A DNA stretch of 64,000 nt from Vallitalea guaymasensis (GTDB lineage Bacteria; Bacillota; Clostridia; Lachnospirales; Vallitaleaceae), in the NCBI RefSeq assembly GCF_018141425.1, contig NZ_CP058561.1:2232001-2296000 (forward strand), read 5' to 3'. This document shows, piece after piece, positions 1 through 64,000 of the stretch. The notes beneath the pieces are model-generated. The model ran no database searches and was not told where the DNA came from. It worked only from the letters and a program-made list of their open reading frames with translations. The stretch's first letter is position 1, and every line of letters starts with the position of its first letter. The position numbers and the translations under genes were made by a program.

Positions 1-793
1 TTTCATAAGGATGTAAAACTGTAATCTGTTTTAACTCATTATCTAGCATATGCTTCATCAATAAGCTCTCTATATGTTCACTATCACCTTGTATCTCCAA
101 TATACATTTAGGATTTTCTTTTTCATATATCATATAACCTTTGCTACTATCATCATTACAGCATTTGATAGCAATATTGGATCTTTCCAGATTTATCTCC
201 CAATTATCTGTAGACCTTGATGCTCTGTTTTCATAGTTATCATATAATGAGCTTAACATAGGTATATCTTGGATAGTAGCTAAATGGATATCTTTCTCTG
301 TATCATCAACCAATTTAACTAACTGTCTGTACTCTATTTCAAACTTACATGTTCTACCACTATAATCCCATCCATAATTCTTGTAACGAAGTCTGTCACC
401 AATCAACCATGAGATATCATAACCTTCATCATACATCATCTTTATTGTTTCTTTTAACATAAAAGACATTAATCCTTTGTTCCTGTAATCTTTCAATATG
501 CATACAGTTCCAATCCCACCAACAGTTAGATTTACTTTACTTCCTTGGTATGCAGTTTCTAACTCTAGAGGGTATATTCCTATACAGCCTACTATCTTGT
601 TGTCTATCTTAAGAATTCTATTATTAGCAATCTCCCTACTGGTAGCATGTTCTACCTCTGGAAAAATATGAGGAAGATGTTTAACAAACCAATTATCCTC
701 TTCTTTCATAAATGCCTCATTAATAACCAATAACAATTCTTCATAGTCCTTAGGTGTACACTTTTCAAAGCTTTTATCTAAATTATTGTTCAT
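1..793 (-). CDS. GNAT-family N-acetyltransferase (3' end outside window)
   Basis: The reverse strand is open from the ATG at 793 to the window edge (264 codons, no stop), so the C-terminus is missing. The translation begins MNNNLDKSFEKCTPKDYEEL and carries a GNAT core: a strand-turn around VGCIGIYPLE, then VGGIGTVCILKDYRNKGLMS, which fits acetyl-CoA-binding motif A (V-x-x-x-x-R-x-K-G). It resembles the Eis-like/large GNAT proteins that have a second C-terminal domain. Its ATG overlaps the stop of the upstream helicase gene as ATGA, so the two are probably translationally coupled. The substrate cannot be told from sequence. Confidence 0.8.
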   Translation of the reverse strand, partial: MNNNLDKSFEKCTPKDYEELLLVINEAFMKEEDNWFVKHLPHIFPEVEHATSREIANNRILKIDNKIVGCIGIYPLELETAYQGSKVNLTVGGIGTVCILKDYRNKGLMSFMLKETIKMMYDEGYDISWLIGDRLRYKNYGWDYSGRTCKFEIEYRQLVKLVDDTEKDIHLATIQDIPMLSSLYDNYENRASRSTDNWEINLERSNIAIKCCNDDSSKGYMIYEKENPKCILEIQGDSEHIESLLMKHMLDNELKQITVLHPYE

Positions 794-3700
794 CCATTAA
801 CCCTCCTGGTATTATCATTTTTCTTGTCTATTCCCACTATTTTATATTCAAAATCTTGATACACGAATCTTTCCTCTATTCCCCTCTGTAATAGATCTTT
901 GCTGAAATCGTTCATGGTGTTTTTATTATATGGGTTGGACTCAATATCTATTTCAAATACTTCCTTGGACATATTATCTTGTACATATACTCTGTCTCCA
1001 AACCATACTGTCTGATCTGGATGGAAGTCTCCTTGCAATTCAACATTTTCTTCTTTTTGTTCATCATTTTCAACTATAACTTGTTCACTATCATTATCTT
1101 TCATTTCACCTTTGATGAATTCAATTCTATCAATGACATCATTGACAACCTTCTCAGAATCCTTCCACCAATCTAAGCTCCATATCCTATATAGATTCCA
1201 ACCTCTTGATTCTAAGAATCTCTTTCTATGGATATCACGTTCTCTTGTAGAAGGCTGGTTATAATAAGAATAACCGTCACATTCAATTCCAAGTAAATAT
1301 CTAGAACTATCTTTGTCATATACTGCCAAGTCGATTTTATAATCTGAGACTCCTACGTTTTTCTCTACAAGATAGCCTTTGTCTTTTAATCTGACATATA
1401 ACTTGGATGCGATATCATCCATATCATCTGCTTTTTTATCCCTGTCTTTTGTGTATACCAACTCTCTTAGGACATTTTCTGCTTCAGCATTTTCTTTGGA
1501 GGACACTTCTCTAGCATACTGAAGATAGTTTTTAAATAATTTTGCTCCGATATTCTTTGTTCCTTCTACTTTCAATTCTTCTGGTTCAATAGAAGTTATC
1601 ACATATATTTTTTCCTTAGCACGGCTAATAGCAACGTTAAGTCTATTCTCTCCCCCATCTTGTGATAGAGCACCGAAATTCACAGATACTCTGTCAGATT
1701 CATTAGGAGCATAACCTATTGAGAATATGACTATATCTCTTTCATCCCCTTGGACATTTTCAATATTTTTAACGAATATACTTACATCTTCATTTCCGTT
1801 TTTACGATTCTTTTCATGGTTATATAGCTTCTTGAATTCTTTGTCATAGTTTCCTCTGGTATCCAATAAATCACTGATTAGATCTTTTTGGGTTACGTTG
1901 AATGTTATAATCCCTATAGTCTCATTATTTTTTCTTGTTTTCAATATTGAATCTACCAAGTCCACTACTTTACTTGCTTCTGCATTATTTTTCCTCTCTA
2001 TCCACTTACCATCGACTTTTATTCTTTCTATTGGAGAAGGCTTACTGCCTCTTATGTTAACTATGTTAGGGGATATATTAAGATTACCACCATAAAAAGC
2101 ATAGTTAGAAAAGTTAATGAGTTCCTCATATCTGGAACGATAGTGATAGTTAAGGTGTACTGAAGGATAATTAATCTTAGCAAGGTCTAGAAGACTTTCT
2201 TCTTCAAATGCTGCTGCAGTTTCTATTGTTGCTAATTCTTCGTCAAAATCATCATATCTTGCCATGAATGTAGAGCTTGGTTTTAACTGCTTATCATCCC
2301 CAGTTACTACAACTTGTTTTCCTCTATATATAGTCGGTATTGCATTTTCAACGTACATTTGAGACGCTTCATCAAATATTATCATATCGAACATACCCTC
2401 TTTTAGAGGCAATATATCAGAAACAGTTTCTGGACTGAGAAGCCAGCATGGAAAAACAGTCAATAAAAGTTCACTAAATTCAATGACATATTTTCTGATT
2501 GGCCATGTCTTACGTTTTTTCTCAGCTTGTCTCTTGAACTCTTTGAAAAGAGGTGTATCAACAAACAGCTGCAACTTATCATTCCATTTGCTTTTTATCA
2601 GGTCAGCTGTAAGACCATTCTTTTCCTTCATGAGATTATCAATTTCTTGGATAGTCTCTTGGTACATTGAAAAATGAAGGTAGAAATCGTTGTATTCTTT
2701 TGTTTTTTCTATATCATTAATATGTATTAAGGTTGTAAAAGGAATAATATTGCTTAGTACTTCATTAATATCATCATGGTCTTTTACTGCATTTACAGCA
2801 TAATCCAGTATTTTTACTTGAAGATTGGACAAGTTGTCTATTCTGTTTTTTAATCCATAAAATACTTCTATATTATCAGCTGCATCTTTTATTTTTTCCA
2901 AGTCACTGATAATGTCAAATTCCAGTACGAATTTTTCACATAACGAGTTGAACATATCTTCTCTTATTACTGGTTTCAATTCTTTTAACATAGCTATTAC
3001 TTCATTGATTATTATGCCATACCTAATGAATAACTTCTCAAGATCAGTCTTTTTCTCTTCAAAAGTCAGCATATTCTTTTCATATTCTTCTTTTTTACTT
3101 TTATGTTTTAACCAATGGTTGGGACTCCACCATTTATTGTCTTCACTCTGCTCTATCAACTGACCATTAGCCTGTTGATTTATCATATGAGCATGATTGA
3201 TTACTTGCTGTTTAGTTACCCCAAAATCATTTTCAGCATACAATCTCCCTACTTTTTCTAAATTCTCCAGCTCTATTTTTGGTATTTCACTGTTGATTTT
3301 ATCAGTAATCCTAATGATGATATCTTGTAATTCTTGTATTTCAATAAAATCCAGTTTCCTTACAAAAGTATCAATCATAGGGTTTTCTTTACACATTTCT
3401 TTGTAGCTAATATAAGTTTGCGCAATGATGTCATTGGATTCTATACCATCCATAGCTTCTCTTAGCTCTTGATATTTATAATTTTCAAAAGGGTTGTCCT
3501 TACGAAAACTCCTATAGCTTTCATATCTTATATCTTCTGTTGAGGTTATAGCTTCTGAGCAGACATACATGTCATGAAGAGTTATACCGTATTCTCTTTC
3601 TTCATGAAGTATTTCTGCCATATTAGTCAGATAGCTTATCTTTTCGTCAATTGCAGATGCATCATCATCAATCTTGAGATTAAGGGAATTATCGAAATCC

Positions 3701-5064
3701 ATTGCTTCTGTACTAATACATTCACATACTTTTCTATAGAAATCCCTCTTATTCTTGTTGGCATCATGTACTAGGGCAATCTTTTGATTAATATCCGCTA
3801 ATCTATTATATATTACATCTAGGGCAGCTCTTTTTTGAGATACCATCAATACTTTTTTCCCTTTGGCTAGAGAATCACATATGATATTTGCTATGGTTTG
3901 GGATTTACCTGTTCCTGGTGGTCCATATATAACAAGATTGCTTTTTTCATTAGTACTTAATACTGCATTCTCTTGACTATTATCTAGTGAAGATAAGAAG
4001 TAGACTTCTTTTTCTGATAACTGCTTTGCTTTTTCATCTGACTTTTCAACAATTTCATCAGATACATTTTCGTCTTCTTTATTCATCAATAACAGTTCAA
4101 GTACTTCGTTGTATAATTCTTCCTGCTCTAGATATTGATAGTCAGTATATATGGAGTTAGATAATGGAAATTGTCCTAATACCATATAGTTTTTCAATAT
4201 CAATTCTCCTGCTTCATAGCTAGGCAACTTTGCATTAGTGTAATCAACAAATCTTTCAATATCTCTTTTATTAGTATCTTGTATATTGATTTTATTCTCA
4301 CCAAGATATTTTATTAGTCCAGAGATTGCATCATCTGAGAATTGTTCTAGTGATGAGAATTCCATCTCTAATTCTGTTATCTTGGATTCATTGAATTTGC
4401 AATAGGCAAATATGAATACCTTATTTATTAATATCTCTTGGTCGATAATATTGGAAATCTGCCATTTATTACTAACTTTTTCTAGTTTTACAGGGAACAT
4501 AAAAAGAGGAGCTCTAACGAAGGTTGAGTCATTGAATCTTCCCTCAACAAATGGATAGCTTAGATATAATTCATATTTTCCTGTTTCTTTTTCTACTGCA
4601 TCAATCTCTCTAAGCAAATAGTTGATGTTGTTAGAGTAACCTATCATCTTTTCAATCTTATCGTCTATCTTATTCTTGTCAGCAACTAATTCCATATCAT
4701 ATTTATCATTGATTTCTTGTTTTCTTTTAGTGAGTACTAGTTTTTCTTCTTCAGATACATCATTCAATTCTTTTATTGTCTCTTCGAGAGCTAATAATTC
4801 CTGTTTTCTATTATTGGCAATTTGCTTTTCTGAAGCTTTTAAATCCTCATTTCTTATCTTATAAGGGTCGTCAATGATTATTTTCTTTCCTTTTTCCCTG
4901 TTTATCAAAAAATTGGTAAGTTCTTCATTTATGTTTTTATCTAATTCAATCAACCTTGATATATCGAATGATCTTTTTTTATGTATTTTCTTAAGAACCA
5001 GACTTCTATTTCTTCCGCTTAGGTTAATTAACCTATCTTTATATGTTTTTAGAATATCTTTCAC
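790..5064 (-). CDS. DUF4011/SF1 helicase with C-terminal Vsr-like endonuclease domain
   Basis: Large (1424 aa) cytoplasmic protein. The N-terminus (LKTYKDRLINLSGRNRSL, residues 5-22) is the pattern typical of DUF4011. A P-loop GPPGTGKSQT lies at 381-390 and the Walker B MIIFDEASQM near residue 895, followed by the SF1 C-terminal motifs (GDDKQLKP, NYHYRSRYEELI, VQGDERDIV, RLNVAISRAKE). The last 200 residues hold a Vsr/REase-type fold: YKIDLAVYDKDS, GIECDGYSYY, RERDIHRKRFLESRGW and YRIWSLDWW. From memory, proteins with this architecture were reported as single-gene phage defence (helicase-Vsr, called Hhe). The start is GTG, with GGGGG nine bases upstream. It is followed by the coupled acetyltransferase, an unusual partner. 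Function as defence is inference. Confidence 0.88.
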   Translation of the reverse strand: MKDILKTYKDRLINLSGRNRSLVLKKIHKKRSFDISRLIELDKNINEELTNFLINREKGKKIIIDDPYKIRNEDLKASEKQIANNRKQELLALEETIKELNDVSEEEKLVLTKRKQEINDKYDMELVADKNKIDDKIEKMIGYSNNINYLLREIDAVEKETGKYELYLSYPFVEGRFNDSTFVRAPLFMFPVKLEKVSNKWQISNIIDQEILINKVFIFAYCKFNESKITELEMEFSSLEQFSDDAISGLIKYLGENKINIQDTNKRDIERFVDYTNAKLPSYEAGELILKNYMVLGQFPLSNSIYTDYQYLEQEELYNEVLELLLMNKEDENVSDEIVEKSDEKAKQLSEKEVYFLSSLDNSQENAVLSTNEKSNLVIYGPPGTGKSQTIANIICDSLAKGKKVLMVSQKRAALDVIYNRLADINQKIALVHDANKNKRDFYRKVCECISTEAMDFDNSLNLKIDDDASAIDEKISYLTNMAEILHEEREYGITLHDMYVCSEAITSTEDIRYESYRSFRKDNPFENYKYQELREAMDGIESNDIIAQTYISYKEMCKENPMIDTFVRKLDFIEIQELQDIIIRITDKINSEIPKIELENLEKVGRLYAENDFGVTKQQVINHAHMINQQANGQLIEQSEDNKWWSPNHWLKHKSKKEEYEKNMLTFEEKKTDLEKLFIRYGIIINEVIAMLKELKPVIREDMFNSLCEKFVLEFDIISDLEKIKDAADNIEVFYGLKNRIDNLSNLQVKILDYAVNAVKDHDDINEVLSNIIPFTTLIHINDIEKTKEYNDFYLHFSMYQETIQEIDNLMKEKNGLTADLIKSKWNDKLQLFVDTPLFKEFKRQAEKKRKTWPIRKYVIEFSELLLTVFPCWLLSPETVSDILPLKEGMFDMIIFDEASQMYVENAIPTIYRGKQVVVTGDDKQLKPSSTFMARYDDFDEELATIETAAAFEEESLLDLAKINYPSVHLNYHYRSRYEELINFSNYAFYGGNLNISPNIVNIRGSKPSPIERIKVDGKWIERKNNAEASKVVDLVDSILKTRKNNETIGIITFNVTQKDLISDLLDTRGNYDKEFKKLYNHEKNRKNGNEDVSIFVKNIENVQGDERDIVIFSIGYAPNESDRVSVNFGALSQDGGENRLNVAISRAKEKIYVITSIEPEELKVEGTKNIGAKLFKNYLQYAREVSSKENAEAENVLRELVYTKDRDKKADDMDDIASKLYVRLKDKGYLVEKNVGVSDYKIDLAVYDKDSSRYLLGIECDGYSYYNQPSTRERDIHRKRFLESRGWNLYRIWSLDWWKDSEKVVNDVIDRIEFIKGEMKDNDSEQVIVENDEQKEENVELQGDFHPDQTVWFGDRVYVQDNMSKEVFEIDIESNPYNKNTMNDFSKDLLQRGIEERFVYQDFEYKIVGIDKKNDNTRRVNG

Positions 5065-5122
5065 CGAATATTACCCCCTGCTAAAGTAGATAAATTGATA
5101 TTTACTGCTTACTAATGGTTTT

Positions 5123-5150
5123 ATTATATCAAAATTATAGCTTATTACAA
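5123..5150 (-). promoter_or_regulatory. Sigma-A-type promoter for the helicase-nuclease gene
   Basis: Read on the minus strand, TTGTAA (5145-5150) and TATAAT (5123-5128) are separated by 16 bp, about 60 bp upstream of the GTG start. Sequence match only. Confidence 0.5.
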
Positions 5151-5236
5151 ATATTTTATATATTTTTATCCCCAAGATGTCTCTTCTTTTGTTTTCTGAG
5201 AATAGTTTTCAGCTATCATAAATATAATTCAATAAT

Positions 5237-5274
5237 AAAAAGCGATAGTATCAAATATCGCTACCATCGCTTTT
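5237..5274 (-). terminator. Terminator after the beta-helix glycosidase gene
   Basis: An inverted repeat AAAAGCGAT / ATCGCTTTT (5237-5245 and 5266-5274) lies about 60 bases downstream of the beta-helix gene's stop, with A/T runs on both sides, so it could work in both directions. An extra AGCGAT copy sits inside the loop and gives an alternative pairing. Confidence 0.55.
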
Positions 5275-5335
5275 ACCATTATTAATGAGTTAACTTATAG
5301 ATTTTTCTATTCTAATATTCCTATTATTATTGGCT

Positions 5336-8300
5336 TTATTGCCAAATTTTAAACGCATCATGTACTATATACGTATTGGATGAACTGGCATTCTTATCAC
5401 CACTTACAACTATTTTTATTGTATGTTTATTATTGGCAAGCCCCCTTACGCTGTATAAAACTTGTTGATGCTGTTTAGAAGATGATTCATAACAATCTAG
5501 GTTTTCTTGTACCAGCTGTCCATCCAAATATATATCAGCATAACCTAGATTAGAATTTTTTGCACCTATCCAGTCTACCCCAGTTCCAATGAATTCATAT
5601 TCTATATAACTATCCTGTGTATTACTATAATGCTCCGTATCTAAATAATTATTGGGATCTTGAGTATACTGTACCCATGTACCTTGATATATATTTTCTA
5701 TATCATTATCATCAATAATATAACTGTAGGATTTATGATTTCCAGCTTTTGAGATTGTATCAACAACATATGGTATACTCATATCTGGTTCTGATGGGTT
5801 AGGTCTAGATGATGAACCTGGATATGTAAAATGATTATGAGGGTAATTCTCTGTCATTACTGCATCCATATGTCCAACCATAATATCTCTATCTGACATT
5901 TCCGACCAGTAACCTACATTGCGGTTAAAGAAAAATGTATCTGGCTGTGATGATGCTACTCTATAGACTACATTTCTGCTTATATCCGTATATCCTGAAC
6001 TTCCTTCATCTAAATATATACCTCCCGGTGCTCCTACAACATTATCATGAACATGATTACCCTTTATTCTTGATCCAGGCTGATATCCAAGCATATAGAT
6101 TCCACCACCATCATGCAGCTTTTCAAGGCAGTTTCTTATATGATTGTATTCTATTACATTTTGTCCAGCTATAGTTGGACAATCGTATCCCCAGCTCCAT
6201 CCACTGCTTATTCCTGTATAAGATACGTGATCAAGGTCATTATAACTTACAATTGTTCCTTTTGTTAGTCCTAACCATACACCTATAGCTCCATTATAAC
6301 TTTCTCCGATGTTATATATTTTATTGGCTAGTATTTTGTTATTTTTTACGACATTTGTATCTGCAGCATAATTAGATTCTTCTGTATTTTCAGGTCCTAT
6401 TTGAATTCCTGAAGAGCCTATACCATCAAATTCACTCCCAATTACGGTATTATTCTGGCTTTCTCTATGGAAATCAACACCAGCTTTACCTATCATCTTG
6501 AACTTACAATCATCAAATCTAATGTTACTAGAATAATCAAATCTGATTGCCCCTGGCATTTTAGTCCAGTTACCGTTACGTTTCAAAAATGATGCCTGTC
6601 CTGTAACAGCCCCTTCTTCGCTATTGGGACTATTATAACCTGTACATTCAAATGAGATTCCTGTAAATGAAATATTCTTAATGTGGTCATTGCTTTCTCC
6701 AGAACCTAAAATCAAATCTTCCACTTTTGGTACATAAACTTGGGCACTCTGCATATCTTCACCATTTCTTGGTATATAATAGATATACTTGGAACTTCTG
6801 TCAAAATAACTTTCGCCTGGTTCATCCAGTAGTTCAAAAGCATTTTGTACATAGTTAGGGTCTTGGATAGCAAGAGGTCCTCCTATTCCAGTTTGTACAT
6901 CATAGAAAGCTTGTGGTTTCATTTCTATGTTCAATCCACCAGAAGAATTAGTTAGTGCACTCTTAACTGGTATAATATGAAATGTCCATCCTACAAGGTA
7001 TACCATTTCAATATCTGATACATTTCTCCAATTATTCATATTATTGAACTCATAAGAAGAGTCTGTTGTATATCCTTGATGAACAGTTAGAGTTCTATCT
7101 CTTGCAGTATCTTCATAATATTTTGGGAAACCATCAACTGAATTATCGTACCATGTCATATTTGGATTATCATAACCACTCCATCCATTGATTCCTGTTC
7201 CTGTATTTCTTGCGATTACTGCTCTTCTTCCATTAACATATATTTCTCTGGAATAGTCTACATCCGAAGGTGCTAAAGCTCTATAAGCACCTGCTTTATC
7301 TGGAGCCGCTTCCCATCCTTCAACTTTTTTCCCACCACTGATTACTGGTGTCTCGTTAGGGTATGCTTTATATAATACATTGTACCCGTTTGTTCCTGAA
7401 TCAGTTTTGTTTAGTATTATAGGTTCATCAATGAAATATGTTCCCCCCCTAAGATATACAATTATATCACCTGTCATATTGCTGTTTATGGTTCTTACAA
7501 AATCTCTTGCTCCTGCAATAGTTTTTAATGGTGCTTCTATAGTCCCAGGATTATTGTCATTCCCATCGGGTGATACGTATAACTCAGCTTGATAATTATC
7601 TTGTTTTGTTATGGTTACGTTCCACTTATAGCTATTACCATTTTTTGCAGTGACTGTATATTCTACAGATCCATTGCTAAAATCCATAGCTTGATTATTA
7701 TCAGGTGAACAAGTTGTATAGTCTGTAGTTGTTATTATCGGATAGACTTTAGTTAGATCTGTATCATTAAATACTTTTATATTAATCTGCTGATTAGTAT
7801 AATCTATGCTAGTTGAACCTATCTGATTTGGTACAACAAATGATTTTATACCGGCTTTTTGAACAACCACATCAACTTCTGGTTGTAAATTGTCAGGATT
7901 ATAAAAATAAGGTGGTGAAGTAAATAGATTATTATTAATAGTTCCTGTGAAATGATAGATACCTGGCTGATTAGGATTAAAAGGATTGTTTATGTCTTCT
8001 TTCCAACTTTTATTAGGGTCTGTTGACGGATATATATCTATCCTACCCCTAATGTCATTCTTCTCTTGTGTTGCATACATAGCTTGATGTGGCAATGGAA
8101 GATTGTCATTTGCTATTCCTTCTGTCACTACTATATCATCAATACTTCTTATGCTTGTCAGCTTGATGGGTTCTCCATAGACTTCCATTTCAACAATATG
8201 TACCCAATCATCACTTGGTGTTAATTTAATATAACGTACAGTACTGTCATAGGATATGCTGCATTCATATGGCTCATAATATGCAGGACTATTATTTATA

Positions 8301-8758
8301 CCACTTGCACTTGGCGGATCTATTCCCGTATCCTGGTCATATACTGTTGTCCAGTTTGTTTTATCATTACTTACTTCTAATTTTATATGGACTGGTGCAC
8401 ACTCGAAATTAACATTGTTAGAATTCTTGTTAAAGTATAATAACACTTTATTTATGGATCTCTCCTGCCCCAAATCTACAATTGCCCAATAAGGTTCTAC
8501 ATAGTTCTCTTCAAATGGTGCCCAAAATGTTGCCACACCATCTACTGATGCCCTGTCTTTCCTTCCGTCAACAATAGCACTTGCTGGATACTCTGGGTAA
8601 GATGAAGATGCCTCTACATTTTTCCCTAATGCATAATTTTCACTCACCGCTTCTGCATGTACCGTTAAATAACTAAATGATAAATTAAATAGATTAGTAA
8701 ATACATAAAAACATAATACTGTGACAATTAATAAACGCGAATATTTTTTTATCCCCAT
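5336..8758 (-). CDS. Secreted right-handed beta-helix glycosidase (GH141-like) with discoidin and C-terminal carbohydrate-binding domains
   Basis: 1140 aa from the chosen start. An in-frame start 42 bases further upstream would put charged residues before the signal peptide; the ATG at 8758 follows AAGGAGG and opens MGIKKYSRLLIVTVLCFYVF, a good signal sequence ending near HAEA. Next comes an F5/8-type C (discoidin) domain (KNVEASSSYPEYPASAIVDG, then WAIVDLG and VRYIKLTPS), linker/Ig-like segments, then the catalytic unit starting YVSPDGNDNNPGTIEAPLKT with PbH1-type turns (HDGGGIYMLGY, GAPGGIYLDEGSSGYT). The C-terminal ~120 residues (SYIEYEFIGTGVDWIG, ADIYLDG, HDAFKIW) look like a sugar-binding beta-sandwich. 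The start of the catalytic unit is like GH141 fucosidase/xylanase proteins; the substrate is not known. It is preceded by its own promoter with an operator-like palindrome. Confidence 0.85.
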   Translation of the reverse strand: MGIKKYSRLLIVTVLCFYVFTNLFNLSFSYLTVHAEAVSENYALGKNVEASSSYPEYPASAIVDGRKDRASVDGVATFWAPFEENYVEPYWAIVDLGQERSINKVLLYFNKNSNNVNFECAPVHIKLEVSNDKTNWTTVYDQDTGIDPPSASGINNSPAYYEPYECSISYDSTVRYIKLTPSDDWVHIVEMEVYGEPIKLTSIRSIDDIVVTEGIANDNLPLPHQAMYATQEKNDIRGRIDIYPSTDPNKSWKEDINNPFNPNQPGIYHFTGTINNNLFTSPPYFYNPDNLQPEVDVVVQKAGIKSFVVPNQIGSTSIDYTNQQINIKVFNDTDLTKVYPIITTTDYTTCSPDNNQAMDFSNGSVEYTVTAKNGNSYKWNVTITKQDNYQAELYVSPDGNDNNPGTIEAPLKTIAGARDFVRTINSNMTGDIIVYLRGGTYFIDEPIILNKTDSGTNGYNVLYKAYPNETPVISGGKKVEGWEAAPDKAGAYRALAPSDVDYSREIYVNGRRAVIARNTGTGINGWSGYDNPNMTWYDNSVDGFPKYYEDTARDRTLTVHQGYTTDSSYEFNNMNNWRNVSDIEMVYLVGWTFHIIPVKSALTNSSGGLNIEMKPQAFYDVQTGIGGPLAIQDPNYVQNAFELLDEPGESYFDRSSKYIYYIPRNGEDMQSAQVYVPKVEDLILGSGESNDHIKNISFTGISFECTGYNSPNSEEGAVTGQASFLKRNGNWTKMPGAIRFDYSSNIRFDDCKFKMIGKAGVDFHRESQNNTVIGSEFDGIGSSGIQIGPENTEESNYAADTNVVKNNKILANKIYNIGESYNGAIGVWLGLTKGTIVSYNDLDHVSYTGISSGWSWGYDCPTIAGQNVIEYNHIRNCLEKLHDGGGIYMLGYQPGSRIKGNHVHDNVVGAPGGIYLDEGSSGYTDISRNVVYRVASSQPDTFFFNRNVGYWSEMSDRDIMVGHMDAVMTENYPHNHFTYPGSSSRPNPSEPDMSIPYVVDTISKAGNHKSYSYIIDDNDIENIYQGTWVQYTQDPNNYLDTEHYSNTQDSYIEYEFIGTGVDWIGAKNSNLGYADIYLDGQLVQENLDCYESSSKQHQQVLYSVRGLANNKHTIKIVVSGDKNASSSNTYIVHDAFKIWQ

Positions 8759-8805
8759 AATAATAAAAATCCTCCTTCTTAAAAATATTGTTAATCTCAA
8801 TATTT

Positions 8806-8833
8806 ATTATATTTGATTAAATCAAACAAACAA
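8806..8833 (-). promoter_or_regulatory. Promoter with palindromic operator in its spacer, upstream of the beta-helix gene
   Basis: On the minus strand TTGTTT (8828-8833) and TATAAT (8806-8811) are 16 bp apart. Nearly the entire spacer is a perfect 15-bp palindrome, TTTGATT-A-AATCAAA at 8812-8826. A repressor bound there would block RNA polymerase. The regulator is not in this window as far as I can tell. Confidence 0.55.
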
Positions 8834-9053
8834 TAATAAAATATCACAAAAAATATAAATATATGATTATTATTAATAATTCTTTGGTAAAATTTACTGA
8901 TTAAACACATTTAAACAATATATTTTATAATAATATAGCTTAATTTATTAAATAATATATATTAATTATTGTATATATTTGATATATGATATTCCCAACA
9001 TATAGTACTTATCTGTTATTATTAAATATTATTTGTTTGAGAATAAGTTACAC
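8834..9053. other. AT-rich intergenic spacer
   Basis: Very AT-rich spacer between two divergent genes. No reading frame with a ribosome site, no strong hairpin and no RNA gene was seen. A TATAAT at 9054-9059 with a weak upstream TTTGTT may be the promoter of the small gene at 9127. Confidence 0.4.
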
Positions 9054-9126
9054 TATAATACTAAGTAATATTCACAGATAATATGGTTAAACTAGATATT
9101 GATAACATATTAGAAAGGAGCATATC

Positions 9127-9432
9127 ATGTTAAATAGTATCTATGAAACACGTACAAGATTAGATGAAGGTTACCATATCTCATTGACCATACCAAAAGA
9201 AGAATACACAGTCATATATGGAAATGATATCAATGAACAACATGCCACTGAGATTATTAATGATTATCTACAACATAGAGATGATGACGGTGAAGCCCAT
9301 GACATCAAGATATATGACCATGAAGCCAGTAATATGATTGAGATAGAAGCTCAGTTGAATTATATAGGAAATGAGCATACTGATTATCATAAATCTCCTG
9401 GAAAACTGTTTTCAAAAAATACCAATGAATAA
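9127..9432 (+). CDS. Small acidic protein of unknown function
   Basis: 101 aa, ATG eight bases after GAAAGGAGC (AGGAG at 9116-9120). The protein is soluble and acidic, with no signal peptide, membrane segment or Cys. It has an alternating pattern suggesting a compact alpha/beta fold (EGYHISLTIPKEEYTVIYG, then TEIINDYLQHRDDDGEAHDI, then NMIEIEAQLNYIGNEHTDYH). It is monocistronic, with its own terminator. I do not recognise the family. Confidence 0.75.
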   Translation: MLNSIYETRTRLDEGYHISLTIPKEEYTVIYGNDINEQHATEIINDYLQHRDDDGEAHDIKIYDHEASNMIEIEAQLNYIGNEHTDYHKSPGKLFSKNTNE

Positions 9433-9442
9433 TATATACCAA

Positions 9443-9474
9443 GGGGCTTAATCATTAAATTTCAGCCCCGTTTT
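9443..9474 (+). terminator. Rho-independent terminator after the small protein
   Basis: GGGGCT (9443-9448) pairs with AGCCCC (9464-9469), followed by GTTTT. It lies 10 bases after the stop codon. Confidence 0.75.
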
Positions 9475-9500
9475 ATTTCCCCATAAAGGACTCATGTCCA

Positions 9501-9529
9501 TTGACTGAAATCGGGAATTATACTATAAT
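9501..9529 (+). promoter_or_regulatory. Promoter of the secreted nucleotidase gene
   Basis: TTGACT (9501-9506), a 17-bp spacer and TATAAT (9524-9529), about 80 bases before the ATG. The -10 region lies within an ACTATAATTATAGT palindrome that could be an operator. Confidence 0.6.
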
Positions 9530-9609
9530 TATAGTACTTGGACATATTATAATTTATAGCTTTTAATATATTCAAGTATCTAAAATTAAATATTATTGGG
9601 AGGATTGTT

Positions 9610-11364
9610 ATGAAAAACAGAGTAAGAAAGTTATTAAGCATGTTACTAGTTCTAACCGTAGTATTTAATCTACATACTATATTCATGTATGCAGGTGACG
9701 ATACTATCACTTCAACACCAACAACTACTGACACAACCTTACCAGCAGTCAATCAGCTAGAAAATGTAATTGACATATTAACTGTCAACGACTTCCACGG
9801 AAATGTAAAAGAAAGTGGTAAAAACATAGGAATGTCTAAAATGGTTCGTTATATTAATGAACAAAAAGCTGTAAATCCTAATACCATTGTTGTTTCTGGT
9901 GGAGATAACTACCAAGGAACAGCTCTTTCTAATCTAACATATGGTGCTCCTGTTAATGAAATGTTCAAAGGAATGGATGTTCTTGCATCAGCAGTAGGAA
10001 ACCATGAATTTGACTGGGGTGTAGATAGAATTGAACAATGGGCAAAAGATGGGAATTTTACTTTCCTTGCTTCTAATATCTACGATAAAACAACTAATGA
10101 ACCTGTAACTTGGGCCAAGCCTTATTTAATTCATGAAATAGCAAATAAAAAAATTGCATTTATTGGTATATCAACAATAGAAACTGCTCATAAAACTAAA
10201 GTAGATAATGTAGCTACTCTAGAATTCAAATCAGCTGACGAGGCTGCTAAGATTTGGGTAGATTATCTACAAGCTGGTAAAGCTGAAGAAGGAACTCCAG
10301 ATATAATTATCGCCCTAACTCATGTTCCTACATGGCAGGATAACTATGGAGAAAATCCTGAAACTCCTATAACTGGTGATGAAATCAATGCTCTATGTCA
10401 AGTTGAAGGACTTGACGCAGTTATAACAGGTCATTCACATAAAACTGTTGCTGGTTATATCAATGATAAACCTGTTGTTCAAGCATATAAATATGGTAGA
10501 GCAGTTGGTAAAATATCTATAGAACTAAATGAAGATGGTACAGTAAAATCCATTACTCCATCTGTAGATTCTGTTTATAAAAATTCTAAAGACCTACTTG
10601 AAGATTCAGAAACCAAAGAAATATATGATAAATACAAAGAAGATTTTGCTCCAATAGCTGACGAAGTGGTAGGACAGTTAAAAGGACGTTTAGCACATGA
10701 TACCAATAACGTTACTCCACTAGGCTATTATGTTACAGATATCATGAGAAAATCCGCTAATGCTCAAATAGGATTAACTAATGGTGGCGGTCTTAGAAGA
10801 AGTCTTGAAGAAGGCGATATTACTATGGGCGATTTATACGAGGTAATACCTTTTGATAATACTTTAGTCACTATGGAAGTATCTGGTTCATTACTTCAAT
10901 CATTAGTAGATCATGGAATTGATGCAGCTGACATGGGTGACGGTCAATTTGCTGGATTGAAGGTTATATATGACCCTAATGCAGAATATGAAAAAAGAGT
11001 AGTCAGCATTACATTAGAAGATGGTACTCCTTTAGATATGGATAAAAAATATACATTGGTAACTAATGATTTTGTAGCTACTGGTGGAGATAAGTACAAC
11101 TTTGAAGGTGCTGAAAATGTTGTAGACACATTTGTTCCAATAAGAGATGAACTTGTTAAAGCAATAAAAGCAGAAGGTACAGTAGTAGCTCCTACCGTAG
11201 ACGTAATGTCAACTATAGGTACTTATGAAATAAAAGCTGGTGATGTTTTATGGAAAATAGCTAAGGTATATAATACTACCTATCAAGAACTAGCTAAGTT
11301 AAACAACTTAAAGAATCCTCATAAAATATACACCGGAAAAACATTATTAGTACCCGCTAACTAA
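9610..11364 (+). CDS. Secreted 5'-nucleotidase / 2',3'-cyclic phosphodiesterase with C-terminal LysM
   Basis: 584 aa. The N-terminal signal peptide is MKNRVRKLLSMLLVLTVVF... ending near FMYA. The calcineurin-like metallophosphatase domain shows the metal ligands in order: DILTVNDFHGN, GGDNYQG, VGNHEFDWG, ALTHVP and VITGHSHK (residues ~50-280). The 5'-nucleotidase C-terminal substrate domain follows (LGYYVTDIMRKSANAQIGLTNGGG, ~375-400; DLYEVIPFDNTLV; TNDFVATGGDKY). The last 45 residues are a LysM motif (YEIKAGDVLWKIAKVYNTTY...), which would hold the enzyme on peptidoglycan. Its job is probably nucleotide and phosphate scavenging outside the cell. ATG follows GGGAGG. It ends at a strong terminator, so it is a single-gene unit. 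Confidence 0.92.
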   Translation: MKNRVRKLLSMLLVLTVVFNLHTIFMYAGDDTITSTPTTTDTTLPAVNQLENVIDILTVNDFHGNVKESGKNIGMSKMVRYINEQKAVNPNTIVVSGGDNYQGTALSNLTYGAPVNEMFKGMDVLASAVGNHEFDWGVDRIEQWAKDGNFTFLASNIYDKTTNEPVTWAKPYLIHEIANKKIAFIGISTIETAHKTKVDNVATLEFKSADEAAKIWVDYLQAGKAEEGTPDIIIALTHVPTWQDNYGENPETPITGDEINALCQVEGLDAVITGHSHKTVAGYINDKPVVQAYKYGRAVGKISIELNEDGTVKSITPSVDSVYKNSKDLLEDSETKEIYDKYKEDFAPIADEVVGQLKGRLAHDTNNVTPLGYYVTDIMRKSANAQIGLTNGGGLRRSLEEGDITMGDLYEVIPFDNTLVTMEVSGSLLQSLVDHGIDAADMGDGQFAGLKVIYDPNAEYEKRVVSITLEDGTPLDMDKKYTLVTNDFVATGGDKYNFEGAENVVDTFVPIRDELVKAIKAEGTVVAPTVDVMSTIGTYEIKAGDVLWKIAKVYNTTYQELAKLNNLKNPHKIYTGKTLLVPAN

Positions 11365-11378
11365 TTAGTATTTAGTAA

Positions 11379-11406
11379 GGGGCTGTATCATGATACAGTC
11401 CCTTTT
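11379..11406 (+). terminator. Rho-independent terminator after the nucleotidase gene
   Basis: GGGGCTGTATCA and TGATACAGTCCC (11379-11402) form a 12-bp stem with one G-U pair, followed by TTTT. It sits 14 bases after the stop codon and argues against an earlier start for the next gene, because such a start would lie inside the hairpin. Confidence 0.85.
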
Positions 11407-11434
11407 CTTAACCCTGAACAAGGAGAAAAATGAC

Positions 11435-12607
11435 ATGAAATGTAGATTATTAGTTTTGATTATACTTACTTCATTGTTCTTGACCTCTTGTAATTCCAAC
11501 CCTGAAGGTGATATTACTAAAGATGAAAAATATGGTGGTCTTGCTACATATTATGAAGAAGATATGGAAAAACCTGAATATGACGTGGTCAAAGCAAAAG
11601 TTATTAGAGTAGATAGAGATGATACTACTCTTGATCGTCCTGACATTCCAATTGAACAAGACATTAGATATCAGCATCTTTATATTAGGTTATTGCAAGG
11701 TAAGCATAAAGGCGAAGAATACTCTGTCAGGAACACAGTTGAGATGGTCAATCCATATAGACTGGTTTTTAAGACAGGAGATAAAATGTACATCTATGTT
11801 TATGAAACCGATAAAGGCACAGTTGGAAATATACATATATATGAACGCTGTAGAGACAGTGCAATCTTTATCATTGTGATAGCTTTCTTGATACTATTAG
11901 TTGTCGTAGGAGGATTCAAAGGACTAAAATCAGTAATTACCCTTACTTTCACCATAATACTCATAGCCTTTGTTATGTTACCACTTATTCTAAGAGGTTT
12001 TAATCCTTTGGTAGTAACAGTGGGAATCATATCTATAACTACAACCTTTACATTGCTTATAATAAGTGGGTGGAACAAAAAGACAAGAACAGCAATTTTA
12101 GGTACTGTAGGCGGGGTTCTAGTAGCAGCTCTTGCTGCTGGTCTTGTCAGTGGAGTTGCCATGCTCACTGGACTTGGTGATGAACAGGCTAGAATGTTAG
12201 CATATATTCCTCAAAATAGGCACTTGGATTTTAAAGGAATCTTATTATCTGGTATTATAATAGGTGCTCTAGGAGCTGTTATGGATGTTTCACTATCAAT
12301 AGCTTCAGCTATGTGGGAAATCGAAGACAATACACCTAAGATATCGACTAAAAGATTAATAAAATCAGGCATGAATATTGGTAAAGATATAATGGGTTCT
12401 ATGTCCAATACGTTGATATTAGCTTATGTTGGCGGTTCAATACATCTCTTGTTGTTGTTTATCGCTTATGACATAACTATAATTGAAATCTTGAATATGG
12501 ATATGATTGCCTCAGAAATCGTAAGGGCAGTAGCAGGCAGTATAGGTCTCATTTCGGCTATTCCATTAACTACATGGATAGGTGGCACAATAGGAAGAAA
12601 AAATTAA
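11435..12607 (+). CDS. YibE/F-family membrane lipoprotein
   Basis: 390 aa from the ATG at 11435 (AGGAGA at 11421-11426). The open frame extends 45 bases further upstream, but that would place the start inside the terminator hairpin. The N-terminus MKCRLLVLIILTSLFLTSC is a lipoprotein signal with lipobox LTSC. An extracellular beta-rich region (~25-140, AKVIRVDRDD, RLLQGKHKGEEYSV) is followed by about seven hydrophobic helices that match the YibE/F domain, with a conserved-looking DVSLSIASAMWEI and a C-terminal GGTIG. The biochemical role of the family is not established; transport or export has been suggested. Confidence 0.85.
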   Translation: MKCRLLVLIILTSLFLTSCNSNPEGDITKDEKYGGLATYYEEDMEKPEYDVVKAKVIRVDRDDTTLDRPDIPIEQDIRYQHLYIRLLQGKHKGEEYSVRNTVEMVNPYRLVFKTGDKMYIYVYETDKGTVGNIHIYERCRDSAIFIIVIAFLILLVVVGGFKGLKSVITLTFTIILIAFVMLPLILRGFNPLVVTVGIISITTTFTLLIISGWNKKTRTAILGTVGGVLVAALAAGLVSGVAMLTGLGDEQARMLAYIPQNRHLDFKGILLSGIIIGALGAVMDVSLSIASAMWEIEDNTPKISTKRLIKSGMNIGKDIMGSMSNTLILAYVGGSIHLLLLFIAYDITIIEILNMDMIASEIVRAVAGSIGLISAIPLTTWIGGTIGRKN

Positions 12608-12614
12608 GTTTTTG

Positions 12615-12643
12615 TAGACAACCAATACTTTATTCTATATAAT
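12615..12643 (+). promoter_or_regulatory. Promoter driving the riboswitch-folT transcript
   Basis: TAGACA (12615-12620), 17-bp spacer and TATAAT (12638-12643). Transcription would begin near 12650, just ahead of the riboswitch P1 stem. Confidence 0.65.
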
Positions 12644-12653
12644 ATACTTGTAC

Positions 12654-12763
12654 TGTAGCAGAGCAGATATTACGCGTTAAGTGTTAGAGGATGGGAAGTT
12701 TCCTCTAAACGAAAAACCTACATGGTGTTAGGTTTGCGGTGTGATATTGTTTCCGCTGTTACA
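12654..12763 (+). promoter_or_regulatory. Tetrahydrofolate (THF) riboswitch aptamer
   Basis: The 5' leader of the folate transporter gene carries THF class I hallmarks as I recall the consensus: AGAGCAGAT, the invariant-looking GCGTTAAGTG block, GGATGGGA, AACGAAAAACCT and GGTTTGCGGT. The P1 stem is explicit: TGTAGCAG (12654-12661) pairs with CTGTTACA (12756-12763), 8 bp with one G-U pair. A terminator follows, so the switch most likely acts by premature termination when folate is plentiful. Covariance-model scoring would confirm the assignment. Confidence 0.9.
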
Positions 12764-12786
12764 TAGAGAATAAGTGTATGATAATA

Positions 12787-12838
12787 CCTTTTTTCTTTTT
12801 ATGTAACAGATACTATGTAAAAAGAAAGGGGGTTTTTT
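12787..12838 (+). terminator. Riboswitch-controlled terminator
   Basis: CCTTTTTTCTTTTTA (12787-12801) pairs with TAAAAAGAAAGGGGG (12818-12832), 15 bp including G-U pairs, followed by six T. The loop contains TGTAACAG (12802-12809), the exact complement of the riboswitch P1 3' strand CTGTTACA. The alternative pairing extends to about 14 bp and consumes the top of the terminator's 5' arm, so P1 formation and antitermination exclude each other. Confidence 0.85.
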
Positions 12839-12938
12839 GTTTATGCAAAATAATACAAAAACCGTTTATGTGATGCTTTTATGATTATTTTCGGAATAAT
12901 ACAATTAATAATCCAATAAAATTATAGGAGGCACATAA

Positions 12939-13721
12939 ATGAATAAATCAAAATCAAGTTATTATATAAAAGTAATTGTACAGACAGGTCTACTTATCGC
13001 AATCGCCCAGATTGTTAAGATGTTCAGTACTTACATCTATTTTGCAGGAGCACCAGCAATTAGAATTAGTTTCTCAGGTCCTTTTACCAAAATGCCTGGT
13101 ATCTTGTTTGGTCCTGTTGTGGGTGGTATTAGTGCTGGTCTATCTGATATTATAGGTTATCTTATTAAACCTCAAGGACCTTATATTCCTTGGTTAGGCG
13201 TAACAGCTATATTAGGTGGTATTCTTACTCCTCTCATCTGGAAAGGATTAAAGAATATTGAGATCAAAAAACTGCAAACTATATGTATAATTGTTTTTTC
13301 AGCAATCGGTCTACTTGGTATATTTAATCATATTCAACTTACTTACTATGAAACTGGTACTTGGGCTAAATATATATCATCTATTGGCAAAACCACTACT
13401 TTTGCAACTGTTTTATTAATAGCTACTTCACTAGTAGGATTCTTACTGCTGTTGATAGACCGCATAATCCAAAAAAGATATAATCAACTTAAAATATATA
13501 ATAATTTCTTGAAATTAATTATATCCGTGGGTATACCAGGATTATTAGTAACTACGATTAATACTCAACTTCTTAGAATGTTTATTCCTGTGTTATCCAA
13601 AAAAGCCTTTATTGCTTTTCTACTGCCTAGACTTGTAGAAGAGTTATTCATAACAGTTTATATATCATATATGTTGTCGCTATTGCTATATTTATATAAT
13701 AATTTATTTAAAAACAAATAA
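12939..13721 (+). CDS. folT: Folate ECF transporter S component
   Basis: 260 aa integral membrane protein with about six helices and no signal peptide. The sequence ISFSGPFTKMPGILFGPVVGG followed by SAGLSDIIGYLIKPQGPYIPW fits the folate-family S component of energy-coupling factor importers, which binds folate and docks on a shared EcfAAT module encoded elsewhere. The THF riboswitch upstream gives independent support for the ligand. ATG follows AGGAGG. The extra ~80 C-terminal residues make it longer than most S components. Confidence 0.9.
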   Translation: MNKSKSSYYIKVIVQTGLLIAIAQIVKMFSTYIYFAGAPAIRISFSGPFTKMPGILFGPVVGGISAGLSDIIGYLIKPQGPYIPWLGVTAILGGILTPLIWKGLKNIEIKKLQTICIIVFSAIGLLGIFNHIQLTYYETGTWAKYISSIGKTTTFATVLLIATSLVGFLLLLIDRIIQKRYNQLKIYNNFLKLIISVGIPGLLVTTINTQLLRMFIPVLSKKAFIAFLLPRLVEELFITVYISYMLSLLLYLYNNLFKNK

Positions 13722-13741
13722 TCACTTAGAGGTATGGATAA

Positions 13742-14302
13742 ATGAAGAAGATATATTCAACAAATAGATTGGTACTACGAACTATTGATACATCCTTCAC
13801 TAGAAGGGTATTAGACTATTATACACGTAACAAAGATTTTCTGATGCCTTGGGAACCAAAACGTGAACAAAACTTTTATAAGCCTATGACACATAGAAAA
13901 ACTTTACGAAGAGAACAAGATCTAATTAATAATCTATCTATGCTCAGGCTTTGGATTTTCAAGAAAGAGGATACTGGTTTTGAAAGAATTATAGGAACCT
14001 TAGCCTTCTCCAACATTGTTAGAGGCTGTTTTCAATCATGTTTCTTAGGATATAAGCTTGATAAAGATGAAATTAATAAAGGTTATATGTCAGAAGCTCT
14101 TGAAAAAGGAATAGAAGTAATGTTTCATGACTATAAGCTTCACCGCATAGAAGCTAACATAATACCTAGGAATGAAGCTTCAATTAATCTAGTTAAAAAA
14201 TTAGGATTCACTAACGAAGGACTATCAAAGAAATATCTTAAGATCAATGATATATGGGAGGATCACTATCATATGGTATTGCTTAATGAAGACATGGAAT
14301 AG
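13742..14302 (+). CDS. RimJ/RimL-type GNAT N-acetyltransferase
   Basis: 186 aa. It opens STNRLVLRTIDTSFTRRVLDYY, the usual RimJ/RimL entry. It contains FLGYKLDKDEINKGYMSEAL (acetyl-CoA binding region), then LHRIEANIIPRNEASINLVKKLGF, the standard C-terminal motif. Closest named role in this family is acetylation of ribosomal protein N-termini, but the substrate is unknown. It follows folT by 20 bases and is probably in the same riboswitch-controlled transcript. AGAGG lies nine bases before the ATG. Confidence 0.88.
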   Translation: MKKIYSTNRLVLRTIDTSFTRRVLDYYTRNKDFLMPWEPKREQNFYKPMTHRKTLRREQDLINNLSMLRLWIFKKEDTGFERIIGTLAFSNIVRGCFQSCFLGYKLDKDEINKGYMSEALEKGIEVMFHDYKLHRIEANIIPRNEASINLVKKLGFTNEGLSKKYLKINDIWEDHYHMVLLNEDME

Positions 14303-14450
14303 AAAAATAAATGTAGAAATATATCTTATAATAAGAAATGTTAACACATTATTTACATTTGAAACATGAATTATACACAATTATATACTATGATGGTATT
14401 GTAAGAAAAAACTCTTACATAAGAAACTCCCCCCTCATTCTTTATATAAT

Positions 14451-14490
14451 AAAAAAGCATTGATTAAATCCTCGGATCAATGCTTTTTTT
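14451..14490. terminator. Bidirectional terminator between folT operon and RiPP-like cassette
   Basis: AAAAAAGCATTGAT (14451-14464) and ATCAATGCTTTTTT (14476-14489) form a long perfect stem with A and T runs on both sides. It can end the plus-strand folT transcript and the minus-strand peptidase transcript. It also marks the left edge of the very AT-rich cassette. Confidence 0.85.
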
Positions 14491-14544
14491 GTTGTAACAT
14501 TATATTCCTAATTTATCAATATAGGCACTATAACATTTTTTAAA

Positions 14545-15783
14545 TTACTCATTGTTTAGTATTCTTTCAAGAATAAAATCAGTTTCATTAATCAAATCTT
14601 CTTTTCTTAGTGTTATATATATATCAGGATAAATAGCATCATTAAACTGATTATTTTGAGATAATGGATTTTTCACGGGCATTGTAGCTACTTTATATAT
14701 TATCTTTGAATTGGACAACATATAACTTTTAGAATTACCAAAAGAATGTACTTTTGTTCCTGTAGGCTCTCCTACTATAATACCTAATTTATTATATTTG
14801 TAAACAGCTGCTAATGCTGAAGATGAGCTAAATGTCTTCTTAGATATTAATATGTATGTATCTCCTATAAATAATAATTCTTCTTTTTTCTTATTAGTCA
14901 TCATAATATAATTCAAATCCACATACGATTCAACATCATAATATTTAATTAAATCGGAGATAAAAAACGAATCTCCCCCTGGACTTTCTCTTAAATCCAG
15001 TATAACTTTGTTAATATTATTATCTTTTACTTGTGTAAAAAAAGCCTCTAAAAATTCTCTAGTTTCATCATTATGCTCTAGATAATACAAATACATAATA
15101 GCAGTACTATTTTCAGAATCAATAGTATAATAATTCTTAAATTCTTTAGATTTTCTTTCAATAACATCTAATTTAACTGATACTTTTTCCATTGTATTAT
15201 TTTTACGATTTATCACCAAGTCTATTTGATTATTTTGATCTATTAACCCTAAATATTGTAAGTATTTTTTTTGTGGCAACAATTGTTCTATCCTATATTT
15301 AAGCCAACCTTTATTATCAGCAGGAATAATGTCTTTCATTTTATTCAATAAATCTTTACAATTATAGTTACCAATTTTAATTATTTTATCTCCTTTATGC
15401 AATATATCTGTAGATTTATTAATATATAAATCCTCACCAATCCATATTATATCTAAATCTAAGAAGTCACCATCATCTTGATAATAATCAATAGTAGTGT
15501 GGCCATCATTTAAATATGCAAGTGCTTTGCTTACAATAAAATAAAATTGATTTATTTTTTGTTTACTAGGCAGTTCTTTAATTAATTTATCAATAAATTT
15601 TACATACGATTTAATTTGGTCTGTTTCTTGCATAGAAGGATGATTAGCAATAATTGTTTCTTTTAGAGTCATTAAATCATTACTCATTTTATCTTTCTCT
15701 ATGTAATTCTCATTATTAATAACTTTATACACTAATATCAAAATTATTATTGCTATAATTAATATACTGTATTTTCTCTTCAT
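14545..15783 (-). CDS. Membrane-anchored S41-family peptidase in RiPP-like cassette
   Basis: 412 aa. An N-terminal membrane anchor (residues 6-22, SILIIAIIILILVYKVI) is followed by an extracytoplasmic region. S41 features: YLNDGHT at 90-96, a typical helical-bundle motif; LDLRESPGGDS at 262-272; the nucleophile region KKTFSSSSALAA at 316-327; and GEPTGTK at 338-344. The usual PDZ domain is not obvious. Last gene of the minus-strand unit behind the exporter (62-base gap). In this setting it probably trims the exported peptide or removes its leader outside the membrane; that role is inference. GGTGG lies five bases before the ATG. Confidence 0.85.
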   Translation of the reverse strand: MKRKYSILIIAIIILILVYKVINNENYIEKDKMSNDLMTLKETIIANHPSMQETDQIKSYVKFIDKLIKELPSKQKINQFYFIVSKALAYLNDGHTTIDYYQDDGDFLDLDIIWIGEDLYINKSTDILHKGDKIIKIGNYNCKDLLNKMKDIIPADNKGWLKYRIEQLLPQKKYLQYLGLIDQNNQIDLVINRKNNTMEKVSVKLDVIERKSKEFKNYYTIDSENSTAIMYLYYLEHNDETREFLEAFFTQVKDNNINKVILDLRESPGGDSFFISDLIKYYDVESYVDLNYIMMTNKKKEELLFIGDTYILISKKTFSSSSALAAVYKYNKLGIIVGEPTGTKVHSFGNSKSYMLSNSKIIYKVATMPVKNPLSQNNQFNDAIYPDIYITLRKEDLINETDFILERILNNE

Positions 15784-15845
15784 TTTTCCACCTATTTATT
15801 TACCAAACATATAAATATATTTTTTATAATTAAACACTAATTATC

Positions 15846-17435
15846 TCAAGAATATTTCAATTCATTAATGTCGTCAAAATTAATTGTATAATCACATATA
15901 TCAAGCAAATCATTATTGTGTGATATAATAATAACTATCTTATTATTCTTAATTTTAATAAGTTGTTTTTTTAATAAAGATATGCTCTTATTATCCAATG
16001 CATTAGTAGGTTCATCTAGTAAAAGTATATCTAAATCTTTTAATATTGCTTGCAGAAGTGATAATTTTTGCTTTTCTCCACCTGAAATGATTGTGCCTTT
16101 TTCAATCAATTCATTGTTTTTAATAATCTTATTGATTATTCCACTGTCAATAAAATTACTAACAAAATTATTATTATCATATTTTAAAATATTATCAATT
16201 ATTAAATCTTGATTTTGCTCACAAAAACTAACATTGTTTTTTCTAAACTCATATAAATCAATTGTAGATATATCTTTATTATTATAACATATATTACCTT
16301 CATAATCTTGTTCTATGCCTAACAAAACATCAAAAAATGTACTCTTACCTATACCATTCTTTCCTTTTATAACATAAATATTACCTTTTTTAAATCTAAG
16401 ATTTAAATTATAAAATAATCTCTTTTCATTTATTTTCATTGATAAATTAATAACATCTATAGTATCAATGTTTTTAATTTTGGTATTTCCATTATGTAAC
16501 TCAGGAATTTTCAAAATCTCTTTTAATCGTGTATATGAAACTTTGTAATCTTGATATCTTTTTAAATAACCAGTAAAAAAAGCTATAGTATCTAATAGTC
16601 TATTATAGTAATTATTAAATAATGTAAAATTTCCTATACTCATAGTACCATTAATTATTTCTACTCCTCCTATAATTATTATTACTATTAAACATACAAA
16701 TCTAACAACTTGACATAAAGAATTATACAAAGTACTTACACTTACGTAATCCAGCATATTTTTTAAATTAGAATTGAATAATTCTTGATATTTATTAGTA
16801 AAACCAGTGAACAATGATTTTCTTAAAATGGAATTTTTATTATCTAAACTTTTATTTTGAAAAGAATAAAACTCATTCTCACTTTCTATGCTTACAAGAT
16901 ATTTTTTTGAGATTTTATCTTTAAAAATATAATGAACACATATATTTAATATACTTAATACGAGTAATATTAGTGTAATATTTCTATTTATCCTATATAG
17001 GTAGATAATTATTATAAATAACTTTATTAAATTTATAAACATTGTCATTGTATCATTAAACAAGAAATTAATTATTTGTTTAGTATCTTCATCAATTCTT
17101 TTTGTATAATATGAGGATTTGCCAGTATCAATAGCTCTTTTCGAGGTCCTAAAAAGATGAAGAAAAATATCTTTTTTTAAATTTACAGCTAATATATTAT
17201 TTAATTTTGTAGAAACAATAGTTAAAATATAGTATAAAACAACTTGGAAAATCACTAATAACCCTATTAAAATAATATAATGTACAAAATCCCCTTTTTT
17301 ATCCAACACCATAACTGTATCTATAAATTTTGATAATAAAATAGGTAATATTAATGAACTTATTTCTAGTATTGTATGTATAACAAATATATTAAAAATC
17401 TTCAACTTATTATTTGATACTATTTTTCTTATCAT
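15846..17435 (-). CDS. ABC exporter (fused membrane and ATPase domains) in RiPP-like cassette
   Basis: 529 aa half-transporter. Residues 1-300 hold about six membrane helices of the type I exporter fold; 325-529 the nucleotide-binding domain with Walker A GKNGIGKST (358-366), signature SGGEKQKLSL (451-460), Walker B LLLDEPTNAL (471-480) and H-loop His506. There is no N-terminal C39 peptidase, so leader removal would need a separate enzyme, and the next gene is a peptidase. It starts six bases after the maturase stop, with its ribosome site GAAGGT inside the maturase end. Likely homodimer exporting the modified peptide (inference). Confidence 0.88.
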   Translation of the reverse strand: MIRKIVSNNKLKIFNIFVIHTILEISSLILPILLSKFIDTVMVLDKKGDFVHYIILIGLLVIFQVVLYYILTIVSTKLNNILAVNLKKDIFLHLFRTSKRAIDTGKSSYYTKRIDEDTKQIINFLFNDTMTMFINLIKLFIIIIYLYRINRNITLILLVLSILNICVHYIFKDKISKKYLVSIESENEFYSFQNKSLDNKNSILRKSLFTGFTNKYQELFNSNLKNMLDYVSVSTLYNSLCQVVRFVCLIVIIIIGGVEIINGTMSIGNFTLFNNYYNRLLDTIAFFTGYLKRYQDYKVSYTRLKEILKIPELHNGNTKIKNIDTIDVINLSMKINEKRLFYNLNLRFKKGNIYVIKGKNGIGKSTFFDVLLGIEQDYEGNICYNNKDISTIDLYEFRKNNVSFCEQNQDLIIDNILKYDNNNFVSNFIDSGIINKIIKNNELIEKGTIISGGEKQKLSLLQAILKDLDILLLDEPTNALDNKSISLLKKQLIKIKNNKIVIIISHNNDLLDICDYTINFDDINELKYS

Positions 17436-17441
17436 ATCATT

Positions 17442-18737
17442 TCAACCTTCAGTTATTTTTTTATCGCACCAAGCATTATAGTATTTTAACAAAATAGTTT
17501 TTATAGATGCTGCATTTCTTGTGCATGCAGCACTATTATTATTATACATTCTAGCATGAGGACAACCGCCCAAACATAATGGTAAGAATTTACATTTATA
17601 ACATTCATGAGGTATTTCCATATTTACAAATTTTATTAAATTTATTACATTGTTGTCTCCTTCTACAATATTACCAATTTTAAATTTAGTGAGGCCTACT
17701 TGTTCCCAACATTTAAACACGTCACCATTAGGATCAATAACAGCTGAATTAATACATTGTGCACCACAAGCAACAGATATTGGGCTTGGAAAAAATTTAT
17801 TAACACTTTCTTTTGTTAAAAAACTATTGAATATATTAGTTTGAAAATTAGCAAAATCAATAAAATTCAAACAACCTTCATACCCATCATTTTTCTTATC
17901 TTCAACAGGTGCAACATAAATTTTTACTCTATCATTTGGTAATACAGAATGTAAATATGTTATTAATTGTGGAATTTCATTTTGATTATCTATATCAGTA
18001 TTTATCCTCACAGCTATACTTATAATATTGCATGCATTTTTTATATTCTTTATAATTGTTTTAAAGCTATTAGATCCATCTATAGTTATTCGTCGATTAT
18101 TATGAGTTTTTTCTAATCCATCAATAGTTACTTGTGCAAATGTAACTTTATATTCTAATAATGTCTTAGCCATTTCCTCAGTTAATAGTAATCCATTTGT
18201 TACTATATTAGCAGTATAATTTAGTTCTTTTTCGTTACACATACTTATAATTTTTTTACTCATTTTTTTAATTAAATCAATAGCTAATAGTGGTTCTCCA
18301 CCATACCATGTGATACTAATATTTTTAATACCAGATATTATTTGCTTATCAATATGGTCAATAATTTTATCACTAACCTCTTTACTCATATATATATTAT
18401 TCTTTTTTTCATAACAATATGGACAAGCCATATTACAATCTAATGTTAGTGCTATAGTATAATTATAACTTTTCTGCTGATATTTAGCTAAATTACTTTT
18501 AAATTTAATTAATTCAATTTCATCTAATTCATAATTCACAATAAACCCTTGCTCATAAAGCTTTCTTCCTATTTCATCCTCTCTAATATTAATATTTTTA
18601 GTATCAACATTATATAAATAATCTATGTATTTTTCATCTAATACAACATAAGAGCAATTAGATGAGTTGAAAAATAACTTCTTGCCATTTTCTATATTAT
18701 CTATTTCTATATTAAATATAGATTGCTTATATCTCAT
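17442..18737 (-). CDS. Radical SAM/SPASM peptide maturase
   Basis: 431 aa. N-terminal ~90 residues may be the peptide-recognition (RRE-like) part. The radical SAM cluster motif CNMACPYC gives Cys101, Cys105, Cys108; WYGGEPL (144-150) is the SAM-binding GGE motif. The SPASM region has Cys324, 328, 343, 379, 382, 388, 392 and 405 (DPNGDVFKCWEQVG; CYKCKFLPLCLGGCPH), enough for two extra [4Fe-4S] clusters. This architecture is shared by enzymes that make thioether or C-C links in peptides and, from memory, by CcpM-type Cys-rich peptide maturases of Clostridium. It lies 89 bases downstream of a Cys-rich precursor gene on the same strand. The chemistry performed is not known. Confidence 0.9.
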   Translation of the reverse strand: MRYKQSIFNIEIDNIENGKKLFFNSSNCSYVVLDEKYIDYLYNVDTKNINIREDEIGRKLYEQGFIVNYELDEIELIKFKSNLAKYQQKSYNYTIALTLDCNMACPYCYEKKNNIYMSKEVSDKIIDHIDKQIISGIKNISITWYGGEPLLAIDLIKKMSKKIISMCNEKELNYTANIVTNGLLLTEEMAKTLLEYKVTFAQVTIDGLEKTHNNRRITIDGSNSFKTIIKNIKNACNIISIAVRINTDIDNQNEIPQLITYLHSVLPNDRVKIYVAPVEDKKNDGYEGCLNFIDFANFQTNIFNSFLTKESVNKFFPSPISVACGAQCINSAVIDPNGDVFKCWEQVGLTKFKIGNIVEGDNNVINLIKFVNMEIPHECYKCKFLPLCLGGCPHARMYNNNSAACTRNAASIKTILLKYYNAWCDKKITEG

Positions 18738-18776
18738 ATTATCATCCCTTTAATTATTTAATATTAATTTTTATAG

Positions 18777-18822
18777 TTTAAAATATTAGTCTTATTTCAT
18801 TGAATAAGACTAATATTTTAAA
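18777..18822 (-). terminator. Perfect 20-bp intercistronic hairpin between precursor and maturase genes
   Basis: TTTAAAATATTAGTCTTATT (18777-18796) and its exact reverse complement (18803-18822) flank a 6-base loop. It begins four bases after the precursor stop codon. No clean T-run follows on the minus strand, so it is better seen as a partial terminator or 3' stabiliser giving much precursor and little enzyme than as a full stop. Confidence 0.6.
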
Positions 18823-18826
18823 ATCA

Positions 18827-19000
18827 CTAGAATTTTACACCAACACAGGTATCAACATTAGCAGGAACACAAACAGGTACATGTACGCATCCTTTATCAC
18901 AATAGGTACAAGGGGGTGGTGTTGTATTCGTACAATTACTACAACCAGAATTTTCACAAATAATCATATAAGATATTGTTCCCGATTTAATCACATCCAT
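18827..19000 (-). CDS. Cys-rich RiPP-like precursor peptide A
   Basis: 57 aa, ATG at 19000, preceded by GAGAGGAGG. Short leader-like start MDVIKSGTISYMIICENSG, then a Cys-rich part with CSNC, CTYCDKGC, HVPVC and a final DTCVGVKF. Eight Cys at 15, 20, 23, 31, 34, 38, 44 and 52, and a PPP run before the CTYC block. It is the promoter-proximal gene of the maturase-exporter-peptidase unit. A second homologous peptide is encoded divergently at 19211. Conservation of both ends between the two copies (IKSG.ISY.I.CENSG and YCDK.C.HVPVC) is strong evidence that this frame is real. Its activity is unknown; a bacteriocin or signal is possible. Confidence 0.85.
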   Translation of the reverse strand: MDVIKSGTISYMIICENSGCSNCTNTTPPPCTYCDKGCVHVPVCVPANVDTCVGVKF

Positions 19001-19017
19001 ACTTAAGCCTCCTCTCT

Positions 19018-19048
19018 TAGTGTATATTTAATATAGTGTATATTTAAT
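19018..19048. repeat. Tandem 15-bp repeat in the precursor A leader
   Basis: TAGTGTATATTTAAT occurs at 19018-19032 and again at 19034-19048 (period 16). It lies between the minus-strand -10 box and the ribosome site of precursor A. It could be a regulator-binding pair; no regulator gene is present in the cassette. Confidence 0.6.
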
Positions 19049-19071
19049 CTATATGTACTATATCATATATT

Positions 19072-19100
19072 AATATAACTCATGTAGTATTATTTGTAAA
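19072..19100 (-). promoter_or_regulatory. Promoter of precursor A and the maturation genes
   Basis: On the minus strand TTTACA (19095-19100), 17-bp spacer, TATATT (19072-19077). Transcription would start near 19065, leaving a ~65-base leader that contains the tandem repeat. Confidence 0.6.
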
Positions 19101-19145
19101 TTTATATCATATTTATCCAAAAAAAAAGCTATTTGTATTTTTTAT

Positions 19146-19174
19146 TTGACATTAAAATACAATTATTATATAAT
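19146..19174 (+). promoter_or_regulatory. Consensus promoter of precursor B
   Basis: TTGACA (19146-19151), exactly 17 bp, TATAAT (19169-19174): a full sigma-A consensus. It sits ~37 bases ahead of the TTG start of precursor B, predicting strong expression of that short transcript. Confidence 0.8.
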
Positions 19175-19210
19175 TGAAAATATTATATTTAACACTAGGA
19201 GGTATTTATT

Positions 19211-19387
19211 TTGGACATTATTAAATCAGGAAATATATCTTATGTTATTGTTTGTGAAAATTCAGGACATTGTCCCAGTAATAATTATTGTAGCAATTGC
19301 GAAAATTGTACTAATTGCATACACTGTGTATATTGTGATAAAAGTTGTACACATGTACCTGTATGTATAGCGGTATTTCCTTTTTAA
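19211..19387 (+). CDS. Cys-rich RiPP-like precursor peptide B (TTG start)
   Basis: 58 aa, TTG start eight bases after AGGAGG. The start resembles peptide A: MDIIKSGNISYVIVCENSG (first residue read as Met). Ten Cys; six of them at 27, 30, 33, 36, 39 and 42 form a strict three-residue periodicity, CSNCENCTNCIHCVYC, then DKSC and HVPVC, ending IAVFPF. It is transcribed away from the maturation genes by its own consensus promoter. The non-ATG start and small size make it easy to overlook. Homology with peptide A across leader and tail makes a real gene nearly certain; whether the same maturase acts on both is inferred. Confidence 0.85.
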   Translation: MDIIKSGNISYVIVCENSGHCPSNNYCSNCENCTNCIHCVYCDKSCTHVPVCIAVFPF

Positions 19388-19529
19388 TTTATTTATACAT
19401 ATTAACATCTAATATAGAATTTTAATTCCACACAATACAAAAATATATTTAATTATCAATAATAAAGAAGTATAAACTTTCTTACCAAGAGCATATAGCG
19501 TTTATTTAGATTTATTTAATAGTAATGAT

Positions 19530-20261
19530 TTATTTATTGAACTCAACAATATTTTTCCTGTATCTAGTGGGAACGAATTGTCTTTGTAATACAAGATTTT
19601 TTCTCTCCTTAATTCCTATATGCTCAAAATAGCCTTTCCACATTTCTTGAAAATTTCTTTCTCTCTCTGAAATAGCTATATCTTCCTGATACTCAAAGTC
19701 TGTTATCATCCATTCTCTTTTATTATATATAACTGCTTTATTACGCTTTTTATCATGGATAATAAATTTCTCATTTTTCATTCGATCCGCAAAATGGTCA
19801 GCAAGTAATTCAATAACATCATTGTCAGGCGTTAACGGTGCATACAGCACATCTCCCACCTCTTGGAATCTTAACAAACCTAACAATCTATGCCTTTCCT
19901 TTGATACTTTGGAAGATAGGTTATGGACATTCAGAACATCTTTATGAGTATGGTCGTTGTCTATTTTATAACCCATCTTAAATCCTAATTCCAGATATTT
20001 TAATATATAGCAGTCTTTTTTGTAATCATCGGATAAAAAGGTATAATAGACGTTTTTCATAGCTTCATCGGATATCTTATTCCATATGGCATCATATACT
20101 TTACCTGCTTTTTTATCATCAGTAGCAATATTAACTTCTTGTTCTAATAGTTGTATTTCATATCTATTTTCATAATATATTCCATTAGCTTTTTCAGTAT
20201 AATAATGTTCGTATACACAAGTTAAGAGTCCATTAAATGTTCCATCATGTAAATACACCAT
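19530..20261 (-). CDS. DNA repair-type partner protein (TIGR03915/DUF4130 family)
   Basis: 243 aa soluble protein opening MVYLHDGTFNGLLTCVYEHY, the hallmark of the DUF4130 family. That family is nearly always encoded beside the radical SAM protein found here immediately upstream. Later blocks KERHRLLGLLRF, VLYAPLTPDNDVIELLADHF and FMIHD-like KFIIHDKKRNKAVIYNKREW also fit. The family is annotated as putative DNA metabolism with no known reaction. It lies 149 bases downstream of its partner. AAAGGA precedes the ATG. Confidence 0.85.
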   Translation of the reverse strand: MVYLHDGTFNGLLTCVYEHYYTEKANGIYYENRYEIQLLEQEVNIATDDKKAGKVYDAIWNKISDEAMKNVYYTFLSDDYKKDCYILKYLELGFKMGYKIDNDHTHKDVLNVHNLSSKVSKERHRLLGLLRFQEVGDVLYAPLTPDNDVIELLADHFADRMKNEKFIIHDKKRNKAVIYNKREWMITDFEYQEDIAISERERNFQEMWKGYFEHIGIKERKNLVLQRQFVPTRYRKNIVEFNK

Positions 20262-20410
20262 ATTATCAATCCTTTATTAATTATTGCTATATATTAAATT
20301 TAACCATCTATTCCGATTTCAATAGGTTCAATATATTTTGACTTGTTATCATCCTAATAGAACATAAGAATGGCTGTCTCATAAAAATTGCTTAATTCTA
20401 TTTGATGTAT

Positions 20411-21649
20411 TTATATTTTCAAAGTAAGTTGTTCATAAGGTGGTAAAGGATTCAAGATGGTTTTAATAGTCTCTGGATCAAGATTTTTTTCTCCGTAATA
20501 CTTTCCGTTGCATGTGACAAAAAATCTAGCTCTTTTCAATACCACTCCCATTTTTTTCAAATCTTCATAAGTAATTATTCTTACTTTTCTTTGTTTTAGT
20601 ATTCTTCTAGCTGAAATCATTCCAATCCCAGGAATTCTTAATAATTCGTTTACCGATACTTTGTTTACTTCTTTTGGGAATTCACCAATATTTCTAAGTG
20701 CCCATATCATCTTAGGATCATAGTCCAAATCAAAATTGGGATTGCTGTTATCCAGTAATTCTTTTGCTTCAAATTTATAGAATCTCAATAGCCAATCTGC
20801 TTGATATAACCTGTGTTCCCTAAGCATTGGTGTTGTAGTTGCACTTATGGCAGGTAGGTTACCACCTTTATTGACAGGTACATATGCAGAAAAATATACT
20901 CTTTTTAACTTGAATCTTTTATATAATTGATCAGTTATGCTTAACATTGACAAATCACTTTCACTGGTAGCTCCTACAATCATCTGAGTAGATTGACCTG
21001 CTGGAACGAATTTTTTGGCATGTTTGTAACGAGCTACTTCGTAACTTGATTTATTTATCTCATCTTTTATTTGATTCATGGGTAAGAATAATTTCTTCAT
21101 TGTTTTTTGAGGTGCTAATAATTTTAGTCCATCTTCTGTTGGTAATTCTATATTAACGCTCATCCTATCTGCAAGCTCTCCTGCTTGCTTAATAAGTATC
21201 TTATCTGCTCCTGGTATAGCTTTTACATGAATATAACCAGAAAATCCATAGTGATTTCTAAGTATAAGTAGAGTCTTGACAATCTTCTCCATTGTGTGAT
21301 TAGGATTTTTTTCAACAGCTGAGCTTAAGAATAGACCTTCTATATAGTTTCTTCTATAAAATTCAATAGTAAGTTCAGCTACTTCTTCCGGTGTGAAACT
21401 AGCTCTTTGTACATCATTACTCAATCTATTAACACAGTATTCACAATCATATACGCAATAATTGCTAAGTAATATTTTTAATAAGGATACACATCTACCA
21501 TCAGACGCCCAAGTATGACATATACCACTAGCTTGCGAACTTCCTATCTTACCTGTATTCTTTCGATTAACACCACTAGAAGCACATGAAACATCATACT
21601 TAGCTGCATCAGCTAATACTTGTAATTTTTCTATTATATTCTTCTTCAT
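20411..21649 (-). CDS. Putative DNA modification/repair radical SAM protein (TIGR03916 family)
   Basis: 412 aa. Radical SAM motif CVYDCEYC (about residues 69-76) after SLLKILLSNY. The central part GLFLSSAVEKNPNHTMEKI and FVPAGQSTQMIVGATSESD matches this family. The C-terminus carries a helix-hairpin-helix DNA-binding element VNELLRIPGIGMISARRILKQRK-like (written here from residues ~345-365). Together these suggest a radical enzyme acting on DNA, with the DUF4130 protein as partner. The substrate lesion or modification is unknown. GGTGATT lies before the ATG. Confidence 0.88.
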   Translation of the reverse strand: MKKNIIEKLQVLADAAKYDVSCASSGVNRKNTGKIGSSQASGICHTWASDGRCVSLLKILLSNYCVYDCEYCVNRLSNDVQRASFTPEEVAELTIEFYRRNYIEGLFLSSAVEKNPNHTMEKIVKTLLILRNHYGFSGYIHVKAIPGADKILIKQAGELADRMSVNIELPTEDGLKLLAPQKTMKKLFLPMNQIKDEINKSSYEVARYKHAKKFVPAGQSTQMIVGATSESDLSMLSITDQLYKRFKLKRVYFSAYVPVNKGGNLPAISATTTPMLREHRLYQADWLLRFYKFEAKELLDNSNPNFDLDYDPKMIWALRNIGEFPKEVNKVSVNELLRIPGIGMISARRILKQRKVRIITYEDLKKMGVVLKRARFFVTCNGKYYGEKNLDPETIKTILNPLPPYEQLTLKI

Positions 21650-21777
21650 ATAATCACCATCTATATTATATCAAAATTATGGCAGTAATGCAAACATATG
21701 TTCTGTCAAATAATCTGGTCTTTATGAATGTGAATAAATCAGTTTATTGAATGTAGGTCAAAAAAGTATTTATCGCT

Positions 21778-22251
21778 TTAATCATGAGTCACAATATTAT
21801 TGATATATTCGTATACTTCTTCTGCTAACTTTTCTGATTCATTTTGATTGAAAGATATATAAGAACTTTTACCACTAATCTCAATATAACCATCTTTTGA
21901 AAAAGTCATTCTTCTAACTTTTTTAGTATCATTTATTAAATACGTAAAATTCATAAAATAAAATCCAGCTGTATCAGATGAATGGTAATCAGGGTTGAAA
22001 GTTTTATGATATTTTGTTTTCTTCATTATTTCCATGATATCTTGGAATTGTTCAATTGTCAGTTTAACATTACTATTATCCATACCACCATTAGGTTTAT
22101 AATCAGTAACGTAAACACCACAATAATTAACTACAGTATTAGATGATATTGAAAGTATATCTTGTAGTTTTCTAGGTATGCTAAAGTTAATAATCTGTAT
22201 TATAATTACTAGTGCAATAAGTATTAATATATATTTTTTATATTTCTTCAT
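21778..22251 (-). CDS. Membrane-anchored protein of unknown function
   Basis: 157 aa: an N-terminal membrane anchor (YILILIALVIIIQIINFSI) then an extracytoplasmic alpha/beta region (VVNYCGVYVTDYKP, LTIEQFQDIMEIMKKTKYH, GYIEISGKSSYISF). No known motif. It is the last gene of the minus-strand run that starts with three paralogous anchored proteins, 21 bases after the previous stop. AGAGGTG precedes the ATG. Confidence 0.7.
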   Translation of the reverse strand: MKKYKKYILILIALVIIIQIINFSIPRKLQDILSISSNTVVNYCGVYVTDYKPNGGMDNSNVKLTIEQFQDIMEIMKKTKYHKTFNPDYHSSDTAGFYFMNFTYLINDTKKVRRMTFSKDGYIEISGKSSYISFNQNESEKLAEEVYEYINNIVTHD

Positions 22252-22272
22252 GTGACACCTCTTAATATATAC

Positions 22273-23097
22273 TTATTGTTCCTTCAATAATAGCTGTTTT
22301 CTACTATACTTATTATACTTTACATACCTCATTATTTCTTCCTCCGTAAAGAAAGGATTATAACCTACAGGACCCAGCGGTATTATATAGGTTTCACCAC
22401 CCATATTCTTATAAACCATATGATAGCATATATCATATACGTTGAATTTACGTTCATCATCTGGTTTTAGCACAGCCATATTTATAGAAATATTATTATC
22501 TAAAGTATTTACATCCATATCTATAATATCAGATAGTTGTTCTTGTAGATCAGCTTGAATATCTTTTACTAATATCTCTCCATCTATCTCATAACTGTTT
22601 TCTGACCTCTCCTTAGGTAAACCTACGTGACTTACTATAGGTATTAATCCTTGTGTTTCTTTCTTCTCACGATATAAAATAATTCGACCTAAATCAACCT
22701 CTTGCGTGGATGAATCTGTATAAGAGATGATAGCTCTATTCAATTCAACTTTTTCTAAGTCAAAAAATATATCATCTTTTGACACTGCTAATGGAAAATT
22801 TACTATTTTATGTGTATAGTAATTATAGTTATACTCATAGTATGGTTCAGCAAATAACTTTATATTAACTTCTGGAAAATATACGTTGCTGATATTTTTA
22901 TTACTATTGTTATTATCAATATATTCTAGAAAAAATCTATCATAAAAATGCTCATAATATCCTTCATAGTAATGTTCTAAAAATATTGGTTCAGGAATTA
23001 ATCTTCTATATGCAGTAAAAATATTAAAAGCTAATATTAAAACCACTATTCCAACAGCTAAATAGAAATATTTATGTTTCTTTATCTGTGTAAACAA
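22273..23097 (-). CDS. Membrane-anchored protein, third member of a tandem paralogue set
   Basis: 274 aa from a TTG at 23097 that follows AAGGTG; an ATG 33 bases upstream (23130) is in frame but overlaps the previous gene and has a poor ribosome site. N-terminal anchor (YFYLAVGIVVLILAFNIF), then extracytoplasmic beta-rich sequence. Shares with the genes at 23691 and 24651 the order PIFLEHYYE, IYFPE/VYFPEVN, SYTDSSTQEVDLGRIIL, EILVKDI and a final DERKFNVYDICY...YNPFFTEEEI. Tyr/Asn-rich insertion near residue 45-90. Function unknown. Confidence 0.7.
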   Translation of the reverse strand: MFTQIKKHKYFYLAVGIVVLILAFNIFTAYRRLIPEPIFLEHYYEGYYEHFYDRFFLEYIDNNNSNKNISNVYFPEVNIKLFAEPYYEYNYNYYTHKIVNFPLAVSKDDIFFDLEKVELNRAIISYTDSSTQEVDLGRIILYREKKETQGLIPIVSHVGLPKERSENSYEIDGEILVKDIQADLQEQLSDIIDMDVNTLDNNISINMAVLKPDDERKFNVYDICYHMVYKNMGGETYIIPLGPVGYNPFFTEEEIMRYVKYNKYSRKQLLLKEQ

Positions 23098-23107
23098 ACA
23101 TATCACC

Positions 23108-23689
23108 TTACCCCAAATAATTATCTTCATTCTCAGTTTTTAACTGTCCATTAAAATATTTCCTGACAGTATTAATATTGACTGCCCAGACAATCATAGT
23201 TATTATCATTGCACAAGCACATATAAAATTCATCGTAATCGCTGTTCCTTCTGCTACATTGAGACTGAAAGTCATAACAAAACTTGCTATTAGCTGCACA
23301 TATAGAAAAAAGTTACGACCACTTTTTATCTGCTCCACTAATTGGGCTTTCTCTTTTTCTAACAGTTTAATTACAGCTTCATACAAATAAAATCCTAATA
23401 CTAATATTAGTAATTGTACTATGGTACCAATGGCTGTTGATAATATAGTGACTTCTGAATTTTGGCTCAAGAAGAAGAAAAAAGTAATAATACGTACAAC
23501 TGCACATACTGAACCTACATAAGTTGCAATATGAAATTCCTTAATTTTTGTCTTATCATATAACTTTGATACAGCACTTGTAATAAGTATATATCCTACA
23601 ACATTTGGCAAAATATCGATAAAACCAATGTTTATATTAATTAGTATGAACACTATCCCCCATACAATTGTTCCAAAATGTTTACCCAT
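23108..23689 (-). CDS. Polytopic membrane protein of unknown function
   Basis: 193 aa from the ATG at 23689, one base after the preceding stop and after AGGGGAT; an in-frame ATG 24 bases earlier would overlap the upstream gene. About six hydrophobic helices (GTIVWGIVFILININIGFI, VGYILITSAVSKLY, ATYVGSVCAVVRIITFFFFL, ILSTAIGTIVQLLILVLGFYL). Lies between two paralogous anchored proteins, so it may work with them. No recognised family motif. Confidence 0.72.
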   Translation of the reverse strand: MGKHFGTIVWGIVFILININIGFIDILPNVVGYILITSAVSKLYDKTKIKEFHIATYVGSVCAVVRIITFFFFLSQNSEVTILSTAIGTIVQLLILVLGFYLYEAVIKLLEKEKAQLVEQIKSGRNFFLYVQLIASFVMTFSLNVAEGTAITMNFICACAMIITMIVWAVNINTVRKYFNGQLKTENEDNYLG

Positions 23690-23690
23690 C

Positions 23691-24620
23691 CTATAATCCC
23701 CTTTTCTTAACAAGTTCTTTAACTAATTTATCTGTAAAATATGGTGAATACCTTATGTTATACAGACTCTGACTACCCTCATTACCATTTTCATCGGTAG
23801 AAAGCAATGTATATCTAATGTCATAAACATTGTACTTACAATCATTATCCAACATTTCAAAATTAGTATTAACACTTAAGGTATTATAGGCTTGGAATGG
23901 TAGTTGTAGTTCATCTACAGGATAACACACTATATCCTTTTGATTATTATGGTAATTATTCTCCATTTCCATAATCTTGTCTTTATCGGTCTCCTTTGAT
24001 ATATTTACTAAAGTATTGTCTAACTCATCATTAGTAACTAGATTCATTTTAACAAAATTATGTGTCTCTTCATAAAGCTCGGATGTAATATCGTTAATAA
24101 TTATACTGTTATCAAGTTCAAACACTGTCTTAGAAAATCCTGTACTAGAAGAACTACTCATTGTACTATGCAAACCTTTTTCTTTATTGTTATTGATAAT
24201 AATCTTCCCAATATCTATATTTTGTTCCAACCCATTATTATACGTAATGACTGCATCTTCTAAGATAATATTATCCATTTCCTCATATTCTTTTTGCTGA
24301 TCTAAATTCAAGCGAGTATTAAGAACAGCTGTATTACTATTATAGTATTTTAAACTATTAGTATCTTGAAAGTTCTTATCATAAAAAGTAAGATCATATT
24401 TAGGGAAATAGATTCTATTGATTTTAATACTATCTCTTCTATTGGTTATGTAATTAATACTAAGATCAATTTCATCATGTAATGATACTTCTAAGTAATG
24501 CTCTAATACTATGGGTTCACTGATCTTGTGTACTTGTATATTTACAATATTAAGTATCAGACTAAATATACATGCTATGACTCCAAAAATCAGTATTTTC
24601 TTCTTATTTTTTTTCATCAT
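23691..24620 (-). CDS. Membrane-anchored protein, second member of a tandem paralogue set
   Basis: 309 aa. N-terminal anchor after MMKKNKKK (ILIFGVIACIFSLILNI), then EPIVLEHYLE, IYFPKYDLTFYD, EDAVITYNNGLEQNIDIGKIII, FELDNSIIINDITSELYEETHNFVKMN and CKYNVYDIRYTL...IRYSPYFTDKLVKELVKK. Clear homology with the neighbour at 24651 over the whole length, so a duplication. No catalytic motif seen; likely a sensor, inhibitor or structural surface protein, but this is a guess. Confidence 0.72.
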   Translation of the reverse strand: MMKKNKKKILIFGVIACIFSLILNIVNIQVHKISEPIVLEHYLEVSLHDEIDLSINYITNRRDSIKINRIYFPKYDLTFYDKNFQDTNSLKYYNSNTAVLNTRLNLDQQKEYEEMDNIILEDAVITYNNGLEQNIDIGKIIINNNKEKGLHSTMSSSSSTGFSKTVFELDNSIIINDITSELYEETHNFVKMNLVTNDELDNTLVNISKETDKDKIMEMENNYHNNQKDIVCYPVDELQLPFQAYNTLSVNTNFEMLDNDCKYNVYDIRYTLLSTDENGNEGSQSLYNIRYSPYFTDKLVKELVKKRGL

Positions 24621-24650
24621 CTTCCTTCTTTCTTTTCGTATTATTTCATA

Positions 24651-25532
24651 TTAATCTCTTTTTATTTTCACCAGATCTGATATTAATTTTTCTGTGAAAC
24701 ATGGAATATGCCTTATATTCAGTAAATCTTCTTTACCCTCTGTTCCATTTTTATATGTATATTCTAAAGTATAACAAAGTTCATATATATTGAATTTCCT
24801 TTCATCTTCTGGTTTAACGTAGCTCCATACTTCCACATAATTAATTGCCTCATGTGGTAATGGTAATTCATTCATATGTGAAAAAATTCTATTCTCTTTT
24901 TCATCATGAATATCAACATTTTCTGCTGGAAAACCCATATTACTTATAGTCCTATCAACAAAATTCATATATACAAAATCATTAGTTTCATCATATAGTC
25001 TGGAAGTAATCTTATTTATTATAATACTATTATCCAGCTTAAAACATTCTATTGATTGTCCTGAGGTACTTACTCCTGACATAGTAGAATCTAAACTTCT
25101 TTCTCTATCAAGAGATAATATAATTTTCCCTATATCTACATTTTGAGTTAAACCATTATTATATGTAATGACTGCATCTTCCAAAACAACTACACCATTT
25201 TCATTAAATTTCAAGTCATCATACATGAGGTTAAGATTAACTATATTGACTCTATAGTATCTTGACTCATACTCCTGTCTATAATCAACGTAGCATAACA
25301 AATCTTGTTCTGGAAAATAGACATTCAACAATTTGCTTTTATCAGTCAAATTAGTAATAAAATAAAATGTCAGGTTCACATCTTTGTTTTCATACAATTT
25401 ATCTTCAATATAATGTTCTAGAATAATAGGTTCTTCTAATTGTTGGGCTTTATAATAAAATATATTACAAATTAGGCTAATAATGATTAGCATTAAACTC
25501 ACAAAACCAATTAATTTTCTATATCTTTGCAC
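24651..25532 (-). CDS. Membrane-anchored protein, first member of a tandem paralogue set
   Basis: 293 aa from the GTG at 25532, preceded by AGGGGA; the frame extends 57 bases upstream to an ATG, but that adds a charged stretch before the anchor. Anchor LIGFVSLMLIIISLICNIF, then EPIILEHYIE, VYFPEQDLLCYVD, EDAVITYNNGLTQNVDIGKIIL, FKLDNSIIINKITSRLYDETNDFVYMN, and DERKFNIYELCYTLEY...IRHIPCFTEKLISDLVK. Same layout as the two downstream paralogues. Function unknown. Confidence 0.72.
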   Translation of the reverse strand: MQRYRKLIGFVSLMLIIISLICNIFYYKAQQLEEPIILEHYIEDKLYENKDVNLTFYFITNLTDKSKLLNVYFPEQDLLCYVDYRQEYESRYYRVNIVNLNLMYDDLKFNENGVVVLEDAVITYNNGLTQNVDIGKIILSLDRERSLDSTMSGVSTSGQSIECFKLDNSIIINKITSRLYDETNDFVYMNFVDRTISNMGFPAENVDIHDEKENRIFSHMNELPLPHEAINYVEVWSYVKPEDERKFNIYELCYTLEYTYKNGTEGKEDLLNIRHIPCFTEKLISDLVKIKRD

Positions 25533-25656
25533 TACATATTCCCCTTTTATGAAATCTTTCTTGAAACTAACATTACATATAAATATCATTGTTTAATATT
25601 TTAACATTAATGTTATATAAATACTACCTAAATAGTTCTGTGGATATTTTTTCCAC

Positions 25657-25690
25657 TAAAAATAAGGGCTAAATATAGACAAGCCCTTAT
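25657..25690 (-). terminator. Terminator of the maltodextrin operon
   Basis: ATAAGGGCT (25662-25670) and AGCCCTTAT (25682-25690) form a perfect stem; read on the minus strand it is followed by a T-run (25657-25661). It lies ~38 bases after the GH13 stop. Confidence 0.85.
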
Positions 25691-25727
25691 TCTAATAATT
25701 TTATATTAAATTTATATTTATATAATA

Positions 25728-27464
25728 TCAACAGCTCTTACTAACAATAACGAATCCCCAAGGCTCTACCATTTTGCAATCTTCATTACTAGATAAATCA
25801 ATATTATAATTGGTATCGCCAATAACATTATCTATAGCTATACTCTCTTCACTACGATTAAGTATTACATAAGTTTCTTCATCATCATGGCATCTCTTAA
25901 ATGCGTATACTCCACTATTTCTTTCTGCCATGATTGTTTTATAATCACCATATTTCAGTGTATCCTTGTTACGTCTTAACTTAATGATATCCTGATAGAA
26001 GCTGTATATCTCTGCTCCTTCTTCTTTATCCCAGCTCATTGGTCTTCTATACTCATGTTCTTTTATACCAACTAGACCTTTCTCGTCACCATAAAATACC
26101 ATAGGTACACCTAAAAATGTCATTTGGAATATTACAGACAATTTAAATCGTTTCATATCTTCCTGACATATAGATAAAAATCTAGGTACATCATGGCTAT
26201 CTAGTAGATTCAACTGTCCATGAACTATATTCTTATTATAACGCATGAGCATGGCTGTCACTCTACTATCAAATCCATAACTGTCTAATGTATCAACTGC
26301 AAAGAAATCTCGGCAATTTTTACGCATATCATAATTCATGGAAGAATCGAATTGATCTCCTAACAACCAATGCTGAGCAGACTCCCATACTTCACCTATG
26401 ATAAAACAGTCTGGGTTAATTGATTTGGCAGTCTTACGGAATTCACGCCAGAAAGTATCATCTACCTCACTGGCTACATCTAGTCGCCATCCATCAATCC
26501 CATAACTCTCAGTCCAATACTTACACACATCTAAGAAATACTCGATTACCTCTTCATTAGATGTATTCATCTTAGGCATTTTACGCTCATAAGCAAAACA
26601 ATCATATGTAGGTATGTCTTCTTGGCTATCCGGATATTCCACAGGGTATTTCAATCCATAAAACCAATCTTTATACTTAGAAGCTTCTCCTTTTTCCAAT
26701 ACATCTTCAAATGCAAAGAAATGCCAGCCACAATGATTGAATACTCCATCAATGATTACTCGTATATCGTTGTCATGACAAGCATCAACTAATTCCTTAA
26801 AATCTTCATTGGTACCAAAACATGGATCAATGTTATAGTAACCGATCAAGTCATATTTGTGCCACTCTCCAGCCACAAAGATTGGATTCATATAAATACA
26901 ATTAACACCCAAATCTAAGAAATAAGGTATATTCTCCTTTATTCCTTTCAAAGTTCCTCCACGCATACTATAGGTAGTATGATGTGAAAACTTGGCTTCA
27001 CCTTTTTTATTACTAATATACCCTTTAGCAGTAGCAAAACTATCAGGAAATATATTATAGACTACTGCATCTTGTACCCATGATGGAATAGTTGCAATAT
27101 CCTCTCTTCTATTAAAAGGTAACTGATAGAATTCTGAACGCTCTATTGGCAGGGTATTCATGAACATATCATAATAATAATACTTACTTTCTACTCCATC
27201 ACTTAATTCAAAATAGTAACATATACGTGTATATGGTGAGTGTAGAACAACTTCATAATAATCGTATAATTCATCTTGTGCAACTACCTTCATGGGTTCA
27301 CTGTTAAAAATAACTGGATTTACACGGCAAGCTCTATCCCCATAGTGTAGTATGCAACTTTTTATATCATCCCTTGCTGTCCGTATTCTAAATACGACAT
27401 TCTCTTCATCTATGCCATGAGCATAATTAGAAAGGGGTATATGCAATACTGCTTCATAATTCAT
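25728..27464 (-). CDS. Intracellular GH13 alpha-glycosidase (neopullulanase/cyclomaltodextrinase type)
   Basis: 578 aa with no signal peptide. N-terminal CBM34-like domain (1-120), then the (beta/alpha)8 barrel: FPDSFATAKG, IIDGVFNHCGWHF (region I), GWRLDVASEVD with nucleophile Asp329, IIGEVWES with acid/base Glu358, and LLDSHDVPRF with Asp425. Length and CBM34 fit cyclodextrin/maltodextrin-hydrolysing enzymes. Last gene of the operon after the importer, so it should cut imported maltodextrins or cyclodextrins in the cytoplasm. GAGGAGG precedes the ATG. Confidence 0.92.
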   Translation of the reverse strand: MNYEAVLHIPLSNYAHGIDEENVVFRIRTARDDIKSCILHYGDRACRVNPVIFNSEPMKVVAQDELYDYYEVVLHSPYTRICYYFELSDGVESKYYYYDMFMNTLPIERSEFYQLPFNRREDIATIPSWVQDAVVYNIFPDSFATAKGYISNKKGEAKFSHHTTYSMRGGTLKGIKENIPYFLDLGVNCIYMNPIFVAGEWHKYDLIGYYNIDPCFGTNEDFKELVDACHDNDIRVIIDGVFNHCGWHFFAFEDVLEKGEASKYKDWFYGLKYPVEYPDSQEDIPTYDCFAYERKMPKMNTSNEEVIEYFLDVCKYWTESYGIDGWRLDVASEVDDTFWREFRKTAKSINPDCFIIGEVWESAQHWLLGDQFDSSMNYDMRKNCRDFFAVDTLDSYGFDSRVTAMLMRYNKNIVHGQLNLLDSHDVPRFLSICQEDMKRFKLSVIFQMTFLGVPMVFYGDEKGLVGIKEHEYRRPMSWDKEEGAEIYSFYQDIIKLRRNKDTLKYGDYKTIMAERNSGVYAFKRCHDDEETYVILNRSEESIAIDNVIGDTNYNIDLSSNEDCKMVEPWGFVIVSKSC

Positions 27465-27496
27465 CTGTATCCTCCTCTATAAATATTACTGAAAAA

Positions 27497-28339
27497 TTAT
27501 CCTTTTACACCACCTGCTGTAAGTCCAGAAACCATATTTCTCTGTATTACCAGAAAAATAATTAGTATAGGAATAGCTGTTAATAGTGATGCAGCCGAGA
27601 AAATAGGCCAATTACGTGTATACTGGGTTGCTTGAAGAGCATATAATCCAGCAGCTAAAGTATATTTTTCTGCACCTGTCATAAAAGTAACTGCGAATAT
27701 GTATTCATTCCATACAAAGATAATAATCATAACCGCTGTAACTATAATTGATGGCTTAGCTAATGGCAGAATCAACTTAGTTACCAGCTGAAAATCATTA
27801 GCTCCGTCTATTTTACCCGCTTCTTCAATCTCTATAGGTATCGTATCAAAATAACCTTTCATGTTCCAAAGACCAAATATAGCCATGGTTCCCACATATA
27901 TCAAGATCAATCCAAGATAAGAATTCACTAATTTCATAGGCATCAATATACGGTATATGGCAAACATGGATAAGATTGATGGAAAGGCATTAAGTATAAT
28001 CAATATATACAAAATAGTTTTCCTTCCAATGAATCTAAATCTGGAAAAAGCATAGGCAGCTGGTATAGCTACCGCTAATGATATAGTAACTGTAGCCACA
28101 ACCAATATTAATGTGTTTTTCAACCATAAGAGATATGGCTTGTTAAATAACACTGCTTTATAATTATCAAGTGTAAACTCCTTAGGTACAAAAGAAAAAG
28201 ATCCACTCAATATATTGTTAGTACCATTCAGGGATACAGATAAAGTGTAAAGAATAGGTACAATGCATAATAGGCATGCAACAATAAAAAATAGATTGAG
28301 CAAACTCATCTTGATTCTATGTTTTGTTCTTCTATGCAT
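27497..28339 (-). CDS. Maltodextrin-type ABC importer permease (MalG-like)
   Basis: 280 aa, six membrane helices. EAA loop EEAGKIDGANDFQLVTKLILP (about 165-185) is the ATPase contact of this class. N-terminal hydrophobic helix LNLFFIVACLLCIVPILYTLS and the typical C-terminal GLTAGGVKG. Its ATG overlaps the preceding permease gene by eight bases (coupled translation). No ATPase gene is in the operon; a shared MsmK-type ATPase elsewhere is likely. Confidence 0.92.
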   Translation of the reverse strand: MHRRTKHRIKMSLLNLFFIVACLLCIVPILYTLSVSLNGTNNILSGSFSFVPKEFTLDNYKAVLFNKPYLLWLKNTLILVVATVTISLAVAIPAAYAFSRFRFIGRKTILYILIILNAFPSILSMFAIYRILMPMKLVNSYLGLILIYVGTMAIFGLWNMKGYFDTIPIEIEEAGKIDGANDFQLVTKLILPLAKPSIIVTAVMIIIFVWNEYIFAVTFMTGAEKYTLAAGLYALQATQYTRNWPIFSAASLLTAIPILIIFLVIQRNMVSGLTAGGVKG

Positions 28340-29234
28340 CTACATCTCCTCCTTTTAATCTGCCTCGAATGGTCAACGAGAATATAATCAATATCATAAA
28401 TATAATTATGGATATTGCTGAACTGTACCCATAATTGTTGGTAACAAAAGCTTTTTCATATGTATAAGTAATGATTGTATGAATATCCGCTCCTGTCTTA
28501 GAACCTTGTTGCTGTGTTAGCAGATAGATAATATCAAACTGCTTGAAAGTAGTAAATATAGTAATAACAACCGCTGGTGCAATAATAGGTCTTAACAGGG
28601 GTATTGTAATTTTTCTTGCCTTGCTGAAATAACCTGCACCCTCAATTGTTGCGCTTTCGTAGTATGCTTTATCAATACTTTGTAATGCTCCATCTATAAT
28701 CATAATCATAAAAGGTAATGCCAACCACAGATTAACCATAACCGAAGAAGCAAAAGCTATATTATTACTGTTTAACCAGTGTACATTAGCAAAACCCAGC
28801 TTATTAAGCCAATGATTCAATAACCCGAATTCTGTATTAAACATTCCCATTTTCCATAAAAGAATAGATATGTACCCAGGCATTGCCCAAGGAAACATAA
28901 GTATGGTCTTGTACAACCCTTTTAATCTAAGACCTTCCACATTCAATAAACTTGCTATAATAAAAGCTATAACCATCTGTAATACCATGTTGACAATAGT
29001 CCATATAATCGTTCTACCAAAAGCAGTAAGGAATCCTGTATCTAGTACAAATAATGCTTTCATATAATTCTGAAATCCAATTACTTGAAAATCAAACCAA
29101 TGATATACATTCATATTGGTAAGAGAGATATATCCAGTATAGAGGATAGGAAAAACAATCATAAGACCTATTAATGCCAAACCAGGAAAAGAATATATAT
29201 ATGGAATAATCTTCTTGTAACCTCTTTTTTTCAT
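28332..29234 (-). CDS. Maltodextrin-type ABC importer permease (MalF-like)
   Basis: 300 aa with six membrane helices; YSFPGLALIGLMIVFPILYTG at the start and the EAA loop YESATIEGAGYFSKARKITI. Pairs with the following permease to form the translocation pore for maltodextrin. A strong hairpin separates it from the binding-protein gene upstream. GCAGGTG precedes the ATG. Confidence 0.92.
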   Translation of the reverse strand: MKKRGYKKIIPYIYSFPGLALIGLMIVFPILYTGYISLTNMNVYHWFDFQVIGFQNYMKALFVLDTGFLTAFGRTIIWTIVNMVLQMVIAFIIASLLNVEGLRLKGLYKTILMFPWAMPGYISILLWKMGMFNTEFGLLNHWLNKLGFANVHWLNSNNIAFASSVMVNLWLALPFMIMIIDGALQSIDKAYYESATIEGAGYFSKARKITIPLLRPIIAPAVVITIFTTFKQFDIIYLLTQQQGSKTGADIHTIITYTYEKAFVTNNYGYSSAISIIIFMILIIFSLTIRGRLKGGDVDA

Positions 29235-29275
29235 TTCTGCACACCTGCCTTAATGTCACTTATACTCATATTGGT

Positions 29276-29303
29276 ATACAGAAGGGGGATACCCCTTCTG
29301 TAT
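29276..29303 (-). terminator. Intercistronic hairpin after the binding-protein gene
   Basis: ATACAGAAGGGG (29276-29287) and CCCCTTCTGTAT (29292-29303), a perfect 12-bp stem with a 4-base loop, four bases after the binding-protein stop. On the minus strand no T-run follows, so it likely protects or attenuates rather than ends the transcript, giving more binding protein than permease. Confidence 0.7.
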
Positions 29304-29306
29304 TAT

Positions 29307-30569
29307 TTATTTCATAGCTTCAATCTGTTCCAGTGCTTTTTTCTGAGCTTCATCTGAAGCTGTCACAGGATCTGCATCCCCTTTATTTACACTTGATAAT
29401 AGATTCTCAGTTATAGCCCACATAACATCCATTTCTGGTACGTTAGGCATTGGTACTGCTGTTGCAGAAGCTTTTTTAAGTGTCATGACGATCTCATTAC
29501 TCTTGACTGCATCATCCTCATAACAGTTATTGTTTACTGGTGCTGAACCAATAGCTTTTGCTAAGTTGATACCTATATCAGGTTTAGATAACTGTTCTAG
29601 AACTTTCGCTACTGCTTCCTTCTTGCTTTCTGCTCCTTTTAATACACATATACCTTGGATACCAGCAAATGGACTGATAGCTTTTAATGTTTCATTTACA
29701 ACAGGCATAGGAGCTATACCAATATCAATTCCATTCTCTACTAGGTCTGGAATTAACCATGGTCCACCAATAGTAGAATGAGCCTTACCTTCTTTGAATA
29801 ATGTAGTCATGGTATTATAATCACCATCTATTGGCATATATTTTACAAATTGTTTATGATATTTGATAGCATCTTTTGTTTCTTTAAGATCAAGACCTGG
29901 TTCAGCTTTATCGTTGATAACGAATCCATCATAAGCATGAATCCATCCTACAGTAAAATAAGCTGTACTATGCTGCTCAACAAATCCATAATTACCATCT
30001 TTTGTATTAACTTCCATATAAGCCAATAAATCATCAGTTGTTCTTGGAGCCTCTTTCATAAGAGCTTTGTTATACATGAACAACAAAGATTCAAAGTAAA
30101 TAGGTAATTGATAGATTTGATCTTTATAAGTAGCTGCGCTGACAGTCATAGGTATAAAATCATCAAATGTTGATTCAGGAATGAAGTTGGTAATAGGTGA
30201 TAAAATACCCATTTCAGCAAATATTCCTATCTTGTCATGTGCAAAGAAATACATATCAGGTGCACTACTTGGATCATTTCCAACAAGTTTTAGAGTCTCT
30301 GTCAACTTTTCTTTTCTTTCAACAGATACAACTATCTCTGGAGCCAATTTATCAAGTTCTTTTTGAAGTTCTTCAGCTATGGCCTCTTGTGTTTCGTACC
30401 AGATTTTAATATGTGTTGGTTCTTTAGCTTCTTCTTTCTTATCCCCCGAAGTGTTCTCACTTTCTAAATTTGTAGTAGTATCTTTGTCTTCCTCTTTTTT
30501 CTTGCCACAACCTACAATAGTACTCATGCATAGAGTGGCAATCAGTAAGATAGCTAATAATTTTTTCAT
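29307..30569 (-). CDS. Maltodextrin-type ABC solute-binding lipoprotein
   Basis: 420 aa from the ATG at 30569, seven bases after GGGAGG; an ATG 15 bases upstream lies over the ribosome site. Lipoprotein signal MKKLLAILLIATLCMSTIVGC, then a Lys/Glu-rich linker, then the cluster-B/MalE-type fold: THIKIWYETQEA, PDMYFFAHDKIG, YQLPIYFESLLFMYNK, GPWLIPDLVENGIDIGIAPMP and SPFAGIQGICVLK. Captures maltodextrins or cyclodextrins outside the membrane and delivers them to the two permeases. Confidence 0.92.
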   Translation of the reverse strand: MKKLLAILLIATLCMSTIVGCGKKKEEDKDTTTNLESENTSGDKKEEAKEPTHIKIWYETQEAIAEELQKELDKLAPEIVVSVERKEKLTETLKLVGNDPSSAPDMYFFAHDKIGIFAEMGILSPITNFIPESTFDDFIPMTVSAATYKDQIYQLPIYFESLLFMYNKALMKEAPRTTDDLLAYMEVNTKDGNYGFVEQHSTAYFTVGWIHAYDGFVINDKAEPGLDLKETKDAIKYHKQFVKYMPIDGDYNTMTTLFKEGKAHSTIGGPWLIPDLVENGIDIGIAPMPVVNETLKAISPFAGIQGICVLKGAESKKEAVAKVLEQLSKPDIGINLAKAIGSAPVNNNCYEDDAVKSNEIVMTLKKASATAVPMPNVPEMDVMWAITENLLSSVNKGDADPVTASDEAQKKALEQIEAMK

Positions 30570-30595
30570 GTTAATGCCTCCCATTTTGTGATTGT

Positions 30596-30628
30596 AAGCA
30601 TTTCACTATGGCTTCTAGTGAAATGCTT
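30596..30628 (-). terminator. Intercistronic hairpin between amylase and binding-protein genes
   Basis: AAGCATTTCACTA (30596-30608) and TAGTGAAATGCTT (30616-30628), 13 bp perfect with a 7-base loop. It sits between the amylase stop and the binding-protein ribosome site. No T-run; processing or attenuation site is more likely than full termination. Confidence 0.65.
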
Positions 30629-30652
30629 TAATTTACATGCTTTCTTTATTAC

Positions 30653-32902
30653 CTAGTTCCAATTATAAACAGGTGTTTCAGATGTACCGTTAATATCGGA
30701 TGTAGAAGTAAATACTCTGTTAGACCCTGATTCCCAAGTTACATTACCATTGGCATCTTTTTTAATGAATTTGAATTCAAAAGAAGTATTGGCTGGTACA
30801 CTAACTGGTAAGAACCATTGTGGATAGTTAGGATTCATCATAGCTTCTGTACACTTGTTGGTATCCCAATTACCTAGCTCTGGAATACTACCTACAACAT
30901 GAATTGTATCACCAAAACCAGTATTGGCATTCACACGGAATATAGTCTGTACTTGGTCACCAGATAAAACTGTATATCCAAAAGTATTACTTGTACTTCC
31001 ATTATTTGTAACTGTAATATTAACTTCACCAGCAGCTACATTAGGTACTATAGCTTCTATATAATTTGCTGTATTTGAAACAACTGATGCACTTACATTA
31101 TCAAATTTCACATCAACGTTTCCATCTAAGTTATTTCCATAGATATAAACTTTGTTTCCTGCACGCCCCATAGTTGACATAACATTACCGATCTTAGGTC
31201 CGTTATTGTTAGGATTATAAGACCATACACCTGCATATCCTCCTGGTAACGTACCTACATACACTTTACCACCATTTGAAACTACGATTCCGCAGGCTTT
31301 CATTATGCCATTAAGTTCATCATTATAATTACCATCTGCAAAACCAGTAGTTACATTAGTATTAACTGCCACTGAATTGTCAGGCTGACGATTTATAGCT
31401 ATTAATACTTCTTTATCAAAGAACTTACGTGTCATAACTAATACATCATTATTTGAATAAAGTATTTGTGTTGTTCCATAAGCCAATGCATCATTTTCTT
31501 GTCTTAGGTCTGACATGTTCTTGATGATGTTATAAGCATCTGTAGATGTATTGAAACTTGAATCTACTTCCATGAACATTCTTCCCCCAACATCACTATT
31601 TGTGTTAGGTGTCATATACTGTTCTGTACCATAGTAGATATTAGGAGTTCCTCTTGATGTAAGAAGCGCTACCAATGCTGCATTGTAAACTTCTCTACGT
31701 GCTTGATAATAACCGAATCTAGTTACATCATGATTATCAAGGAAAGTAACTGTTTGATTTTCATAAGTGTAATCACTAGTTGTATAACATAACATATTAC
31801 CAAAATCAGCCATGCTGGTACTGAAATCTCCAAATGTACTAGTTATACATCTAAAAAACTCAAAGTCAAGGTTATTGACACCAGTTCTATCTGGGAATGA
31901 TTGATACTCATCATATTTTGGATCAGGTCTACCAATGAAGAATTCTCCAAAGTGTGTCAAAGGTCCGTTACTCTTACTGTCAATACTATCTTTTAGACCT
32001 TTTACAAATGCAGGATTCATATGTAAAGTCGCATCATGTCTAAGTCCATCAATTCCTTTATCAACCCAGAATTGAGCTGCTTTTTCTAAGTACTCTACTA
32101 CAACACCATTTTCTTGAGAATAATCAGCTAATGAACCTAACTCTTTATGTCTGAAACCAAATGATGATGTATCTCCACCTCTGTCTCCTAGACCATGGAA
32201 AAATCCTTGTGTATCATTATGTGGGTCTGCCAATAGATTCTCTAATTGACCGTCACCATTAAGATCCACTGGTTCTCCATTAGCATCAAATACGTAATTA
32301 CCATTAGAATCCTTATCAGGTTCATATAGTTTTCCATCTTCAGGGCTGAAATTATCTGTTGGATTCAACCAACGACTACTATGATTTGTTACAAAATCAA
32401 TTACAAGTTTGATTCCATTAGCATGTAGGGCATCTCTTAATTGTTCAAACTTCTTCATTGATCCAAAGTGTTTATTAGTTGCAAAATAGTTTCTTACATG
32501 ATAACCGTGGAAACTAGTCCATATATCTTGACTTCCACCTGGTTGATAGTCAATAATAGGTGTGTCACGATTTTCATAAGGTGCACTAATCCAAACTGCA
32601 GTTACACCCATACCTTTTAAATAAGGTATTTTATCAATTATTCCTTGAAAGTCTCCCCCTTGATAGAGCTTTAAGTCATCTCCATCACCTTTATTATCGT
32701 TATTACTATCATCAAATAGCTGAGCTGATGATGGTACATTATTTGATGGGTCACCATCTGCAAAACGGTCAGTAATAATCTGATATACCACATCCTTAGG
32801 TGTAACAGGTCCAAGTGCCGAAGTACTAGCACTAACTGGAACATTCAACTGACAAACTACACACATCATAACCATGAAAAAAGCTACTATTTTCTTCTTC
32901 AT
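30653..32902 (-). CDS. Secreted CGTase-like alpha-amylase (GH13 + TIG + CBM20)
   Basis: 749 aa. Signal peptide 1-26 (MKKKIVAFFMVMMCVV...VSAS). GH13 A/B domains begin DVVYQIITDRFADGDPSNN; catalytic Asp290 (GLRHDATLHM), Glu320 (FGEFF) and Asp392 (FLDNHDVTRF). A C domain is followed by an IPT/TIG domain (~570-645, GPKIGNVMSTMGRAG) and a C-terminal starch-binding CBM20 (~655-749, RVNANTGFGDTIHVVGSIPE, LGNWD). The A-B-C-D-E order and length are those of cyclodextrin glucanotransferases. SLADYSQEN replaces the usual LADLN stretch, so product specificity (cyclodextrin or maltose) cannot be called. First gene of the maltodextrin operon. AGGAGG before ATG. Confidence 0.9.
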   Translation of the reverse strand: MKKKIVAFFMVMMCVVCQLNVPVSASTSALGPVTPKDVVYQIITDRFADGDPSNNVPSSAQLFDDSNNDNKGDGDDLKLYQGGDFQGIIDKIPYLKGMGVTAVWISAPYENRDTPIIDYQPGGSQDIWTSFHGYHVRNYFATNKHFGSMKKFEQLRDALHANGIKLVIDFVTNHSSRWLNPTDNFSPEDGKLYEPDKDSNGNYVFDANGEPVDLNGDGQLENLLADPHNDTQGFFHGLGDRGGDTSSFGFRHKELGSLADYSQENGVVVEYLEKAAQFWVDKGIDGLRHDATLHMNPAFVKGLKDSIDSKSNGPLTHFGEFFIGRPDPKYDEYQSFPDRTGVNNLDFEFFRCITSTFGDFSTSMADFGNMLCYTTSDYTYENQTVTFLDNHDVTRFGYYQARREVYNAALVALLTSRGTPNIYYGTEQYMTPNTNSDVGGRMFMEVDSSFNTSTDAYNIIKNMSDLRQENDALAYGTTQILYSNNDVLVMTRKFFDKEVLIAINRQPDNSVAVNTNVTTGFADGNYNDELNGIMKACGIVVSNGGKVYVGTLPGGYAGVWSYNPNNNGPKIGNVMSTMGRAGNKVYIYGNNLDGNVDVKFDNVSASVVSNTANYIEAIVPNVAAGEVNITVTNNGSTSNTFGYTVLSGDQVQTIFRVNANTGFGDTIHVVGSIPELGNWDTNKCTEAMMNPNYPQWFLPVSVPANTSFEFKFIKKDANGNVTWESGSNRVFTSTSDINGTSETPVYNWN

Positions 32903-33044
32903 TCTAAAATCCTCCTATAAGTTAATGTTATTTACTTATTTATTTGAAACTCTAGTTAAAGCTATACTTGGAGGTCGATTAATTTCTAGAGTTTGAAATA
33001 CGTTAAAACTGGGAATATTTCAAAGACATATTTTTTTACCAATC

Positions 33045-33062
33045 AAGGAAAGTGTTTTCCTT
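33045..33062. promoter_or_regulatory. LacI-type operator candidate O2
   Basis: AAGGAAA-GTGT-TTTCCTT, a palindrome in the divergent region between the amylase and the LacI regulator. Its GGAAA/TTTCC arms match the half-sites overlapping the regulator's own promoter. About 140 bases from the amylase start, so it may control the operon promoter. The leader between also has AAACTCTAG...CTAGAGTTT (32947-32994). Confidence 0.55.
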
Positions 33063-33155
33063 ATCAACTTGAATATTAAATATAGATTAATTGGTAATTT
33101 TACACTAATTATACACTCACATATTATAAATGTCAACAAAATAGCTATATTTAGC

Positions 33156-33208
33156 TTGACTTTTTTAGGAAAACGTTGTACTATTTAAGTATAATGTTTT
33201 CCTAAAAA
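33156..33208 (+). promoter_or_regulatory. Promoter and operator of the LacI regulator
   Basis: TTGACT (33156-33161), 17 bp, TACTAT (33179-33184). A perfect inverted repeat TTTTTAGGAAAAC (33162-33174) / GTTTTCCTAAAAA (33196-33208) has its left arm in the spacer and its right arm just after the start point. This geometry fits autorepression by the gene product. Confidence 0.65.
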
Positions 33209-33225
33209 TAGAAAGGATTGATCTT

Positions 33226-34233
33226 ATGGCAACCATAAAAGATGTGGCACGAGAAGCTGGAGTATCCATCTCAACAGTATCTAAGATTATAAATAAATCC
33301 TCTCCAATATCAGCCGCTACGACAGAGAAGGTTGAAGCTGTCATGAAAAAATTACACTATTATCCTAATACAAGAGCAAGGAATTTTGCTAGACAGGCGA
33401 CAAAGAATATCGTTTATATGATGAAAATTGAAAAGAATGTAGCTTTTACTAATCCCCATTCTTTTGAAATTATGTGTGGAATCCAGGAAGCTCTTGCAAA
33501 AAAAGACTATAACCTGACTCTTGTAAGTTCTAATTCTGAGGAAGATATATCTAAGCTCATTGATAAAATAATCTATCAAAAAAGTGCTGATGGTATCATT
33601 ATTCATGCCTCGGCATTTGACCCTACCATAGAAAGTGTTATAACAAAGTCCAATTTTCCTCATATGCTTATAGGCAAGCCAGATTATAACAGCGCTTTAT
33701 GCTGGGTTGATATTAACAATTATTTATCTGGAGAAATCACAGCAAAACATGTTATTGAATTGGGTTACAACAAGATAGCTTTCATAGGCGGAGCTGAAGA
33801 TGATCAAATATCTGCTCATCGTTTGGAAGGTGCAAGAACCATTATAAATCGCAGTCACGGAACTCTACTTCATAATGAATATACGGATTCTTCCAAGGAG
33901 ATGAGTTTTGAAGTGATGCATAAGATACTCCGAGAGAAAAAGACACCTGATACTGTAATCTGTGCTAATAACAATATAGCCCTTGGTGTAGTAAACGCTA
34001 TTAAATACAATGATTTCAAGATACCTGATGATATATCTGTAATCACTTTTGATGATTATCCTTATTCTCGTATCACTGAGCCTATGTTATCTGTAGTTAA
34101 TATTGATGTTTTTGATATGGGTTATCAGGCTGCTAAGACATTACTAAGAAAGATTAAGAATCCTAATCTTCAGGTTCAGTCTTATTCTACTTTGCCTACG
34201 TTGATTGAAAGAGGCTCCACTGTAAAATCCTAA
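33226..34233 (+). CDS. LacI-family transcriptional regulator of the maltodextrin locus
   Basis: 335 aa. N-terminal HTH ATIKDVAREAGVSISTVSKIIN and hinge YYPNTRARNFARQ, then the periplasmic-binding-like effector domain (KNIVYMMKIEKN, DGIIIHASAFDPT, HVIELGYNKIAFIGG, PDTVICANNNIALGV, DDISVITFDDYPYSRITEP). It is divergent from the amylase operon and flanked by matching palindromes, so it probably represses both in the absence of maltodextrin. The effector is inferred from context. AAAGGA before ATG. Confidence 0.92.
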   Translation: MATIKDVAREAGVSISTVSKIINKSSPISAATTEKVEAVMKKLHYYPNTRARNFARQATKNIVYMMKIEKNVAFTNPHSFEIMCGIQEALAKKDYNLTLVSSNSEEDISKLIDKIIYQKSADGIIIHASAFDPTIESVITKSNFPHMLIGKPDYNSALCWVDINNYLSGEITAKHVIELGYNKIAFIGGAEDDQISAHRLEGARTIINRSHGTLLHNEYTDSSKEMSFEVMHKILREKKTPDTVICANNNIALGVVNAIKYNDFKIPDDISVITFDDYPYSRITEPMLSVVNIDVFDMGYQAAKTLLRKIKNPNLQVQSYSTLPTLIERGSTVKS

Positions 34234-34263
34234 TGTCATTAAGTTAAAAACGCACTTAGAATT

Positions 34264-34295
34264 TCTGCATAGTTAGTTATGCAGAGCTCTTTTTA
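34264..34295 (+). terminator. First terminator after the LacI gene
   Basis: TCTGCATA-GTTAGT-TATGCAGA (34264-34285) followed by GCTCTTTTT. Confidence 0.75.
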
Positions 34296-34302
34296 ATTCT
34301 GA

Positions 34303-34357
34303 AAGTGTAACTAAAAACCATTAAAGCATGGTTTCCAGTTACACTTATTTTTATTTT
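34303..34357 (+). terminator. Second terminator after the LacI gene
   Basis: AAGTGTAACT (34303-34312) pairs with AGTTACACTT (34337-34346), with an inner AACCAT/ATGGTT stem, then ATTTTTATTTT. The remaining ~170 bases to the next gene are AT-rich with no other structure seen. Confidence 0.75.
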
Positions 34358-34529
34358 AAAATATAGGAATTTAATTGTTTTTACTAGGTTCATATAGACT
34401 TAATGACATAAAATATAATCCAATGTAACATAATATACAATGTTTTATTAATTACAGAAATAACTTTAGCAAGAATATATAATATGATTATCACATGCAG
34501 TTTTACAATAAAATAAATGAGGTGATCAA

Positions 34530-35447
34530 ATGGTTAAAAAACCTACTGGCTCATGGGTGGCCATGCCAACACCATTTAAAGCCAACGGTTCAATTGACTA
34601 TTCAGGATTTGAAATCCTGATAGAAAGGCAAATCAGATACGGAACTTCGCAACTATTTATACTGGGTTCTGCCGGTGAAGTTACATTGTTATCCATCGAA
34701 GAGAAAAAGAGTATAGTCAAAGAAGTTATTAAAATGACAAAAAATAAAATACCTGTATACTTCAATGCTTCTGCGGCATCTACAAATCAGAGTGTTGAAT
34801 TTGCAAAATTTTTAGAACATGAAGGTGCAGATGGTGTAATATTTACAGTACCGCCATATCTTCTCATACCTCAAACAGCAGTATATGAGCATTTAAATAC
34901 ATGTATGAGCTCTATTAAAATCCCTTGTGGTATTTACAATAATCCTTCAAGAGTGGGTGTAAATATTGAACCAAAGACCATTGCAAAACTTGCAGCAAAT
35001 AATAGTAATTTTATAGTTGATAAAGAAGCAATGCCAAAAGTTTCACAGTTAGTAAACGTTAAAAGGTTATGTGGTAATCAAGTTAACCTTTTGTGTTGTG
35101 ATTATACAGATTATTCAATAGTTATCCCGACATTAGCAGTAGGAGGTCACGGAACTGCTAACATAGGCGGCAACATTATTCCTGAAGAAGTAGCGACGTT
35201 TTCCAGACCTTGGGATTCTGTTGAAAAAATGAAAGACTGTAGAAATCTTTACTTTAAATATTATCCATTAATAGAAAGCTTGTATCAATTAACAAATCCT
35301 ATAGTTATAAAAGCAGCTCTTAAAATATTAGGTTTGCCAGGAGGACATTTGCGTAAACCATATTTGGAATTTACCGGCCAGAAATACCGTGATCTGGAAA
35401 AACTGATGAATGATCTAGGTGTTATAGACAGATATGGAGTGAGGTAA
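34530..35447 (+). CDS. Dihydrodipicolinate synthase/N-acetylneuraminate lyase family protein
   Basis: 305 aa (beta/alpha)8 class I aldolase. WVAMPTPFKANGSIDYSGFE at the start, LGSAGEVTLLSIEEK (pyruvate-binding GxxGE pattern), PPYLLIPQ, CGIYNNPSRVGVNIEP with the conserved Tyr, and the Schiff-base Lys in FIVDKEAMPK. Its position at the head of a catabolic/transport operon, not near lysine genes, argues for an aldolase or lyase acting on the imported compound. Overlaps the next gene by one base (TAATG). Substrate unknown. Confidence 0.85.
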   Translation: MVKKPTGSWVAMPTPFKANGSIDYSGFEILIERQIRYGTSQLFILGSAGEVTLLSIEEKKSIVKEVIKMTKNKIPVYFNASAASTNQSVEFAKFLEHEGADGVIFTVPPYLLIPQTAVYEHLNTCMSSIKIPCGIYNNPSRVGVNIEPKTIAKLAANNSNFIVDKEAMPKVSQLVNVKRLCGNQVNLLCCDYTDYSIVIPTLAVGGHGTANIGGNIIPEEVATFSRPWDSVEKMKDCRNLYFKYYPLIESLYQLTNPIVIKAALKILGLPGGHLRKPYLEFTGQKYRDLEKLMNDLGVIDRYGVR

Positions 35448-36802
35448 TGGAAAAACACATAGTCGTAATCGGCGGTAATGCAGCTGGTCTTAGTGCAGCT
35501 TCAAGAGCAAGGAGAGGTAACAAAAATATTAAAATATCTGTATTCGAAAAAACAGAAAATATAAGTATAGGTGCATGTGGCTTACCTTATTTCCTTGGAA
35601 ACATGATTAATGAAAAAGAGGATCTAGTAGCAATAAACGCAGAGACTCTCAAAAAAAAGAGGAATATAGATGTTTATACAGGATGTAAAGTAACTGCTAT
35701 CAACAGAGATAATAAAACAATAACAGTATCAAGTTGTAACGGCAAAGAAGATATAAGATATGATTCGCTTGTCATTGCTACTGGGGCAAGTCCTATTATT
35801 CCAGAGTTTGCAGATGTAAATACAGAAGGTATATATACATTAAGAAATCTAGAAGATGGAACCGCTATAAAAAATTATATCAGAAAGAACAATGTGAAAA
35901 AGGCTGCTATCATAGGCGGCGGATTAATAGGTCTTGAAGTTGCAGAACAATTATCAATAAACGATATTGAAGTCACTGTATTCGAATTATCTCCAAAGAT
36001 ACTTGGCTTTATTAATGATAATTATGTTCAAATGTTATTAGAACATATTGAAGCGAATGGTATTAAGGTATTAACAAACAATGGTATTCAAGATATTCTA
36101 GTAGAGGATGGTAGAGTAACAGGGCTTGTAACTACAAAAGAAGAGAAGATAGATATAGACCTTATTGTATTTTCAATAGGAGTAAAACCTAACTCACGTA
36201 TTGCTGAAGATGCAGGACTTGAGATTGGTTATAAAGGCGGTATAGTCGTAGATGATTATATGAGAACAAGCGATAAATCTATATATTCAGCTGGGGATTG
36301 CGTTCAAATGAAAAATATTATTACCAATACATTTACATATGTTCCATTAGGAACAACAGCAAACAAACAAGGAAAACTTGTTGGCGCTAATATTGTCGGA
36401 GAAAACCAAAAATTCAGAGGCATTCTATCTTCTCAGGTAACAAAGGTTTTTGATTTCTACATCGCTTCCACTGGATTAACTATAGAACAAGCAAGAAACA
36501 ATGGTTACAATCCAGTCTCAATAAGTATAACAAAAAATGATAAAGCATCTTATTATGTTGGCGGGAAAGAGAATCACATTTACCTTGTATTTGAACGTAC
36601 AACCGGTAAGATATTAGGTGCACAAGCTATCGGCAGTGAATCTGTAGCCGGAAGAATAAATGTATTAGTTGCAGCAATAACAGCAAACATGACGGTTAAT
36701 GATTTAAATGAGCTAGATTTAGTGTATGCTCCGCCAGTAGCACCAGTTTATGATCCATTGCTAATTGCAGCAAGCCAAGCTATTAAAAAAGTAAATAAAT
36801 AA
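35447..36802 (+). CDS. CoA-disulfide reductase-like FAD/NAD(P) oxidoreductase
   Basis: 451 aa. FAD-binding VVIGGNAAGLSAASRARR (6-23), then the single redox Cys in SIGACGLPYFLG, as in CoA-disulfide reductase and NADH peroxidase/oxidase relatives. NAD(P)-binding KAAIIGGGLIGLEVAEQL (~155-175), FAD motif IYSAGDCVQ and a dimerisation domain ending YAPPVAPVYDPLLIAA. Likely reduces a disulfide or persulfide using NAD(P)H. In this operon the partner may be a thiol derived from the imported compound (inference). Translationally coupled to the upstream aldolase. Confidence 0.88.
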   Translation: MEKHIVVIGGNAAGLSAASRARRGNKNIKISVFEKTENISIGACGLPYFLGNMINEKEDLVAINAETLKKKRNIDVYTGCKVTAINRDNKTITVSSCNGKEDIRYDSLVIATGASPIIPEFADVNTEGIYTLRNLEDGTAIKNYIRKNNVKKAAIIGGGLIGLEVAEQLSINDIEVTVFELSPKILGFINDNYVQMLLEHIEANGIKVLTNNGIQDILVEDGRVTGLVTTKEEKIDIDLIVFSIGVKPNSRIAEDAGLEIGYKGGIVVDDYMRTSDKSIYSAGDCVQMKNIITNTFTYVPLGTTANKQGKLVGANIVGENQKFRGILSSQVTKVFDFYIASTGLTIEQARNNGYNPVSISITKNDKASYYVGGKENHIYLVFERTTGKILGAQAIGSESVAGRINVLVAAITANMTVNDLNELDLVYAPPVAPVYDPLLIAASQAIKKVNK

Positions 36803-36829
36803 ATACTATGTTTATTGGAGAGAATAATC

Positions 36830-37225
36830 ATGCTATATATACTTAATATTCCAAGAAATGGTGATATAAAAAATGAAATCATAGATTTTGTATTAAAAAA
36901 AGGTTGGGAAAAAGCTTATATTAGCGGCGCAATAGGTTCTGTTACTGATATATGTATGGTAAATCCACAAAATGACAATATACCACCAAACTTAAAAGGG
37001 GAGACAATAAGTGGTCCAAGCGAAATACTAAGTTTCTCAGGCGAGGTGATGAAAAAAAAGTACATGAGTAATATTATGAAAAAAATTTATACTGATGACG
37101 ATAAACCCTATTTCATCCATATTCATATAAGCTGCTCAACAAAGGGTCAAAAAGTTTATGGTGGAGGACTAAGAAAATGTACAGCTTTTCTTGGTTTAAA
37201 GATTTTTTTACATGAAATATACTAA
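36830..37225 (+). CDS. PPC/DUF296-domain protein
   Basis: 131 aa from the ATG at 36830 (GGAG at 36817-36820); an upstream TTG in frame would overlap the ribosome site. Single PPC (PD1-like) domain: NGDIKNEIIDFVLKKGW, AYISGAIGSVTDICMV, SFSGEV, then HIHISCSTKGQKVYGGGLRK with the conserved His and Gly residues. Some members bind DNA; small bacterial ones have no assigned reaction. Lies between the flavoprotein and the transporter genes. Confidence 0.8.
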   Translation: MLYILNIPRNGDIKNEIIDFVLKKGWEKAYISGAIGSVTDICMVNPQNDNIPPNLKGETISGPSEILSFSGEVMKKKYMSNIMKKIYTDDDKPYFIHIHISCSTKGQKVYGGGLRKCTAFLGLKIFLHEIY

Positions 37226-37245
37226 TAAGAGAGAAGGTATGAGTT

Positions 37246-38244
37246 ATGAAAAAGAATAAAGTACTATCTATCAGCGTAATAGTAGTGTTACTATTTGCAA
37301 TGGTAACAGGATGTTCTAATACCTCAAAAATTAAGAGATGTTCTTTAGGCAGCGGATCAGTTGGAGGCACTTTCTATTTAATGGGTGGTGGAATTACAAC
37401 ATTAATTAATAAATACCTACCCGATAATTTTATGTATAGCACAGAAACAACCGGAGGGTCTACAGCAAATCTTGGAATGTTACAAAAAGGAGATGTTGAA
37501 TTAGGAATTGCTATGACTTCAAGTGTTCTCGGTGGTTATCAAGGTAGTGCAGCTTGGACTAATGGTGTTGCACATGACAAAGTCAGAGGCATGATTGCAC
37601 TGTATCCATCTTCAATGACAATTTATGCTTTGGCTGACATGGATATCGAGACGTTAAAAGATTTGAATGGCAAAACTGTTGGTCTTGGAAGTAAAGGCGC
37701 CGCAATGGATACCACATTAAGAATTATATTTGATGAAATGGGCATCAAACCTAGCGCAATACATAATGATGGTCATTCAGCTACTGCAAAAGCTGTTGCA
37801 GATGGCGTTATTGACTGTGCAATAACATTTATGAATCCACCATGGCCTGCAATTATGGAAATAGAAGGAACAAAAGATCTAAAGTTTATTGCACTCACAG
37901 AAGATGAACAAAACAAAATTATGGATATCTTTGATTTCTATTCTAAGTCAGTAATTAAAAAAGGAGCTTATAAAGGTGTTAAAGAAGATACTCTTTCTTT
38001 AAACGAATGGAATTTCCTTTGTACAAGTTCTGATATTTCTGTAGATGAAATATACATTATTACCAAAACTATTTATGAGAATCAAGCAGACTTATTAGCA
38101 ATTCATCATGCCGCTAGTAATATAGTACCAGAAAATAATATTTACTCACCTATTCCATTACATGGCGGCGTAGTTAAATATATGGAGGAAGTTGGAATCG
38201 ATGTACCCTCAGAACTAATTCCAGACGAATATACAAAAGAATAA
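37246..38244 (+). CDS. TAXI-family TRAP transporter solute-binding lipoprotein
   Basis: 332 aa. Lipoprotein signal ISVIVVLLFAMVTGC. The TAXI signature region LGSGSVGGTFYLMGGGITTLIN is followed by ETTGGSTANLGMLQKGDVELGIAM and LNGKTVGLGSKGAAMDTTLR. Pairs with the fused permease after it. TAXI binders take glutamate-like amino acids, dicarboxylates and related compounds; the ligand here is not visible. GAGAAGG precedes the ATG. Confidence 0.9.
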   Translation: MKKNKVLSISVIVVLLFAMVTGCSNTSKIKRCSLGSGSVGGTFYLMGGGITTLINKYLPDNFMYSTETTGGSTANLGMLQKGDVELGIAMTSSVLGGYQGSAAWTNGVAHDKVRGMIALYPSSMTIYALADMDIETLKDLNGKTVGLGSKGAAMDTTLRIIFDEMGIKPSAIHNDGHSATAKAVADGVIDCAITFMNPPWPAIMEIEGTKDLKFIALTEDEQNKIMDIFDFYSKSVIKKGAYKGVKEDTLSLNEWNFLCTSSDISVDEIYIITKTIYENQADLLAIHHAASNIVPENNIYSPIPLHGGVVKYMEEVGIDVPSELIPDEYTKE

Positions 38245-38268
38245 TTCTATTAAAATAGATAAAATGAG

Positions 38269-38309
38269 AATGTCTATGTTTATCTAATCATTAGATAGAC
38301 ATAGACATT
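38269..38309 (+). terminator. Intercistronic hairpin between TAXI binder and TRAP permease
   Basis: AATGTCTATGT (38269-38279) and ACATAGACATT (38299-38309), extended inward by TATCTAA/TTAGATA with a 3-base loop, about 19 bp with one G-U. No T-run. Probably raises binder over permease expression. Confidence 0.65.
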
Positions 38310-38334
38310 TAAATATATTAATGGAGGTCAAAAA

Positions 38335-40215
38335 GTGAACGATCTAACATATAACAAATACAAAAAAATTTTTACTATTTTAATCTCTGTGTTTACAGGA
38401 CTAATACATATTGCCAATTTCACCATCTATACTTTACCAAGTATTAAATTCTTCGCTATTCACTTAATGTTAGGATTAGCTTTAATATTTTTACATTATG
38501 AAACAAAGAATATTGGTTTTACTAATAACAAATTCTTATGCAGAATCATCGACTGGATATTAATTGCACTTTCATTTATAACAGGTTTATATATTATTAT
38601 TAACTTTGATTTTTATACTCAAGTTATGCAGACAAGTGTTTTAACTTATCAAGTATTATTCTTTGGAATAATTGTTGTAGGCTTGGTTTTGATAGCATCC
38701 ATAAAAGTATTGGGATATATATTACCATCCATTGCAACAATAATGATTATTTATGCTATATTTGGCAATAATATATCTGGCATAATGGGTCACAAAGGTT
38801 ACTCTTTTATGCGAGTTGTTGCTACAGTATATAGTGATTTAGGTGTATATGGTACACCTATCGCGGTATCTGCTACCAATGTATTCTTATTTGTGCTTTT
38901 TGCCGCTTTACTTGGCGCAACAGGTGCTGATGAAATATTTAGAGATTTAGCCATAGCCCTAGCTGGTAAAAAAAGAGGCGGACCAGCAAAAATGGCAGTA
39001 ATTGCCAGCACTTTTTTCGGAACACTTTCAGGGAGTTGTGTTGCTAATGTTGTAAGTACTGGGGCTTTTACAATTCCTCTTATGAAAAAAGAAGGATACC
39101 CCAAAAAATTCGCAGGAGCAGTAGAAGCAGTAGCATCAACTGGCGGACAAATTATGCCGCCCATTATGGGTGCTGCTGCATTTGTTCTAGCAGATATAGC
39201 GGGTCTACCATATACTACAGTATGTCTAGCGGCTCTATTACCTGCCCTTATGTATTATACTGTATTAATAAAAATGGTTGATTTAGAAGCTATCAAAAGA
39301 TCCTTTAGTGGTATGCCGGAGGATAAGATTCCTAATGCAAAAAAAGTAGCTAAAAAAGGTATGAAATTATTTATTCCCGTCATTGTACTTCTATTTCAAT
39401 TATTTATCATGAAAGAGACACCTATGAAATCAGCCATTTGGGCAATACTTGCGATTATTATTTGTGGATTTCTTGATAAAAGAAATAGATTAACATTAGC
39501 TAAACTGGCATATGGCTTTAGAAGTGCAGGTAAATCTATCACACAGGTTGTAGCAGCATGTGCAACATCCGGTATAGTAATAGGTATGTTTGCCCTAACT
39601 GGTTTAGGTTTAAAATTCTCTAGTACAATCGTAGCATTAGGCAGGGATAATATACTTCTTAGTCTATTGCTGGCTATGTTTGTATGTATTATATTAGGTA
39701 TGGGACTCCCTACTACAGCAGCATATATCATATGTGCAACTGCAATAGCACCTGCACTTATTAAAATTGGAATCGAACCCTTGGCAGCACATCTGTTTCT
39801 TTTATATTTTGCTTGCATTTCTGCTATTACCCCTCCTGTTGCTGTTGCTTCATACGCCGCTTCTGGAATTGCAGAAGAAGATTCAATGTCAGTTAGTCTA
39901 GAGGCCGTTAAATTGGGTATAGCAGGATTTGTGTTACCATTTACATTTACGTACAATTCACAATTTGTCAGTTTTGGATTTAATTTAACAACATTAGTAA
40001 CCTGGGTTAGTGGATTTATCTTTTGTTATTCTGTTGCTTATGCAATTCAAGGCTATGTGAATACTAATGTGAAGACAAGTGTTATTGAGAGAATAGCTTT
40101 TTTATCAATTGCTATTTTTATGCTAAAAGCAAACTTAATTTCATTAACTGTAGGCGGAATAATGTTTTTATTATTGGTAAAAGGCAGAAAGATATTAAAA
40201 AAGAAAAATTATTAA
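38335..40215 (+). CDS. TRAP transporter fused permease (DctQM type)
   Basis: 626 aa, start GTG six bases after GGAGGTC. Four N-terminal helices (DctQ-like, to ~120), then the 12-helix DctM domain: GGPAKMAVIASTFFGTLSGS, ANVVSTGAFTIPLMKKEGYP, GGQIMPPIMGAAAFVLAD, GMGLPTTAAYIICATAIAPAL and ACISAITPPVAVASYAASGIA. Na+-coupled import with the TAXI binder. Fusion of Q and M domains is usual for TAXI systems. Confidence 0.92.
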   Translation: MNDLTYNKYKKIFTILISVFTGLIHIANFTIYTLPSIKFFAIHLMLGLALIFLHYETKNIGFTNNKFLCRIIDWILIALSFITGLYIIINFDFYTQVMQTSVLTYQVLFFGIIVVGLVLIASIKVLGYILPSIATIMIIYAIFGNNISGIMGHKGYSFMRVVATVYSDLGVYGTPIAVSATNVFLFVLFAALLGATGADEIFRDLAIALAGKKRGGPAKMAVIASTFFGTLSGSCVANVVSTGAFTIPLMKKEGYPKKFAGAVEAVASTGGQIMPPIMGAAAFVLADIAGLPYTTVCLAALLPALMYYTVLIKMVDLEAIKRSFSGMPEDKIPNAKKVAKKGMKLFIPVIVLLFQLFIMKETPMKSAIWAILAIIICGFLDKRNRLTLAKLAYGFRSAGKSITQVVAACATSGIVIGMFALTGLGLKFSSTIVALGRDNILLSLLLAMFVCIILGMGLPTTAAYIICATAIAPALIKIGIEPLAAHLFLLYFACISAITPPVAVASYAASGIAEEDSMSVSLEAVKLGIAGFVLPFTFTYNSQFVSFGFNLTTLVTWVSGFIFCYSVAYAIQGYVNTNVKTSVIERIAFLSIAIFMLKANLISLTVGGIMFLLLVKGRKILKKKNY

Positions 40216-40302
40216 CCTCATAATGTTAGTGTAGTTGATAGGTGAACAGATTCATGACAATCTAAAAAATAATATAAAGACAAAATAATAATTAGTTTGT
40301 TA

Positions 40303-40992
40303 TCAATTATTCGTTTGCATTTTCTTAAAATAATCTCGGTAAACTTTTACATGCATTTGATATTTTCGGTTAACAATACGTATAAAACCCTCATTATAAA
40401 GAATATTAATAGTTTTACTTACTGTAACTCTAGCACTACCAATTAGAACTCCTATTTCATGGTGTGTATAATTAAAATTCAATTCATACCATTCACCATC
40501 AAGAATATGTTCGGTGTTCACAAACATGAAAAACAGTCTTTTAATTCGATCTTTTACAGAGTTAAAAGTGAGATTTTCAATCTCATACCTTAAGGTGCTA
40601 ATTTTGTGAGATAAACAATGTATTATAGCATTTTGAAATAACAGGCTTTCATTCAATAGTTTGTCCACAGTCTTTGAATGAATAATATATAAGGTCAAAT
40701 CAGTAGCAGCTATAGAAAATACTCCTGTTTTATATCCTAAAGCATGTGCCATTTCTCCAAACAACCAGCCCGAATTGAGAATATACAGAGTTTTTTCTAG
40801 ACCCTCATCATTACTCATATAATGTTTGGTTTTACCTCTCTTAATATAATAAATATAGTTGAGGTTATCCCCAGGATGTGTTAAAATAGCATTCTTTTTA
40901 TAGAATTTTTCATAAGAATGCTGACGAATTAAAGTTTCTAAAGCTTTATCATATATTTCAGGAAATACTAAACTAATATTCTTTATATCCAT
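40303..40992 (-). CDS. Crp/Fnr-family transcriptional regulator
   Basis: 229 aa from the ATG at 40992 (AGAGGTGAAAG before it); an in-frame ATG 30 bases earlier is less likely. N-terminal cyclic-nucleotide-binding-like barrel (YKKNAILTHPGDNLNYIYYI, RGKTKHYM, GWLFGEMAHALGY) and C-terminal winged helix (YTHHEIGVLIGSARVTVSKTINILYNEGFI). No Cys cluster for an Fe-S centre, so not an Fnr-type oxygen sensor. Sits between the transport genes and the desulfidase gene and is transcribed against both; likely local regulator. Confidence 0.88.
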   Translation of the reverse strand: MDIKNISLVFPEIYDKALETLIRQHSYEKFYKKNAILTHPGDNLNYIYYIKRGKTKHYMSNDEGLEKTLYILNSGWLFGEMAHALGYKTGVFSIAATDLTLYIIHSKTVDKLLNESLLFQNAIIHCLSHKISTLRYEIENLTFNSVKDRIKRLFFMFVNTEHILDGEWYELNFNYTHHEIGVLIGSARVTVSKTINILYNEGFIRIVNRKYQMHVKVYRDYFKKMQTNN

Positions 40993-41010
40993 TCTTTCAC
41001 CTCTATTAAT

Positions 41011-41109
41011 ATTGTACATCAAATACAGTATATGTCAATGTAAATATCTAGTTTAGTCTTAGCTATAAATAAACTGACATATACTGCAACCTTTAAATAC
41101 GCTTATATT
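41011..41109. promoter_or_regulatory. Divergent control region with paired 12-bp operators
   Basis: Minus promoter for the Crp/Fnr gene: TTGACA (41033-41038), 16 bp, TACAAT (41011-41016). CAGTATATGTCA (41026-41037) and its exact reverse complement TGACATATACTG (41075-41086) are 37 bp apart. The left copy overlaps the -35 of the regulator; the right copy lies where the -35 of the desulfidase promoter should be, given TATATT at 41104-41109. Suggests one factor represses itself and controls the desulfidase gene. Confidence 0.65.
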
Positions 41110-41152
41110 ATGAATTACTAATATGCTTTAAACAAAAAAGGAGCAGATAATT

Positions 41153-42430
41153 ATGGACCACAAAAAGAATTTTGATATTTATACAGATATATTAAAAGAA
41201 GAGTTGATTCTTGCATTAGGATGTACAGAGCCTATAGCAATTGCTCTTGCCAGTGCTAGATGTGTAGAAGTCTTAGGACAAAATCCAGATGAAATATTGG
41301 TAAATGTTAGCGGAAATATTATTAAGAATGTTCAAGGTATAATTATACCAGGCACCAAAAACTTAATGGGAGTAGAATTTTCGGCTCTATTAGGTATGAT
41401 TATAGGAAAATCTACCAAACAATTAGAAATACTCCAAGGATTAACAGACGACATCATTCAAAAATCTATTGAATTACACGACAAAAAAATTTGCACGGTA
41501 TATCATGTAAAAGAAAAACCAAAACTTTATATAGAAATAATCATGAAAAAAGATGGTCAATGGGCTGAAGTTGAAGTAATACATCAACACACTAATGTAA
41601 CTAGTTTAAAAAAGAATGGCAAAAACCTCATATATAATCCCTGCAAAGAAGAAGAATTTAATTCTTCTTTAACTGATCGTACAACGTTAACAATCAAAAG
41701 TATTGTCGATTATATATCCAATGTTGACTTGAAAATTATTAGACCAATATTCAAGAATGAACTTGACTACAACATCGCCATAGCTAAGAATGGACTTAAT
41801 AATGATTATGGTCTAAATGTCGGCAAAACATTATTACATAATGCCAAAGATAGTATAAAGGAAAAGATGAAAGCCTTTGCCGCAGGTGGGTCAGATGCAC
41901 GCATGAGCGGTTGTGATTTACCAGTAGTTATTAATTCAGGAAGCGGAAACCAAGGCTTAACCATCACTTCACCTATTTTCATATATGCAAAAGAAAATAG
42001 CATTGATAATGAGAAATTATACAGAGCATTGGCAATAGGTAATCTTATCCCAATCCACATTAAGACAAGAATCGGAAGATTATCTGCTTTCTGTGGTGCA
42101 ATTACGGCAGGGATAGGTGTAGGTTGTGCAGTCACTTATTTAAACGGGGGCACATTAAAAAACATTGAAGATACAATCAAAAACAGTATTGCCAATTTAA
42201 CTGGTGTAATCTGCGATGGTGCAAAACCATCATGTGCAATAAAAATTGCTTCAAGTATTGATGCTGCATTAATGGCTTCTGAATTAGCTATGGAAGGAAA
42301 AGTAGTTCAATCAGGTACAGGAATCATTTATGATTCAGTAGAAAAGACGATAGAAAACATGAGCCGTATTGCTTGTGATGCTATGTTAGAAACCGATGAT
42401 ATGATCCTTAAAATCATGACCAAAATATAG
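41153..42430 (+). CDS. L-cysteine desulfidase (CyuA/UPF0597) family enzyme
   Basis: 425 aa. ILALGCTEPIAIALASARC at residues ~18-38 carries the first Fe-S Cys; AAGGSDARMSGCDLPVVINSGSGNQG is the serine-dehydratase-alpha-like core; CGAITAGIGVGCAV and CDGAKPSCAIKIASS carry the remaining Cys ligands. Family members use an oxygen-sensitive [4Fe-4S] cluster to break L-cysteine to sulfide, ammonia and pyruvate; other substrates are possible. Divergent from the Crp/Fnr gene. AAGGAG precedes the ATG. Confidence 0.88.
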   Translation: MDHKKNFDIYTDILKEELILALGCTEPIAIALASARCVEVLGQNPDEILVNVSGNIIKNVQGIIIPGTKNLMGVEFSALLGMIIGKSTKQLEILQGLTDDIIQKSIELHDKKICTVYHVKEKPKLYIEIIMKKDGQWAEVEVIHQHTNVTSLKKNGKNLIYNPCKEEEFNSSLTDRTTLTIKSIVDYISNVDLKIIRPIFKNELDYNIAIAKNGLNNDYGLNVGKTLLHNAKDSIKEKMKAFAAGGSDARMSGCDLPVVINSGSGNQGLTITSPIFIYAKENSIDNEKLYRALAIGNLIPIHIKTRIGRLSAFCGAITAGIGVGCAVTYLNGGTLKNIEDTIKNSIANLTGVICDGAKPSCAIKIASSIDAALMASELAMEGKVVQSGTGIIYDSVEKTIENMSRIACDAMLETDDMILKIMTKI

Positions 42431-42574
42431 AGAATACAATATCATCACCTTCATTATTATTATTATCCAACTGGAATATAATTACGGTTTTAATAACTAA
42501 CTCATCTTTCCCACTTCAATATTCTATGCAAACATACTAGTTCAAGGTGGGAAAGTTGAGCATATCTTATTCAT

Positions 42575-43561
42575 TTATAATTTAAACAATTTTTTAAAGG
42601 AATTCAATCTAAAAGCAACTGTTGCCAATAATATAAGACCGAAAAGCGCGGTAATCAAAAATTGATCTACACGTAGAATATTCAATCCACTTGCAACAAT
42701 CTGCAATAATAATACAGCAAGTATCATACCACTAATCTTTCCTTTTCCACCATTAGGGTCTATGCCTCCAAGTACTGCAATAAGAACACTTTGAAGCAAA
42801 TAACTTGTTGCATAACCAGACGCCGCTGAGTTGAATCTTGATGTCAATATAACTGCTGCTACACCAACAAAGAAACCAGATAAAGAGTATACTTTAATAA
42901 TCATACGCTTTACATTAACGCCTGAGAACTCTGTAGCAGTTGGATTGGAACCATACATATAAGCCTTCTGTCCCAATGGCAAATGATGCAGCACAATATA
43001 CATTATGATTGCACATATTGCAAATATATAAAGAGGAACTGGTATTCCTAAGACACTCTTATTTCCTATAAACTGAAAACTCTCAGGAAAACCGGAAACA
43101 ATCTCACCTTTTGTAATTACTATACTAACTCCTGAAATAAGCATCTGCATACTCAATGTTACCAAGATAGCCGGAACTTTCAAATATGCAATAATAACTC
43201 CATTACCAAAAGAAACTAGTACACTGATTGAAATCCCCACTATAATAGCTAATATCACGACTCCAACATTTTCAGTACCTTTTGGAATCATAGAGGTCAT
43301 CATCTTAGCCATAATAATACCAGATAGATTGGCAGAAGCAATACACGATAGATTGATGCCTCCTGTTATCATTGTAATCATCATACAAAGGGTAAGCAAT
43401 CCCATTTCAGGAAATTGTCGAGTTACAGAAATAAAGGTATTGTATGATAAAAAACGTTCACTAATCAGAGAAACGATAATTACTACAATCATTAAAATGA
43501 TGGATAGCATAATATTGTCTCTATTTCTTTTTACCAAAGAACTTTGCATGTTTAATTTCAT
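42575..43561 (-). CDS. Sugar/AI-2-type ABC importer permease 2
   Basis: 328 aa, 8-10 membrane helices, RbsC/LsrD superfamily. ITGGINLSCIASANLSGIIMA and YGSNPTATEFSGVNVKRMII, then LIAVLGGIDPNGGKGKISGMILA, the family's cytosolic loop. Overlaps the preceding permease by four bases (ATGA). Pairs with it and the double ATPase to import a sugar-like ligand. Confidence 0.9.
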   Translation of the reverse strand: MKLNMQSSLVKRNRDNIMLSIILMIVVIIVSLISERFLSYNTFISVTRQFPEMGLLTLCMMITMITGGINLSCIASANLSGIIMAKMMTSMIPKGTENVGVVILAIIVGISISVLVSFGNGVIIAYLKVPAILVTLSMQMLISGVSIVITKGEIVSGFPESFQFIGNKSVLGIPVPLYIFAICAIIMYIVLHHLPLGQKAYMYGSNPTATEFSGVNVKRMIIKVYSLSGFFVGVAAVILTSRFNSAASGYATSYLLQSVLIAVLGGIDPNGGKGKISGMILAVLLLQIVASGLNILRVDQFLITALFGLILLATVAFRLNSFKKLFKL

Positions 43562-44541
43562 TGCTCAATCTCCTTCCCTCTTTTTTTCCTTCCTCTGAGT
43601 CCAGTGAAGCAAAAACTTATCATTACAACAATACCCATAAAGAGGGTTTGATAATAACTAGATACTCCTACGAAAACAAGGCCATTATTGATTATTGTTA
43701 CAAGCATCAATCCAAACAAAGTACCAATAACAGTTCCCTTACCTCCTGATAAAGCAGCTCCCCCTAAAACAACCATAGCAAGAACTTCCATTTCTTTTCC
43801 TACCAGTGCATTAGGTGCTACATTTTGTGTCACATACATAAGTACTATTGAACCCAAAGCAGCCATTACACCCATATAAGCGTAAGCAAAAAGAAGTGTA
43901 CGGTAAACTTTGATACCAACCCTTTTTGAAGCTTCTGCATTATCACCTACAGCATAAACATGACGGCCAATATTGGTACACTTTAGAATCCACCACGTCA
44001 GCAATGAAGCAAAAACTAGTATTCCTATAGGGATAACCAATACTGTAACAGAAGTCTTTGTTGCAAACCACTCTGGGAAGCCATATAACCAAGTGCCTCC
44101 TGTAAAATACATCAAGAAGCCATAAAAAACGTTCATTGTCGCAATGGTTATAATAATGGCAGGAACCTTTAAGTTATATACCAGTGCAGCATTAATCAGT
44201 CCTAGAACAATACCAACCATTATAGCTACAGCAAATACAACAAACATATTTCCACCAATACTCATTATGAACATTGCAGCAAGATACTGTGCAACTGTCG
44301 CTGTTGCCATAAAAGAAATATCTATACCACCTGATATAATAACTACTAACAAACCAATAGCCATAACTCCTAAAGCAGCAGCACTTGCAAGCATATCAGT
44401 GATATTTCCAAAAGAAAGAAATCTACCTCCTGAAACCACTGTTAAAATAGCAACTAAAAATAAAACTACCATCATAAGATAAAATTCATGGGTTTGAAAA
44501 ATCTTTTTTATTGAGCTTTTATTGTGTTTGTAAGACATCAT
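43558..44541 (-). CDS. Sugar/AI-2-type ABC importer permease 1
   Basis: 327 aa, same family: LVVIISGGIDISFMATATVAQYLA, KVPAIIITIATMNVFYGFL, YAVGDNAEASKRVGIKVYRT and VLGGAALSGGKGTVIGTLFG. Starts 23 bases inside the ATPase gene end; a second ATG one codon later is equally possible. Downstream gene overlaps by four bases. Confidence 0.9.
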   Translation of the reverse strand: MMSYKHNKSSIKKIFQTHEFYLMMVVLFLVAILTVVSGGRFLSFGNITDMLASAAALGVMAIGLLVVIISGGIDISFMATATVAQYLAAMFIMSIGGNMFVVFAVAIMVGIVLGLINAALVYNLKVPAIIITIATMNVFYGFLMYFTGGTWLYGFPEWFATKTSVTVLVIPIGILVFASLLTWWILKCTNIGRHVYAVGDNAEASKRVGIKVYRTLLFAYAYMGVMAALGSIVLMYVTQNVAPNALVGKEMEVLAMVVLGGAALSGGKGTVIGTLFGLMLVTIINNGLVFVGVSSYYQTLFMGIVVMISFCFTGLRGRKKRGKEIEQ

Positions 44542-46015
44542 TATAAAACTCCTTTTCAGTAATTTCCATGGTATTTACTTCTTTTACAATAGATCCTTTA
44601 TTCATGATAAGGCAACGTGAGCAATTGTAATAAATCTCTGGAACTTCATCAGATATTATAATAATTCCCATGCCACTTTCTGCCAATGTTCGGATAATAT
44701 CATATATAACACTCTTTGCTCCGATATCAATACCATTTGTTGGTTCATCCAATATCAATACATTTGGTTCAATAGCCAACCATTTTGCTATAACAATCTT
44801 TTGTTGGTTACCACCAGACATAGCTGATGCATGAATATTTGGAGTAGCACTTTTGATACTTAACTTCTCAATATAATCATTTGTAATATTTACTTGTCTC
44901 TTTTTATTTATTAGACCAAACTTTTCCTGTAATTTCTCAATAATTGTAAGAGACATATTATGCTTGACTGATTGGTCAATAACCAACCCTTGTAATAGTC
45001 TATCTTCTGGTACATAGGCTATTTTATTTTTTATAGCGCATTTATTGGTTTTCAATTTTACCTCTTTACCTTCTATATAGATTTCGCCAGAAGTAGGGGT
45101 ATTCATACCAAACAATGAAAGCGCAAGCTCCGTTCTTCCTGAACCCAACAATCCTATTATTCCAAGAACTTCTCCTTTACTAAGTCGAAAAGAGATATCT
45201 TTATAATGACCAACCCGATAAAGATTTTTCACTTCTAATAATATAGTATTATAATCAGGCATATTGAATTTCTGTTCAGGAATGATGTTTTGTTCGCTGA
45301 TAAGATAACCCAGTTTAGTATCATCAATATCCTTTGAATCAAAAACACCAACAATTTCTCCGTCTCTTAGGGCTGTGATACGTTCTGCGATTTCTAAAAT
45401 TTCATCCAACCTATGGCTAACAAACATAATCGTCATACCTTTTTCTTGCAAATCCCTTATTATCCCAAATAGTATATTAACCTCTTTTCGGGTAAGAGAT
45501 GATGTAGGTTCATCCATAATAACTAGTTCCGCGTCAGTTGCTATGGCTCTTGCTATGGCTACCAACTGCCTATCTGCTATAGAAAGTTCCGAAACAGGAG
45601 TTGATAAGTCTAATTCTACTTGTATTTTCTCCAAAGCTTTTTCTGCTTTTTTATAGATTTCCTTCCAATTGATATGTCCTATAGCTTTGTCTGCATAAGA
45701 ATTGATTGCTATATTCTCTGCTACAGTCATATTAGGGAATACACTTAGATCTTGATATATTACAGATACTTTATTTTGTGCATTTCTATCAGTAACTTCT
45801 AGTCCCTTATCTCCGTCAAATATATGAACAATAGAATTTTTGTCTGGTTTAAGTACTCCAGCTATAATTTTAATAAGCGTAGATTTTCCAGAACCGTTTT
45901 GTCCAACAAGACAGTGTATTTCACCTTTATTCAGTCCAAACTTAACATTTTTTAATGCTTTTACTCCACCATAAGTTTTACTGACTTGCTTCATTTCTAA
46001 AAATAGTTCTGACAT
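44519..46015 (-). CDS. Sugar/AI-2-type ABC importer ATPase (tandem, RbsA-like)
   Basis: 498 aa with two nucleotide-binding domains. Domain 1: Walker A GQNGSGKSTLIK, signature-like LSIADRQLVAIARAI, Walker B LVIMDEPTSSL, and HRLDEILE. Domain 2: GLLGSGRTELAL (degenerate P-loop), MSGGNQQKIVIAKWL, VLILDEPTNGIDIG. Typical for RbsA/MglA/LsrA proteins. Its natural upstream partner, the binding-protein gene, is separated from it by the IS110 element, so its transcription may now be reduced or depend on read-through or a promoter in the element. AAGG lies six bases before the ATG. Confidence 0.92.
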   Translation of the reverse strand: MSELFLEMKQVSKTYGGVKALKNVKFGLNKGEIHCLVGQNGSGKSTLIKIIAGVLKPDKNSIVHIFDGDKGLEVTDRNAQNKVSVIYQDLSVFPNMTVAENIAINSYADKAIGHINWKEIYKKAEKALEKIQVELDLSTPVSELSIADRQLVAIARAIATDAELVIMDEPTSSLTRKEVNILFGIIRDLQEKGMTIMFVSHRLDEILEIAERITALRDGEIVGVFDSKDIDDTKLGYLISEQNIIPEQKFNMPDYNTILLEVKNLYRVGHYKDISFRLSKGEVLGIIGLLGSGRTELALSLFGMNTPTSGEIYIEGKEVKLKTNKCAIKNKIAYVPEDRLLQGLVIDQSVKHNMSLTIIEKLQEKFGLINKKRQVNITNDYIEKLSIKSATPNIHASAMSGGNQQKIVIAKWLAIEPNVLILDEPTNGIDIGAKSVIYDIIRTLAESGMGIIIISDEVPEIYYNCSRCLIMNKGSIVKEVNTMEITEKEFYNDVLQTQ

Positions 46016-46109
46016 AAATTACCTTGTATACTAAATATATCAGATTGATACATCAGTATACTCTCCTTTCTTATTTCTGCTTTATATTATTTTCCTATAT
46101 AATATTTAG

Positions 46110-46262
46110 ATAAACGTTGTGGAGTATTCCATGTTTTACCTACGGCTCGACCGTTGAATGGAGGGTATACCCACAACTATTATTCAAAGGATAAATTAGC
46201 TGGTTAACGCTTGACGTTTCATTTACAAGGTCATCCGAATTTTAGTTTGTGGTCGCACAATG
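46110..46262 (+). ncRNA. Candidate IS110 bridge RNA
   Basis: The left non-coding end holds a stem-loop set: GTTGTGG (46116-46122) pairs with CCACAAC (46171-46177), enclosing a CGG-CTCGA-CCG hairpin (46143-46153) and large internal loops. TATAAT at 46098-46103 would start an RNA near here. IS110-group elements encode a bridge RNA in this position (established for IS621). The exact ends and the target- and donor-binding loops were not resolved. Confidence 0.45.
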
Positions 46263-46288
46263 TTTAAATATATCTAGGAGGTCTTAAC

Positions 46289-47461
46289 ATGCTTTTTATT
46301 GGCATTGATGTCGCTTCAAAAAAACATGATGTAATTATTATTTCAGAGTACGGTGAAATCCTTTCAGAGTCTTTTACTATCGAAAACTCTTCTGCTGGAT
46401 TTAAAAAACTCCATACGGAAATTTCTTCCCATACGGAGCTTTTTGATAACGTCCATATAGGGCTTGAAGAAACTGGTATTTACTCCAGTAACATCCGTGA
46501 CTTCTTGCACTCTGCCGGTTTCAACGTGTATATGATTAACCCCGTTCTAACCCACCACAGTAGAATGGCATATTCACTAAGAAACACAAAAACTGATAAA
46601 CTTGACTGCCTTGCAATCTGTAGATATATCATGCATAATTTCACGCATCTCAAACCCTATATATCTACACTATACACGACTTCTGAACTTAAGTCATTAT
46701 CTAGATTACGTCTAGATAAACTTCATACCCTTGCAAAGGCCAAAATGGAGTTCACTCGATTGCTCCAGATTACTTTCCCTGAGTTTATCAAACACTTCAA
46801 ACAGCATTCTCAGTGGGCTATGAATCTTTTCTCTTCTTATCCAGCTCCTGCTAAGATTGCTCGTATGCATCTTGACACACTTGTAAGCATTATCAAAATC
46901 AAGGGGGATCGTGTTTCTGCTGCTCAATTAATCAAAAATCTTGCTAAAAAAACAATTGGTGATACTTCTATTACCAACTCACTTCTTATAGAGTCTATCA
47001 TCGATGACATCAATCACTACAACAAACAGATTGCTATTATCGATAAACATCTTGATGCTCTGATGGCTGATTTTGATTTTATAACAACAATACCAGGTGT
47101 TGGTAACGTTATTGGTGCTTCTATCATTGGTGAAATCGGTGATATCTCACGCTTTAATTCACCTTCTCAACTATTAGCATTTGCCGGTCTTGATCCCTCC
47201 ATCTATGAATCAGGAGAGTTCAAAGGTAAACGGTGTCGCATATCTAAACGTGGCTCTAAATACCTCAGAACTTCCATTTTTACAGCTACACGTGTTGCGT
47301 GTGTAGGAAAAGGCAAGAACAATCAATTCCGTCAGAAATATCATAAGAAAAAACTTCAAGGCAAGCATCATAATTCTGCACTTTGTAATGTGTCCAAAAA
47401 CATGATAAATACCATTTTCGCTATGCTTAACAGTAAAGAGGATTTTATATACATTACATAA
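46289..47461 (+). CDS. IS110-family transposase/recombinase
   Basis: 390 aa, complete. N-terminal DEDD RuvC-like domain: FIGIDVASKKHDVIII with the first Asp, IGLEETGIYS with the Glu, and NTKTDKLDCLAICRY with the two Asp. C-terminal transposase_20 domain: ITTIPGVGNVIGASIIGEIGDISRF, LLAFAGLDPSIYESGEFKGKRCRISKRGSKYLRTSIF, with the serine presumed nucleophile in the IFTATRVA region not certain. No frameshift, so the element may be active. AGGAGG lies eight bases before the ATG. Confidence 0.95.
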   Translation: MLFIGIDVASKKHDVIIISEYGEILSESFTIENSSAGFKKLHTEISSHTELFDNVHIGLEETGIYSSNIRDFLHSAGFNVYMINPVLTHHSRMAYSLRNTKTDKLDCLAICRYIMHNFTHLKPYISTLYTTSELKSLSRLRLDKLHTLAKAKMEFTRLLQITFPEFIKHFKQHSQWAMNLFSSYPAPAKIARMHLDTLVSIIKIKGDRVSAAQLIKNLAKKTIGDTSITNSLLIESIIDDINHYNKQIAIIDKHLDALMADFDFITTIPGVGNVIGASIIGEIGDISRFNSPSQLLAFAGLDPSIYESGEFKGKRCRISKRGSKYLRTSIFTATRVACVGKGKNNQFRQKYHKKKLQGKHHNSALCNVSKNMINTIFAMLNSKEDFIYIT

Positions 47462-47596
47462 CTCACAATATAATTTAGGTATTCTTAGCAGTACCTTTAT
47501 TTATGATGTTCTTTTTTATCTATTCAATATTTTCTTCTTTTATTTCATTTTTTACTTGACTTTTGTATAGCTGGCTCCATAATACTATAATAAAGG

Positions 47597-47623
47597 TGCT
47601 GAGTCACTTTACGTCACTCAGCA
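47597..47623 (-). terminator. Hairpin after the binding-protein gene (former intercistronic hairpin)
   Basis: TGCTGAGT (47597-47604) and ACTCAGCA (47616-47623), loop 11 bases, 17 bases beyond the binding-protein stop. It is probably the original hairpin between binding protein and ATPase. On the plus strand a TTTTT lies seven bases after it and could stop the transposase transcript. Confidence 0.55.
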
Positions 47624-47640
47624 TCAACCCTTTTTACTAA

Positions 47641-48693
47641 TTAAAATCCTAAAGAATCTGCATTTTCATTAGTAATATTTAATGTAGCATCAAATATCAA
47701 AACATTTCCATTATCAACTTTTGGTTTTCCTATTTCTGGAACATCAATTGACTCTACGTCTTTACCTTCAAGTAATGATTTTGCTACATATACAGCAGCA
47801 TATCCTGAATCAGAAGGATTCCAAAGTACTCCATGATCTATAGAACCATCAGCAAGATATTGAGCAGCCTGTGAAGGAATAACTGTACCTGTTACAGCGA
47901 TATCATCTGTCATCTTTTTCTCTCTTAAAGCTTCAGCTGCACCAATTGGACCAAGACTTCCCCATCCGATAATTGCTTTTAGGTCAGGATAAGATTTGAT
48001 AAGTTCAAGTGTCTTAGTACGTGATAATTCAGTATCTTCTCCACATGGGATACGGTCTGTTGCTTCTGTCATATTAGGGTAATTTTCTGCAAGATATTCT
48101 GTAGCTAAATCAGCCCATTCGTTATGTAGGGGAACTGAAAGTCCTCCAACAAACAATACATATTGTCCTTCTCCACCAGCAGCCTTAGCAGCAGCTTCAG
48201 CAGCGGCAATTGCAAAATTCTTATTATCTATCATTTCTGTATCATAATCAGCTCCAACTTGTCCTGGTGACTCGTTTGCAATAACTAGAATACCTTTTTC
48301 CTGTGCACTTTTTAACGTTGGCTCAAGAACTGTTGCATCATTAGGTACTACTACAATTGCATCAACACCTGTTGTAATAAGGTCTTCTATAATCTTTTTC
48401 TGTAATGCTGGATCAGCATCTGTTGCGCCAGTTACATATGCATTTACACCCAAATCTTTTGCCGCCTTCTTAACACCTTCCTCCATAACATTGAAAAATG
48501 GAATACCTGTTAACTTTACAACTACTGCAATTTCATAATCTTCTTTAGAACTGTTATCTTTCGAATCGTTATCTTTGGTGCTATTATCTGTAGTATTATT
48601 ATCTGTCGGTGGTACCTCTTTCTTAGTTTTACAACCTGCAAAAACCAACATTACCATAGTCAAAATCATTATTATCGTTACCGTTTTTTTCAT
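47641..48693 (-). CDS. Sugar/AI-2-type ABC solute-binding lipoprotein
   Basis: 350 aa from the ATG at 48693 (AAAGGAGG before it); the frame extends 63 bases upstream but those residues would precede the signal peptide. Signal MKKTVTIIMILTMVMLVFAGC with lipobox, a Thr/Asn/Asp-rich linker, then a type I periplasmic-binding fold: YEIAVVVKLTGIPFFNVMEEG, DALVV-like VDAIVVVPNDATVLEPTLK, ILVIANESPGQVG, LKAIIGWGSLGPIGAAEALRE and DHGVLWNPSDSGYAA. Overall closest to LsrB/rhamnose-binder types; the ligand is uncertain. Confidence 0.9.
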   Translation of the reverse strand: MKKTVTIIMILTMVMLVFAGCKTKKEVPPTDNNTTDNSTKDNDSKDNSSKEDYEIAVVVKLTGIPFFNVMEEGVKKAAKDLGVNAYVTGATDADPALQKKIIEDLITTGVDAIVVVPNDATVLEPTLKSAQEKGILVIANESPGQVGADYDTEMIDNKNFAIAAAEAAAKAAGGEGQYVLFVGGLSVPLHNEWADLATEYLAENYPNMTEATDRIPCGEDTELSRTKTLELIKSYPDLKAIIGWGSLGPIGAAEALREKKMTDDIAVTGTVIPSQAAQYLADGSIDHGVLWNPSDSGYAAVYVAKSLLEGKDVESIDVPEIGKPKVDNGNVLIFDATLNITNENADSLGF

Positions 48694-48877
48694 TTTGTCC
48701 TCCTTTAATATTTTTTTTTGCTTCAGAGTCCTTATGCCATAAATCTTAAGCACCAATTTGAATCTCTTTCTTCATAAAAACTTACACCCTTTAGATAATG
48801 ATAAACAACCTACTACAAAGAGTATTAGATAGCCATATCTATACTTCCTTGTTTCAATGTAACTTGTTTCACTTATT

Positions 48878-48906
48878 ATATTACTACTTTTTAAGTGTCT
48901 TGTCAA
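48878..48906 (-). promoter_or_regulatory. Promoter of the importer operon
   Basis: On the minus strand TTGACA (48901-48906), 17 bp, TAATAT (48878-48883). Start point near 48871 gives a ~178-base leader. CTTGTTTCA occurs at 48848-48856 and 48863-48871 close to the start point, and again at 49108-49116 inside a TTACT/AGTAA dyad, so it may be an operator word. Confidence 0.6.
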
Positions 48907-49329
48907 TAATACCTAAAAAATTTCTTTTCCCTCATATTATTTTAGTTATTATTCAATTATGCGTTGATTAATTAATATTCTATTTGTGTATCATTATTAT
49001 TTTACCAAAATATATGTTTTCTTTTTTGTATTTAATTAACCCTTTGTTACATTATTTTCACTGTTTTAAACCAACTTAAATGGATAATAATATCTTATTT
49101 GGGTTTACTTGTTTCAGTAAGTAATTAAAAAAATAACAATACTTCGTTAAGATGAAAAATCATTTTATATATACTGGAAAAATTATGCATTATTTTTTTG
49201 CCAAAAGTTACAACAACAATCAACTAATTGGTATCTTTATGATTGTCAAGAGCGATAGTTTTTATATCCACTATATATTGTATGAGATGATATGTAACAA
49301 GGTACATCTTGTAAGAATACTATATTAAA
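48907..49329. other. AT-rich non-coding region upstream of the importer
   Basis: No supported reading frame. Apart from the CTTGTTTCA copy at 49108-49116, a possible distant operator, I see no strong hairpin or RNA gene. Confidence 0.4.
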
Positions 49330-49374
49330 ATACCCATAAAACCTGCTTATACTATAGCAAGGCTTTATGGGTAT
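49330..49374 (-). terminator. Terminator after the surface discoidin-like protein gene
   Basis: ATACCCATAAA (49330-49340) and TTTATGGGTAT (49364-49374), with further CCTGC/GC(A)AGG pairing inside; on the minus strand TTTTAATA follows. It ends the unit that stops at 49415. Confidence 0.7.
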
Positions 49375-49414
49375 ATAGTATTAATTATATAATGACATAG
49401 ATGTTAAGACTCTT

Positions 49415-50998
49415 TTATACTCTTTTTTTCTTTAAAATATATACAATTACTAATAACAATATAATAATACTTCCACTTATTAAAATAGGTAAAATCAGAG
49501 TTTTATTGTTCATTAAATCTCTATTACTAGTATCACTTGAATCATTGCTATCACTAACCTCAATATCACTTTGATTTTTTTGTTTATTATTAAATTGAGA
49601 CTTATTATCTGATTTATTTAATTCATCATTACTATTAAATTCATCTATGTTATCGTAACTCTCTCCATATTTTTCGGATGTACTTTTACTACCTAGTAAT
49701 AATATTTCACTTATGCATACATCTTTATATTTATTTCCAGATTCTGCTTCTAAGATAGTTAATACAATTCTATTGGTATATACTCTTTTCTCATCAAACA
49801 CAGATAAAAAGTCAAACATGTCATAGTATTTATATAGATTAGAAATTTGAGTAAAATCTCCTATTTCAGGTATTACATTTCTATTGTCTAATTCCACAAT
49901 TTTGCTAATGCATCTTTCTTTTCCAGCATCATCTGTATCATAAATATCAATTTTGAGTTTTTTAATTTTCCCGTTATTTTTATAACAACTATTATTAGTC
50001 GTATAACCATTAGCAATTGCAATCTCACCTATATTGGTATGGGATTTAAATTCTATCTCAATACTCTCTCCAATTCCTAAATCTTCTTTACCTTCAACCC
50101 ATGCTGTTGCTAAATCTTGATCAAATAAATTTTTAACTGCATATGTATATTCGCCTTCATCTGGTAATGTAGAAGTTGAAGTAATAGAATTTATCACATT
50201 TGAGTTTAAAGTATTTTTTCTTATATGATTATAGTAATTATATTTTTTCATATCGTATTCTATTTGTAACTTATTATACTTATCAAAATTTAAATCCAGT
50301 ATTTCTAAGTCATATATACCCTGCTCATTATAAGTAAATCCAGGCATATTAATCTGAAAGTCTTCACATTTTTCTATAATATCTTTATAATTTACCTTTA
50401 ATTTGAATGCATCAACTTTTCTATCTCCCCAATGGATTGCAGGAGTAAAATCATAATAAAATTTACTGTTACTTGACGAAGACAATAAAAACCCTTCAGA
50501 TTGATTTAAAATATAGTATGGCTTTATGCTATAGGATATATTTAATGTCTTTATCTCATTTTTCTTAAAATGTAATTTAGAGTTATAAAAATAATTTGCT
50601 TCTTTTTCATCATCTTCATCATTCTTAACTATTTCTTTACTTACTACATAATCTAACTCTTTATCACCATCAATCATTTTAACATCTTTAAGATATATCT
50701 CATCAAATTCTTGCCATAAAAAAGTCCATAATCTTATTGGAAATGAATATTCTATTTCTCTCTCTTGTCCAGTATTTACCAATTTATACTCTACTTCAAC
50801 ATTGATAAATTCTTCTTTTATATCTATTGATAATAATTCAGATGTTAAATCGATATCTTTTATATCTACAAATTTAATATTTTGCCCCTCTACTATTCCA
50901 TTCCATTCTGAAGGACCACCATTTGCAAAAGATTGTAATCCAAATATTATCAAACAGATAAATATAGGTACTATATATTTCTTCAATAAGTTTGTCAT
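49415..50998 (-). CDS. Surface protein with DUF4424-like and NADase-type glycan-binding (discoidin-like) domains
   Basis: 527 aa. N-terminal signal (YIVPIFICLIIFGLQSFANG), an all-beta region resembling DUF4424 (SIDIKEEFINVEVEYKLVNTGQEREIEYSFPI; HWGDRKVDAFKLKVNY), then a discoidin-like domain (YAVKNLFDQDLATAWVEG, IEIEFKSHTNIGEIAIANGY, ISKIVELDN, VCISEILLLG, ~265-450) named after NADase-type glycan binders. A low-complexity Asn/Ser/Asp linker precedes a C-terminal membrane helix (LILPILISGSIIILLLVIVYIL) and KKKRV. Expected to be on the outer face of the membrane. Role unknown. AAGGGGAT before ATG. Confidence 0.8.
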   Translation of the reverse strand: MTNLLKKYIVPIFICLIIFGLQSFANGGPSEWNGIVEGQNIKFVDIKDIDLTSELLSIDIKEEFINVEVEYKLVNTGQEREIEYSFPIRLWTFLWQEFDEIYLKDVKMIDGDKELDYVVSKEIVKNDEDDEKEANYFYNSKLHFKKNEIKTLNISYSIKPYYILNQSEGFLLSSSSNSKFYYDFTPAIHWGDRKVDAFKLKVNYKDIIEKCEDFQINMPGFTYNEQGIYDLEILDLNFDKYNKLQIEYDMKKYNYYNHIRKNTLNSNVINSITSTSTLPDEGEYTYAVKNLFDQDLATAWVEGKEDLGIGESIEIEFKSHTNIGEIAIANGYTTNNSCYKNNGKIKKLKIDIYDTDDAGKERCISKIVELDNRNVIPEIGDFTQISNLYKYYDMFDFLSVFDEKRVYTNRIVLTILEAESGNKYKDVCISEILLLGSKSTSEKYGESYDNIDEFNSNDELNKSDNKSQFNNKQKNQSDIEVSDSNDSSDTSNRDLMNNKTLILPILISGSIIILLLVIVYILKKKRV

Positions 50999-51058
50999 TT
51001 TAGTCTATCCCCTTATACTAACTAGGTGCTTAATTTTACTCAAATTATATCTCATACT

Positions 51059-51253
51059 TTAAAATATCCTTAGTTCAGCAATACATTTATCATCATATTT
51101 ATCCTCATTATAAACTTCTAATATTGTTATTTTAATTAAATCACTTTCTCTCCTTTCAAAATCAACTCGTTGCATCATAACTGGATAATCGTTTTTCAAT
51201 TCTTTATCAACACTATAACCATGTGAAAAATTTTTTTCTTTTGCTTTATTCAT
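51059..51253 (-). pseudogene. Fragment of a discoidin-like glycan-binding domain
   Basis: A 64-codon frame (stop TAA at the end) whose last 35 residues, VDFERRESDLIKITILEVYNE followed by DDKCIAELRIF, match the end of the discoidin-like domain in the next gene (TNRIVLTILEAESG...VCISEILLLG). No signal peptide, a poor ribosome site, and an in-frame TAG two codons before the ATG. It is best read as the tail of a decayed duplicate. An independent small protein is the alternative. Confidence 0.5.
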
Positions 51254-51318
51254 TGCCTATTCTCTTTTATTTACATACTATGTAAGAGCTCTTGTATATC
51301 TCTATTATTAATTAATAA

Positions 51319-52368
51319 TTAAAAGAACATCTCTGTATTATCAGTTATTTCAAATGTTTCTAAGTTCACTTTTTTATATTCATATTGACCTGGCATTGGC
51401 ATATTTCTTATATAAAGAAAATTACCTATCTGTATCATATCAATAAAACCAAGATGAATTATTTTATCATCTATCATACCTGTTTCTATATCTATCCTAG
51501 CTATACCCTCTTTTTCAAAATCGTAATAATATATATAATCTCCTGCCTCAAAATAAAACATATTCCAATCTCCCACAACATATTGAGGGTTGCTACCATC
51601 TAAATTAGCTTTATATAATCCATCTTCACCAACATAATAGATAGTAGTGTCTGTTATAATAGGTCTCGATGCATTATTAAGCACCTTATAATTATCAGAA
51701 CCATCTACATTGATACAATATATAGAATCAGAGCTATCACCAAAATAAATTTTATTTCCTTTTACTTGACTCAAATATATTTTTTCATTTGCTAGTAATT
51801 CATTTTCTATCTCTCCATCAAAATTTGCTGTTAATAATTTTCCTTCTTTATTGATATATACTATTTTATTATCAATTGTACAATAATAATCCCTCTTTAT
51901 ATTTTTAATAATATCATTACATGTTCTGTCTAATAAATTTATTTTATGAAGAACTCTATCCTCTGTATAAAACAAAAAGTTGTCCTTTAATATAAAACTA
52001 CTATCATCTGCAGCTACATTAGCTATTATTTCTTTTTTGCCTGTCTTTAGTTCGTACTGTATAATAGCTGCTGCATTTACATCACCTTCACCGTGAAATT
52101 TACCATTATCATCTATATAATGCCCCCAATTGCAATAATATGCATAATCTTCATTAGTTACAACCATAGATGGATTATGGTACTCTACTTTTTTAGATTC
52201 TTTAATTTCTTTAACTTCTTCTTTACTAGCATTTGATTTTGTGCTGGTTTCTTTTGTTTCCTCTTTTGTATTAGCAACTATATCTGATTCAGTAATATTT
52301 TTTTCTACTGACTGTTTACAACTACATAATAATAACAATGATAATATTATTATAATTAAACGTTTCAT
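51319..52368 (-). CDS. Lipoprotein with DUF5050-like beta-propeller
   Basis: 349 aa. Lipoprotein signal MKRLIIIILSLLLLCSC, Thr/Ser/Glu linker (to ~60), then repeated strand pairs with recurring Asp/Gly-Tyr pattern: NEDYAYYCNWGHYID, KDNFLFYTEDRVLHKINLLD, IDNKIVYINKEGKLLTANFDG, GNKIYFGDSSDSIYCINVDGSD, TDTTIYYVGEDGLYKANLDGSN and AGDYIYYYDFEKEGIARIDIET. These fit the DUF5050 (TolB-like) propeller. Downstream of the WXG-like protein at 52439 on the same strand; may be its partner or immunity protein, which is speculative. Confidence 0.8.
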   Translation of the reverse strand: MKRLIIIILSLLLLCSCKQSVEKNITESDIVANTKEETKETSTKSNASKEEVKEIKESKKVEYHNPSMVVTNEDYAYYCNWGHYIDDNGKFHGEGDVNAAAIIQYELKTGKKEIIANVAADDSSFILKDNFLFYTEDRVLHKINLLDRTCNDIIKNIKRDYYCTIDNKIVYINKEGKLLTANFDGEIENELLANEKIYLSQVKGNKIYFGDSSDSIYCINVDGSDNYKVLNNASRPIITDTTIYYVGEDGLYKANLDGSNPQYVVGDWNMFYFEAGDYIYYYDFEKEGIARIDIETGMIDDKIIHLGFIDMIQIGNFLYIRNMPMPGQYEYKKVNLETFEITDNTEMFF

Positions 52369-52438
52369 AATATCTTCTTATCTCCTTTCTTCCTGTAAAG
52401 CATATAGAATAAAAACCTATATGCTTTTGATTATATTA

Positions 52439-54190
52439 TTACTCTTTAGTACCATGTTTTATATATTCTATACCATAATCCCCCAACACATCTTTATAGT
52501 TATTCTCATTAGGATCCATAAAGCTTCTATCAACTACAAATATACCTTTAACATTGTCCGGGGCTTCTCCATATTTTACAAAGCCATCTTTATCAAATCC
52601 TATAATTTCCGCAATTTCATTATAACGTGTCCAATTTTGATTATCGCCTCCAGGTCTGACGGTCTGACATCCTGAAGAATTCACCCATATTTTGGGAGTA
52701 AAATTGCCATCAATTTCTTGCCCACTATATTCTTTTGTATGTCTATATCCCATATGAAAATTAATACCTCCTGAAGTACCACTTTTCCATTTTCCTTTGG
52801 TGGTACTATACCTTACAACTTCCGCTTCTTCTCCCTTAGTTGACAGTATCTTTAATGCAGGATAACTTGAATTATTTCCTTTTGCATCATTTGCAGGATG
52901 AGATGTTTGTCTAAAACTATATACACCATCTACAAGAGTTGGCATATCTGTATATCCATTATATTTATTTGGACCTCTAGGATAATCTGGTAATGTAGAT
53001 GCTTCTGGGGTTATGTAAGCTATTTGCCCATCTTTTACAACAACTAATATCGCTCCATAACGGTCTTTATATAACGTTTTTCCATTTTCCTCAGAATATT
53101 TCTCTTTTTTATCTTTATTAACAGCCGTACCCTCAAACAGATAAATTTGTGTTTGATTTTGATGCTGTTTAATATAATCATGATTCTGGTAGGTTTGAAT
53201 TTTTTTAATTGCCTGTTTTTGTTTGTCTGTCAATGGTAAAACATCTCCATTAGCATAAGATAAAGTTATTTTGTCTAAGTCAGAAAAATCTAAGTTCATG
53301 TTATTACTTGATGCTGGTTCTATTACTTGTTTATCTGAAGTAACTTTTACACCTACATTTAACTTATCAGTATCTATCCAAGCTGTAGCATAACCATCTT
53401 TAACTGGATATCTCACATGGCTCCTGCTTCCTTCTTGTTCAAAAATCACTATATTATCACTTACCCATAATTCTCCTGCTTCACCACTATCTTTAGTGAC
53501 CTTTGTAATGCTTGATACACTTGCATGAATATAGTCTACATCTACTTTAACCCCCAATGAAGTTGGAGACCATTTGACATTAGCACCTGCTTTTTCTGAT
53601 ATTTCCCTTATACCAACTTGTATATGTCCATCTTTCACTGTAAACGTTGAACCATCACTTGCATACCCAAAACCATCTTTGATATTATTCAAATTATAAC
53701 TTGTTGTTTTACCATTTATGATTACCGTTGCAGTTTTGGATGTTTCATCCCATGAGACTGTACCGCCTAGTCCTTTAACAATGTCTATCAAATTTCCTGT
53801 AGTGATACCATTAGACACCATTGTATTTCCGATTTTCACATCTCCCACGGTTACATCAGCAGGTTTAATATCATTATCATTTTTTTCTTTTTTACTTGGA
53901 GGCTCTAGTACCATTAACATCTTATTTAATTCTCGTTCAGCATATTCATATGCATTTATTACGCCATTAATTTGTTTACCATACTTAGTAAATCTTTCTG
54001 ATATGAGTTTTATTTCTGTACCAATTTTATCCAAATCATATTTAATATTATCTCTTTCACAAATTATATTGTCAATACAAATTTTCTGCGAATTAAATTC
54101 ATTCAGAAGATTATCAGTCCTTTCAGCTAAATTATTAGACTTTTTTATTGGTTCCTCTAATGCTTTAATATCTATTTTTATATTAGTCAT
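52439..54190 (-). CDS. WXG/LXG-like N-terminus + copper-amine-oxidase-N repeats + L,D-transpeptidase-like domain
   Basis: 583 aa, no signal peptide. Residues 1-100 are a helical hairpin (IDIKALEEPIKKSNNLAER ... RFTKYGKQINGVINAYEYAERELNKML) like WXG100/LXG proteins, ending with a YxxxE-type motif (YAERE). Residues ~115-290 have beta-alpha units typical of Cu_amine_oxidN1 cell-wall modules (ITTGNLIDIVKGLGGTVSWDE, HIQVGIREISEKAGANVKW). The C-terminal half has an L,D-transpeptidase-like motif pair: GGINFHMGYRH and WVNSSGCQTV (His...Ser-x-Gly-Cys). Suggests a type VII-secreted wall-modifying protein; the transpeptidase call is moderate. AAGGAGG before ATG. Confidence 0.72.
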   Translation of the reverse strand: MTNIKIDIKALEEPIKKSNNLAERTDNLLNEFNSQKICIDNIICERDNIKYDLDKIGTEIKLISERFTKYGKQINGVINAYEYAERELNKMLMVLEPPSKKEKNDNDIKPADVTVGDVKIGNTMVSNGITTGNLIDIVKGLGGTVSWDETSKTATVIINGKTTSYNLNNIKDGFGYASDGSTFTVKDGHIQVGIREISEKAGANVKWSPTSLGVKVDVDYIHASVSSITKVTKDSGEAGELWVSDNIVIFEQEGSRSHVRYPVKDGYATAWIDTDKLNVGVKVTSDKQVIEPASSNNMNLDFSDLDKITLSYANGDVLPLTDKQKQAIKKIQTYQNHDYIKQHQNQTQIYLFEGTAVNKDKKEKYSEENGKTLYKDRYGAILVVVKDGQIAYITPEASTLPDYPRGPNKYNGYTDMPTLVDGVYSFRQTSHPANDAKGNNSSYPALKILSTKGEEAEVVRYSTTKGKWKSGTSGGINFHMGYRHTKEYSGQEIDGNFTPKIWVNSSGCQTVRPGGDNQNWTRYNEIAEIIGFDKDGFVKYGEAPDNVKGIFVVDRSFMDPNENNYKDVLGDYGIEYIKHGTKE

Positions 54191-54303
54191 ATCTTTCCTC
54201 CTTATTAAGCTATACCTATAATACTAATTTCATATAGATATTTCTACAAATCCTGACGAACGACATGATTTATGGGATGAAATGCACTTTTCTACAAAAA
54301 ACT

Positions 54304-54344
54304 AAAAAAAGTTGATTCCCATAATTAACAGAAATCAACTTTTT
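54304..54344 (-). terminator. Terminator of the hydantoinase operon
   Basis: AAAAAAAGTTGATT (54304-54317) and AATCAACTTTTT (54333-54344); on the minus strand the stem is followed by a long T-run. A near copy of the whole element occurs at 60339-60376. Confidence 0.85.
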
Positions 54345-54382
54345 CTAATTCTAATAATATATATGTATACTAAACTTAACCC

Positions 54383-55933
54383 TTACAATAGATCACCTGC
54401 AGCTTTAATTTTAACCCGATTCGTATTTCCAGGATAATATGCCAGTGGAGTATCTTCTATCTCAATAATCTCTATGGTTTCACGTATCGCTCCTGAATCA
54501 ACCGCCATTTCTATAGCTTCTTCTTTAGCCTTATTCAACGCATCTTCTCTTTTAATCTCCTCATAATTTATTAGTTTCTCATAAGTACTACTAACTCTGG
54601 AGATTGCTGATCCAATTGCATTGGCTATGCCAAAATGTTCTGGTCTTGCAACGGTATTTGTGCCTTCTAATTCATCAGGAATTATAATGGAACCACCACC
54701 TACCATAACAACTTCTATATCTTTATTAGAAGTTTTCATGATATCAATGCCTTCTTCTACCATTGATTTTATCTGCATCATAGCCTTCTTAGCAAAATCC
54801 TTGTCAAGCTTTTCTACTTTTGTTTTATCTCCTACTTCAGCCATACCAAGACATACAGCAATATCTGTAGCTGTGATAACATCTCCTCCAAAAACTAAAG
54901 CTTTGTCAGTTATTTCATAACCTACGCTATCTGGACCAACCGTAACAGTTCCATCTTCTTGTTTTCTAACGATAGAACCTCCACCTAATCCTATAGATAT
55001 AACATCAGGCATTCTAAAATTAGTACGGACACCACCGATTGTTACCGCAACACTTGATTCTCTAGGGAATCCATTATGTATCACACCTAAATCTGTGGTT
55101 GTACCTCCTACATCAATAACGACAGCATCTTGCAAGTTACTTAAATAACTAGCTCCACGTATAGAGTTCGTAGGACCACATGCAATGGTCAATATAGGAT
55201 ATTTTCTTGCATGATCTATTGTCATTAATGTTCCGTCATTCTGGGATAAAAATATCTTAGCATCAGTGACTCCTTCATTTTCCAAGCTACGAGCAAATCC
55301 ATCTGTAAAACGTTCTGCCACCTTATATAGAGACGCATTCAAAATAGTTGCATTTTCTCTTTCAATCAACCCCATAGAACCAATCTCACTGGAAATAGAT
55401 ATATGTACATCATCACCCATGACTTCTCTACAAAGTTTTGCAGCTGCCAGTTCATGTTCATTACGAACAGTAGAGAATACACAGGAAATAGCTATTGATT
55501 TCACTTTTCCCTTCATCTTCTTAAAAAATGACTTCGCTTCATTTTCATCGAATGGCGCTAGTTCTTTTCCGTCGTATTCAAATCCACCTTTTACAATAAT
55601 TGTATCAACGGCAATCTTTTTTATATCATTCTCCCAATCTACCATAGCTGGTATACCAAGGGTTGCAGGAGCTCCGATTCTCATAAAACCAATAGGAGCT
55701 AAATTTTTTCGTTCAACTATAGCGTTAGTACACTGGGTTGTACCTAACATTGCTTGATGAATATCTTTTCTATCAACACCAGATATTTCTAATACGCTTT
55801 TTAAAGCACCTGAAATTCCATCGTGAATATCCTCTGTTGTAGGATGTTTTATTTCTGCCACTATATTCAAGTTTTCATCTACTAATACTGCATCTGTATT
55901 GGTTCCACCTACATCAATACCTAATTTATACAT
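54383..55933 (-). CDS. Hydantoinase/oxoprolinase family protein (HyuA-like)
   Basis: 516 aa. N-terminal actin-like ATPase start YKLGIDVGGTNTDAVLVDENL, then MLGTTQCTNAIVERKNLAPIG and VIDVGGTTTDLGVIHNGFPRESS, GLGGGSIVRKQ, the core of hydantoinase A/oxoprolinase. Shorter than full HyuA (~650-700 aa), as in the group that pairs with DUF917. No HyuB is present. Opens cyclic amide rings (hydantoin, 5-oxoproline) with ATP in known members. Overlaps the DUF917 gene by eight bases. Confidence 0.9.
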   Translation of the reverse strand: MYKLGIDVGGTNTDAVLVDENLNIVAEIKHPTTEDIHDGISGALKSVLEISGVDRKDIHQAMLGTTQCTNAIVERKNLAPIGFMRIGAPATLGIPAMVDWENDIKKIAVDTIIVKGGFEYDGKELAPFDENEAKSFFKKMKGKVKSIAISCVFSTVRNEHELAAAKLCREVMGDDVHISISSEIGSMGLIERENATILNASLYKVAERFTDGFARSLENEGVTDAKIFLSQNDGTLMTIDHARKYPILTIACGPTNSIRGASYLSNLQDAVVIDVGGTTTDLGVIHNGFPRESSVAVTIGGVRTNFRMPDVISIGLGGGSIVRKQEDGTVTVGPDSVGYEITDKALVFGGDVITATDIAVCLGMAEVGDKTKVEKLDKDFAKKAMMQIKSMVEEGIDIMKTSNKDIEVVMVGGGSIIIPDELEGTNTVARPEHFGIANAIGSAISRVSSTYEKLINYEEIKREDALNKAKEEAIEMAVDSGAIRETIEIIEIEDTPLAYYPGNTNRVKIKAAGDLL

Positions 55934-57026
55934 TTATACTACTTCCTTTCACCCGTTGTTCTAGAGGAATATAATCAGTATCACAGCCAAAGTAACCAGG
56001 TCCAACTAATTCTAGACCTGCTTGGGTTCTCCACATCTCAAAACACTTGAGTCCTACAACCATTACCCGTTTCCCATACTTTATAGCATCTGTAGTCACT
56101 GGAATAAATGTTTCTGTATCTACTATACAGATTAAATCTGGTGTTGTAGCCAACAATTCTCCATCTACTTCAGCTGTCAGATTCTCATTTTGGAAAGTTA
56201 CTGAGGCATTCTTTCCCTTATATTCTCCAATACCCTCTAAGACTACATTACCAAAATTAAAAGCACCTTTTGTTTCACGAAGTACATCTACAATTTTACC
56301 TTTGAACAACTTAAAACCTTCAGTAGATTTTAGGAAATTCTGTTCAGGTGTTTCCTCATTACAGTCTTTTACCTTACGAATGGCTTCTCCGAGTTTCTGA
56401 CTTCTGGTAACGATATTCTTGACTGCATATTTTTTCAATGTGGCACCATCTACACAAAAAAGTGAAACAGAAACGGAACCTCCACAGCTCATTGTTACGG
56501 CTCTTGCCAGTTCTTCTGTCCATTTATTGGTAATGGTGTTAAAGATAGCGCAATTTCCTTTTTCGTCTGTTAATGCCATAGGTGTGGCTTTAACCCCTCC
56601 TATTGTAAATGTAACCATCTGTAACTCTGGAAAAGCTCTTCCCATACCGTCAGCATCTACCATAGGAAGCCCTAATCTAGCACAAGCTGCTATAGGAAGC
56701 ATACTATTTACTCCACCAGCCTCAATTGGCATGAAAGCATATATCTCCTTACCATAAAATTTGGACACCATATCATATAAGGTCTTATACTCGTTTCCTC
56801 CAACACCTTTTTCACCAAGAATAGTTGGTGCACCCATCATAGCAATAGGAACAATAAGTGCATCATCTGGTATCTCTTCAGGGTCCAACAGTGTTACTTC
56901 TCCACATTCCTGCACAGCCCCCATGGCTATCAGCTTCCCTATATAAGGGTCTCCACCTCCTCCTGCTCCTAGTAATGCAGCTCCTAGTGCGATGTCTTCT
57001 ATCTCTGGTAATCCAATTTTTCGCAT
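55926..57026 (-). CDS. DUF917 family protein
   Basis: 366 aa. IEDIALGAALLGAGGGGDPYIGK at the start is the DUF917 hallmark; GGVNSMLPIAACARLGLPMVDADGMGRAFPELQM and VVLEGIGEYKGKNASVTFQNE follow. Always found with HyuA-like proteins; probably a component of the same hydrolase/ATPase, role not established. AAAGGAG before ATG. Confidence 0.9.
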   Translation of the reverse strand: MRKIGLPEIEDIALGAALLGAGGGGDPYIGKLIAMGAVQECGEVTLLDPEEIPDDALIVPIAMMGAPTILGEKGVGGNEYKTLYDMVSKFYGKEIYAFMPIEAGGVNSMLPIAACARLGLPMVDADGMGRAFPELQMVTFTIGGVKATPMALTDEKGNCAIFNTITNKWTEELARAVTMSCGGSVSVSLFCVDGATLKKYAVKNIVTRSQKLGEAIRKVKDCNEETPEQNFLKSTEGFKLFKGKIVDVLRETKGAFNFGNVVLEGIGEYKGKNASVTFQNENLTAEVDGELLATTPDLICIVDTETFIPVTTDAIKYGKRVMVVGLKCFEMWRTQAGLELVGPGYFGCDTDYIPLEQRVKGSSINV

Positions 57027-57098
57027 TTACATACAACTCCTTTCAACTATCAAACTCTCATCTTAATGTAAAGATTACAACTGTTACATTTCTAATAT

Positions 57099-58400
57099 TT
57101 ATTTCTCTGGTAATAATTTATATAATATAATGTACACAAACATTGCTACTAAAATTCCGTTTAATGGTCCAATAAAAAATGGAATATTTAGAATCGGTAA
57201 AGCGGTTATCAATGTTGGAAAAGCAGCAAATGTACCACCTGTTATGCAGGCAATGAGTGCACCTGCTACAAAAGATATCATGCCCTTTGCTGAAACTCCT
57301 TCACGTATTTTAAAATTCTCTTTTTTCCCTCTACCTATTATCCAATAATCAGCAATCAGAGTACCTACAAGAGCAGGAACCAAAGCTGACAATAAGCTTA
57401 AAAAGGAAGTGAGTTGATTCAATACTCCAATTACAGCCAATAAAGTTCCAACTCCACCTGCTACGGCTGTTGTAATTTTGAACTTGCTCTCATCAAATCC
57501 CAACAGATTGGATAGAGACAATCCTCCACTATAAGCATTTGTAATATTAGTCGTCCAGGTTGCCAATACCAAAGCTACCAAACCTATAGCTGGTACACCT
57601 ACAGTAGTCAGTACTGTACTTATATCGTATTGACCAGTTACAATACTCATTAGTGCACCGATTAAAAGCATGATTAAGCCTGCTGGCAGAACTCCTAATA
57701 TTGAGGATTTTATAACATCTTTTCTACTTTTGGCAAAACGACAATAATCACTGCTGATGGCTCCACCAACTGCAAAAGTTGCAACAACAAGACTTATTCC
57801 ACTCATTAGAGTAATGGGTGTCGCTGGTGTATAATCAGCAATAACCGTAGCACCATCAAACTGTACCATTGCAGCCCAAACTCCATAACCACATACGATT
57901 AATAACAAAGGAACAGCCAGATAATTCAGCCATTTCAACCCTTTAAATCCATAACAAGCGGTGACTAACATTATCGTTCCCCACAAGATTGAAGATATCC
58001 ATACAGGTATTTGAATTCCTATCATTGAAGCTAACATTGAAGAAAAAGAAGCTCCACATACAGCTGATTGAATTCCAAACCATCCGATACAGGCAATTGC
58101 CAACACACTGCTGATTACATATTTGGCTCCTTTTTCACCTAAAGCTCCCGAAGCCATGACAGCTGTTGGTAAACCAGTGTCACATCCTTGCATACCCATA
58201 AAACTCATGTAAAAGCAAATAATTCCATAACCAATTAATATAGCTATAACAACATTACCTAATGATAACCCGTTACCTAGAAGACCTCCAACCATTAAGC
58301 ATGGTACACAGATCATTGATCCGATCCATACTATTGCAATAGACTGCCAACTTTGACGTTGCTCTTGTTTCACTTCAAATCCAGTACTCTTTTCGTTCAT
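57099..58400 (-). CDS. NCS1-family cytosine/purine/allantoin-type permease
   Basis: 433 aa from the ATG at 58400 (GAAAGGAG before it); the frame stays open 90 bases upstream but without ribosome site. About 12 helices: IVWIGSMICVPCLMVGGLLGNGLS, LPTAVMASGALGEKGAKYVIS, IGWFGIQSAVCGASFSSM, VGGAISSDYCRFAKSRKDVIKSSILGVLPAG and ADYWIIGRGKKENF. Proton- or sodium-driven import of a nucleobase-like or hydantoin-like compound, substrate of the two following genes (inference). 72 bases before DUF917. Confidence 0.9.
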   Translation of the reverse strand: MNEKSTGFEVKQEQRQSWQSIAIVWIGSMICVPCLMVGGLLGNGLSLGNVVIAILIGYGIICFYMSFMGMQGCDTGLPTAVMASGALGEKGAKYVISSVLAIACIGWFGIQSAVCGASFSSMLASMIGIQIPVWISSILWGTIMLVTACYGFKGLKWLNYLAVPLLLIVCGYGVWAAMVQFDGATVIADYTPATPITLMSGISLVVATFAVGGAISSDYCRFAKSRKDVIKSSILGVLPAGLIMLLIGALMSIVTGQYDISTVLTTVGVPAIGLVALVLATWTTNITNAYSGGLSLSNLLGFDESKFKITTAVAGGVGTLLAVIGVLNQLTSFLSLLSALVPALVGTLIADYWIIGRGKKENFKIREGVSAKGMISFVAGALIACITGGTFAAFPTLITALPILNIPFFIGPLNGILVAMFVYIILYKLLPEK

Positions 58401-58543
58401 ATTAAAACTCCTTTCATATAATCCATAATTTTCATGTGGCCCTATACGATTAAATTTATAATAACCAACGAAAAAACTGTTGATTTTCAAACCTATTACC
58501 TAATTATATAGATTTCATATTTATCTGTAATTATCTGAAAGGC

Positions 58544-58588
58544 AAAAAAAAATAGCTGATTATTGTCCCATTGTACAATAACCAACTA
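58544..58588 (-). terminator. Terminator of the PucR regulator gene
   Basis: TAGCTGATTATTGT (58553-58566) and ACAATAACCAACTA (58575-58588) pair over 14 bp including two wobble pairs; the minus-strand transcript then runs into nine U (58544-58552). Lies 26 bases after the PucR stop. Confidence 0.85.
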
Positions 58589-58614
58589 AAAGGATTCTCT
58601 ATTTTCATGTCCTG

Positions 58615-60255
58615 CTAAGAAAGTTTTGATTTATTTTTCAAAAGTCTTCTAAGAGCAACTGCCTTATATAGATCATAAGACTCTGGCATCTTATCTATAT
58701 GAAAATTAAACTTTTCATTCAATTTTTTTATTCTATATTTTATAGTATTTTTGTGGAGAAATAACTTTTCTGCTGTTTTGGATACATTTAATCCAGAATC
58801 CAACATAAAAATTTCAAGTGTAGTATATAATTCCTTTCTTTGCTCTTTCCCACTTTTCTCAATGGGCGACAACAAATGTAAGGTCTCTTTTATACTATCT
58901 TCTCCTTTGTCTATTACATCTTGGCATTTTTTTGCAAATTGTAATTCTTGTAGAGTAATTGAGCACTTATTAGGATATATACATCTTGCCTGTTGCAAAT
59001 AATTACTGCACATTATGTAAGCACTTCTTACTTCTCTAGTATTTTCTAGGGCAAAATTACTTACTAAAATGATTTTCTCTTCAAAATCCTCTAATTCATA
59101 TAGAAGACATTCTGTTATCATTTCGCAGGAGTTTTTTACCTTCGCCTTACCTAAGAATATGACGAAGCAGTCATTATAATTACCAACCAAACTGACCTCA
59201 AAGAATTTTTCGATCACTGTCTTTGTCTTTTCCTTAAGATATTGATTTATCTTATTTAATTGTCCATTATTAGTTATAGATTTATCCTGTTTAACAATAA
59301 GCAGATGCTGTATTGCTCTAACATCTATATGAAATATTTCAGCAAGTCTTCTCATTTTCATAGGTTCATCATTCAAAATAGCCCTTATCAATTCTTCTGT
59401 TCCAATATTTCCATGTCCTTGGCTCCATATATTTATGAATAGCTGTACAACTTCTGCAGCTTGTCTACATATTTCCTCTGATAATATACCATCTTCTTTT
59501 ACTATAATTAAATATAGACATGATGTTTTTTCACTTTTTATACTATGACTACAGATACAGATATCACGATTAATAAATACAGAATCAGGCTCTTTAGGTA
59601 TCCTAGTATAATCATTACCATAATATTTCCCTATATCAGTGAGCTTTACATTGCTTATTCTAGGCCAGTTCGCCATATTCATGCTGACGAAATCATAGTC
59701 CGTCAAATAAAGGGAGCAAGTCATCCTGTCACTCAACATCCTAAGTACTGTATCCATACTGCGTTGATGAACGGGTAAAAGAGATATTCTCTCCAGCATC
59801 TCACTGACAAGATGAATATCTACTTTTTTCTCTTTTAATATAGCTTCCACCACCTCGTAGATGACTTCGCTATACCTTAGGTCCATCCTGTTTTTTGGCA
59901 TGCAGATTATAGAGAATCCCAATTCATCAGCAAGTTCAATCACTTTTTTGTCAATGCATGGAAGAAAAATCCCCACATAATAAAGTATCAAACCTACTTC
60001 GCCCATTTCGTGAAGACGTCTGATCACTTTACATTGTGCATCAACATCATCTTTGATATAAACAAAACCTGTAATTACTATTTCACTTCCATAGAATTTG
60101 CTATTCTTAAACAATTCATCCTGGAGAGCTATAGGATCAGGATATTCTAGGACAGAAATGGAATCTACATTTTTATATAATCCTTTCTTTCCCGCAACTA
60201 CTTCAGCATTGCTCAGTGAAGGTAAATTTAATAAGTCCGCTATTGATAAACTCAT
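58615..60255 (-). CDS. PucR-family transcriptional regulator
   Basis: 546 aa. N-terminal PucR domain (SIADLLNLPSLSNAEVVAGKK ... VLEYPDPIALQ, GSEIVITGFVYIKDD), middle GGDEF-like/GAF-like regulator portion, and C-terminal PucR HTH (TLEIFMLDSGLNVSKTAEKLFLHKNTIKYRIKKLNE). Known members switch on purine, hydantoin or amide catabolism. Upstream of the permease-DUF917-HyuA operon, separated by a terminator, so likely its activator. GGAGACAT before ATG. Confidence 0.92.
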   Translation of the reverse strand: MSLSIADLLNLPSLSNAEVVAGKKGLYKNVDSISVLEYPDPIALQDELFKNSKFYGSEIVITGFVYIKDDVDAQCKVIRRLHEMGEVGLILYYVGIFLPCIDKKVIELADELGFSIICMPKNRMDLRYSEVIYEVVEAILKEKKVDIHLVSEMLERISLLPVHQRSMDTVLRMLSDRMTCSLYLTDYDFVSMNMANWPRISNVKLTDIGKYYGNDYTRIPKEPDSVFINRDICICSHSIKSEKTSCLYLIIVKEDGILSEEICRQAAEVVQLFINIWSQGHGNIGTEELIRAILNDEPMKMRRLAEIFHIDVRAIQHLLIVKQDKSITNNGQLNKINQYLKEKTKTVIEKFFEVSLVGNYNDCFVIFLGKAKVKNSCEMITECLLYELEDFEEKIILVSNFALENTREVRSAYIMCSNYLQQARCIYPNKCSITLQELQFAKKCQDVIDKGEDSIKETLHLLSPIEKSGKEQRKELYTTLEIFMLDSGLNVSKTAEKLFLHKNTIKYRIKKLNEKFNFHIDKMPESYDLYKAVALRRLLKNKSKLS

Positions 60256-60338
60256 TCTTATGTCTCCTTAATATAGTCTCAACATCAATATTTATTATAT
60301 ATTATACCTTAAAAATAACAAATCATGTAATTAATTAT

Positions 60339-60376
60339 AGAAAGTTGATTCCCGTAAGTAACAGAATCAACTTTCT
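60339..60376 (-). terminator. Terminator-like hairpin after the 2-oxoacid oxidoreductase operon
   Basis: AGAAAGTTGATT (60339-60350) and AATCAACTTTCT (60365-60376), 12-bp perfect stem, loop related to the element at 54304. The T-run is weak (CTATAATTAATT). Confidence 0.55.
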
Positions 60377-60398
60377 AATTTCAACAATATATTAACTT

Positions 60399-62645
60399 TT
60401 ATAACACTGGGCTATCATTCCTAGCCTTTAATCTATCCCATCTTCTATCAACTTCCTGCTGAATATCTCCTAGCAAATCTTCATATTTTGGTTTCAATAA
60501 GTGTTTAGTTCTTCCCATCATCTTGAAGAAATCTGCCATTGGGATTTTTTTATTCTTAGTCTCTGGATTGTAATTTATTGTAGTAATACCATTTTCAATT
60601 TCATATAGAGGATGATAACAGCTGTTAACTCCTGCTTCAATTACACTTCTTTCATATCTTGGTTCATCACCCCAGTTAAGAGGACAGGCTGATAATGCTT
60701 TTATAAAGGCTAAACCATATTCTGAAGCATATTTCTGAGCCTTAGCAGCTTTCCTGATAAAATCTGTTGGCATGAACTCAGCAACTGTGGCAACATAAGG
60801 AATGTTAGTAGCTGCAAATATCATAGGAGTGTCCTTATTGTAGTTAGCCTTACCTGCCTGAGCAGGACCGACATGAGAAGTTGAAGTCTTAGCTCCTCTT
60901 GGTGATGAATAGGATAATTGATATCCTGTATTCATATAACCACCATTATCATATTCCATTATTATCATTTTATGATTTCTAAGCGCTGCACCTAGAGCGG
61001 CTCCCATACCTATATCCAGACCACCGTCTCCACTGACCATGACAAATGTGAAATCTTCACCTTCTGGTATCTCTCCTCTTTTTTGTTTTTGATGGAACAT
61101 CTCTACAACACCTGAAAGAGTAGCTCCACCATTTTGGAATAGATTGTGGATATAACTTACTTTAAAAGCTGTTTGTGGATAAGGAGTTGTTACAACCATA
61201 CCACATCCTGTCTGGAACAATAATACTACATTACCTTCAATACCTTTTAATAATAGATTAACATTAACAGGAATACCACAGCCTGGACATGCTCCTGAAC
61301 CTGGTCCCCATCTTTTTGGCATTTTGGTAGCTACCTTAGGCACACCACCTTTTGCAATGAATCTTCCTGTTTCTTCATCTTTAGTTACAGTAACTACCCC
61401 TGGAGATGATTCCTCTTTAGTTATAGGCTTGAATAACTGCTTAGGTTCATAACTCTCATCACCTTTATAGTTACCATAATAATCAAATCTATTTTCTACT
61501 TTTTGACTCTTAGCTATGTCAAGGGCTCTATTTAACATCTCTATGGCATCTTCAATATAAAAGTCTTTTCCACTAAGTCCATAAACCAGTGTTGCAACTT
61601 CAATATTTGATTTATGATCTTGTAAAGTAGCCTTTAACTCTATTGACAAATTACCACCATTAGCACCATAACTATCTTGTCTATCAGCTACAACTATAGC
61701 TTTTGTATTCTTGACCATCTCATATATTTCATCTTGATACCAAGGTCTAAGTGCATTGACTGCGAATACACCAACTTTTTTACCTTCTTTTCTTAATTCA
61801 TCAACTGCAAGAATTGCAGTATCATAACTTGAGCCTATTATGAATAGAGCAGCTTCTGCATCTTCCATCTTATAACCTTCAACTACATTATACGTTCTAC
61901 CAGATAATTCACCATATTCTTTTAAGACGTCTTTAATAACACCTCTAGCTTCATTCATGGCTTCATGTAATTGGAATTTGTTGTTTATCAAGTCTGGTTC
62001 ATTCATATAAGAACCCATAGTTACTGGTTTATCAGGGTCCAAGAGATGGTAGTCTGGCTCATACTTGCCAACGAAGCCCTGAACATCTTCATCTTTTGCA
62101 AAAACCTTTGCTCTTCTTTTTTGATGACTGGTGAAGAATCCGTCAAAAGCAACTATTACAGGCAATTTAACTTTTTCAGCAATCTTAAGAGCACATATAT
62201 TCATGTCATATACTCTCTGAGGGTCTTTTGCAAAGAGAATCACCCATCCTGCATTTAGAGTATACATAATATCACTGTGGTCACCTTTTATAGAAAGAGG
62301 ACCAGATACCGTACGACATACTACATTAAGTACCATGGGAAGTCTAGTACCTGACTGTACAGGTAATTGCTCTAGAGCATATAGGAGACCATTAGCTGAT
62401 GTAGCATTGAAAACACGTCCGCCACCAGCTGTAGCTCCATAACAGATACCAGCTGCTCCATGCTCTCCATCACCTGGTATCATCATTACGTCATGTTCTC
62501 CTTCTGCTTTTAACAGATCCAAGTGTTCTGCTATCTTGGTTGATGGAGTAATTGGATAATAACCCATTATATGATAATTTATTTGTTTAGCCGCATAAGC
62601 CGCCAGCTCATTCCCACTATCAAAAACAATCTTTTGTTCTACCAT
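60399..62645 (-). CDS. 2-oxoacid:ferredoxin oxidoreductase, fused alpha-beta subunits
   Basis: 748 aa. Residues 1-~400 are the PorA/VorA-type alpha part (ELAAYAAKQINYHIMGYYPITPSTKIAEHL; QDSYGANGGNLSIEL). Residues ~430-748 are the beta part with TPP binding: RWGPGSGACPGCGIPVNVNLLLKG, FQTGCGMVVTTPYPQTAF, VSGDGGLDIGMGAALGAALRNHK, YDNGGYMNTGYQLSYSSPRGAKTS. Cys in ACPGCG and TGCGMV can bind a [4Fe-4S] cluster. Converts a 2-oxoacid and CoA to acyl-CoA, CO2 and reduced ferredoxin; whether pyruvate, 2-oxoisovalerate or indolepyruvate is the substrate is open. GGAGG before ATG. Confidence 0.9.
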   Translation of the reverse strand: MVEQKIVFDSGNELAAYAAKQINYHIMGYYPITPSTKIAEHLDLLKAEGEHDVMMIPGDGEHGAAGICYGATAGGGRVFNATSANGLLYALEQLPVQSGTRLPMVLNVVCRTVSGPLSIKGDHSDIMYTLNAGWVILFAKDPQRVYDMNICALKIAEKVKLPVIVAFDGFFTSHQKRRAKVFAKDEDVQGFVGKYEPDYHLLDPDKPVTMGSYMNEPDLINNKFQLHEAMNEARGVIKDVLKEYGELSGRTYNVVEGYKMEDAEAALFIIGSSYDTAILAVDELRKEGKKVGVFAVNALRPWYQDEIYEMVKNTKAIVVADRQDSYGANGGNLSIELKATLQDHKSNIEVATLVYGLSGKDFYIEDAIEMLNRALDIAKSQKVENRFDYYGNYKGDESYEPKQLFKPITKEESSPGVVTVTKDEETGRFIAKGGVPKVATKMPKRWGPGSGACPGCGIPVNVNLLLKGIEGNVVLLFQTGCGMVVTTPYPQTAFKVSYIHNLFQNGGATLSGVVEMFHQKQKRGEIPEGEDFTFVMVSGDGGLDIGMGAALGAALRNHKMIIMEYDNGGYMNTGYQLSYSSPRGAKTSTSHVGPAQAGKANYNKDTPMIFAATNIPYVATVAEFMPTDFIRKAAKAQKYASEYGLAFIKALSACPLNWGDEPRYERSVIEAGVNSCYHPLYEIENGITTINYNPETKNKKIPMADFFKMMGRTKHLLKPKYEDLLGDIQQEVDRRWDRLKARNDSPVL

Positions 62646-62665
62646 TATTAATCCTCCTCTACTTT

Positions 62666-63724
62666 CTAATTTCCGCTCTCAGTATTGACAATTGAATTAG
62701 CGCCAGTATCCTGAAATTCCATCTGATCCACAATCAAGTCTTTATTTCTGACATGTAATTTACTGATATCATAATCTCTTTCTAATTCAGCTGTCAATGC
62801 CGCTGTTGGACAGACTTCTATACATCTAAGGCAGCCTTTGCAATGATGATAATCCAATCCTTTATTGACCATTGCAGGTTTTCCTTTGTATTCTCCTTCA
62901 ACAAATTGGAATACCATATCTGGACATGTAGTATCACATAGACCACAATGTATACATTTTTCTACATGGAATATAGGAACATAACCTTGCCTGCTGGCAG
63001 ATAAATCATTAGTCACTGTACTACCAGGTATAGTATTGACACCACCTATAGGAGCATTAGCATAACCCCAATCTCTTTTTACTTCTTTATATTCTTGATA
63101 TGGGTATTTACCATCATCATCATATTTTGTGATTGTTATTTCTTCATAACCTCTTTTAACTCCAGCCAAGTTACCTTCCAATGCAACTGGATATTTCTTA
63201 CCTATAGTCTCCTTTACTACTTGTTCCAAAGATTCCAATGAAATGAAACCTGTAGCTTTTCCTATTGCTCCTAACAATACCATGTTGATTCTTGTATGTT
63301 CTTCCAATGCTATTTTGAGAGCATCTACACATATTAAGGTTCCGGCATGCATTTTTAATCTATCTCTTATAACGTCCGGCTCGTCATTTGTATTCACTAC
63401 AACCATAGTATTTTCATCCACACCAGCCATTACTGGTATTTTGCCAGCTAGATTCTCATGAAATATCCCTAATACATGAGGTTTCTCTATTGGACTGTTG
63501 ATTCTTATTTCCATATTTGGATCACAATATCTAATAAATGCTTTAACTGGTGTTCCTTTTTTTTCTGAACCATAACTTGCGAAGTTAGAGCTATTAAGGT
63601 CAAGATATAGAGCACCTAACTCACCTAAAATTTTACCAATAAGATTGGCTCCCAGACCTCCAATACTCTCAAGCCTAATCTCATAAAAACCATGTTCATT
63701 TGTAACAGGTAGATTTACACTCAT
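62666..63724 (-). CDS. 2-oxoacid:ferredoxin oxidoreductase, fused gamma-delta subunits
   Basis: 352 aa. N-terminal gamma domain (GFYEIRLESIGGLGANLIGKILGELG, FASYGSEKKGTPVKAFIR, VLGIFHENLAG) to ~190, then a linker and a two-cluster ferredoxin domain: HVEKCIHCGLCDTTCPDMVFQF and HHCKGCLRCIEVCPTAALTAE, each CxxCxxCxxxCP, for two [4Fe-4S] clusters. First gene of the pair, 20 bases before the alpha-beta fusion. Delivers electrons from the TPP site to ferredoxin. AAAGGAGG before ATG. Confidence 0.92.
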   Translation of the reverse strand: MSVNLPVTNEHGFYEIRLESIGGLGANLIGKILGELGALYLDLNSSNFASYGSEKKGTPVKAFIRYCDPNMEIRINSPIEKPHVLGIFHENLAGKIPVMAGVDENTMVVVNTNDEPDVIRDRLKMHAGTLICVDALKIALEEHTRINMVLLGAIGKATGFISLESLEQVVKETIGKKYPVALEGNLAGVKRGYEEITITKYDDDGKYPYQEYKEVKRDWGYANAPIGGVNTIPGSTVTNDLSASRQGYVPIFHVEKCIHCGLCDTTCPDMVFQFVEGEYKGKPAMVNKGLDYHHCKGCLRCIEVCPTAALTAELERDYDISKLHVRNKDLIVDQMEFQDTGANSIVNTESGN

Positions 63725-63789
63725 CTTCTTTCCTCCTTTTATGTGTTAAAAATCAATAGTAAAATTACTAAATATATCCTTTGACAATC

Positions 63790-63817
63790 ATTATAACATA
63801 ATAATAATTATTATCAA
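63790..63817 (-). promoter_or_regulatory. Promoter of the 2-oxoacid oxidoreductase operon
   Basis: On the minus strand TTGATA (63812-63817), 16 bp, TATAAT (63790-63795), about 65 bases before the ATG. From 63818 to the window end I see only AT-rich sequence with no supported gene. Confidence 0.6.
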
Positions 63818-64000
63818 GTACTTATTATCTAATTTTATGTTCTATTTTTATACTCATACCACTTTCAGTATAAGTAAAAATATAACGGAATATACCAATT
63901 ATTTATTTAAAAACAGTGTAATATTCAATTACTACTTAGCAAAGAGTTTTATTCAATTCACTTTAAAATAGAATTTTTACAGAAATAAAAAAATCATCCT

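Follow-up and report, generated by a model that had tools for sequence, protein, structure and literature searches.

The locus studied lies within a stretch of 64,000 nucleotides from Vallitalea guaymasensis, the whole of which is referred to here as the window. It comprises genes for two short, cysteine-rich peptides, A and B, located on opposite strands, together with minus-strand genes for a radical SAM/SPASM maturase, an ABC exporter, and an S41 peptidase. The following features were recorded:

14446–14490, no strand assigned: hairpin of the host site, terminator-like by eye, common to the congener's empty site; left island border
14545–15783, minus strand: S41 peptidase (Pfam PF03572, 56.2 bits, cut-off 24)
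15846–17435, minus strand: ABC exporter (Pfam PF00664, transmembrane, and PF00005, ATPase)
17442–18737, minus strand: radical SAM/SPASM peptide maturase (NCBIfam), the N-terminal domain of which resembles a RiPP recognition element in shape
18777–18822, minus strand: perfect 20-bp hairpin with a 6-nt loop, between A and the maturase gene
18827–19000, minus strand: precursor A, a peptide of 57 residues with 8 cysteines (ATG start; AGGAGG upstream)
19018–19049, no strand assigned: direct repeat of two head-to-tail 16-bp copies (94% identical) in the leader region of A
19072–19100, minus strand: promoter-like site for A, 10/12, TTTACA-17-TATATT (scan)
19146–19174, plus strand: promoter for B, exact consensus 12/12, TTGACA-17-TATAAT (scan)
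19211–19387, plus strand: precursor B, a peptide of 58 residues with 10 cysteines (TTG start; AGGAGG 8 bases upstream)

The coordinates and the cysteine counts of 8 and 10 given in a preliminary description of this DNA were right, the cysteines having been counted by script. The gene types it had named next to the peptides (radical SAM/SPASM enzyme, ABC exporter without a C39 domain, and S41 peptidase) were recovered as NCBIfam and Pfam matches, with the C39 peptidase domain being absent from the Pfam matches of the exporter. For B, the reading frame had been correctly recognized, but its first codon, TTG, had been written as methionine.

As had been proposed, A and B are paralogs. They share 64% identity in the alignment, a common head, and the tail YCDKxCxHVPVC, while their cores differ. 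The differences between both genes were distributed over codon positions 1, 2, and 3 as 14, 10, and 25, respectively (50 aligned codons), and 32 residues were identical over 49 aligned codons (start codon excluded). Random placement of the same 48 base changes retained, on average, 19.6 identical residues, and none of 5000 trials reached 32. Calculation according to NG86 resulted in a dN of 0.27 and a dS of 1.99, the latter being near saturation, and thus in a dN/dS ratio of approximately 0.14. Both the ratio and the number of identical residues, obtained for this one pair of sequences, indicate that A and B are under protein-level selection, the opposite of what the preliminary description had named as speaking against its proposal. 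In total, 496 ORFs of 25–110 aa were counted in the window; four of them contained at least seven cysteines, and a ribosome-binding site (script test) was present in this group only at A and B. Comparison of both peptides with the NCBIfam precursor models, the cysteine-rich peptide models of which the preliminary description had suggested for a search, and with Pfam yielded no family at E 10. Judged by their sequences, A and B represent a new precursor family, for which the searched libraries provided no named match.

The cassette occupies an island of 5038 bases (14491–19528), which is absent at the same site of a close congener (G018). Its extent was deduced from the blastn matches to L161, the left of which stops at 14490 and the right of which starts at 19529. 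In the window, the acetyltransferase gene preceding the cassette and the TIGR03915 gene following it are 5227 bases apart, compared to just 78 bases in the congener, the encoded proteins being 92.5% and 95.0% identical between the two genomes. The same genes adjoin in G014, G016, and G017, with gaps of 268, 258, and 208 bases, respectively; G015 was rejected as a clean empty site, its flanking genes being 2.3 kb apart and rearranged. The hairpin at the left border matched L161 over 53 columns (91%, blastn) and was called terminator-like by eye, the terminator scan of 14300–19600 having reported none. Within the island, the five genes for A, B, maturase, exporter, and S41 peptidase were found and nothing else was recognized; in particular, it contains neither a metal gene nor a regulator gene. 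Since B lies inside the borders, it belongs with the cassette, which upholds the earlier view of two precursors, maturase, exporter, and peptidase as one unit. The GC content (1-kb intervals) was 0.21–0.27 from 14000 to 19999 and 0.27–0.35 outside. The simplest reading of these data is that an AT-rich island of 5.0 kb was gained in the lineage of the window. A mobile element is unsupported, because no integrase was detected among the listed island ORFs and the island ends have no common repeat longer than nine bases. Weak exporter matches (24–27% identity) and one short maturase match found elsewhere in the compared congener stretches do not represent the cassette.

The exact consensus promoter of B sits 36 bases 5' of the B start. 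Only two exact consensus promoters occur in the window, one per strand, that of B being the sole one on the plus strand. When the A–B intergenic region was resampled 20000 times by a Markov model, such a promoter arose on either strand in 23 cases. The 10/12 site assigned to A is unremarkable, since promoter-like sites in 14300–19600 were no commoner than in shuffled sequences (50 observed versus 57.8). The direct repeat is, by its arrangement, a possible operator. RNA folding of the hairpin between A and the maturase gene gave a z-score of −4.91, and none of 200 shuffles was equally stable; it is possibly a leaky terminator or a processing site. That it holds precursor output above enzyme output is a guess, as the hairpin is without a proper T-run and the terminator scan returned zero sites.

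The maturase passed the NCBIfam SPASM domain model TIGR04085 (59.5 bits, cut-off 27) and scored below the cut-off of the Pfam SPASM model (14.7 versus 21.5 bits). Among the 25 NCBIfam models listed, the general SPASM domain model was the only one passed. The top model was Clo7bot TIGR04334 (258.7 bits, equivalog cut-off 600), followed by TIGR04463 (237.6 bits, cut-off 525) and CefB NF038107 (220.9 bits, cut-off 600), while CcpM TIGR04068 (90.8 bits, cut-off 500) and SCIFF TIGR03974 (84.2 bits, cut-off 425) were also below their cut-offs. The earlier label 'Clo7bot/CcpM type' was therefore apt in naming Clo7bot as the nearest model, but CcpM is far. The CxxxCxxC cysteines C101, C105, and C108 are invariant in 38 maturase sequences, as are C324, C343, C379, C382, C388, C392, and C405. 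An AlphaFold2 model of the enzyme (pLDDT 91.5) found its best PDB match in 5why_A (TM 0.69), and 5wgg ranked first by sequence profile. The N-terminal part of the model consists of strands 3–5, 9–14, 20–24, and 29–33 and helices 35–42, 55–62, and 73–85; a RiPP recognition element is described, in a passage of PMC8326336, as three strands plus three helices. The predicted N-terminal fold is as expected for such an element.

The congeners encode no close relative of the maturase, the best being 36% identical. A search of contigs from 84,980 species using a ten-sequence alignment yielded 474 maturase relatives, the best 80 of which all showed at most 39% identity. A tree computed from 88 maturases placed the window enzyme in a group with eight others (support 100/97), which the addition of L052 extended to ten members (96/96); the bootstrap of this tree is incompletely settled, and the window branch is long (1.17). 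According to this tree, the maturase belongs to an unnamed set of ten.

At related loci, short cysteine-rich ORFs with a ribosome-binding site, located at most 2 kb from the maturase and on its strand, were taken as candidate precursors. The nine other set members provided ten candidates (six loci), nine of which (five loci) start with M[DEN][IV]I. This start occurred in 0 of 121 candidates from the 80 other locus records, 68 of which have an aromatic third residue. Counted per locus, the proportions are 5/6 in the set versus 0/57 elsewhere, the pattern having been chosen post hoc, after viewing the same sequences, and one locus occurring twice (L046 and L123) among the 89 records. Both A and B carry this start and are the sole window ORFs combining it with a ribosome-binding site. 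The start of the tenth candidate, at L051, is misplaced, an in-frame ATG giving MELIVG, and the precursor at L055 was read by eye as MKILVEG; MELI and MKIL have an aliphatic residue at position 3, yet lie outside the strict pattern. No clear precursor was recognized by eye at the set members L050 and L095. A general leader profile built from all candidates, which 137 (for B) and 716 (for A) of 11857 background ORFs equaled or exceeded, gives weaker support to A and B than the clade motif does. Two or more leader-matching precursors were present in 17 of the 40 loci having any, and those at L052, L054, and L056 combine a common head with differing cores, like A and B. In none of the 89 comparison loci were the maturase and a leader-matching precursor encoded on opposite strands, making the divergent A/B pair unusual in this sample.

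Of the 93 locus records, 54 had an ABC transporter no farther than 5 kb from the maturase. For the S41 peptidase, this applied to four of the 93 (L038, L045, L053, and L061), with L038 and L045 having helped build the search profiles and three loci occurring twice among the records. All four loci contain maturase, exporter, S41 peptidase, and cysteine-rich precursor together. Similar S41 proteins are encoded in 22 of 391 class genomes, with seven S41 matches in the source genome. The S41 peptidase was rejected as a cassette marker, as a maturase was present at 0 of 24 S41 loci (L131–L154, approximately 1.5 kb on each side).

To evaluate the distribution of the precursors, the A+B alignment was compared to the 391 class genomes, giving matches in 13 genomes at E 0.01, including the source genome (two matches). 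Those in the other 12 genomes were judged to be chance, a verdict drawn solely from their E-values (0.001 to 0.01) and from in-frame stops or long host frames. Among 398 phylum genomes, one outside match was obtained (G757), featuring an in-frame stop and no maturase within the 3 kb examined, and 344 order genomes contained none outside the source genome, the three genome samples being overlapping. Furthermore, B was restricted to the source genome among 22 family genomes and had no match in plasmids, and neither the A+B alignment nor the maturase matched viral contigs. The peptide family marked by CENSG and YCDKxCxHVPVC was not found beside homologous maturases, where the N-terminal signature alone recurs. 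Conservation at such maturases, on which the preliminary description had set its proposal, thus extends to the usual presence of short cysteine-rich ORFs and a recognizable N-terminus, but not to the exact peptide family. In the genomes searched, the island appears to be sporadic.

The island is probably a RiPP cassette making two RiPPs from a new precursor family and representing a known kind of system; it seems to enable this anaerobe to produce two related cysteine-rich peptides, cross-linked by a radical enzyme, and to export and trim them. The order of steps that we infer would be the following. A and B would be transcribed divergently, B from its exact consensus promoter. Their common start, M-D-I/V-I-K-S-G, would serve as the leader and be read by the N-terminal recognition domain of the maturase, which would then act on both peptides by linking cysteine sulfurs to nearby residues, as a first guess through a ranthipeptide-like thioether. 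The modified peptides would be exported by the ABC transporter, itself devoid of a peptidase domain, and be cut outside the cell by the membrane-anchored S41 peptidase, the two different cores giving rise to two related products. In favor of this cassette reading are the island of five genes alone with its empty counterpart in a close congener, the protein-level selection on A and B, the radical SAM and SPASM cysteines together with a confident model best matching the thioether-forming maturase 5why, the M[DEN][IV]I start tracking the maturase set, and the recurrence of the same gene kinds at L045, L038, L053, and L061. Against it count the post hoc nature of the signature, the moderate profile scores, the deviating L051 and L055, the lack of a clear precursor at L050 and L095, the confinement of the precursors to the source genome among those searched, and the small number of such maturases accompanied by an S41 peptidase.

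Two roles are conceivable for the S41 protein: it may remove the leader, for which the exporter contains no peptidase, or act as a protease in immunity. Its N-terminus is hydrophobic, in agreement with the membrane anchor proposed earlier, and G94, H95, and S319 are invariant in all six S41 proteins from such cassettes, the window's included, with Ser319 as the nucleophile being a reading of the motif; the AlphaFold model is poor (pLDDT 43.3) and was set aside. The nisin resistance protein (NSR) is presented in parts of PMC4698656 as a membrane-associated S41 protease with a Ser236–His98 dyad, and it is the resemblance of the kept His95 and Ser319 to this dyad that could point to immunity instead of leader removal. 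Self-immunity of this type, in which the S41 protease destroys the peptide outside the producer, A and B are a bacteriocin pair, and a housekeeping protease cuts the leader, can be put forward tentatively, as a possibility that we hold to be the less probable one. The island offers no further immunity candidate, so that the initial impression of no obvious immunity gene or regulator stands for the regulator, whereas the S41 peptidase is a candidate for the former. However, the profile of the six S41 proteins matched retinol-binding protein 3, CtpB, Prc, and tricorn best and reached the NSR chain 4y68 last and weakly (E 0.0096). It is unlikely that the products are signals instead of weapons, like the SCIFF-derived ranthipeptides, with which enzyme and precursor share their general kind. 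These ranthipeptides reportedly function as signals in solventogenic clostridia. SCIFF systems are stated to be widespread among Clostridia in a passage of PMC8326336, whereas the island is sporadic and lacks a regulator gene, so that weapons fit better. Due to this sporadic presence, the evidence leans towards bacteriocins.

CxxC-type cysteine spacing, densest in B, would also suit peptides that bind metal or act via disulfides, the maturase modifying them little or not at all. This is improbable, given that maturase, exporter, and leader signature co-occur across loci and that no metal gene accompanies them. Equally little probability is assigned to B being a stranded duplicate, with A as the only working precursor: its opposite strand, its TTG start, and the missing counterparts in the comparison loci fit this idea, but B possesses an exact promoter, a strong ribosome-binding site, and an intact frame, is richer in cysteine than A, and shows purifying selection in the pairwise comparison. 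A far-reaching extension of the cassette reading appears distinctly doubtful, namely that, within a maturase clade characterized by a specific leader code, the island uses one enzyme set to turn both paralogs into a two-part peptide weapon with NSR-like S41 immunity, constituting a new RiPP subclass. The leader code would then consist, with the same degree of doubt, of a small acidic or Asn residue and two aliphatics, where sister clades mostly have an aromatic third residue. The 'new class' suggested in the preliminary description holds for the precursor family and the unnamed maturase set, but a new chemical class is unsupported.

If the cassette reading is right, it adds a precursor family named in no library used, and a short, testable rule would connect the maturase clade with a motif in the leader, aiding the discovery of small precursor genes overlooked by annotation. 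It also raises the question of maturation versus immunity for S41 peptidases in such cassettes. A gain-of-function comparison is practical, given the small size and clean borders of the island and the empty site in a close relative.

In the open-licence full-text literature, no paper was found for Clo7bot and TIGR04463, for S41 peptidase combined with radical SAM and RiPP, or for Vallitalea combined with radical SAM, and the six family names combined returned only unrelated papers among the matches listed. Compared to known systems, Clo7bot is closest by its full-length NCBIfam match and by its short cysteine-rich precursors adjoining the maturase, often several (L040, L080, L087, and L094). 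The window maturase differs by scoring below the Clo7bot cut-off and by its separate tree branch, and the precursors at these four loci mostly start with MK[FY], having an aromatic third residue, in contrast to MD[IV]I in the window. The TIGR04463 family and CefB provided the second and third best models, with both cut-offs being far from reached. The SCIFF/ranthipeptide maturases (5wgg/5why, CteB) share the architecture of recognition domain, radical SAM, and SPASM domain and include the best solved-structure match, but are 23–24% identical to the window enzyme, which falls short of TIGR03974, and their precursors differ. Nisin resistance protein resembles the window S41 peptidase in family, kept His and Ser, and membrane anchor, the profile match being weak. 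A radical SAM/SPASM enzyme with cysteine-rich precursors is thus an already known kind of system, to which the locus adds a new precursor family, an unnamed maturase set marked by its leader start, and a divergent precursor pair.

The right flank of the island is formed by a pair of genes that was kept in all five congeners compared and putatively represents a DNA-repair pair:

Window 19530-21649: TIGR03915 and TIGR03916 (radical SAM) pair, both above cut-off (NCBIfam)

For the gene at window 21778-22251, only fragmentary matches covering 57% were obtained in G018, a close congener with an empty island site, and because of this, its counterpart there may be broken or diverged.

Precursor arrays were observed at the comparison loci L079 and L040. 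In a Candidatus Aminicenantes MAG (L079), four Cys-rich precursors of the GG-leader type are arranged in tandem (1705-2550) on the strand opposite to a radical SAM maturase, and two further precursors of the MDYLVEP/MEYIIEP type were found. At L040, a tandem array of approximately ten Cys-rich precursors (6134-7828) precedes a maturase identified as true Clo7bot (775.3 bits, above cut-off).

Within the same genus as the window, locus L046 features a short ORF (9302-9421; MKHCCLKMKHCCLKIKHCCVKPPPG...) immediately 5' of a maturase from the same superfamily as the window's. The unit KHCC(L/V)K recurs in this ORF, which possibly represents an unusual repeat precursor.

Another Vallitalea-group genome (L045:4563-9278) has a cassette of its own, in which a single Cys-rich precursor is accompanied by a maturase, an exporter and an S41 peptidase; this precursor (MKYLILNP...) differs from those of the window, and the maturase belongs to a different tree branch from the window's enzyme.
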